Part shown: positions 1 through 39,354 of the stretch, in pieces
How positions within the stretch are numbered: position 1 is the first letter of the stretch
Layout: each line of letters opens with the position of its first letter
From: Saprospiraceae bacterium
GTDB lineage: Bacteria > Bacteroidota > Bacteroidia > Chitinophagales > Saprospiraceae
Direction: 5' to 3'
Assembly (NCBI GenBank): GCA_020629255.1
Contig: JAHDDR010000014.1
Span: 1 to 39,354 of the forward strand
DNA: 39,354 bases
Notes under the pieces: model-generated
What the model was told of the DNA's origin: nothing
What the model saw: the letters and a program-made list of their open reading frames with translations, nothing else
Databases searched by the model: none
Program-made: the position numbers and the translations under genes

Positions 1-375
1 ACGAATATTTCCAAATTAAATGGAGCTTTAGGTATTCTTTCACAATTAAAAGGAAGAACCTACAACTATATTTCGAATGGAAAATTCAACTTGCCAACAG
101 GTATGCAATATGGTTTTGTTGCCCAAGAGTTAGAGAAGGTTTTACCAGGGTTGGTTCGGGTTTCTGAGGCTCCTCAGATCATTGAAGAAGAAGGGGATGG
201 ATTAGACAATGACGAAAAAGCCAAAGAAAGGGAAACCATTGAGAGCAAATCTGTAAACTACATTGGTTTAATTCCCATCTTAACAGAAGCCATCAATGAA
301 CAGCAAGCAATGATTAAACAATTGCAAGATGAGATCCTACAGTTGAAACAACAAATTGATAACATCAAAAAATAA
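1..375 (+). CDS. C-terminal part of tail-fiber-domain / peptidase S74-type intramolecular chaperone protein (5' truncated by window)
   Basis: Frame 1 is open from base 1 (TNISKLNGALGILSQLKGRTYNYISNGKFNLPTGMQYGFVAQELEKVLPGLV...); 'GFVAQELEKVLPGLV' matches the S74 chaperone signature; ends in a coiled coil, stop at 373-375. Confidence 0.75.
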   Translation, partial: TNISKLNGALGILSQLKGRTYNYISNGKFNLPTGMQYGFVAQELEKVLPGLVRVSEAPQIIEEEGDGLDNDEKAKERETIESKSVNYIGLIPILTEAINEQQAMIKQLQDEILQLKQQIDNIKK

Positions 376-2576
376 TGATTATGAAACAAATATTTATCAA
401 ATCATTATTCACTTTCGGCTTGATATGGTTCATGATGCAAAATCCCATAGCACAAGACTGCCTAGTACCCAATGGTGATTTTGAAGAGTTTGATGAGTGT
501 CCAGATGGTGTAACGTCTTCTACTACCAACCCCTTTCCAGCAAAATTTTGGACTTTTGTTCCCAATCATACAGCGACTTCTGACTATTATAATGCTTGCG
601 ACGACGGAGAAGCAGGAGTACCTAATAATTTACAAGGAAGTCAAAATGCGCGAAGTGGAGTTGGGTACGCTGGTTTTATATCAAGGACATCTAACAGTGG
701 ATATAGCGAATATATTATGGTGGAATTGACAGAACCCCTTAGTCAAGGAGTGTTTTATGAGGCAAGCATGTGGATAAGCCTTTCCGAAGATAGGTTTGAA
801 GATTTTGGCGGAGGTCCTGCCAGAAAAATAGGAATGTATTTATCACCAGAACCGATTGGACTAGGATCCTCTTCTTCCATAATATGGTGGATTAATCCCC
901 AAGTAGAACAATCAGGAATAATAGAAGAAACAGAACAATGGCACGAAATCAGCGGTATTGTTCAAGGTAATGGTCAAAAATTTTTGACGATAGGTCTTTT
1001 CGACTCTACCGTTCCTAGTGAGAATGTCTATGTTTATATAGATGACGTTTGTGTGAAGACATGTGACAAGCAACCACCACAAGTTAGTGGAGTAAATGGT
1101 TCTCCCGATTATATATATGATGCACTCCCCGGAGAGGAGTTTTGTTTCACTTTCAATACTTCAGACCCTGATGGGGATATGGTAAGCATTATAGGATCAG
1201 ACTTAAGCAATGTTCCTGGAGCTTCACTAACCCCTACTGGAGGAATGAGTCCTGCCGGTACATTTTGTTGGACAGCCCCTACTGTCGCTTCTGGAACATA
1301 TACCTTTACTGTTACAGTAGAAGATGATGGAGCAGATCCTCCCTTATGCCTTAATAATGAGCAAGCAACATTTACTTTCACGATTCAAATAGATTGTCAG
1401 GATTGCTATTCTGCCGTGTATTATGAAGACCGAAATTTACTTTCCAGTGGTTCTATGAATCCCTTACCAGAAGTAACTGTCAGCTCCTCTTTTATTAAAG
1501 CAGGATATGATGTTACTCCTTATTTGGAGAATGGCCCCGTGATAGTTCATGATGGGCAAGACGTAAGGTTTTATTACACGACTCAAACAGTATTGGATGC
1601 AGGTTTTAGTGTCGAACCCGGAGGGTATTTATTGGTTGAACCTAATAATTTATGTGTTCCCGAGTGCATTGTTCCTGATGTTACAGCATCTATCTCTCTT
1701 CTTGAAACTTGTAACGGCTATACTATACAAGTAGAAGCTGAAGGTGGTACAGAAAATTATCCTTACTATGGTTGGTCGGATGGTTCCGTAGGCCAAACAA
1801 TCACCGTTTACCCGTCATCTGAGACAGATTATACCGTTACAGTTTCGGATGATTTGGGCAATACAGGAACAGCGGTTATAACTTTAGAAGCAACCCCTCC
1901 TTCTGGAATGTATCAAGGAAATTTAGCCTATGCTATGCCAAATGCATTTACTCCCAATGGGGATGGGTTGAATGATTTTTTCCGCCCAGTATCCCTTGCT
2001 CCTTTTGATGTGGCTTATGCTTATAATGCATTTAGGTATGATTTTAAGATTTTTGGCAGCTGGGGTGGTGTTCTTTACCAAGTAAGTAATGATATTCGAA
2101 ATACACCTACGTATGCTTCTCCTGGATTTAACCCTAATGAGATCGGTTGGGATGGGACTGTCAATGGCTCTCCTATGCCAAGCTACACTTATGTTTATTT
2201 ATTAGAATTGGAAAATTGTGATCATAATATTCTCATTTCAGGAGACGTCTCCCTATTAAGGAAAAAGGATGATTCCAAGCCTGAGACCAAACCCACAACA
2301 AAACCAATCCCTAACAATTCATCTATGGAAGTATTTCCTAATCCATTTTCAGGGAATGCGAAAATTTCGTTAGACATTTCTGAAGAAGAAAACATAACTA
2401 TCAATCTAATGGATTCTCGTGGAAAAATAGTACGAAATGTTTTTGAGAATAGGATACTAGAACCAGGAAGCTATGAATTTGATTTAAATGGTTCTGATTT
2501 ATCATCGGGAATATATTACTGTCATCTTTATGGTAAAAATACTTCCATAGTCAAAAAGGTAACAATTTTAAAATAA
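375..2576 (+). CDS. T9SS cargo protein with gliding-motility-type (CHU_C/type B) domain followed by a type A C-terminal sorting domain
   Basis: Signal peptide; 'AMPNAFTPNGDGLNDFFRP' (CHU_C); C-term 'MEVFPNPFSGNAKISL...LSSGIYYCHLYGKNTSIVKKVTILK' (type A); start overlaps the previous stop (TAATG). Confidence 0.85.
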   Translation: MIMKQIFIKSLFTFGLIWFMMQNPIAQDCLVPNGDFEEFDECPDGVTSSTTNPFPAKFWTFVPNHTATSDYYNACDDGEAGVPNNLQGSQNARSGVGYAGFISRTSNSGYSEYIMVELTEPLSQGVFYEASMWISLSEDRFEDFGGGPARKIGMYLSPEPIGLGSSSSIIWWINPQVEQSGIIEETEQWHEISGIVQGNGQKFLTIGLFDSTVPSENVYVYIDDVCVKTCDKQPPQVSGVNGSPDYIYDALPGEEFCFTFNTSDPDGDMVSIIGSDLSNVPGASLTPTGGMSPAGTFCWTAPTVASGTYTFTVTVEDDGADPPLCLNNEQATFTFTIQIDCQDCYSAVYYEDRNLLSSGSMNPLPEVTVSSSFIKAGYDVTPYLENGPVIVHDGQDVRFYYTTQTVLDAGFSVEPGGYLLVEPNNLCVPECIVPDVTASISLLETCNGYTIQVEAEGGTENYPYYGWSDGSVGQTITVYPSSETDYTVTVSDDLGNTGTAVITLEATPPSGMYQGNLAYAMPNAFTPNGDGLNDFFRPVSLAPFDVAYAYNAFRYDFKIFGSWGGVLYQVSNDIRNTPTYASPGFNPNEIGWDGTVNGSPMPSYTYVYLLELENCDHNILISGDVSLLRKKDDSKPETKPTTKPIPNNSSMEVFPNPFSGNAKISLDISEEENITINLMDSRGKIVRNVFENRILEPGSYEFDLNGSDLSSGIYYCHLYGKNTSIVKKVTILK

Positions 2577-2590
2577 TATATTTTCAAATT

Positions 2591-2622
2591 ATGGGTGTAA
2601 TGGCGGAAGTCGCTACACCCAT
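2591..2622 (+). terminator. Stem-loop downstream of the T9SS gene (ATGGGTGTA-atg-GCG-gaagt-CGC-TACACCCAT), no strong U-tract
   Basis: Inverted repeat read directly, 15 bp after the stop codon. Confidence 0.45.
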
Positions 2623-2926
2623 ATATTGTTATTTTACAATTACCAAAAATCCCCCCTTTATCAAATCAAGAATAAAATGCTCAAAATGTGAGTGTTACAT
2701 TTGTTTTCCTGAAGTCAGAAGGAAAAGGTGCAACATCTCCAAACATCATATTTCACTATAGCACTAACTATGTTTGAGAAGAAGCACAAAGTATATTTTC
2801 TCAACAACATCTATTATAATTCAAACAGATATAAAAGGAATTCATAAATTTGAATACCAATTAAATAACGAGCCAATAGAAATCGTAGAAATCTACCTCG
2901 TTCTTTAATCGAATTCACCACACTCC

Positions 2927-4789
2927 ATGTCGCAACTAAAATCTAAAATACAAACACCACCGTCTGGCAGGTTACAATACGTCAGCCTACTTTATATCCT
3001 TGGTATTTTGGGGCTTTCCCTTTTATGTTTCCATCCTAGCCTACTGGATTATACCCTGCTTCCCCGTTTCGTCAGTGCATCCTTTGTCTTCTTGCTTTTG
3101 GCTCTTTTTCTAGGTATCAAAAACGTTTCAAATAACCCAAAAACCCTATGGCCTCAATTGGATTGGACCACTGGGCTTCTACTGGCTTATGTAGGCTGGA
3201 GCAGCCTTTCCATATCTTGGGCAACGAACTTCTCAGAAGCCATTTTCGAAAGCCAAAAAGGAATGATTGGATTTGCCACATTTTATATATGCCGTTGGTT
3301 TCAATTGAATGATGATACATTTATCCCCCGTATGTTAAAAACCTTAGTGTTCATCAGTGCTGGAATTGTAGTGTTTGCCAGCTGGCAGATTTACCAATTA
3401 GACACAAGCCTCGAAAACGCCCATTACAAAATTAGAGGTATCAGTGGACATAAAAATCTTTTTTCCATCACCCTATTTTTACTTATTGGTTTCTTGGGGA
3501 TAGCCTATTTCAAACTCAACAAAAATTGGCGCAAAGCTGCAATAATTCTTATAGCAACTATATTCATATTAATCATTTACCTCAGAACCCGATCCGTTTA
3601 TTTGGGAACAATCGGAATGGTAACCTTTTTCCTATTTCATCAATTCAAACAAAAGCTAGTCCCCAAAACAGCCAACATATTAGGTAAAGGAATTGGAGCA
3701 TTGGTAATAATAGGATTGCTGCTCTTTCTATATCTCTGGCAATCCAATCAATTATTCCTCTTGCTACAAGCTTCAAAAATAGACCAACTCTGGCAATCAG
3801 ACACTGGTTATGAACGATTGGTACTCTGGGAAAAAACGGCCTGTGTCATCCGACAATCACCCATATGGGGAGTTGGGGCAGGGAATTGGCAGATAGACTA
3901 CCCCAACTGTAGTGTACATGGTCTATACGCTGTCGAACTAGATTTCAGCACCTTCCAAAGACCACATAACGACTGGCTTTGGGTTTGGGCAGAAACAGGG
4001 ATCATAGGATTATTTTGTTACCTCGGCTTTTTTATATCACTTTTACTAACTGGTTTACAAAACATTAAAAAAAATGTCTTAAACCCCAACCTTTCCATTC
4101 TAATTCTCCGTCTTTCATTTATATTAGGGTACATAATCACCGCCTGTTTTAGTTTCCCCAAGGAAAGAATCGAAATATCGCTGTTGATTTATACACTAAT
4201 GGGTTTATTTTACCCTATGTTAGAGAAGCAAAATGTAAAATCAATGCATTTTGCAAAGCTAGCATTGGTATTGATCATTTTGAATACATCCTTAAATCTG
4301 TTCATAGGAACAAAACGAATAATGGGCGAAAAAGCCATGAAAGAAGTACTCGTACTCAAACAACAAAAAAAGTGGAGTGAGATGATAGATGCTTCCAATA
4401 GGGCTTTTTCCAAATGGTATACGATAGATCCGACCACTATTCCCATTCACTGGTATAGAGGTACAGCAAATTTTGTATTAGGAAAGGCAGAAAAAGCAAA
4501 GGAAGATTTCTTGATAGCAAGAACATACACCCCTTATAACCAGCATGTTCATAACGATTTGGGCTCCTGCTATGAGACACAAGGACAAACCGAAAAAGCA
4601 AGGATACATTATAAAGAATCCATTCGGATTAGTCCCCTATTTGATGACCCCCGTATAAATATGGGTATCACTTATTTCAATGAAGGGCAATACGAAGAAG
4701 CCTTGGATTGGATAGATGGTATTCAAAATCAAGAATTAAAAATGAAATATAAAGAAATCATTAATAATAAAATAAACAAGAAAGAATGA
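2927..4789 (+). CDS. O-antigen ligase/polymerase family membrane protein with C-terminal TPR repeats
   Basis: Many TM segments; 'YERLVLWEKTACVIRQSPIWGVGAGNWQIDYPN...QRPHNDWLWVWAETGIIGLF' is Wzy/WaaL-like; TPR-like C-terminus. Confidence 0.8.
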   Translation: MSQLKSKIQTPPSGRLQYVSLLYILGILGLSLLCFHPSLLDYTLLPRFVSASFVFLLLALFLGIKNVSNNPKTLWPQLDWTTGLLLAYVGWSSLSISWATNFSEAIFESQKGMIGFATFYICRWFQLNDDTFIPRMLKTLVFISAGIVVFASWQIYQLDTSLENAHYKIRGISGHKNLFSITLFLLIGFLGIAYFKLNKNWRKAAIILIATIFILIIYLRTRSVYLGTIGMVTFFLFHQFKQKLVPKTANILGKGIGALVIIGLLLFLYLWQSNQLFLLLQASKIDQLWQSDTGYERLVLWEKTACVIRQSPIWGVGAGNWQIDYPNCSVHGLYAVELDFSTFQRPHNDWLWVWAETGIIGLFCYLGFFISLLLTGLQNIKKNVLNPNLSILILRLSFILGYIITACFSFPKERIEISLLIYTLMGLFYPMLEKQNVKSMHFAKLALVLIILNTSLNLFIGTKRIMGEKAMKEVLVLKQQKKWSEMIDASNRAFSKWYTIDPTTIPIHWYRGTANFVLGKAEKAKEDFLIARTYTPYNQHVHNDLGSCYETQGQTEKARIHYKESIRISPLFDDPRINMGITYFNEGQYEEALDWIDGIQNQELKMKYKEIINNKINKKE

Positions 4790-6885
4790 AACATCATTTA
4801 ACAACCACCTTCATCCTGGCTCTCTTTTCTTTTTGTGGCTTAAAGGCCCAAAACATTGAAGCCAATCCGAATATGGGGCATTCGGGTGAAATATTAAACG
4901 TAAGCATCTCAGGTATAGGCACCGAATTTCAATCAGGCACATCTACCTGTGGTCCACTCGATCAAAGTTCTATTGTTTTCAAGCAAGGAAGTTCAACCCT
5001 TTATGACTACAATATAAATGTAGTCAGTGAGAATTGGATTACGCTTGATTTAGCGATCCCTACAAGTGGACCCTCTGGCGATTATGACATCACCATTTGG
5101 GAAAATGCACCTGCTGGATGCGCTATAATTTGTGAAGGTTGTTTCGAAGTCGTCCAACCTCAAATCACAAACGTTACTCCCCCCTCCGCCGAACAAGGAG
5201 AGCAATTAAAAGTAACCATTTCGGGTGAAAATACCGCTTGGAGCCAAGCAACTCCTTGCAGTATCACCGCTGAAAATGTTATTTTCACCCAAGGGACATC
5301 TACTATTTTTATACCAGATAATGTCATAATACCAGACACAGATGAAGTATGTGCCTTCATTACCGTACCCGAAAACACAGATTTGGGATATTATGATGTA
5401 ACGGTCGGCGATGGCCTGGGATGTGAATTAACCTGTGAAGATTGTTTTGAAGTCCTAGCAGCTGGAGGAAATGACTTATATGTGGATCAAACAGCTACAG
5501 GCAATAATGATGGTTCAGATTGGACTAACGCTTTCACAGATCTACAAGACGCCTTAGCCATTGGTGAAAATAGAACCATCCATATCGCTAAAGGGATTTA
5601 CCTTCCTACTTCTCCCAACGGATTTAGAGGTGAATCTTTCATCATACCTTCTGGTGCGACCCTATTGGGTGGATACCCCAATGGTGGAGGTGCAAGGAAT
5701 GTGGATACCAATGGAACCACACTGTCTGGAGACATTGACGGAATACCCGGTTTTGCAGGTAATTCATACCACGTTGTCAAATTACAAAATGTAACGGATG
5801 TAACGATTGATGGAATGGATATCAAGGATGGAAGTGCAGATAATCCTTCTTCTTTTGGACGATCCAGAGGAGGAGGAATATATTCTACAGGTTCTTCGGC
5901 AACCATTATTAATACGACGATTCGAAGAAACAAAGCTATTTATGGAGGAGGTCTATTCGCTACTCTATCGCCAAATCTTGTATTGGAGAATTGTAGCATC
6001 AAATTGAATACAGCCGAAAATGGAAGTGCTATTTACCACAGCAACCAAACCAATCTAACGGTGAGTCGTTGTTACATTGTCAATAATAATTCAACGGTCA
6101 GGTGTGCCATTGAGGTGAACAATTCGCTATATACAAATATCCAGAACACCGTAATTGCCAACAATGCTTCTCTATTCGCCAATGCCATTGGCTTTATCGC
6201 TACCAATAGAGATCAGTCCTGTAACATTTACAATTCGACTATCTTGGGTGAATCGGAGAACAAACGATTATTATCCTTACAAATCGGTTATGGAGACCAA
6301 TTGGATCTAGCCATTTTCAATTCCATTATTGCTCACCAAATACCTTCATTTGATAAGAATGTAGTGATTTTCAATAACGGAGTCTTGAATTTCACTACAA
6401 GTCATTGTTATATTCAGGGAAACTCCATTCCAGGAAATACCATCAACAACCTATATGAAGATATTGTTGGACCGATCAGCTACGGAAACGATTATGCACC
6501 TGATAGTTGCTCACCTACTGTGGATGCCGGAGAAAATCTTGAGAATATGTTGCCCAGTGATTTTAACTATAATACTCGAATCGTAAATGGCACAATAGAC
6601 ATTGGAGCGCATGAAGCCCAAACACCTTGTTTCTTTTTGCGAGAGCATCAGGAGATAGATATATCCAAAAAAGTGGCCATTTTTCCGAATCCCACATCAG
6701 GAAGAATCTTCATCCAAACAGATTTGGAAACTATAGATGTCAAGGTTTTTGATATATTAGGACAAAAAGTTGCTCATTCCAATGCAAAGGAAATTGATTT
6801 AAATACGTTAAATGCTGGAATCTATGTTATCCACATAGAAAGCAATGGCGAATTCGTAAAAACAGAAAAGATTATCAAAAGATAA
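4786..6885 (+). CDS. T9SS cargo protein: two IPT/Ig-like repeats, right-handed beta-helix, type A sorting domain
   Basis: Signal peptide; tandem '...GCEL/AIICEGCFEV' repeats; 'LYVDQTATGNNDGSDWTNAFTDLQDAL' beta-helix start; 'VAIFPNPTSGRIFIQTDLE...LNAGIYVIHIESNGEFVKTEKIIKR'. Confidence 0.85.
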   Translation: MKHHLTTTFILALFSFCGLKAQNIEANPNMGHSGEILNVSISGIGTEFQSGTSTCGPLDQSSIVFKQGSSTLYDYNINVVSENWITLDLAIPTSGPSGDYDITIWENAPAGCAIICEGCFEVVQPQITNVTPPSAEQGEQLKVTISGENTAWSQATPCSITAENVIFTQGTSTIFIPDNVIIPDTDEVCAFITVPENTDLGYYDVTVGDGLGCELTCEDCFEVLAAGGNDLYVDQTATGNNDGSDWTNAFTDLQDALAIGENRTIHIAKGIYLPTSPNGFRGESFIIPSGATLLGGYPNGGGARNVDTNGTTLSGDIDGIPGFAGNSYHVVKLQNVTDVTIDGMDIKDGSADNPSSFGRSRGGGIYSTGSSATIINTTIRRNKAIYGGGLFATLSPNLVLENCSIKLNTAENGSAIYHSNQTNLTVSRCYIVNNNSTVRCAIEVNNSLYTNIQNTVIANNASLFANAIGFIATNRDQSCNIYNSTILGESENKRLLSLQIGYGDQLDLAIFNSIIAHQIPSFDKNVVIFNNGVLNFTTSHCYIQGNSIPGNTINNLYEDIVGPISYGNDYAPDSCSPTVDAGENLENMLPSDFNYNTRIVNGTIDIGAHEAQTPCFFLREHQEIDISKKVAIFPNPTSGRIFIQTDLETIDVKVFDILGQKVAHSNAKEIDLNTLNAGIYVIHIESNGEFVKTEKIIKR

Positions 6886-6907
6886 ACATGGACTCCTAAG
6901 GATTACT

Positions 6908-6944
6908 AGAGGGATTTGTTGTTGAGCAAATCCCTCTTTTTGTA
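6908..6944 (+). terminator. Rho-independent terminator
   Basis: AGAGGGATTTG-ttgttgag-CAAATCCCTCT, perfect 11-bp stem followed by a T-rich tract. Confidence 0.85.
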
Positions 6945-6948
6945 TTAA

Positions 6949-7086
6949 AGTCAAAATAGTTATCGTTTATCTTCGGGTCAGCAACAGTTAACCATAGAGG
7001 ACAAGCAACTGACTTCAGGACTTTATTTCATACGGTTCAGCAACAAAGAAATCACGATCCAAGAGAAATGGATCATTGAAGAATAG
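6949..7086 (+). pseudogene. Orphan remnant of a T9SS type A C-terminal sorting domain
   Basis: Open frame without ATG: SQNSYRLSSGQQQLTIEDKQLTSGLYFIRFSNKEITIQEKWIIEE*. Confidence 0.65.
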
Positions 7087-7235
7087 ATGAATGAAAAGTG
7101 AAAACTCACTTTTGGGGAATATTGCATAAAGCAGTATTCCCTTTTTGTTTGGCAAAAAAGAAATCATTTTTAAACAAGTTCATCATTCCAATATAACATT
7201 GTAAATTAGCAGCGATTAAAAATAAATTCAAATTA

Positions 7236-8438
7236 ATGGAAGCATATATATACGATGCCCTTCGTACCGTAAGGGGAAAAGGCAATAAAAAAGGAGCCTT
7301 GATGGGAGTGACTCCCACAGATATGGCGAGCCAAGTATTGGTGTCCTTGAAAGAAAAACACAATTTCGATCCTACTTTGGTAGAAGATGTCATACTTGGA
7401 TGTGTAGGACAAGTAATGGATCAAGGAGCGAATATTGCGAAATCCGCTGCACAACAATCCGGCTATGGCGACCACCTTTGCGGAGTGAGCCTGAACCGTT
7501 TTTGTGGCTCGGGTTTGGAAGCCATCAACCAAGCAGCCGCTTATGTGAAATCGGGCTTCAGACAACTCATTATTGCGGGAGGAGTAGAAAGTATGTCCCG
7601 CGTAAAAATGGGCTCGGATGGAGGTGGAATGTTCATGGATCCCGCCTTAGCCATTCCGGGCAATATTGTTCCACAAGGAATATCAGCCGATTTAATTGCT
7701 ACTCGCGACGGTTTTTCTCGTAATGATGTCGATCAATTTGCTTACGAATCACAGATGCGAGCTGCGGCAGCAGAAAAAGCCGGCTATTTTACATCAAGAA
7801 TTTCTGTAAAAGATATTAATGGTATTGATATTTTAAATACCGATGAAAACATCCGACCCTCCACCACGGTAGAAGGTCTGGCAAAACTCAATCCTTCTTT
7901 TGCCATGATGGGCGAAATGGCGGGCTTCGATGCGGTGGCCATAGATAAATATCCGGAAGTGGAAGAAATCCATCATGTTCATCATGCTGGAAACTCATCT
8001 GCCATTGTAGATGGTGCAGCCATTACCTTAATTGGAACAAAAGAAGCAGGGCAAGCATTGGGCTTGAAACCCCGATTTAAAATCCGGGCGGCAGCCATTC
8101 ACGGAACCGACCCGACCATCATGTTGGTCGGGCCGGCACCTGCATCCCAAAAAGCATTGAAACAAGCGGGAATGAATGTGAACGACATTGATTTATTCGA
8201 ATGCAATGAAGCTTTCGCTGCTGTCGCCATGCGTTTCATGCAACAATTAAACGTTCCACACGACAAAGTAAATGTGAACGGAGGAGCCATCGCTTTGGGG
8301 CATCCGTTAGGAGCAACGGGCTGTATGCTCACCGGCACCCTGATGGATGAATTGGAGCGGAGAGATCTAAATACAGGTTTGATAACGCTTTGTATAGGTG
8401 GAGGAATGGGAATTGCTACGATTATTGAGCGAGTTTAA
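7236..8438 (+). CDS. Acetyl-CoA C-acyltransferase (thiolase)
   Basis: 'LNRFCGSGLEAINQAA', 'GGVESMSR', 'NVNGGAIALGHPLGATGC', C-term 'CIGGGMGIATIIERV' thiolase motifs. Confidence 0.95.
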   Translation: MEAYIYDALRTVRGKGNKKGALMGVTPTDMASQVLVSLKEKHNFDPTLVEDVILGCVGQVMDQGANIAKSAAQQSGYGDHLCGVSLNRFCGSGLEAINQAAAYVKSGFRQLIIAGGVESMSRVKMGSDGGGMFMDPALAIPGNIVPQGISADLIATRDGFSRNDVDQFAYESQMRAAAAEKAGYFTSRISVKDINGIDILNTDENIRPSTTVEGLAKLNPSFAMMGEMAGFDAVAIDKYPEVEEIHHVHHAGNSSAIVDGAAITLIGTKEAGQALGLKPRFKIRAAAIHGTDPTIMLVGPAPASQKALKQAGMNVNDIDLFECNEAFAAVAMRFMQQLNVPHDKVNVNGGAIALGHPLGATGCMLTGTLMDELERRDLNTGLITLCIGGGMGIATIIERV

Positions 8439-8457
8439 AATTTTAATCAAGAAAAAA

Positions 8458-10629
8458 ATGTCAATTAAAAACGATTATTTAGAATATAATATAGATGCTG
8501 ATGGCATCGCCACCCTTACGATTAATCAAATTAATGAGCCTGCCAATTTATACAGTTTTGGTTTTGTAAAGGCTTATGTGGATGTGGCAGAAAAAGCGAT
8601 TGCTGATAGTCATGTAAAAGGCGTTATTGTTACGTCTGCCCGACGGATGTTTATGGCGGGAGGCGATTTACGCGCCTTGTCGAATCCGAATATGGATGCC
8701 AAAGAATTTTTGGATGGGATTTTATTGCTTCATCAAAAAAATAGGGAAATTGAAAAAGGTGGAAAACCATTTGTAGCCGCTATTAATGGTGTAGCACTCG
8801 GTGGAGGAATGGAATTGTGCTTGACATGCCATCACAGAATTGCTTTGAATAACACCAAAATAAAATTAGGATTTCCCGAATCTAAAGTCGGATTACTTCC
8901 CGGTGGCGGAGGAACAGCGAAGGCTCCCTACCTCATGGGCATACAAAATGCCTTGATGTATTTATTGCGTGGAACAGAGGCACGTCCACAACAAGCATTA
9001 AACGATGGTTTGATAGATGATGTGGCAGAAACCCAAGAGGAATTAATGTCAAAATCAAAACAATGGATTTTAAATAATCCCAATCCAGTACAACCCTGGG
9101 ATAATAAAAAACATAGAATTCCAGGTGGTGCATTTTGGACACCCAACGGTGTGCAAACCATAATAGGGGCGGTCGGCAATGTAAATAAAATGACGCATGG
9201 TAATTATCCGGCTCAAGAATATATTTTGAAAATTGTTCATGATGGTTTACAAATTCCGATAGATCGCGCGTTGGAAATCGAAGCCCGTTATTTTACAAAA
9301 GCGGTGATGTCGAAGGAAGCGAAAAATATTATCCGTACCGGATTCATGGGCATTCAAGCAGCAAAAAAAGGAAAATCAAGGCCGAAAGATATTCCGAAAT
9401 ATGAAGTGAAAAAAATTGGAATTTTAGGCGCCGGAATGATGGGGGCGGGCATTGCCTATGTTTCTGCAAAAGCGGGAATGGACGTCGTACTGAAGGACGT
9501 GTCTGTGGAAAAAGCAGAATTCGGAAAATCTTATTCGAAAAAATTATTGGATAAAGCCATTTCGAAAAAAAGATCCACGCCAGAAAAAGCCGCGGCTTTG
9601 TTGTCAAGAATTACCACGACTGCAGATCCGAATACCATCGCAGATTGTGATTATATCGTAGAAGCGGTTTTTGAAGACCCGAATTTAAAGGACAGAGTCA
9701 CCAAAGAAACGGAAGCCGTTTTAGGGCATGATAAAATTTATGGAACGAATACGTCGACCATCCCCATTACTGAATTGGCGAAGTCTTCATCCCGACCTGA
9801 AAATTTTATTGGGATTCATTTTTTCTCTCCTGTGGATAAAATGCCGTTGGTGGAAATCATTGTAGGAGAAAAAACCGATGAAAGAGCCATCGCCGCGACC
9901 ATAGACTACACCTTAGCTATTAAAAAAATACCGATTGTCGTTAATGATAAAAGAGGTTTTTTCACGTCTAGATGTTTTTCTACCTTTTGCTCTGAAGGAA
10001 GCTTCTTGTTGGAAGAGGGCGTAAGTGCAGCCAGAATAGAAAATATTTCTAAAAAAATAGGAATGCCCGTAGGGCCATTGGCGGTTATTGATGAAGTAAG
10101 CCTAACGCTAGGTATGCATGTTTATGAAAGTTTCCCTAAAGAAATGAGAACGCCGGACTCGGATCGGTTTTATCACATCGAAAAGAAATTAGTCGACTTA
10201 GGACGAGAAGGGCGGAAAAACGGAAAAGGTTTTTATGATTATCCAACCAACGGAAAGAAAAAATTATGGCCGGGTTTAAAAGAAATGTTTCCAGCAAAAC
10301 CGGATCTTTATTCTGAAGAAATTATTTCCAAAAGAATTTTACATCGCCAAGCATTGGAAAGTTATCGTTGCTTGGATGAAGGCGTACTTCGTTCTGTGGC
10401 TGATGGAGATTTGGGTTCTGTTCTGGCTTGGGGTTTCCCGATTTATACCGGCGGAGCATTGTCGTATATCGACTATGTAGGCATGCAGCAATTCATAGCC
10501 GATTGTGATCAATTCAAAGAGCAATTCGAGGGCGGAGAAAGATGGAATGTTCCAGAAAGTTTGAGAGCATTGTCGAAGGAACATAAATTCATCCATGATT
10601 TTAAAACAAGAAAAAAGATACCTTCTTAA
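8458..10629 (+). CDS. 3-hydroxyacyl-CoA dehydrogenase / enoyl-CoA hydratase bifunctional protein (FadJ/FadB-like)
   Basis: Crotonase N-terminal domain ('AAINGVALGGGMELCL') and HAD domain ('IGILGAGMMGAGIAYVSAKAGMDVVLKD'); ORF track starts at 8398, but the ATG at 8458 (MSIKNDY) avoids most overlap with the thiolase. Confidence 0.93.
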   Translation: MSIKNDYLEYNIDADGIATLTINQINEPANLYSFGFVKAYVDVAEKAIADSHVKGVIVTSARRMFMAGGDLRALSNPNMDAKEFLDGILLLHQKNREIEKGGKPFVAAINGVALGGGMELCLTCHHRIALNNTKIKLGFPESKVGLLPGGGGTAKAPYLMGIQNALMYLLRGTEARPQQALNDGLIDDVAETQEELMSKSKQWILNNPNPVQPWDNKKHRIPGGAFWTPNGVQTIIGAVGNVNKMTHGNYPAQEYILKIVHDGLQIPIDRALEIEARYFTKAVMSKEAKNIIRTGFMGIQAAKKGKSRPKDIPKYEVKKIGILGAGMMGAGIAYVSAKAGMDVVLKDVSVEKAEFGKSYSKKLLDKAISKKRSTPEKAAALLSRITTTADPNTIADCDYIVEAVFEDPNLKDRVTKETEAVLGHDKIYGTNTSTIPITELAKSSSRPENFIGIHFFSPVDKMPLVEIIVGEKTDERAIAATIDYTLAIKKIPIVVNDKRGFFTSRCFSTFCSEGSFLLEEGVSAARIENISKKIGMPVGPLAVIDEVSLTLGMHVYESFPKEMRTPDSDRFYHIEKKLVDLGREGRKNGKGFYDYPTNGKKKLWPGLKEMFPAKPDLYSEEIISKRILHRQALESYRCLDEGVLRSVADGDLGSVLAWGFPIYTGGALSYIDYVGMQQFIADCDQFKEQFEGGERWNVPESLRALSKEHKFIHDFKTRKKIPS

Positions 10630-11154
10630 ATGAATGAAACCCAAAATTATTTTTTAAAAGAAATCGAAGATTCGGATATCGAAAATATTTATAGGGGATT
10701 ATCCGATCCAGAAATTACTCGATACTACGACGTGCACTATCCAACTCTGGAGGCAACAAAAGAGCAAATGGAATGGTATAAAAATTTGAGAAAAAATAAA
10801 ACGGGTCTTTGGTGGGGTATTTATGATAAAAAGCATCAACAATTTTGTGGTGCCGGTGGATTTAATGACTGGGATCGAAAACACAAAAGGGCAGAAATAG
10901 GCTTTTGGTTGTTGAAGGAATATTGGGGCAAAGGAATTTTAAAAGAAGTGATGCCTTTGCTCTTTGAAATGGGTTTCACCCAATTAGATTTGCGTCGAAT
11001 TGAAGGTTATGTAGTAAGCGATAATTCGAAATGCAAAAGAGCTTTGGGGAAAATAAATTTCACCTATGAAGGAACAATGAGGGATTATGAAGTAAAGAAT
11101 AATGAAACAATCAGTCTGGATATTTATTCTGTTTTAAAATCAGAGTGGATTTAA
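10630..11154 (+). CDS. GNAT family N-acetyltransferase (RimJ/RimL-like)
   Basis: 'AEIGFWLLKEYWGKGILKEVMPLLFEMGFTQLDLRRIEGYV'; ATG directly abuts the preceding stop. Confidence 0.85.
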   Translation: MNETQNYFLKEIEDSDIENIYRGLSDPEITRYYDVHYPTLEATKEQMEWYKNLRKNKTGLWWGIYDKKHQQFCGAGGFNDWDRKHKRAEIGFWLLKEYWGKGILKEVMPLLFEMGFTQLDLRRIEGYVVSDNSKCKRALGKINFTYEGTMRDYEVKNNETISLDIYSVLKSEWI

Positions 11155-11157
11155 TTT

Positions 11158-11604
11158 TTAATGATTTAAAAAATCATCATCGAGAACATCTTCATTGTTG
11201 CCTTGAGATTTGTTTTTTGATGTTGTAAAGTCCAAAGGTAGAACAATAGACAAGAAGAAAACAAATGGTAACAACAATAGCATTTCTCCAATCGCTAGAG
11301 TGAATTGGTTGGGTAAATTTTTGTAAGGATAAAATACAAATATGAAAACCACCCCAAAAACAATAGATGAAAGAACACTGATCCCAAAACTCAAAACAAA
11401 GCCTTTCCCATAATTGTATTTTTGCTGATTAATATTATTGGCGTACGCTTTCAACCCTAAATGAGGCGCAATAAATATTAAAATGGCATTTAAAATAATT
11501 CCCATGGAAATAAATGTGGGCGATTCTAAATCCAAAATAAGGAGATACAATAAATAATTTCCAACGAGCATTAGGAAACCACCAAAAATTCCATATTTAA
11601 TCAT
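11158..11604 (-). CDS. DUF4199-like membrane protein
   Basis: Four TM segments; 'MIKYGIFGGFLMLVGNYLLYL...GLKAYANNINQQKYNYGKGF'; paralog of the next ORF. Confidence 0.6.
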   Translation of the reverse strand: MIKYGIFGGFLMLVGNYLLYLLILDLESPTFISMGIILNAILIFIAPHLGLKAYANNINQQKYNYGKGFVLSFGISVLSSIVFGVVFIFVFYPYKNLPNQFTLAIGEMLLLLPFVFFLSIVLPLDFTTSKNKSQGNNEDVLDDDFLNH

Positions 11605-11632
11605 AATGAACAAAATACTATTTTTAATACAA

Positions 11633-12097
11633 TCATAATGAATCATCATTAGATAGATCACTATCTAAAACATCATTGTCAAGATTTAAATATTTATTTT
11701 TCTTTTCATCTACAAACAAAGGAATTAAAATGGATATGCCTAAAATAATCGGACTGCTCAAGAGAGCATTGCCAAGTATCGAAGGCAAAAGAGTAACGAA
11801 ATTAATTTCCGGTTTTAAAATCGGATGAAAAATAAAATTAAGTGTAAGGGTTGAAATAAACCCCATAGCTAAGCAAAGCAACAAACCTATATGGTAGCTG
11901 TATTTTTTGTACTTTATATTATTTAGATATGCTTTTAACCCAAAGAAATCAACAAAAAATAAAATAATCCCATTTACCAACCCATATGTAGCAAAGATGA
12001 TGTTGTTATTTAAATTAGGGAATAAAAATGTCAACATATAATTAAATAAAAACATTACCAATCCTCCTATGATTCCAAATTTTAAAATGGTTCTCAT
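11633..12097 (-). CDS. DUF4199-like membrane protein
   Basis: 'ILKFGIIGGLVMFLFNYML...FGLKAYLNNIKYKKYSYHIGL' aligns with the neighbouring ORF. Confidence 0.6.
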   Translation of the reverse strand: MRTILKFGIIGGLVMFLFNYMLTFLFPNLNNNIIFATYGLVNGIILFFVDFFGLKAYLNNIKYKKYSYHIGLLLCLAMGFISTLTLNFIFHPILKPEINFVTLLPSILGNALLSSPIILGISILIPLFVDEKKNKYLNLDNDVLDSDLSNDDSL

Positions 12098-12108
12098 AAG
12101 GATTTGTT

Positions 12109-12915
12109 TTATTTCATAAATGATTTCATCACATTGACCAATCCCATTTTATCATAACTGAGGTGTTGGGCACCATCTACATAAATAGTAACACCAGTTA
12201 TATAGGCAGATAAAGGACAAGATAAAAACCCAACCGCATTGGACACATCTTTCACATCACCAAAACGACCCATCGGAATCGCTTTTTTAGCAGCTTCGAA
12301 CATATCCTGAATTTGTTGTGGATATTGTTTGAGTCCTGAAGATTCTATAATACCCGGTGCGACACAATTAATTCGAATATTAAATTCGCTCCATTCTTGG
12401 GCTAAAGTTTTGGTTAGATTTTCAACGCCCGCACGAGCGGCCCCTGTATGAGCCATGCCAGGAAATCCTCTAAATATATCCGCAATAATATTAACGATGG
12501 TTCCATTTTTTTGAGGAATAAAAAAATGGTTCGCCATTTCGCGGGTCATAAAAAAAGTACCATTTAAATTATTATTGATGACCGCATTCCAACCTTTATT
12601 ATTGATGTATTCTGCAAGTGCCGGAAATTGCCCGCCCGCATTGTTCACAAGGATATCTAACGATCCATGCACATCTTTGATGTGTTGAACCAAAGCCGAA
12701 ATATCTTCTTCCTTACGGATATCACAAGATTGGGAGGTTACCGATCCAAATTCACTTAATTCTTCTTCCGCTTTTTTTAATAAATCCTCTTTCCTCGAAC
12801 AAATAACAACCTTCGCTCCCATCAATAAATAATCCTTAGCAATTTGATAGCCAATGCCAGAACGCCCCCCCGTAACCAGAGCAATTTTATTTTCGAATGT
12901 ATTTTTTGCAAACAT
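12109..12915 (-). CDS. SDR family oxidoreductase
   Basis: 'IALVTGGRSGIGYQIAKDYLLMGAKVVICSRK' Rossmann, 'LVNNAGG', 'INCVAPGIIESSG'; preferred start MFAKNTFENK at 12915 rather than 13044. Confidence 0.9.
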   Translation of the reverse strand: MFAKNTFENKIALVTGGRSGIGYQIAKDYLLMGAKVVICSRKEDLLKKAEEELSEFGSVTSQSCDIRKEEDISALVQHIKDVHGSLDILVNNAGGQFPALAEYINNKGWNAVINNNLNGTFFMTREMANHFFIPQKNGTIVNIIADIFRGFPGMAHTGAARAGVENLTKTLAQEWSEFNIRINCVAPGIIESSGLKQYPQQIQDMFEAAKKAIPMGRFGDVKDVSNAVGFLSCPLSAYITGVTIYVDGAQHLSYDKMGLVNVMKSFMK

Positions 12916-13213
12916 GTTTTTTAATTCTTTGTTGTTGTAATATAGATCTTGACAAACTATTAAACTTTCAATTTTGGCCTTATTCATTTTAACGGAAAAA
13001 GAGCAAAACTGTCTAAACACAATATTGTTCGAGCAAGTAATCATTTAAATAACGTTCTGTTTATAATAAACAATAAACTTTATATGTCCCCACTAGAAAA
13101 AGCGAGTTTATTGTGTTTAAGTTTTTTAATCTTTTGTAGTGTTAAGAAATGAATACAGCCTTGATTTTTTTGATTCATTTTTGCATCAAGGCAAAAATGA
13201 ATATCTACAAAAT

Positions 13214-14077
13214 TTAACTAATCCTCGGAATATTCAACATTTCCCTTGTTTCCTGAATCGAAGCAATCTCACGCCCCATCATTCGAGACAATTCCACTGC
13301 CTTATCCACCAATTCCCCATTCGATTTTGCCATCTGACCGTTGGGTAGATAAAAATTATCTTCCAAACCCACACGAATATTGCCGCCCATCATTGCCGCT
13401 AAAGCATTTAATCGCCATTGTTTTTTACTGATAACAATCGATTGCCAAAAAGCACCATCGGGTATTTGTTTAATTTGATGCAATAAATTTTCAGGCGTAG
13501 CAGCAATGCCTCCAAGTACACCCATTACCAAACTATAACAAGCATTATCCGGAATAAGCCCCATCTCTCTTAATGGTTCCGCATTTCTGATATGACCGGT
13601 GTCGAAACATTCCATTTCTGGACAAATACCATTTTCATTCATAGACTTGACGACGGTCATCATCATGTCGAATGAATTTTCGAAAATACCATTAAAGAAA
13701 AATTGTTTATGCCTTTTTGAAAAAATAGCATAATTCATGCTCCCCATATTAAATGCGGCCATTTCTGGTTTTATAGCGGGCAAATGTTTAATCCGATCTT
13801 CGACCGCAAGACCAATCGCCCCCGTAGAATAATTAATAATAACATCGGGGCAACGTTCCCTAACCTCCTTCTGTATCGATTCGAAAACCTCCGTTCTCCA
13901 AGAAGGAAAACCATCATCCTCACGAGCATGAATATGGACAATAGAAGCACCCGCATCTACAGCTCTTTTGGCTTCTTCTGCAATTTCCACTGGTGTATAA
14001 GGAATATCTGGACAATGCGAACGATTGGTCGCTGCTCCCGTTAATGCCGCCGAAATAATAATTTTATCTTTACTCAT
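13214..14077 (-). CDS. BKACE family (DUF849) beta-keto acid cleavage enzyme / 3-keto-5-aminohexanoate cleavage protein homolog
   Basis: 'IIISAALTGAATNRSHCPDIPYTPVEIAEEAKRAVDAGASIVHIHAR...IINYSTG...RVGLEDNFYLPNG' is characteristic of the family. Confidence 0.9.
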   Translation of the reverse strand: MSKDKIIISAALTGAATNRSHCPDIPYTPVEIAEEAKRAVDAGASIVHIHAREDDGFPSWRTEVFESIQKEVRERCPDVIINYSTGAIGLAVEDRIKHLPAIKPEMAAFNMGSMNYAIFSKRHKQFFFNGIFENSFDMMMTVVKSMNENGICPEMECFDTGHIRNAEPLREMGLIPDNACYSLVMGVLGGIAATPENLLHQIKQIPDGAFWQSIVISKKQWRLNALAAMMGGNIRVGLEDNFYLPNGQMAKSNGELVDKAVELSRMMGREIASIQETREMLNIPRIS

Positions 14078-14173
14078 TTTATAATTTTTAATTTCAACCT
14101 AACGTACAGTATAAGGTAAATTAATTGAAATGTTATCCCTAAAAGTCTAAATACCTATTTATCTAACATGAAA

Positions 14174-14992
14174 TCAACTCCCCGTCCAAATCGGTTTTCT
14201 TTTTTCCCTAAATGCTTTTAAACCCTCTTGCCCATCCTGGCTCGTTATCGTTTGCATCAACATCGACATTAAATATTTTTGCTCACTGCTCGTCGGTCGG
14301 ATATAATCATATGCCTTCAAACCATTGCTGATCGCCATAGGGCTATTCTGTTTTAACTCATGTACAATGCGTTCTATCGCTTCATCTATTTCTTCCGAAG
14401 AACAAACTTGCGTTACCAAACCAAAACGTTCTGCTTCCTTTACGGGTAAATTATATCCTCGAACACACCAGTCCACCACTTTTCTCGCAGGCATGACATC
14501 CAGTAAACTCGCCATCACCTGAAAAGGATAAAGTCCTCTTTTTACTTCAGGCAAACCGAATTTTAAATTATCTTGAGCAATAACGATATTGCATCCCGCT
14601 AAGAAGAAAAAACCACCGGCATAGACATCCCCCGTTACTTTGGCAATGGTGGGTTTATATATTTTTTTAAACATTTCTCCCACCAGAATATCTCCTTTTG
14701 GTTGAGGGATCGTCGAGTCGTGATCATCTGCCATACCCGACATCGCTTTTAAGTCGGCACCGGCACAAAAAACATTCCCTTGGGCTTGAATCAAGATCAT
14801 CCAAATTCCTGGTGTATCATGGGCGTATTGAAAACAATACGCCAGCTCATTGATCATTTGCGGATGCAAGGCATTTTTCTTTTCTGCCCGATCCAATGTA
14901 ACATACAATACGTTTTCCTTTTCTTCCGTAATCAAAAACGCAAAACTTTGTTGATGAAACGTTGTTATATCTTCTGGATTAAAATATTTCAT
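14174..14992 (-). CDS. Enoyl-CoA hydratase/isomerase family protein
   Basis: 'VLYVTLDRAEKKNALHPQMINEL...GNVFCAGADLKAMSG' crotonase motifs. Confidence 0.9.
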   Translation of the reverse strand: MKYFNPEDITTFHQQSFAFLITEEKENVLYVTLDRAEKKNALHPQMINELAYCFQYAHDTPGIWMILIQAQGNVFCAGADLKAMSGMADDHDSTIPQPKGDILVGEMFKKIYKPTIAKVTGDVYAGGFFFLAGCNIVIAQDNLKFGLPEVKRGLYPFQVMASLLDVMPARKVVDWCVRGYNLPVKEAERFGLVTQVCSSEEIDEAIERIVHELKQNSPMAISNGLKAYDYIRPTSSEQKYLMSMLMQTITSQDGQEGLKAFREKRKPIWTGS

Positions 14993-14996
14993 ATTA

Positions 14997-16997
14997 CTAT
15001 TGGTTTACCACTTTTAATAAAGTATAATTCGCATCAATGTTTTCGCCTTCGGAAACAAAAATGTCTTGGACTTCTCCGTCTTCTTCTGCACAAATCAGGT
15101 TTTCCATTTTCATGGAAGACAACACAATTAATCCATCTCCGGATTTTACGGTCTGACCTTTTTCGACCAAGATCTGAATCACCTGCGAAGGCATCGGAGA
15201 AAGATAAGTACCTTTTTCCTTTTCTATTTCTTTTATGGGGAAACGAGCTTGGAGTCGAACTTCTATATTACCCACACTTTCATTATGAATATAAAACGTG
15301 TCGCATATCCGAATGGTTTTAAATATCATATACTCACCGTTAATTTCTAGCGAGAGCCTATTTTCTTCGAGTTGTACGAATTTCACATCGTATTTTTCGT
15401 CTCCGATTTCTACAAGAAATCTTTGATGTTCTTCTTTGTATTGCAAAAGAAATTCTTCGTCCTTAATTTCAAAGGTATTGCTTTGCGGAGCATAAAAATT
15501 ATTTCTCCATCCCGAAGGGATTCCCTTCAATAATTTTCTTTCCGATTTTCTTTTTTTCCAAGCTAAAAAATTAGATGCGATACAAGCGAGATGTTTCGAG
15601 TGTTCCGGATAATCTTCTAGTGTTTTTAAATCGATTTTTTTGTCAATAAAATGGGTGTCGTATTCCCCTTGCCGGAATAATTCGTTTTGTAAAAGAAGAA
15701 GTAAAAAATCCTGATTGGTGGTCATGCCCATACAGACCAAATTCCGTAGAACATATTCCATTTTACGCATGGCACCGATCCTGTTTTTATCCCAAACAAT
15801 GAGTTTGGCAATCATGGGATCATAATAAATAGAAATTTCTGCTCCTGTTTCGATGGCGGTTTCAACGCGTAGTCCATGTACATAAGGAACATCCCATTTT
15901 TGAATTTTCCCAGACACCGGTAAAAACTGATTGGACGCATCTTCCGCATACAACCTAACCTCTATAGCATAACCTTTTCCTTTTATCTCTTCTTGGGAAA
16001 CACTCAAAGGCAATCCTTGTGCCGATTCGATTTGCATTTCGACCAAATCCAGTCCGGTAATTTCTTCGGTCACCGGATGTTCTACTTGTAATCGGGTATT
16101 GACTTCAAGGAAATAATAATCGCCCGAGACGTCATCATAAATAAATTCTACCGTTCCAGCATTATCATAATTCAAGGCTTTCGCGGCAGCAACAGCGGAG
16201 GCTCCCATTTGCGAACGGAGTTCATCCGTCATAATAGGAGAAGGACTTTCTTCTATTACTTTTTGATATCTCCGTTGGATGGAACATTCCCGTTCCAAAA
16301 CATGAATGGTATGACCATGCTTGTCTCCAAAAATTTGAAATTCAACATGCCTTCCTTGAGAAATATATTTTTCGATAATTAATTCATCATCACCAAAAGC
16401 ATTTTTTGCTTCCCGTTTCGCCGCATCTATGGCTTGATTTAATTCGGATGATTGATGAACAATCCGCATTCCTTTTCCTCCACCTCCGGCGGTCGCTTTC
16501 AATAACAAAGGAAAGCCGATTTTTTCTGCTTCAGCGATTAACCGATCTTTAGACTGGTCGCTTCCTTGATAACCGGGGATGGTCGGTACATCGAATTTTT
16601 TCATCAATGTTTTGGCTTCCGATTTCGAACCCATGGCTCGAATCGCATTCGAATTCGGGCCAATAAAGATAATGCCTTCTTTTTCGCATTCATCCGCGAA
16701 AGCGGCATTCTCCGAAAGAAAACCATACCCCGGATGAATGGCATCTGCCCCAGAAAGTTTCGCCACCCGAATTATTTTATCCTGATCCAGATAAGAACTC
16801 GTCGGTTCAGGTTCGCCTATATGTACTGCACGTGTGGCTTCTCTTACATAGGGTAAACTTTTGTCCGCATCCGAATAAACGGCAATGCTTCGAATACCCA
16901 TTTTCTGACAAGTGCGAATAATACGCGAAGCAATTTCACCACGATTGGCAATCAATATAGTATTGATATTTTTTTGATTAGTGTCTCCAAACGCCAT
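14997..16997 (-). CDS. Acyl-CoA carboxylase alpha subunit (biotin carboxylase + BCCP; MCC/geranyl-CoA carboxylase type)
   Basis: 'ILIANRGEIASRIIRTCQKMGIRSIAVYSDAD', 'KATAGGGGKGMRIV', C-terminal biotin site 'LSSMKMEN'. Confidence 0.93.
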   Translation of the reverse strand: MAFGDTNQKNINTILIANRGEIASRIIRTCQKMGIRSIAVYSDADKSLPYVREATRAVHIGEPEPTSSYLDQDKIIRVAKLSGADAIHPGYGFLSENAAFADECEKEGIIFIGPNSNAIRAMGSKSEAKTLMKKFDVPTIPGYQGSDQSKDRLIAEAEKIGFPLLLKATAGGGGKGMRIVHQSSELNQAIDAAKREAKNAFGDDELIIEKYISQGRHVEFQIFGDKHGHTIHVLERECSIQRRYQKVIEESPSPIMTDELRSQMGASAVAAAKALNYDNAGTVEFIYDDVSGDYYFLEVNTRLQVEHPVTEEITGLDLVEMQIESAQGLPLSVSQEEIKGKGYAIEVRLYAEDASNQFLPVSGKIQKWDVPYVHGLRVETAIETGAEISIYYDPMIAKLIVWDKNRIGAMRKMEYVLRNLVCMGMTTNQDFLLLLLQNELFRQGEYDTHFIDKKIDLKTLEDYPEHSKHLACIASNFLAWKKRKSERKLLKGIPSGWRNNFYAPQSNTFEIKDEEFLLQYKEEHQRFLVEIGDEKYDVKFVQLEENRLSLEINGEYMIFKTIRICDTFYIHNESVGNIEVRLQARFPIKEIEKEKGTYLSPMPSQVIQILVEKGQTVKSGDGLIVLSSMKMENLICAEEDGEVQDIFVSEGENIDANYTLLKVVNQ

Positions 16998-18576
16998 ATC
17001 CTACTGTTCCCTTTATTGGTTGATTATAAATTATGGTCATAACGAATGCCATGTAATTACGCGTTTCCCTCGGGTCGATAACACCGTCGTCCCAAAGTTG
17101 CGAAGTAGAATACCAAGCCGTCGCCTTGGATTCCGCTTCTTGGATGAGCATGGCACGAAGCATTTTTCCACCTTCTTCATCGTATTCGATGCCTGCTTTT
17201 TTCGCCGCTGCCTTTTGAATGATTTCCATTACGCCCGCCAATTGTTTCGAACCCATCACACCAATTTTCGCATTGGGATAGGTAAATAAAAATCTCGGAT
17301 TATACGACCGTCCATTCATTCCATAATTTCCGGCACCGTAGGAATTTCCAACCATTAATGTAACATGAGGCACTTCGCTGTTGGATACCGCATTAATAAG
17401 TTTCGCCCCATTTTTAATAATGCCACCTTCTTCATATGATTTTCCTACCATGTAACCCGTCGTATTCTGTATGAATAAAATCGGAATATTATTTTTATTA
17501 CAAAGTTGGATGAATTGAGCCCCTTTATTCGCCGACTCTGAAAATATCACACCATTGTTACCAATAATTCCGATGGGATATCCATGTATGTTCGCCCATC
17601 CGGTAATTAATGTATTTCCATATTCTTTTTTAAATTCCGAAAAATTTGAACCATCGACAATACGTGTAATAAGTTCACGGATGTCGAAAGGTTGGGTGAT
17701 GTTCGCCGGAACAACAGAAAGGATTTCTTCTGCGTCATACATCGGTTCGTGAAAATCTTCTGGTATTAAATGTGGATTGGAAGATTTGACAAAACACATG
17801 ATATCACGTGCTATGCGTATGGCATCGTGTTCATCTTCTGCCAAGTAGTCGCTAACACCGGAAATTTTGCTGTGCATTTCTGCTCCGCCTAATTCTTCAT
17901 CGGTAGATTCTTCATTGGTCGCCATTTTTACCAAGGGCGGTCCAGCTAAAAAAACCTTGGCTGATTGCTTTTGAAAAATCGCAAAATCAGACATGCCCGG
18001 AACGTAGGCTCCTCCTGCCGTTGCATTTCCGAAAACGATAGAAATTGTGGTCAACCCTGCCTTCGAACGATTGGTAATATCTTTAAATGATTTTCCGCCA
18101 TGATTAAAAATTTTATCTTGATCTGGAAGATTCGCTCCTCCACTTTCAACCAAGTTAATCGTGGGCAATTGATTCTCCAAAGCAATTTCATTCATGCGAA
18201 GGGATTTTGCCATCGTGGGATAATCAATAGAGCCACCTTTTCGAGTTCCGACATTCGAATTGATGGCACAAAGTTTCCCTTGTACCAAGCCGATACCGGA
18301 AACGCTGGTTCCTCCGGCACCAAAGCTTCCCTTGTTTTCCAAACCGGCAAGCGGGAGGAGTTCAAGGAACGGACTATCTTGATCCAGTATCAATTCGATT
18401 CTTTCCCGGGCAAGTAATTTATTTTTTTTCCTAGCACGGTCAATGTGTTTTTCTTTTCCTTGAAACCTACTTTTCTCCAAGTTCTTTTCGAGTTCTTCCA
18501 GCAAAACCAACATGTCTTCCCTATTGGACTTGCTTGTTGCATCGTTAATGTTTATCCTACTTTTTAATATGGCCAT
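16978..18576 (-). CDS. Acyl-CoA carboxylase beta subunit (carboxyltransferase)
   Basis: 'LVESGGANLPDQDKIF', 'GNATAGGAYVPGMSD', 'FLAGPPLVKMATNEESTDEELGGAEMH'; start at MAILKSRI (18576); 20-bp overlap with the alpha subunit gene. Confidence 0.93.
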   Translation of the reverse strand: MAILKSRININDATSKSNREDMLVLLEELEKNLEKSRFQGKEKHIDRARKKNKLLARERIELILDQDSPFLELLPLAGLENKGSFGAGGTSVSGIGLVQGKLCAINSNVGTRKGGSIDYPTMAKSLRMNEIALENQLPTINLVESGGANLPDQDKIFNHGGKSFKDITNRSKAGLTTISIVFGNATAGGAYVPGMSDFAIFQKQSAKVFLAGPPLVKMATNEESTDEELGGAEMHSKISGVSDYLAEDEHDAIRIARDIMCFVKSSNPHLIPEDFHEPMYDAEEILSVVPANITQPFDIRELITRIVDGSNFSEFKKEYGNTLITGWANIHGYPIGIIGNNGVIFSESANKGAQFIQLCNKNNIPILFIQNTTGYMVGKSYEEGGIIKNGAKLINAVSNSEVPHVTLMVGNSYGAGNYGMNGRSYNPRFLFTYPNAKIGVMGSKQLAGVMEIIQKAAAKKAGIEYDEEGGKMLRAMLIQEAESKATAWYSTSQLWDDGVIDPRETRNYMAFVMTIIYNQPIKGTVGYGVWRH

Positions 18577-18580
18577 AAGA

Positions 18581-19240
18581 TTAAAAACTAATATAATTTT
18601 CAATAGAATCTTCGAAGGGTTCTCCTAGTTTTTCTAGGTAGTCTTTTCCGAAGTACGTCGTAAATGCCTTGATGCCTTTTTTGGTAAAATGAGGAATAAG
18701 CATGCTCCAAATCATGGCTTCTGCATTTTCTTTGTTTTTTCCGAGTATGATTTTTTGGGAATGCCAATAAAAGGCAATCATCCAAGTATTGAAAGCGATA
18801 TTGTGATAAATGCCCTTGTAGGGTTCGGGTTTCATGTTCTTGGATGTGATGGCAAAAGCGATGGCTGCTTTATTGTCTTGTATGGTTTGTTGGGTCATTT
18901 CCTTGAATTTCTTTTTCAGCAAAGGATGTCGAATCACATGGCTGTCTAAGAAAATAAAGGAATATTTTTTTTGTAGTTGTTGATAGAGTTGGACTTCATG
19001 GTGAAGGTTTTCAAACGAAGGGAGCTGTCTGGATTTGTTGCGTTGCATCATAATGGCTTCCCACATTTCATCCGAAATCGCCTTGAGTAAAGAATCTTTG
19101 TCTTTGAAATGATAGGTGAGGTTGCCACGGGTCATATCTAATGCCCCGGCAATCTCGTGCAGATTTACAGCAGCAAAACCTTTTTGGTTGAACAGCCCAA
19201 TGGCTGTATTTATAATCCTTTCTTTTGTTGAGATTTTCAT
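18581..19240 (-). CDS. TetR/AcrR family transcriptional regulator
   Basis: N-term 'KERIINTAIGLFNQKGFAAVNLHEIAGALDMTRGNLTYHFKDKDSLLKAI'. Confidence 0.93.
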   Translation of the reverse strand: MKISTKERIINTAIGLFNQKGFAAVNLHEIAGALDMTRGNLTYHFKDKDSLLKAISDEMWEAIMMQRNKSRQLPSFENLHHEVQLYQQLQKKYSFIFLDSHVIRHPLLKKKFKEMTQQTIQDNKAAIAFAITSKNMKPEPYKGIYHNIAFNTWMIAFYWHSQKIILGKNKENAEAMIWSMLIPHFTKKGIKAFTTYFGKDYLEKLGEPFEDSIENYISF

Positions 19241-19241
19241 T

Positions 19242-19288
19242 TTAGTCTAAAATCAAAACAAAATTAGTCATTTTTGACTAAAAACAAA
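19242..19288 (-). promoter_or_regulatory. TetR promoter with embedded operator palindrome
   Basis: TTAGTCA-tttt-TGACTAA (19264-19281) lies between CAAAATTA (19259-19266, minus-strand TAATTTTG) and CAAA (19285-19288, minus-strand TTTG), spacing 18 nt; further TTAGTCTAA at 19242-19250. Confidence 0.65.
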
Positions 19289-19485
19289 ATCGGAAAGCAA
19301 TGCTTGATTACATTTGCCCAAGTACTTAACAGAATTTAATCACACTTAGATAGTTGGCGATGTTGCCAAATAAATCCGATTGACTAAAATCATTGTTTTT
19401 ACTGTTCCCCATCATTTCTACTATATTGAAGCATGCTTATTATTGTTAATAAATAATGAAAACATTAATCATAAAATCACATAAA

Positions 19486-19893
19486 ATGGAAAGGTTAACA
19501 GGAATTTGGATTGATAAAAGAACCGCAAAAATTTTAACAATAGATAATGATTCGGAATATTTTGACATGATCCATTCTTCAATAGAAGAGTATCGCCCGA
19601 AAGGAGGAAGTGGAACGAGGGTGAAGGGTGGACCGCAGGATGTGGTTCAGGACAGCAAATTTACCAAAAGGGAAAAACAACAAGAAAAAAGATTTTTTAA
19701 GAGCATTATTGAATCAATAAACGGTTCCGATCAAATAGTGATTTTCGGCCCTGCCGAAATGGGAAAAAAACTTTTCTCCGAATTATCGGAATCCCACCCT
19801 AAAGTATATAAAAAAGTAAGTGGGGTAAAAATTGCCGATAGCATATCGGACAATCAGATCAAGGCTTGGGTACGGAATTATTATAATCAATGA
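19486..19893 (+). CDS. Conserved small protein, possibly eRF1/Pelota domain-3-like (baeRF-like)
   Basis: 'GIWIDKRTAKILTID...YRPKGGSGTRVKGGPQDVVQDSKFTKREKQQEKRFFKSII...IVIFGPAEMGKKLF'; family assignment from memory; start chosen at MERLTGIW. Confidence 0.5.
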   Translation: MERLTGIWIDKRTAKILTIDNDSEYFDMIHSSIEEYRPKGGSGTRVKGGPQDVVQDSKFTKREKQQEKRFFKSIIESINGSDQIVIFGPAEMGKKLFSELSESHPKVYKKVSGVKIADSISDNQIKAWVRNYYNQ

Positions 19894-19930
19894 AAGGGAA
19901 TGAATATGACTTTAAAAATTAATTATCTTT

Positions 19931-19995
19931 AGGGATGAGAAATAAATAACTGTCTGGTTTTAGGCTAGATTATTTTGTGATTATTTGTCATCCCT
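19931..19995. repeat. 15-bp imperfect inverted repeat (AGGGATGAGAAATAA / TTATTTGTCATCCCT) between convergent genes
   Basis: Arms 19931-19945 and 19981-19995, 14/15 complementary. Confidence 0.55.
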
Positions 19996-20004
19996 TAGTT
20001 CACG

Positions 20005-20523
20005 TTATTTATACAAGATCATCAAAAGCGTATCAGAATACCCCTTTTCGGTTTTTAGGTATTTTTTGATTTCTCCATATTCTTGAAACCCTGATTTAGA
20101 ATAGAGAGCAATGGCACTTTTATTATGACTGGAAACGCCGAGAATGATTTGCTCCATTCCCGGTATTTCAAAAATATATTGGATACTCTTTTTAAGTAAT
20201 TGATAGCCGATTCCTTTTCCGTGATGTTCTTGGGCGACATACATCTGAATAATTTTTCCTCTATGGGCAACTTGCTTTTTTTTGGATTCTCGAATAAATC
20301 CACAAATGCCGATACATTTTGATTCTTGGAAAACTCCAACTACAAAAGCATTCGGATCGGAGTCTTCTATGTATTTTTCAAAATATAATTGATTCTTTTT
20401 TATTTCTTCTTCATAAAGGGTTCCGAAGTTTTCCGGAAAACTGGAAAGGCATTCAAATCGGATGCGACGATATTCAGGAATATCCGAAGAAATTAATTTT
20501 CTATAAATAAATTCTTGTTCCAT
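20005..20523 (-). CDS. GNAT family N-acetyltransferase
   Basis: 'IIQMYVAQEHHGKGIGYQLLKKSIQYIFEIPGMEQIILGVSSHNKSAIALYSKSGFQEYG'. Confidence 0.9.
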   Translation of the reverse strand: MEQEFIYRKLISSDIPEYRRIRFECLSSFPENFGTLYEEEIKKNQLYFEKYIEDSDPNAFVVGVFQESKCIGICGFIRESKKKQVAHRGKIIQMYVAQEHHGKGIGYQLLKKSIQYIFEIPGMEQIILGVSSHNKSAIALYSKSGFQEYGEIKKYLKTEKGYSDTLLMILYK

Positions 20524-20528
20524 GTTTT

Positions 20529-22706
20529 TTATTTGTCGATATCGAATAACTCTTGCTCCAGTAATTTTATTTTTTCTAATAGGCTAGAATCATCAACATT
20601 ATATTTATTTAAAAAATCATACATTCTAGTAAAATTTTCAAAGCCATACGAAATTGATTTTTTTAAATTATTAATGGATGAATCATAATTTTTTTCCAAT
20701 ACATCAAAGCAGAAATTCTTAAAAAATATTTCTTGATAATTGGGTAGCGTTTCATTGTCTTTTTCTAAATCTGTCTTACTGAAAATTCTTCCGCCCTTTT
20801 TAGAAAAAGAAATAAAATTATCCGCTTCACCCAGCAAAGCTCTTTGAATACTTTTCGGAATTTCAGTGAAATCCGGTTGGTTGGTGGTTAATTTCATAGG
20901 AGTAAGATCATCATAATTTTCTCCGGGACAATGTTCTAGAATTACCCTAGCACCAGCGGGATTTCCTTCGACCCAAGTGGTACTTGTACTTACGCCGCAA
21001 TAAATGTACGATTCGCCTTGTTCTCTAGGGCTAGGGTTGCTTCCTACCTGAAAAATAAACAAGGCTTTTCTAGGAATATCTGGGCTAGAGTTCACAATAT
21101 TGATGTAGAGATTGCTTTGTTCTTTGTCTGCCCAACCTACACCATGATATCCTCCCAATCTATTTTTAAACCGAACCCAACCGGTAGGGAGAATTTCCAA
21201 TACTCCAATTGTAATTTGTTGTTGGTCTACCTTTCGTCTGCTTTGACTATAAGCATAAATTTTAAATGTTCCCGTAATTTTTAAATGCTCTTTAATTTCT
21301 TCGTGATGATTTTTTGGAATTAATAAACTCTCTTTTTTTCGGGTTAAATAACAGATGCCATTTATGCCTAAGTTTTTAAAATGAACATTATTTTCATCAT
21401 TTAATATTTCCCTAGGGTTAATCCCCTCTCCATCCAGAGAATTAAAATCTTTTTCGGTAGGACACAACAATACAAGACCGCTGCCAATTTCTCCAGAAGA
21501 ACCATAAATGCCCAAAGAAACACCAAAATTTATTTTCCGGATTTTTCCGCCATTCATGTAAAATTTTAAAGTAATAAATCGATCTTTATATTTGTTTTTT
21601 AAATTAACAATTAAAATATCCCGATTATTAAAATCCTGATTAATTAATTCTCCTTGTAAAAGATCATCCCCTTTCGATGTGGATGATTTATATCTGCAAA
21701 AATAATGACCCGCTTCTTTTTCATATATTTCTAAAATTCCGCAGCCAATAGAGGTGATGATTTTATGATTTTTATAATCGGGTATGGAAGAATATCTCTC
21801 TGGAAAATATAAATAATAGCTTCCTGTAAATTTATGGTAAAATGTTTTATTATACCTTTTGTAGGTTGGTTTTTTCCATTCATTCAACAACTCTGTTCCC
21901 TTTCCATAATCGAAAGGCTCTGCATTTTTCCAAACATCATGGAAATGTTTTTTCAGTTCGACGGCAAATTCTTTTTGTTCCCGAGGGTTGAACATGATTT
22001 GATGCCCCAACCTAGAAGATTGTTTTGAAAGAAAATAACTCGCCGTGTACAAATTGTCAAGCATGATGAGCCTGACGCTGGGCAGTTGATTATATAACCT
22101 AACCTCTATTTTATTCCGAATTTTTTGGGGGGTATTGATGATCTGTTCCAAATCTTCTTTTATTTGTTTGAATCCTTTTTCAGTATGTTCATCCAAATCT
22201 TTGCTCCTCAAGTAGGCTCCATAACTATTGGGGTGGAGCATAAGAATTTCTATTTTCCGTATGGTATTGAACAAATGGGGGCTTTCCTCAAATGTTTTGA
22301 TAATTTGTCCATAGGTCTCTCCCGCCCAAGTAATCAATACTTGAATATTTCTTGTTTTTGATAGTTTTTCAAAGAAAAAAGCACTTGTGATTCCTTTTTG
22401 CAATTTAAGGAAGTTCGGAACTTCTTCCTCTTGGGCATTTATAGGATATACCGTTCCGTCTTTATCCAAAAAAGCATTTTGTTCTTTAGAAAAAGAACCT
22501 CCCAGTTCATCGACCAGATGTAAAAGATCCCGTCGCAAATTTTTAGCATAATCATTGTTATCCTTTGCTTTGCTTAGATAACTACTGGATTTCCCTAATC
22601 TATTTGCAATTTTTTCTTGTGTACATTTTTCATCAGATTCCCAATTGGATGAAAAAAAATCCAAGGCGACTAATAAAAAATCAATGTCTTCATTTTTAGT
22701 TTTCAT
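20529..22706 (-). CDS. Multidomain regulator/sensor-like protein: N-terminal HTH, PLD-like (HKD-less) middle, two tandem homologous beta-rich domains
   Basis: HTH 'CTQEKIANRLGKSSSYLSKAKD'; 'KIEILMLHPNSYGAYLRSKD...LPSVRLIMLDNLYTASYFLSKQSSRLGHQIMFNPREQKEFAVELKKHFHDVWKNAE'; internal duplication in the C-terminal half. Confidence 0.6.
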   Translation of the reverse strand: MKTKNEDIDFLLVALDFFSSNWESDEKCTQEKIANRLGKSSSYLSKAKDNNDYAKNLRRDLLHLVDELGGSFSKEQNAFLDKDGTVYPINAQEEEVPNFLKLQKGITSAFFFEKLSKTRNIQVLITWAGETYGQIIKTFEESPHLFNTIRKIEILMLHPNSYGAYLRSKDLDEHTEKGFKQIKEDLEQIINTPQKIRNKIEVRLYNQLPSVRLIMLDNLYTASYFLSKQSSRLGHQIMFNPREQKEFAVELKKHFHDVWKNAEPFDYGKGTELLNEWKKPTYKRYNKTFYHKFTGSYYLYFPERYSSIPDYKNHKIITSIGCGILEIYEKEAGHYFCRYKSSTSKGDDLLQGELINQDFNNRDILIVNLKNKYKDRFITLKFYMNGGKIRKINFGVSLGIYGSSGEIGSGLVLLCPTEKDFNSLDGEGINPREILNDENNVHFKNLGINGICYLTRKKESLLIPKNHHEEIKEHLKITGTFKIYAYSQSRRKVDQQQITIGVLEILPTGWVRFKNRLGGYHGVGWADKEQSNLYINIVNSSPDIPRKALFIFQVGSNPSPREQGESYIYCGVSTSTTWVEGNPAGARVILEHCPGENYDDLTPMKLTTNQPDFTEIPKSIQRALLGEADNFISFSKKGGRIFSKTDLEKDNETLPNYQEIFFKNFCFDVLEKNYDSSINNLKKSISYGFENFTRMYDFLNKYNVDDSSLLEKIKLLEQELFDIDK

Positions 22707-22787
22707 GCTGCTGAGGATTTAGTGTATGATAAAGGTGATTTAATGTTTCGGTTTCTAAATTAGAAGATAGTTTTGGCCTCTTCTATA

Positions 22788-22840
22788 TTTCCTCTTTGTT
22801 TCCTGAAATTTCCTCAAGATTTCCTAAATGTAAGGAAAGA
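22788..22840. promoter_or_regulatory. Phased half-site array plus 24-nt dyad, copy 1
   Basis: TTTCCT at 22788, 22799, 22809, 22820 (spacing 11/10/11) then AGGAAA at 22833; dyad AGATTTCCTAAATGTAAGGAAAGA 22817-22840. Confidence 0.6.
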
Positions 22841-23129
22841 GAGCCAAATTATCCGACTAGAACCTACGCTTTCTTTTCCAAGAACAATTCTGTTCCAATA
22901 CAATCTGATGACTTTTTTTGTGCTTTAAATTACTGATTATCAATTAATTTCCCCAAACAGTTGTAAAAAAACATATTGAATGTCGTTGTAAAATGTAGCA
23001 GTTTCCAACCCGATATAGACCTAACTTTGTATCAGTTAATGTTGAAAAGACAATGTTAAAAATTAGTCTCATCAGAGGTAGATTAGAAATTTTGGAAACC
23101 TATGAAATATTATTTGAAGAGCATAAATC

Positions 23130-23204
23130 TTTCCACTGCTTTTCTAAAGATTTCCTCAATTTAAGGAAAGAACGAATCAACCTTTGATATAGGAAGTGTT
23201 TCCT
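23130..23204. promoter_or_regulatory. Phased half-site array plus 24-nt dyad, copy 2
   Basis: TTTCCA 23130, TTTCTA 23141, TTTCCT 23151 (spacing 11/10) then AGGAAA 23164; dyad AGATTTCCTCAATTTAAGGAAAGA 23148-23171 (22/24 identical to copy 1); extra AGGAAG-tg-TTTCCT 23191-23204. Confidence 0.6.
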
Positions 23205-23389
23205 CCAATTTTAGATTGTGGTTAGTAAAATTGCTTCTTTCAAATATTTAATGTCGACATGAAATTAAGCAAGACTCCCACAAAATATAATTGTAAAAAA
23301 CAAGAGAATTATGATTCTGTTCTCCACCAGAAATAAATGCCAGGGCAAATCAATTCTCCGATTTTATTTATTTATTAAAACTCTGAATT

Positions 23390-24799
23390 ATGAAAAATCT
23401 AATATTAACAGCAGGTGTGCTTTTCTGCACAATACCCGTTTGGGCACAATCGCATACTAAAAACGCTTTTATTGAAATTGAAAGGAACAACAACCAATTT
23501 GTTTATTGCTGTGGTAATACAGGCACTCTTATCGACAGTACGAATTTGATGGAGTTTATTAGTGATTATGACTATAATATCCTACCATTTCCTGGAGAAT
23601 GGGCTTTCCAAGACGTTTTATCCATAAATGATATGAGCTATAACATAGAAGACCATTCTGTTTGTGAAGGAGGCACAGGAGATGATTTAATTGCTATTGT
23701 AAATGGCAGAACCCAACAACCACAAGGTACATACAGTACCATATATAAAGCAACCGTCTCTGGGCTAAGTACAGACAGCACTTATACCGTTTGTGGCTTT
23801 TTGAAAAATTTGCCACAAGGACTATATGATGTATTGCCTTCTGTTAGGTACACGTTTACAGATGCAACGGGTTATTCTTCTTGGCAAACGGTTTCTACTG
23901 ATCCAAACGATCCATGCGATTGGCAAAGGTATTCTGTTGATTTCAGACCCACAAACAGTACTGTAACCATGGAATTTCAAATACGGGAAGATGGAATTGG
24001 CGATGGAAATGACCTAGCCATAGATGATTTCTCTCTAAATTATGCTCAAAATTATAATGTACAAACTACAATAGAGAGCCAAACCGTCAATTCTGACCAT
24101 TCCATCGTTACAGGTTCAATTAATAGCTTGTCCATCAGTGATGATGTTTTACCAGACTCAGCTTGTAAATATATTTGGTTGGTAGCGGAATCAACAAATG
24201 TGAGTGCTACCTTATATTATCCCGATTTGTCCAATATCATGGTAGGAGATAACGACCCATCAAACAATAGTACCGCTGACTGGGGTTTAACGACCACTTT
24301 CCCCGGTTATAATGGTGGAGTAACCAACGGAATTTTTGAAAATAGCAAATTGTACATGGTTCTTTTATATGTGTATAATTGCGATTGTTCACCTAATGAT
24401 TTCACATTTCAATATGTATATAATTTAGGTAAACAGGATGAAGACATAAAAATCATGAAGCCGGAATTTTCTGAAAAAACGAAGAAAGATTTGGAATCCG
24501 AAATCAAGCAAATTCTTAAAAATGGAAATTCCCAAACGCTTGATAAAAAGAATGTAGAAAATACGTCTTTAAAAGTCTACCCGAATCCAAGCAAAAATGT
24601 TTTTAATGTAGATTTGAAAGCATACGAAGGTGAATCGGAAATCAGAATTCTAGACAGTTCCGGAAGAATCGTAGAAATGTTCCAGACCGAAGAACCTTCT
24701 TTGGAAATTGATTGGTCTCGACACCCGAACGGAGTATATATGCTCCAAGTAACACAAGGCGGCAACACCTCAATTCAGCGACTATTGAAAACTGATTAA
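23390..24799 (+). CDS. Secreted T9SS type A cargo protein of unknown function
   Basis: Signal peptide 'MKNLILTAGVLFCTIPVWAQ'; C-term 'LKVYPNPSKNVFNVDLKAYEGESEIRILDSSGRIVEMF...HPNGVYMLQVTQGGNTSIQRLLKTD'. Confidence 0.85.
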   Translation: MKNLILTAGVLFCTIPVWAQSHTKNAFIEIERNNNQFVYCCGNTGTLIDSTNLMEFISDYDYNILPFPGEWAFQDVLSINDMSYNIEDHSVCEGGTGDDLIAIVNGRTQQPQGTYSTIYKATVSGLSTDSTYTVCGFLKNLPQGLYDVLPSVRYTFTDATGYSSWQTVSTDPNDPCDWQRYSVDFRPTNSTVTMEFQIREDGIGDGNDLAIDDFSLNYAQNYNVQTTIESQTVNSDHSIVTGSINSLSISDDVLPDSACKYIWLVAESTNVSATLYYPDLSNIMVGDNDPSNNSTADWGLTTTFPGYNGGVTNGIFENSKLYMVLLYVYNCDCSPNDFTFQYVYNLGKQDEDIKIMKPEFSEKTKKDLESEIKQILKNGNSQTLDKKNVENTSLKVYPNPSKNVFNVDLKAYEGESEIRILDSSGRIVEMFQTEEPSLEIDWSRHPNGVYMLQVTQGGNTSIQRLLKTD

Positions 24800-24827
24800 T
24801 ATTAGTATTGAGGACAGTTTCATTCAG

Positions 24828-24861
24828 ATCTCTCGGCAAATTTTGCCGGGAGATTTTTTTT
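24828..24861 (+). terminator. Rho-independent terminator
   Basis: ATCTCTCGGCAAA / TTTTGCCGGGAGAT followed by TTTTTTTA. Confidence 0.8.
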
Positions 24862-25058
24862 ATTTCTAATAATTCTAATAGAGTAGCATGGTCTTGCGAC
24901 TCTTGTTAAAAACAGATTTTATTTTGTTGAATATTTTTTTTCCCTTTAAAATACGGTAAAATTCAATTTAACCTATATGATATTTCAATTTCAAAACAAG
25001 CTTTCTTTCCTTCAAAATAGAACCCAATTATTCTTAATGTATTTAACCAGAAGGCACA

Positions 25059-25090
25059 TTTGATTTTATATCGAAACTTGTCTAACTTAG
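25059..25090 (+). promoter_or_regulatory. Bacteroidota-type promoter for the ilv operon
   Basis: TTTG (25059-25062) -20 nt- TAACTTAG (25083-25090), one mismatch to TAnnTTTG; about 20 bp before the leader ATG. Confidence 0.55.
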
Positions 25091-25109
25091 TTCCATACTA
25101 ATATTTCAA

Positions 25110-25169
25110 ATGAGACATTTATCCAACATCATTATTATCATTTCTATTATTATTGTGATTCCACAATAA
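25110..25169 (+). CDS. ilv operon leader peptide (19 aa, 9 Ile + 1 Val codons)
   Basis: ATG AGA CAT TTA TCC AAC ATC ATT ATT ATC ATT TCT ATT ATT ATT GTG ATT CCA CAA TAA = MRHLSNIIIIISIIIVIPQ*. Confidence 0.85.
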   Translation: MRHLSNIIIIISIIIVIPQ

Positions 25170-25175
25170 AAGGAA

Positions 25176-25237
25176 GGATAGTTTTGATACACAAAATAAA
25201 TGAAAAGCTGTCCAAATAAATTTGGACAGCTTTTCTT
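25176..25237 (+). promoter_or_regulatory. Transcription attenuator: antiterminator arm and terminator hairpin upstream of ilvD
   Basis: Terminator AAAAGCTGTCCAAA (25203-25216)-taaa-TTTGGACAGCTTTT (25221-25234), 14-bp perfect stem; alternative pairing GGATAG-TTTT (25176-25185) with AAAA-g-CTGTCC (25203-25213). Confidence 0.8.
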
Positions 25238-25248
25238 AATTTATACCA

Positions 25249-26925
25249 ATGGAATTAAACAAATACAGCAAAGAAGTAACCAGCGATGATTCAAGACCCG
25301 CAGCCCAAGCCATGCTCCATGCGATCGGTCTTACTGAAGATGACTTGAAGAAACCTCAAATAGGTGTAGCAAGTATGGGCTGGGATGGCAACCCCTGCAA
25401 CATGCACCTCAATGATTTGGCGAACCACGTCAAAGAAAGCATCAATCAAGAAAATCTGATTGGGCTGATATTTAATACCATCGGTGTAAGTGATGGTATT
25501 TCCATGGGAACCTCCGGAATGAGGTATTCACTTCCAAGCAGGGATATTATTGCCGATTCTATAGAAACAGTCGTCAGCGCTCAATGGTATGATGCAGTAG
25601 TTGCAGTGGTCGGATGTGATAAAAACATGCCAGGTGCACTAATGGCATTAGGAAGACTCAATCGACCGGGCATTATTCTTTACGGAGGAACCATCAGTCC
25701 AGGATGCCATGCAGGTAAATCCTTGGATATCGTTTCTGCTTTCGAAGCACTGGGACAAAAAATCGCTGGAGAAATTAATGAAGAAACCTTCAAAGCCATC
25801 AAGCAGAAAGCCTGTCCCGGCCCAGGGGCATGTGGAGGCATGTACACTGCCAACACCATGGCATCTGCTATTGAAGCCTTAGGAATGGGCTTACCCTATT
25901 CTTCATCCAACCCCGCAACGAGCGAAAATAAAAAGACAGATAGCAAAGCGATTGGAAAAGCCATTAAATTGCTGTTAGAAAAAGACATCAAACCCAAAGA
26001 CATCCTAACAAAAGAAGCCTTCGAAAATGCCATTACCTTAATAACAGTTCTCGGAGGATCAACCAATGCAGTCCTTCATTTAATTGCCGTTGCCAAATCC
26101 GTTAATGTTGATATTACCTTGGATGATTTCCAACGCATCAGCAACAAGACGCCTTACTTGGCAGATTTGAAGCCATCTGGTAAATATTTGATGGAAGATT
26201 TGCATCACGCAGGTGGTGTTCCCGCTGTGATGAAATTTTTATTGGATAAAGGATTCTTACACGGCGATTGCCTGACTGTCACAGGTAAAACAATGGCAGA
26301 AAACCTGAAGGAAATCCCCCCCTTGGACCCAGAACAAAAGATTATTTTCCCTTTAGAAAATCCCATCAAAGAAACAGGGCATCTTCAAATTCTATATGGC
26401 AATTTGGCACCAGAGGGAGCCGTCGCCAAAATAACAGGTAAAGAAGGAACGGAATTTGAAGGAATAGCTAAAGTCTTTGATAGTGAAGAAGAGGCAAACC
26501 AAGCCATCATGAACAAAGAAATACAGGCAGGTAATATCGTGGTGATTCGTTATTGCGGTCCCAAAGGCGGTCCAGGAATGCCTGAAATGCTCAAACCCAC
26601 ATCACTCATTATGGGAGAAGGGCTAGGAAACCAAGTAGCATTGATTACCGATGGTCGCTTTTCGGGAGGAACACATGGCTTTGTGGTCGGCCATATTACA
26701 CCCGAGGCTCAAGCTGGCGGTCCCATCGCTTTTTTAAAAGATGGTGATAAAATTAGAATAGACGCCAAAGAAAATAAAATTCAAGTTTTGATTTCTGAAA
26801 AAGAAATGACCACAAGAAAAGGAGAATGGACAGCCCCAAAACTCAAAGCAAAATCAGGGCTATTATATAAATATGCAAAAACAGTTTCATCAGCAAGCGA
26901 AGGCTGCGTGACAGATGAATTCTAG
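25249..26925 (+). CDS. ilvD: Dihydroxy-acid dehydratase
   Basis: '[23 protein letters not shown]', '[21 protein letters not shown]', '[19 protein letters not shown]'. Confidence 0.97.
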
Positions 26926-26943
26926 AACCTAAATACCACAGCA

Positions 26944-28695
26944 ATGAAGGTAAAAGAAAAGAAAAAACAAAAAGCAAATAAAGAGACAGAAAAGATAACA
27001 GGTGCAGAAGCCGTTCTAAAATGTCTTTTAGCAGAAGGGGTCGATACCATTTTCGGATATCCGGGAGGAGCCATCATGCCCGTATATGATGCTTTATATT
27101 ATTATGCGGATAAGATCAACCACATTTTACCAAGACATGAGCAAGGAGCGACCCATGCTGCGGAAGGTTATTCAAGGGTAACCCGTAAAACTGGGGTCTG
27201 CATGGCTACGTCCGGACCTGGAGCCACCAATTTGGTAACGGGCATTGCAGATGCCATAATGGATTCCACGCCTATGGTTTGCATCACCGGACAAGTGGCA
27301 AGCCATGTGCTAGGCTCTGATGCGTTTCAAGAAACAGATGTGATTGGCTTGACGACCCCCATCACAAAGTGGAATTATCAAATTACCAAAGCAGCAGAAA
27401 TTCCAGAAGTCTTTGCCAAAGCATTTTATATCGCAAACTCTGGAAGACCCGGTCCTGTCGTCATTGACATCACCAAAGATGCCCAATTGGAAAATTTTGA
27501 TTTCAAATACGAGAAAATCAATGAAATCCGTAGTTACCACCCTGTTCCAAAACCCAATAAAGAAAGAATTTCTGAAGCAGCAGACCTCATCAACAAAGCA
27601 AGAAAACCTTTCATTTTGGCGGGACATGGAATCCTAATTTCCGGAGCAAAAGATGAGTTTATAAAATTCGTAGAAAAAACAGGAATTCCTGTAGGAACGA
27701 CCATTCATGGATTATCTTCTATCCCCACAAGCCATCCCTTGAACATGGGTATGTTGGGCATGCATGGCAATTATGGCCCCAATGTAAAAACCAATGAATG
27801 CGATGTGCTAATAGCCATCGGAATGCGTTTCGATGATCGGGTTACCGGAGATGTAAAAAGATATGCGACCCAAGCCAAAGTCATACATATTGAAATAGAC
27901 CCCTCCGAAATCAATAAAAATATTCCGGCAGACATTCCGGTTTTAGCCGATGTAAAAATGGCATTAGAAGCATTGTTGCCTTTGGTCAAGGAAAAAAAAT
28001 ATCCAAAGTGGGAAAAAGAATTCCATCATTGTGAAGCCGAAGAGCAAAAATGGGTGAAAGAAAAAGCACTACAACCCGCAGACAATGGTTTGATGAGAAT
28101 GGGGCAAGTTATTAAAGAAGTTTCGGATCAAACTAAAGGGAAAGCCATTGTCGTAACAGATGTAGGCCAACACCAAATGTATGCGGCTAGATATTATGAT
28201 TATGAATGTACCAATCAATGGGTATCTTCGGGCGGAGCAGGAACAATGGGCTTTGGTCTTCCCGCAGCCTTCGGGGCAAAATATGCACATCCGGAAAAAG
28301 AAGTAATCGCTATCGTTGGAGACGGAGGCTTCCAAATGACCCTTCAAGAATTAGGCATGTGTTCCCAATATGGAATCAATGTAAAAATACTTTTATTGGA
28401 TAATAATTACTTAGGCATGGTAAGACAATGGCAGCAATTGTTTTTTGATAGAAGATATTCATCCGTAGCATTAGAAAATCCGGATTTCATAACCATAGCA
28501 AAAGGCTTTGGTGTCGAAGGAAAAACCATTTCCCATACATCCAAGCTTAAGAAAGGAATCAAGAAAATGTTGAAACACAAAGGGCCTTACCTTCTGCATG
28601 TCATGATAGAAAAAGAAGACAATGTATTCCCGATGGTTCCTACGGGATATTCTGTTTCAGAAATCATTCTAAGACCTGAAGAATTAAAAAAATAG
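26944..28695 (+). CDS. ilvB: Acetolactate synthase large subunit
   Basis: '[20 protein letters not shown]', '[14 protein letters not shown]', TPP motif '[15 protein letters not shown]...[17 protein letters not shown]'. Confidence 0.97.
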
Positions 28696-28699
28696 AATT

Positions 28700-29260
28700 A
28701 TGGCAATAGCATCTGATATAAAACAAGAATATACCATTACCATTTTTTCTGAAAATACGGTAGGATTATTAAGTCGTGTTGTAGGCGTATTTACCAAACG
28801 GCACATCAACATAGAAAGCATTGTCGCTTCGGAATCTTCTATGAAAGGAATTTACAAATACACCATAGTCGTTTGTGTAGATGAAATCCTAGTTCGCAAA
28901 CTAATATCCCAACTCGATAAGCAAGTGGATGTACTCAAAGCCTTCCATTATCGAAGGGATGAAATCGTGTATCAAGAAATTGCATTATACAAGGTGGTAG
29001 CAGAAAAATTCAAGGAAGGAAGCAGTATCGAACAATTGATTCGCAAACACAATGCCCGGTTATTAAGTGTAGAACCGGAGTTCTTCGTCTTGGAAAAAAC
29101 AGGGCATAAAGAAGAAACGGAGGCTCTTTTAAACGACTTGAAAGCAGAAGGTGCCGTATTCGAATTCGTTCGTTCTGGAAGAGTGGCAATCATCAAACCC
29201 ATGGAACGCCTGAATACTTATTTAGAATCCTTAAAAGACATAACAGTATCAATGGATTAA
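28700..29260 (+). CDS. ilvN: Acetolactate synthase small (regulatory, ACT) subunit
   Basis: 'YTITIFSENTVGLLSRVVGVFTKRHINIESIVASES' ACT domain; position after ilvB. Confidence 0.95.
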   Translation: MAIASDIKQEYTITIFSENTVGLLSRVVGVFTKRHINIESIVASESSMKGIYKYTIVVCVDEILVRKLISQLDKQVDVLKAFHYRRDEIVYQEIALYKVVAEKFKEGSSIEQLIRKHNARLLSVEPEFFVLEKTGHKEETEALLNDLKAEGAVFEFVRSGRVAIIKPMERLNTYLESLKDITVSMD

Positions 29261-29315
29261 CAATTATCCATGAGAATAAGAAATTAAATTAATTCATCAA
29301 AAACAGTATCATAAC

Positions 29316-30362
29316 GTGGCAAAATTGAATTTCGGAGGCGTAGAAGAAAACGTCATAACAAGAGAAGAATTTCCATTAGAAAAAGCATTGGAAACCATGA
29401 AGGATGAAACCATTGCCGTTATCGGTTATGGTGTTCAAGGGCCGGGTCAATCCCTCAATCTGAGGGACAACGGTTTTAATGTCATTGTAGGACAAAGAAG
29501 TCCTTCAAAATCATACGACAAAGCCATAAAAGATGGGTGGATTCCAGGCGAAACCTTGTTTTCCATTCCCGAAGCATGCGAAAAAGCATCCGTCATTTTT
29601 TACCTATTGTCTGATGCGGCACAAATTGCAGTTTGGCCTACTCTCAAAAAATATTTGACTCCAGGCAAAGCTTTATATTTTTCCCATGGATTTGGTATCA
29701 CATACAACGAAAGAACTGGCATTATCCCCCCCGAAGGCATAGATGTTATCTTATGTGCCCCTAAAGGTTCAGGCACTTCGTTAAGAAGATTGTTCCTAGA
29801 AGGGCGAGGCTTGAATTCTTCCTACGCCATCCATCAAGATGCGACAGGAAAAGCATTCGAAAGAGCCGTTTCTTTAGGGATTGGCGTTGGGTCGGGCTAT
29901 TTATTCGAAACCACCTTCAAAAGAGAGGTCTATTCCGATTTGACCGGCGAACGGGGCACTCTGATGGGAGCCTTGGCAGGTTTGTTCGAAGCCCAATATG
30001 AAGTTTTGAGAGAACGAGGACATTCTCCCAGCGAAGCGTTCAATGAAACAGTAGAAGAATTAACTCAATCCCTTATGCCTTTAGTGGCGGAAAATGGAAT
30101 GGATTGGATGTATGCTAATACCTCTACCACCGCACAAAGAGGAGCCTTGGACTGGAGCAAACGTTTCAAAGCATTAACGAAACCACTCTTTAACGAATTA
30201 TATGATGAAGTGGCAGCCGGAAGGGAAGCCCAAATATCCATAGATTCCAATAGCCAACCCGACTATCGGGAAAAGTTAGAAGTCGAACTCAAGGACATCA
30301 GAGAATCTGAAATCTGGAAAGCAGGCAAGGTTGTTCGTTCACTTCGTCCCGAAAATAAATGA
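29316..30362 (+). CDS. ilvC: Ketol-acid reductoisomerase (GTG start)
   Basis: 'ETIAVIGYGVQGPGQSLNLRDNGFNVIVGQR', 'CAPKGSGTSLRRLF', 'SDLTGERGTLMGALAGLFEAQYEV'. Confidence 0.96.
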   Translation: MAKLNFGGVEENVITREEFPLEKALETMKDETIAVIGYGVQGPGQSLNLRDNGFNVIVGQRSPSKSYDKAIKDGWIPGETLFSIPEACEKASVIFYLLSDAAQIAVWPTLKKYLTPGKALYFSHGFGITYNERTGIIPPEGIDVILCAPKGSGTSLRRLFLEGRGLNSSYAIHQDATGKAFERAVSLGIGVGSGYLFETTFKREVYSDLTGERGTLMGALAGLFEAQYEVLRERGHSPSEAFNETVEELTQSLMPLVAENGMDWMYANTSTTAQRGALDWSKRFKALTKPLFNELYDEVAAGREAQISIDSNSQPDYREKLEVELKDIRESEIWKAGKVVRSLRPENK

Positions 30363-31600
30363 TACAGCTAGAAAAAATTTATGAAGCAAGGGTAAGACTC
30401 AGAGGGGTAATTGATAAAACCCCTCTGATGTATAATCATTTTCTTTCTGAAAAATATGATTGCCATGTTTATTTGAAAAGAGAAGATTTGCAAGTCGTAC
30501 GCTCCTATAAAATCAGAGGTGCATATAATAAGATGTCCCAACTCTCTCCTGGTGCAAAACAGAAAGGGGTAGTTTGTGCAAGTGCAGGAAATCATGCACA
30601 AGGCGTTGCTCTGGCTTGTAGTCTTCTTGAAATCAAGGGTAAAATTTACATGCCCAACCCCACCCCGAGGCAAAAAGTAAATAAAGTAAAACGGTTTGGC
30701 AAGGATTGGGTAGAGGTCATCCTTACAGGAGACACCTTCGATGATGCCTACACTGCCGCCATTCATGATGCAGAAACATCCAACCAATCATTTATCCATC
30801 CTTTTAATGATGAGCAAATCATGGAAGGGCAAGGAACGGTCGGGCTGGAAATTCTGGAAGATTCCAAAGAAAATATCGATTTACTTTTTGTACCCATAGG
30901 AGGTGGCGGTTTAGCCAGCGGGCTGGGTTCCTGTTTCAGAAAATTGAGTTCCCACACTCAAATCATCGGAGTGGAACCCAAAGGAGCCCCTGCGATGAAG
31001 CGTTCCATTGAATCGGGAAAATTGGTCAATTTAAAATCCGTTGATACATTTGTCGATGGAGCAGCTGTTAAATCCGTAGGAGACAAAACCCTCAAAATTT
31101 CTCAAGAAGTACTAGAAGAAATTAAGTTGGTGTCCGAAGGAAAAGTATGTACTACCATTCTTGAATTATACAATGAAGAAGCCATCGTTGTAGAACCTGC
31201 CGGAGCCTTAACCATTGCGGCACTTGATACTTGTAAGGAACTCATAAAGGGAAAAAATGTAGTTTGTGTGGTTAGTGGCGGAAACAATGACATCACCCGA
31301 ATGGAAGAAATCAAGGAGCGTTCTTTGATTCACGAAGGATTCAAGCATTATTTTGTTATCTCATTTCCTCAACGGGCAGGCGCCTTGAAAGAGTTCGTCA
31401 ATCATGTTTTAGGTGCAGAAGATGATATCACCTTTTTCCAATACACAAAAAAAAATAGCAGGGAAAAAGGTCCGGCCCTAGTAGGCGTTGAACTTAAAGA
31501 TAAAAATGATTATGAAGGCCTCATCAGACGTATGGAGCAAGTGGGTATTTCTTATAGCACAAGAGAAATGAATCCGGAAATATTTGATTTTATCGTTTGA
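30359..31600 (+). CDS. ilvA: Threonine ammonia-lyase with C-terminal ACT-like regulatory domain
   Basis: 'LKREDLQVVRSYKIRGAYNKM', 'CASAGNHAQGVALAC', 'PIGGGGLASGLG'; ATGA overlap with ilvC. Confidence 0.96.
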   Translation: MIQLEKIYEARVRLRGVIDKTPLMYNHFLSEKYDCHVYLKREDLQVVRSYKIRGAYNKMSQLSPGAKQKGVVCASAGNHAQGVALACSLLEIKGKIYMPNPTPRQKVNKVKRFGKDWVEVILTGDTFDDAYTAAIHDAETSNQSFIHPFNDEQIMEGQGTVGLEILEDSKENIDLLFVPIGGGGLASGLGSCFRKLSSHTQIIGVEPKGAPAMKRSIESGKLVNLKSVDTFVDGAAVKSVGDKTLKISQEVLEEIKLVSEGKVCTTILELYNEEAIVVEPAGALTIAALDTCKELIKGKNVVCVVSGGNNDITRMEEIKERSLIHEGFKHYFVISFPQRAGALKEFVNHVLGAEDDITFFQYTKKNSREKGPALVGVELKDKNDYEGLIRRMEQVGISYSTREMNPEIFDFIV

Positions 31601-31610
31601 TGACAAAGGG

Positions 31611-32300
31611 CTAAAAGTCTACCACTTCAATTTCTTTAACCGTAGATTCAAACCAATGAAGGGGAGCTTGGTTCTTATCTCCCGTTTTCGTATCACACTT
31701 AAAGAAAAGGTAGAAAAGTTGGAAATAATCGCCCAATTCTCTTTTTAAACGATCCAATTTCAACTGGCATTCTACAAATCGGTGTTGACGGAAAAGTTGC
31801 CAACTATAATACGCTTCATCATGAAGTTCGATCAATCGCACTAAGCGGGTATCGGTAATATATGGGGCAGCAAATTGGGCAGCATAAACAGCGTGGTGGT
31901 TATCCGGCATTCTGCCATGAATTTTCCGAGAGGCATCTTCCTTATATTTGAAGGAATCATGGATAAGAGTAATCAGACGGAGTTTATTTTTAGTATCCGA
32001 ATCTAAATCAGGAATCCGATTTACGTTTTCCATCACTTCCTTGATATGAAAAATCACCTTTCCTTCAGGATGCCCATAACGGGGTGTTCCCCAAAACAAT
32101 CCTTTTCGGAATGAGGCATCTGAAATGATTGCGCGTTCAAGTTCGGTTTGTGCATCTATCATTTCAGCAATGAGGAGTTCTTCTTTTTCTGGATTAATCA
32201 TCCGATCTTCCACATAATGTTTATAGTTGTCTGCAAAGGTATTCATGTTCTTGGACATAAACGATCTATTCGGTGATTTTGAAACATTAGAACTTCCCAT
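31611..32300 (-). CDS. HD domain-containing protein
   Basis: 'GHPEGKVIFHIKEVMENV...RLITLIHDSFKYKE...NHHAVYAAQFA' consistent with HD hydrolase; ATG choice uncertain. Confidence 0.7.
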   Translation of the reverse strand: MGSSNVSKSPNRSFMSKNMNTFADNYKHYVEDRMINPEKEELLIAEMIDAQTELERAIISDASFRKGLFWGTPRYGHPEGKVIFHIKEVMENVNRIPDLDSDTKNKLRLITLIHDSFKYKEDASRKIHGRMPDNHHAVYAAQFAAPYITDTRLVRLIELHDEAYYSWQLFRQHRFVECQLKLDRLKRELGDYFQLFYLFFKCDTKTGDKNQAPLHWFESTVKEIEVVDF

Positions 32301-32596
32301 TTCTTTAAATTGTTGTGTTAATGATAGATAGAAGTTCTTGATTTTCTATAAAATAAGTGCTGATGATCGTTAAACATACAGTTTTTGTAGACGAACTCAT
32401 TTGTTCGAGGGATAAACGGATAACCCGTTAATTATCAATAGTTAAATGATTCATTAAAACATATGTCAAAGCTTGTTAATGTACCGTTAAAGTAACTTTT
32501 CATGGGAAACAAACCCGATTTATGGTCGTTATAGAGGCATAGAAATTAATGAATTAAAAATCAATTATTTTTCAACAGTTTTTAAACCAACTAAAA

Positions 32597-33727
32597 TTGA
32601 AACAATTAATTTCATTAGTATTTGCAGGGATGATTGGAGGAATGGTAGCAATGACAGGAATGTATTTTTTGCAACCCAAAAGTAACTCAGCAAACTCTGA
32701 GAACTATACAACTCCAATTCATAACCAAAACGTAAAATGGGATCAGAACGCTGTTCCTTTTGACTTCAAATCAGCTGCTAAAAAAGCAATGCCCGTTGTG
32801 GTTCATATCACGGCAAGTGAAACTGGAACCGCAAGTAGAAATAGAGGAAACAATCCTTTCGAGGATTTATTCGGAGGGGATTGGTTTTATGGAGGCCCAC
32901 AAAAAGGCACCGGTTCTGGAGTCATTTACACCAAAGAAGGATATATCATCACCAATAACCATGTCGTCGACTTTGCCGACGAAGTGGAAGTGACACTATA
33001 TGATAATAGAACGTTCCAAGCAAAAGTGGTTGGAACCGATAAGACAACAGATTTGGCCGTCTTGAAAATAGAAGCAACAGATTTGCCAACATTGAAAATT
33101 GCAGATTCCGATAATGCAGAAGTAGGAGAATGGGTTTTGGCCGTCGGTAATCCTTTTGATTTGACATCAACAGTCACCGCAGGAATTATCAGTGCGAAAG
33201 CACGGAATATCAATATCCTAAGCAATAAAAAATCCATAGAATCCTTTATTCAGACAGATGCTGCTGTTAATCCAGGTAATTCTGGAGGAGCCTTGGTTGA
33301 TGCTGAAGGAAAACTCGTAGGAATCAATACCGCTATTGCCACACAAACCGGTTCTTTTTCAGGATATTCATTTGCAATTCCTATAAATATTGTAACCAAA
33401 GTGGTGGATGATCTCATCCAATATGGAAAATCACAAAGAGGGCTCATCGGAATAGATATCCAAGATTTGGATAGCGACCATGCCGAAGAGTTAGGATTGA
33501 AAATCAACCAAGGAGTCGTAATTGTTGGAGTGATTGATGGAATGGCAGGACAATTTGCAGGATTATTACCCGACGATGTCATTACAAAAGTGGATGACAA
33601 AACTGTAAAATCCAGCCCTGAACTACAAGAACTTGTAGGGAGGAAAAGACCGGGAGATGTGGTCAACCTAACCATTGTAAGAAATGGTAAAACACAAAAA
33701 ATACCTGTCCGATTAAAAGCCGGATAG
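32597..33727 (+). CDS. HtrA/DegP-family trypsin-like serine protease with one PDZ domain (TTG start)
   Basis: 'GSGVIYTKEGYIITNNHVV', 'DLAVLKIEATDLP', 'FIQTDAAVNPGNSGGALVDAEGKLVGINTAIA'. Confidence 0.95.
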   Translation: MKQLISLVFAGMIGGMVAMTGMYFLQPKSNSANSENYTTPIHNQNVKWDQNAVPFDFKSAAKKAMPVVVHITASETGTASRNRGNNPFEDLFGGDWFYGGPQKGTGSGVIYTKEGYIITNNHVVDFADEVEVTLYDNRTFQAKVVGTDKTTDLAVLKIEATDLPTLKIADSDNAEVGEWVLAVGNPFDLTSTVTAGIISAKARNINILSNKKSIESFIQTDAAVNPGNSGGALVDAEGKLVGINTAIATQTGSFSGYSFAIPINIVTKVVDDLIQYGKSQRGLIGIDIQDLDSDHAEELGLKINQGVVIVGVIDGMAGQFAGLLPDDVITKVDDKTVKSSPELQELVGRKRPGDVVNLTIVRNGKTQKIPVRLKAG

Positions 33728-33782
33728 CAGATATAAAGAACTTTTATCTTGTTTAAAGTTGGTTTTTCGTTTTGTTTTGATG

Positions 33783-33818
33783 CGTCCGTCTCGCTAACCG
33801 CGGGGCGGGCGTTTTTTT
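33783..33818 (+). terminator. Rho-independent terminator with G.U wobble pairs
   Basis: CGTCCGTCTCGC-taacc-GCGGGGCGGGCG + TTTTTTT; 12 bp counting three G.U pairs. Confidence 0.85.
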
Positions 33819-33909
33819 GTTTGATGCCCCCATATTTAGCATGATATGCGAAAAGACCTTATATTTGCTTAGCGAATTTTCGCTAATTGCTTTATAAGTT
33901 GAATTTGAA

Positions 33910-35694
33910 ATGAATAAGACAGTCGCAAAAAATGTACTCAAAGGAGCAGAATTTATTATCAAAGATGCTCAACCCATAGATATATTTATTCCAGAAGAAT
34001 GGGATGAAGAACAACAGATGATCCGTCAAACCGTCATTGACTTTGTGACCCAAATGGGAGATAAAGGCAAAAAGATCGAAAATCAAGTCAACCTAATGAA
34101 AGAGGCTGGCGAGTTAGGTTTCTTAGGATGCCATATTCCAGATGAATATGGAGGCATGCTTCTAGATACCAATACGGTTACAATGATCTGTGAATACCTC
34201 GGCGGTACGCACGGAGGATGGTCTACCTCTTTTGCCGCCCATACTGGAATTGGTATGTTGCCCATTCTTTATTTTGGAACAGAGGAGTTGAGAACAAAAT
34301 ATTTACCCGATTTATCCAATGGGACAAAATTTGCAGCATACTGCCTTACAGAACCCGGCTCTGGCTCTGATGCCCTGGCAGCAAAAACAAAAGCAGACCT
34401 ATCTGAAGATGGTCAACACTATATTTTGAATGGACAAAAGATGTGGATTTCCAATGCAGGCTTTGCCGATGTATTCATTGTTTTTGCCCAAGTAGATGGA
34501 GATAAGTTCACTGGGTTTGTCGTAGATGCAGACACAGAAGGAATCAGTCTGGGAGCAGAAGAAGATAAAATGGGAATCAAAGGGTCTTCCACCCGCCAAG
34601 TCTTTTTCGAAAATGCCAAAGTTCCTACCTCCCATATTTTAGGAGAAATAGGGAAAGGTCATTTAATTGCCTTCAATGTATTGAACATAGGTCGTTTCAA
34701 ATTAGGAGCCTTAACCGTGGGAGGATGCAAAAAAGCAACGGATACTAGTGTGAAATATGCAAACGAACGAAAACAATTCAAGCAATCCATTTCTAATTTT
34801 GGAGCCATACAACACAAGTTGGCAGAACAAACCATTAGGACTTTCGCTTTGGAATCTTCGATCTATCGCCTTTCGGATATGCTCAAGGATAAAAAAGATA
34901 ATTTAGTCAATGAAGGATTATCTTATTCTGATGCTTTGCTCCAAGCAGCGGAAGAATATGCCGTAGAATGTGCCTTATTAAAAGTCTATGGCTCTGAAGC
35001 TGCCGATTTCGCCGTTGACGAAGCGGTCCAAATTCATGGAGGCTATGGATTCTCCGAAGAATACTATGTAGCTGGAGCCTACAGGGATGCCCGAATCAAT
35101 CGAATTTATGAAGGGACCAACGAAATCAATCGTATGCTTTCGGTAAGTATGTTGTTGAAAAAAGCCATGAAAGGTCAAATTGACATTGTCGGACCCGCTT
35201 GGGCCGTACAAAAAGAATTGGCTTCCATGCCATCTATGGAAACCCTTGAAGGAGATTATGCCGAAGAGAAAAAAGCAATAAAAGATTTCAAGAAAATGAT
35301 TTTAATGGTTGCAGGAGCTGCTGCCAAACAACAAATGGATGGCGCTTTGAACCTAAAGGAAGAACAAGAAATCTTGATGAATATTTCCGATATGATGATT
35401 GATGGCTTCAATGCGGAATCGCTCTTGCTTCGGGTAGAAAAATTGAAGGGAATGGATAACAAAAATGCTTCGCAAGAAATATACGAAGCGATTCTTCAGA
35501 CCTATATCCATGATGCTACTTCCAGAATGGCAAAGGCAGCTTCAGATGCTTTGGTTTCTTTCGCAGAAGGCGATGTACTCAATATTATGTTGAGGGGAGT
35601 AAAAAGGTATTCGAAATACACGCCTAAAAATGTAAAAGTATTAAGACGTAAAATCGCTCAGAAATTAATTGGTGAAAATGCGTATTGTTTATAA
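33910..35694 (+). CDS. Acyl-CoA dehydrogenase family protein
   Basis: 'YCLTEPGSGSDALAAKTKA', 'KMWISNAGFADVFIVFAQV', 'VDEAVQIHGGYGFSEEYYVAGAYRDARINRIYEGTNEINRML'. Confidence 0.96.
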   Translation: MNKTVAKNVLKGAEFIIKDAQPIDIFIPEEWDEEQQMIRQTVIDFVTQMGDKGKKIENQVNLMKEAGELGFLGCHIPDEYGGMLLDTNTVTMICEYLGGTHGGWSTSFAAHTGIGMLPILYFGTEELRTKYLPDLSNGTKFAAYCLTEPGSGSDALAAKTKADLSEDGQHYILNGQKMWISNAGFADVFIVFAQVDGDKFTGFVVDADTEGISLGAEEDKMGIKGSSTRQVFFENAKVPTSHILGEIGKGHLIAFNVLNIGRFKLGALTVGGCKKATDTSVKYANERKQFKQSISNFGAIQHKLAEQTIRTFALESSIYRLSDMLKDKKDNLVNEGLSYSDALLQAAEEYAVECALLKVYGSEAADFAVDEAVQIHGGYGFSEEYYVAGAYRDARINRIYEGTNEINRMLSVSMLLKKAMKGQIDIVGPAWAVQKELASMPSMETLEGDYAEEKKAIKDFKKMILMVAGAAAKQQMDGALNLKEEQEILMNISDMMIDGFNAESLLLRVEKLKGMDNKNASQEIYEAILQTYIHDATSRMAKAASDALVSFAEGDVLNIMLRGVKRYSKYTPKNVKVLRRKIAQKLIGENAYCL

Positions 35695-35706
35695 ATGATA
35701 TCTGAT

Positions 35707-35743
35707 TGTTCTACTTGGATGTCTTAGACATCCAAGTAGAACA
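35707..35743. repeat. Perfect 18-bp inverted repeat (37-nt palindrome) spanning the stop codon of the CBS gene
   Basis: TGTTCTACTTGGATGTCT-t-AGACATCCAAGTAGAACA; every position pairs. Confidence 0.9.
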
Positions 35744-36386
35744 TCAATGATTCATATCTCTCTTTGATGGATTCGTTCAAGTAATCCGACTCGTGGAAGA
35801 AAGCACGAACATCAAAATTATGACGTTCTAAAGACGCAACAATTCTCGCTATATCTTTTTTGTTTATTTTTAAGGTCACCTCTGCTTGTGATGATTTCAA
35901 ATCAGATGTAATAAAGGTGCTGATGACTGCCGCATTTTCTTGCTCTATAATGCTTGAAATCTTGGCCAAAGAATAATCCCTTCGGTTCATTTCTAGAACA
36001 ATAATAGAACCCGGCACTGTAAAAGACCCCATATTCCCCAAGCGATTCATCAAATCTTCTTGAGTAATCATACCAATATATCGGTCTTCTTTATCTACAA
36101 CAGGAATCACCGACAATCTGAAATCCGTCATCAATCGAAGAATTTCATAAATATGATTGTCCGCACTCACATAAGGTCTATTATATTGTAGCCCGTAGGA
36201 AGAAATTTTTTCTTCTGTATCATAATTCAGAATATCATCTTCCGAAATCAGACCGATAAGTTGGTCGCCTTCTACTAATGGAAGATGCCTTACATGATAC
36301 TCGCTCATCTGATCCAAGGCAAAACTGCCTGCATCCTCTAGCTTGAGAGGAAGGATGATTGCTGATATTAGTGTGCCCGCAGTCAT
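35724..36386 (-). CDS. CBS domain-containing protein
   Basis: Paired CBS motifs 'YHVRHLPLVEGDQLIGLISEDDILNYD' and 'FRLSVIPVVDKEDRYIGMITQEDLMNRLG'. Confidence 0.9.
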   Translation of the reverse strand: MTAGTLISAIILPLKLEDAGSFALDQMSEYHVRHLPLVEGDQLIGLISEDDILNYDTEEKISSYGLQYNRPYVSADNHIYEILRLMTDFRLSVIPVVDKEDRYIGMITQEDLMNRLGNMGSFTVPGSIIVLEMNRRDYSLAKISSIIEQENAAVISTFITSDLKSSQAEVTLKINKKDIARIVASLERHNFDVRAFFHESDYLNESIKERYESLMFYLDV

Positions 36387-36708
36387 GTGTATTAGCCTTT
36401 AGTTTACTTAATCTCGTAGTTATTAGTCATATATACGCAAAAGCGTACGATGTGGTTTCTCCTAGTCTGCTTAAATGTAGTCTTTTAACGTCAATTTAAC
36501 CCAATTTTCTCATATGGTTTTTCTTATTTTAACAAAAACAAAAAGTATAATCAATTGATTTATAGATTATTGATAATATTTATTACTATGATAAATAATT
36601 GTTTTTATATGATAATTTATCCTGATAAAAATAAGAAAGTCACACGAAAACAAAATTATTGCAAAGACCATTTGTCACAACTGATGAGAAAAAGATATTT
36701 AAAGTCTT

Positions 36709-37938
36709 TTACTTAGAAACGACTTCAAAAATCCGTTGAATATCAAACAGTTCCGTTTTTTCTTGGATGGTAGCCGTGATGATGATCCGTCCGCCGGGCT
36801 TGGCTTTCCTTAGCAATCGCATCATAGGAATCGTAACATCACCAATAGAATTTTCTTCTTTTGTTTTTGATTTTTTCTCATAGGTGATATTCAAAGTAGA
36901 AATGGTTAGATGATCTCCCATTCTATTGCGGACAAGAATATCTTCTGTTATTACTTTTTCAATTTGTTCCGGAGTAATTTCATTTTTCTTCAAATTACCC
37001 CAATGAATTTGATATTTGCTGTTTGCTCCTTTGGATAAAGAAAAGCGAACGGGCAGCGACATCGTTGTCGGAACAGGTTTTTCCATAATCTTCCCCGGTT
37101 CCCAAATAGGCATCTCCTTCACAACCCGCATAGCCTCATTACCACATCCGCCACCAATATCTCTTTTTATTTTTAATTGAGTCAATTCACCAGTACTCCC
37201 TACATTGAATTCTACATAAACAATCCCCTCAACTCCACTCTCTTTCGCTTCTTCTGGATATTTGAGATGTTCTGCCATATAAGCCAAAAGTTTTTGGTTG
37301 GAACATTCCCGCTTTTTATCCGGATGGTCATATTCATCACAACCCGGAAAATAAGGCATCTCTTTTTCCTTAGAAAAGAAATTATCAACCGTTACATCCA
37401 TCTCATTGATTTGCTCCACAATGCTTTTTCCTTTAGGCAATGACTTATTTTTTTCAGGAACAATGGGTTTCATCGGTTCTTCCATGAATACAATTTCCTC
37501 TTCCTCCAAAGTAAAAGGCACTTCAATATTATAAATGATGTTAACAGGTTCTCCTTTATTTTTTGCAGGTATCCAAAGCGGCATATTTTTGATGATTCGA
37601 ATGGCTTCATCTCCACATCCTCCTCCTATATCATGAATAAGATTAGAACGCACAACCTTCCCTTTCCTAGAAATAATACATCCAACAATAACCTTCCCCT
37701 CCAAATGTTGATTCAGAGCAGCCTTAGGATAAAGCAAATGTTCTTTTAAATATTTGGACAGTTCTTCTTCGGTACAAGAGATAGGTGAGTCATTTTCTAA
37801 ACAACCATTCCAAAGTGGAGAAGAATCTGCTTTTGTTAAAATTTCTCCATCTATCTTTTCTTCTTGCGAAAAGGAAGGTTGAATAAAAACAAGGGAAACG
37901 AACCCCAATATGATGAAAGGTAATGTTGTTCTAAACAT
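36709..37938 (-). CDS. TonB family protein with two TonB C-terminal-like domains and an additional C-terminal domain
   Basis: Two copies of 'L.YP..A....EG.V.V...G..G......HDIGGGCG.EA.R..K.MP.W.P....G.P'; signal peptide. Confidence 0.8.
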   Translation of the reverse strand: MFRTTLPFIILGFVSLVFIQPSFSQEEKIDGEILTKADSSPLWNGCLENDSPISCTEEELSKYLKEHLLYPKAALNQHLEGKVIVGCIISRKGKVVRSNLIHDIGGGCGDEAIRIIKNMPLWIPAKNKGEPVNIIYNIEVPFTLEEEEIVFMEEPMKPIVPEKNKSLPKGKSIVEQINEMDVTVDNFFSKEKEMPYFPGCDEYDHPDKKRECSNQKLLAYMAEHLKYPEEAKESGVEGIVYVEFNVGSTGELTQLKIKRDIGGGCGNEAMRVVKEMPIWEPGKIMEKPVPTTMSLPVRFSLSKGANSKYQIHWGNLKKNEITPEQIEKVITEDILVRNRMGDHLTISTLNITYEKKSKTKEENSIGDVTIPMMRLLRKAKPGGRIIITATIQEKTELFDIQRIFEVVSK

Positions 37939-38309
37939 GTCTAGTAGTATATTTCAGTGTATAAAGTAATGATTCAAAATAATCCATAAGCTATAATTTG
38001 TTCTTTTAGACCTGCATTTCGTTACGAAATTACTTACTATACTATGGCATAGCTCTGTTTTTCGACCTCATTAAGTTCTAAAATTACTGCGTTATTTCCT
38101 TATCATTATTTTTGACTCATTACTTGGATAATTTTAATAACCAAAAAAATGCCAACTCATTAAAATTATATACCATTTGTTGTTTACTAAGGTTCAATTA
38201 GCACATCTTTAACAAGGATCTAAAAATAGAACGTCCGGTAAGCAGCCTTTGCTATCCTCTCATTGTCAATTAAGACGAATAAAAATGTTAGAAGTCTAAT
38301 CTTATCTAT

Positions 38310-38317
38310 TATTTTTG
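38310..38317 (+). promoter_or_regulatory. Candidate -7 element (TATTTTTG) for the M16 peptidase gene
   Basis: Matches TAnnTTTG about 60 bp upstream of the ATG; -33 element not clear. Confidence 0.35.
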
Positions 38318-38378
38318 CAGACATCTTATATGGATATAAGCTTAACGTCCTCATTATTATATTAATAAATACATAACC

Positions 38379-39354
38379 ATGAATCGAATTTCTTTATTTT
38401 GGATAACTCTGGTAGGTCTTACCATTATATCTGCCTGTACTCCAAAAATTAGCGATGCTACAAAAGAAGAAGTGAAAAACGAAGCAGAAGAAATGATTGC
38501 TGTAGCAACGACACCCACCGCCAAATATGAATATACAACCATTCCTGGCGATCCTTTAGGTGTAAAAACATACACCATGAAAAATGGTATGAAGGTCATT
38601 ATGAGTGTGAACAAAAACGAACCTCGTATCCAAACCAACATAGCTGTTAGAGCGGGTTCAAAACACGACCCTGCTGATGCTACCGGCTTGGCCCACTATC
38701 TGGAACACATGATGTTTAAGGGAACAAGAAACATCGCTTCTTTGAATTGGGAAGAAGAAAGCAAATTATTAGAACAAATTTCTGATTTGTACGAAAAGCA
38801 TCGGTCAGAGACTGATCCAGATAAAAGAAAAGCCATTTATGCCGAAATAGATAAAGTATCTAATGACGCAGCAAAATATGTGGCTGCTAATGAATACGAC
38901 AAGATGGTCTCTGCCTTGGGTGCTAAAGGAACCAATGCCTATACTTGGGTAGAACAAACCGTTTATGTGAATGACATCCCTAGCAATGAATTGGAACGTT
39001 GGATGAAATTGGAGTCCGAGCGTTTTAAGGAATGTGTTCTTCGTTTGTTCCATACAGAACTCGAAGCCGTTTATGAAGAATTCAACATTAACCAAGATAG
39101 GGATTTCAGAAAATCAAACGGTGCTATTAGAGAGGAATTATTCCCTTCTCACCCTTATGGAACTCAAACCACTATCGGTAAAGGAGAACATTTGAAAAAT
39201 CCAAGCCACGTAAAAATCCAAGAATACTTTACCAAGTACTATGTGCCCAATAATATGGCGATTGTGGTTTCAGGAGATTTCGATCCTGATGAAATGATAG
39301 CTATGGCTGAAAAGTATTTTGGCAGCTATGAAAAGAAAGCTATGGATCGCCCGA
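38379..39354 (+). CDS. M16 family zinc peptidase lipoprotein (3' truncated by window)
   Basis: ATG at 38379; '[12 protein letters not shown]' lipobox; '[14 protein letters not shown]' HxxEH motif; open to window end (absent from the ORF track because it has no stop). Confidence 0.93.

Follow-up and report, generated by a model that had tools for sequence, protein, structure and literature searches.

A probable isoleucine-sensing leader-peptide attenuator upstream of ilvDBNCA in a Saprospiraceae genome, and similar modules in other Bacteroidota

Ribosome-mediated attenuation is best known from Proteobacteria and Actinobacteria. The leaders of E. coli ilvGMEDA (IlvL) and ivbL, and other proteobacterial trp, his, leu and thr leaders, are leader-peptide attenuators in which a short ORF rich in codons for the product of the operon is combined with overlapping antiterminator and terminator stems and with a stop codon beside the antiterminator arm; an alternative fold silences RNA that is not translated. 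The ilvB, ilvB-II and ilvB-OMG motifs and the ilvBNC attenuator of C. glutamicum have an upstream ORF (uORF) rich in branched-chain amino acid codons and a terminator before ilv genes (PMC10272879, PMC11857589). For F. psychrophilum, one sentence with transcriptome support describes leader-peptide attenuation of amino-acid biosynthesis operons; the conserved 5' elements named in the main text of that paper include pheA and hisG, and 'ilv' is not found there (PMC9723704). The Bacteroid-trp motif (RF01692) is a registered cis-regulatory motif of Bacteroidetes, with a name that points to trp genes (PMC2864571), and the Salmonella mgtCBR leader carries two short ORFs, each tied to attenuation (PMC3641672).

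We analysed a stretch of 39,354 nt (the window), contig C111 of genome G000, which measures 4.4 Mb and is 89% complete; the named close matches of its IlvD are from Saprospiraceae MAGs. A sequence-only reading of the window had proposed an attenuator upstream of ilvD, consisting of a 19-codon ORF with nine Ile codons, a 14-bp terminator hairpin with a 4-nt loop, a competing stem and a promoter. ORF and hairpin were found as placed (Table 1). By direct reading the leader ORF contains 9 Ile, 1 Val and 1 Leu codons among its 19, so that codons for a product of the operon are enriched ahead of ilvDBNCA. Positions 25203-25234 form a perfect 14-bp stem with a 4-nt loop, to which G25202-C25235 adds a fifteenth pair; with its T-rich tail, this intrinsic terminator lies between the leader ORF and ilvD and ends 14 nt before the ilvD ATG. 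The U-tract of the window is interrupted and poorer than those of its relatives (typically 6-9 T). The leader fold has an energy of -41.6 kcal/mol compared with -17.9 kcal/mol in shuffled sequences (z = -7.2; 0/200 shuffles equally stable). The competing stem is real and sits at the proposed site, but the bulged G that had been drawn in it is unnecessary: GGAUAGUUUU (25176-25185) pairs with AAAGCUGUCC (25204-25213) through 10 contiguous pairs, 2 of them G-U (-9.5 kcal/mol as a hairpin and -13.1 kcal/mol as a duplex). Antiterminator and terminator are mutually exclusive, the 5' arm of the terminator being common to both.

The candidate promoter is present as it had been written, but it is weak evidence since equal matches are common by chance: the window site agrees with TAnnTTTG at 5/6 positions, and a best match of at least 5/6 occurs in ~61% of shuffled leader upstream sequences. 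Perfect 6/6 matches precede 20/87 leaders (see below) versus ~6% of shuffles. The preceding gene ends in a terminator of its own, which makes a separate promoter for the leader probable. The product of this upstream neighbour (23390-24799, forward strand) carries a type IX secretion C-terminal sorting domain (TIGR04183).

Table 1. Features of the ilv leader and operon in the window
Feature	Position	Strand	Basis or remark
Terminator of preceding gene (CDS 23390-24799)	24826..24856	+	14-bp U-tailed hairpin AGATCTCTCGGCAAATTTTGCCGGGAGATTTTTTTT; parts gene from leader
Candidate promoter TTTG (25059-25062)-N20-TAACTTAG (25083-25090)	25059..25090	+	direct reading
Leader peptide ORF	25110..25169	+	MRHLSNIIIIISIIIVIPQ*; stop codon 25167-25169
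Putative regulatory Ile codons of leader (codons 7-17)	25128-25160	+	
Segment 2, antiterminator 5' arm	25176..25185	+	GGATAGTTTT; 7 nt past stop codon; 10-bp pairing with 25204-25213
Segment 3, terminator 5' arm, also used by antiterminator	25202..25216	+	folding
Segment 4, terminator 3' arm	25221..25235	+	T-rich tail TTTTCTTAATTT after; first T of tail within stem
ilvD, dihydroxy-acid dehydratase	25249..26925	+	NCBIfam NF002068 / TIGR00110 above cut-off; only copy in G000
ilvB, acetolactate synthase large subunit	26944..28695	+	TIGR00118
ilvN, acetolactate synthase small subunit	28700..29260	+	TIGR00119, above cut-off
ilvC, ketol-acid reductoisomerase	29316..30362	+	TIGR00465
ilvA, threonine ammonia-lyase	30359..31600	+	TIGR02079 / NF006390

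Our reading, to which we assign a probability of about 0.93, is that this leader is a ribosome-mediated transcription attenuator which senses the charging of Ile-tRNA (and to some extent Val-tRNA) and controls ilvDBNCA, very probably turning the ilv genes on only when isoleucine is short. A ribosome would translate the Ile-rich ORF while RNA polymerase transcribes the leader. With ample Ile-tRNA it would reach the stop codon and cover the 5' part of segment 2, the terminator hairpin would form and transcription would end before ilvD. With Ile-tRNA scarce, it would stall at codons 7-17 and leave segment 2 free to pair with 25204-25213 as these emerge, before the 3' arm of the terminator is made, and polymerase would read through into ilvDBNCA.

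The sequence-only reading had suggested folding the leader with its ORF masked. We modelled a ribosome footprint, assumed to extend 13 nt beyond the first base of the A-site codon, on nascent chains that end before segment 4, and the predicted fold flips in the direction expected. In the window, the antiterminator probability per pair is 0.99 with the ribosome at Ile7, Ile11 or Ile17, 0.01 with the ribosome at the stop codon and 0.16 without a ribosome; in silico, the position of the ribosome decides the fold. Over the 87 modules described below, upstream pairing of the terminator 5' arm averages 0.60 (stalled), 0.05 (stop) and 0.23 (no ribosome), and stalled pairing exceeds stop pairing in 83 of them; there is no switch in the model at L015, L125, L146 and L021. 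In full-length RNA the terminator is always thermodynamically favoured, and the switch must therefore be kinetic and be decided before segment 4 is transcribed. The decision likewise precedes the transcription of segment 4 in the classic E. coli model. Since the arm of the window begins 7 nt past the stop codon, masking by the ribosome would be partial. Without a ribosome the leader codons pair with segment 2 in the model (hence the 0.16), and untranslated leader RNA is thus predicted to terminate as well.

The distribution of such modules was analysed in 149 ilvD upstream regions, some taken from relatives with whole genomes and the others from named GTDB genomes, by scanning for ATG-started, I/L/V-rich ORFs that have a U-tailed hairpin no more than 45 nt downstream. 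Modules were found in 76/149 regions; after clean-up, in which duplicates were dropped and a Leu-rich match (MLLLLSLSLLYQ) overlapping the leader of L007 and the match at L076 were removed by hand as spurious, 87 non-redundant modules in 71 loci remained. Their design is uniform: an I/V-rich ORF, its stop codon, 18-38 nt and a U-tailed hairpin, with an antiterminator arm at or near the stop. The hosts are Saprospiraceae, Flavobacteriaceae (Aquimarina, Arenibacter, Muricauda, Maribacter, Dokdonia, Flavivirga, Flavobacterium and Aequorivita), Fulvivirga, Roseivirga and others. On the reverse strand the same scan matched in 15 loci; 14 of these matches resemble the antisense of real modules (L140 does not), so that this control overestimates false positives. 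Within the genus, an Ile/Val-rich leader ORF is present in 8/9 genomes (G000, G001 and G003-G008), with an imperfect hairpin in G003 and a weaker leader in G008; in G002 (L135) there is no leader in the 286 nt of upstream sequence present. A comparison of the ilvD leaders of relatives had also been suggested, and in these the Ile/Val-rich ORF proved to be kept together with the alternative stems. An independent phylum-wide sample of 60 loci yielded modules in several further families (by family: f43, 5/9; f25, 6/13; f24, 2/2; f21, 2/3), of which a few may be chance matches, for example the Leu-rich L205; upstream of ilvD in these 60 loci, some fifteen other families gave no module. It is common for a leader to lie >1 kb upstream of ilvD, and the absence of a module before ilvD can mean that the leader stands before another first gene. 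In a subgroup of Saprospiraceae (L013, L017, L021, L023, L025 and L126) the leader peptide enters the antiterminator arm, often ending in ...GGWY; with the stop codon downstream of the arm, a finishing ribosome would cover the arm fully.

The spacing of these modules bears on the best placed of the alternatives, namely that the hairpin hides or frees the ribosome binding region of ilvD, or that the leader acts through reinitiation. The 14 nt between hairpin and ATG in the window would suit such translational control. Across the relatives, however, the stop-to-hairpin distance stays nearly constant (18-38 nt) while the stop-to-ilvD distance runs from 62 to >500 nt, a pattern that favours transcription termination over control of the ilvD ribosome binding site; the hairpin itself lies from <10 nt to hundreds of nt from ilvD but retains its U-tail and its spacing from the leader stop. 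We regard translational control as very improbable.

If the leader did no sensing, the hairpin would be a constitutive partial terminator and the ORF a chance frame in AT-rich DNA. The region is indeed AT-rich, as are Ile codons, and the hairpin would by itself make a good terminator. The ORF is nevertheless exceptional: among 889 ATG-started ORFs of 8-60 codons on both strands of the window it is alone in having at least 8 I/L/V residues in 10 codons, and its score of 9 was reached in only 5/20,000 dinucleotide shuffles of 25040-25248. Moreover, an I/V-rich ORF at a fixed distance from the hairpin recurs in the 71 loci, the sequences of which have diverged. Leader residues in 59 loci comprise 32.1% Ile, 16.5% Val and 4.5% Leu, and G-containing Val codons are numerous (GTC, 81; GTG, 48). 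Because most Val codons are GTC and GTG, the composition, judged from the sequences, is an Ile/Val signal and not a general hydrophobic or AT-rich one.

A terminator without sensing is also at odds with the coevolution of the arms. The register of the arms differs too much between families for a single alignment, and we therefore used a partner-permutation test in place of a covariance model: the segment 2 of each of 59 loci was re-dealt among the segment 3 partners 20,000 times. Pairing of segments 2 and 3 from the same locus has a mean of -11.8 kcal/mol, compared with -8.2 kcal/mol (SD 0.3) for re-dealt partners, and 0/20,000 permutations reach the value for own partners (p = 5e-5). The effect holds within a mainly Saprospiraceae set (39 loci, p = 5e-5) and within Flavobacteriaceae (20 loci, p = 0.002). 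The permutation leaves some shared ancestry in place; this makes partners more interchangeable and hence works against the effect observed. All six standard pair types are seen in the 2:3 helices and segment 4 varies in step with segment 3. The alternative stems proposed from the sequence alone thus have arms that coevolve, and a chance ORF before a constitutive terminator appears extremely unlikely.

A riboswitch, a T-box or a protein-bound leader, with the ORF incidental, is just as remote a prospect: in Firmicutes and certain other bacteria ilv operons are indeed controlled by such devices, but no Rfam family reaches its gathering threshold for the ilv leader, the best weak matches in a permissive search (in which many chance matches also appear) are leader-peptide attenuators (His_leader RF00514, 35.6 bits against a cut-off of 49; Thr_leader RF00506, 29.4 against 55; Phe_leader RF01859, 24.5 against 55), and what relatives conserve is the codon content of the peptide, not an aptamer-like sequence.

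The genes downstream agree with a leader-peptide attenuator that senses isoleucine and valine. The order ilvD-ilvB-ilvN-ilvC-ilvA, in one run, is borne out by NCBIfam models above their cut-offs. It had been argued that an Ile/Val-rich, Leu-poor leader fits an ilv operon without leu genes; Leu makes up the 4.5% given above, and leuA (TIGR00973) and leuC (TIGR00170) have no match in G000 (89% complete). For leuA, congeners gave weak partial matches only, which we read as absence. At this completeness it is suggestive, and not proof, that the organism may not make leucine and is possibly a leucine auxotroph that makes isoleucine and valine; a lack of leucine synthesis would fit a leader that ignores Leu.

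Several loci carry more than one module. Three modules in series occur in F. psychrophilum (L078; -1318 to -930 relative to ilvD) and in Aequorivita sinensis (L105), and two each in several Aquimarina, two Flavobacterium, Ulvibacter antarcticus and two Saprospiraceae (L011 and L024; the other double-module loci are L056, L060, L068, L097, L109, L053, L080, L081, L083 and L089). The tandem modules are often near-identical and precede ilvD or its upstream neighbour. In the literature searched we found no report of stacked leader-peptide attenuators for a single amino acid. By a narrow margin, we favour the view that Ile/Val attenuation is an ancient, phylum-wide and uncatalogued control of Bacteroidota ilv operons, in which, in several lineages, two or three stacked near-identical modules act as a multi-gate sensor that imposes several independent ribosome checks on each RNA polymerase. 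If so, stacked modules should give steeper induction with a lower leak than a single attenuator, and the tandem copies offer a direct test of the benefit of stacking. Transcription and translation would also be tightly coupled in a phylum with little Shine-Dalgarno initiation. To our knowledge, such coupling has been little explored in Bacteroidota; these leaders would be natural reporters of it, since attenuation of this kind works only if the ribosome keeps up with RNA polymerase.

Leaders for other amino acids were seen in the same genome. Upstream of hisG (G000:C118; L152:1326-1404) there is a His-rich leader, MRQNLHHTHHHSMLSRRRVVGDAYV (MRQNLHHTHHHSML...), followed by a strong 17-bp U-tailed hairpin; the same place in G090 (L151:1333-1390) reads MNINNKHHHHLPIGTQTR. 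Upstream of trpE (G000:C237; L166:1273-1333) a Trp leader, MKLIFNTKGWWRKTLSITG, is accompanied by a strong terminator, and a congener has MNFYSNTNWWWPSTFLNRE before trpE (L165). Given their like build, the attenuator of the window would be one of a set. Bacteroidota thus appear to use attenuation as a regular layer of control over the synthesis of isoleucine/valine, of histidine and probably of tryptophan, in a form not present in Rfam.

That such logic in a Bacteroidota ilv operon deserves attention, as had been claimed, needs qualifying: precedents exist in the phylum (PMC2864571 and, as far as its main text goes, PMC9723704), and the mechanism is widespread here (71 loci). The mechanism class itself is known; its spread across the phylum and the stacking of modules are what is fresh. 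Lopatovskaya et al. 2010 (Mol Biol 44:128) is said to be a wide comparative survey of attenuation and may already list some Bacteroidetes cases, so novelty is claimed with reserve. The ilv leader is very likely a functional leader-peptide attenuator, a known class of which it would be an unregistered member found across the phylum. It resembles the E. coli type in its product-codon-rich ORF, its overlapping stems, its stop codon beside the arm and a fold, here predicted, that silences untranslated RNA; it differs in relying on Ile (with Val) almost without Leu, in preceding an operon without leu genes, in belonging to another phylum and in showing no detected sequence homology, its matches staying below Rfam thresholds. 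With the ilvB motifs and C. glutamicum ilvBNC it shares a uORF rich in branched-chain amino acid codons, a terminator and the same inferred logic; those motifs lie upstream of ilvB in Corynebacterium, Leptospira and others, whereas the Bacteroidota modules precede ilvD or the gene before it and have arm sequences of their own. The F. psychrophilum case, to judge from its main text, is of the same phylum and mechanism class (PMC9723704). Bacteroid-trp comes from the same phylum too, but at threshold its model matches neither the ilv leader of the window nor any of eight related loci, among them the two trpE loci L165 and L166. Nearest to the stacked modules is the mgtCBR leader, in which the two ORFs differ, whereas the modules described here are near-repeats serving one amino acid.
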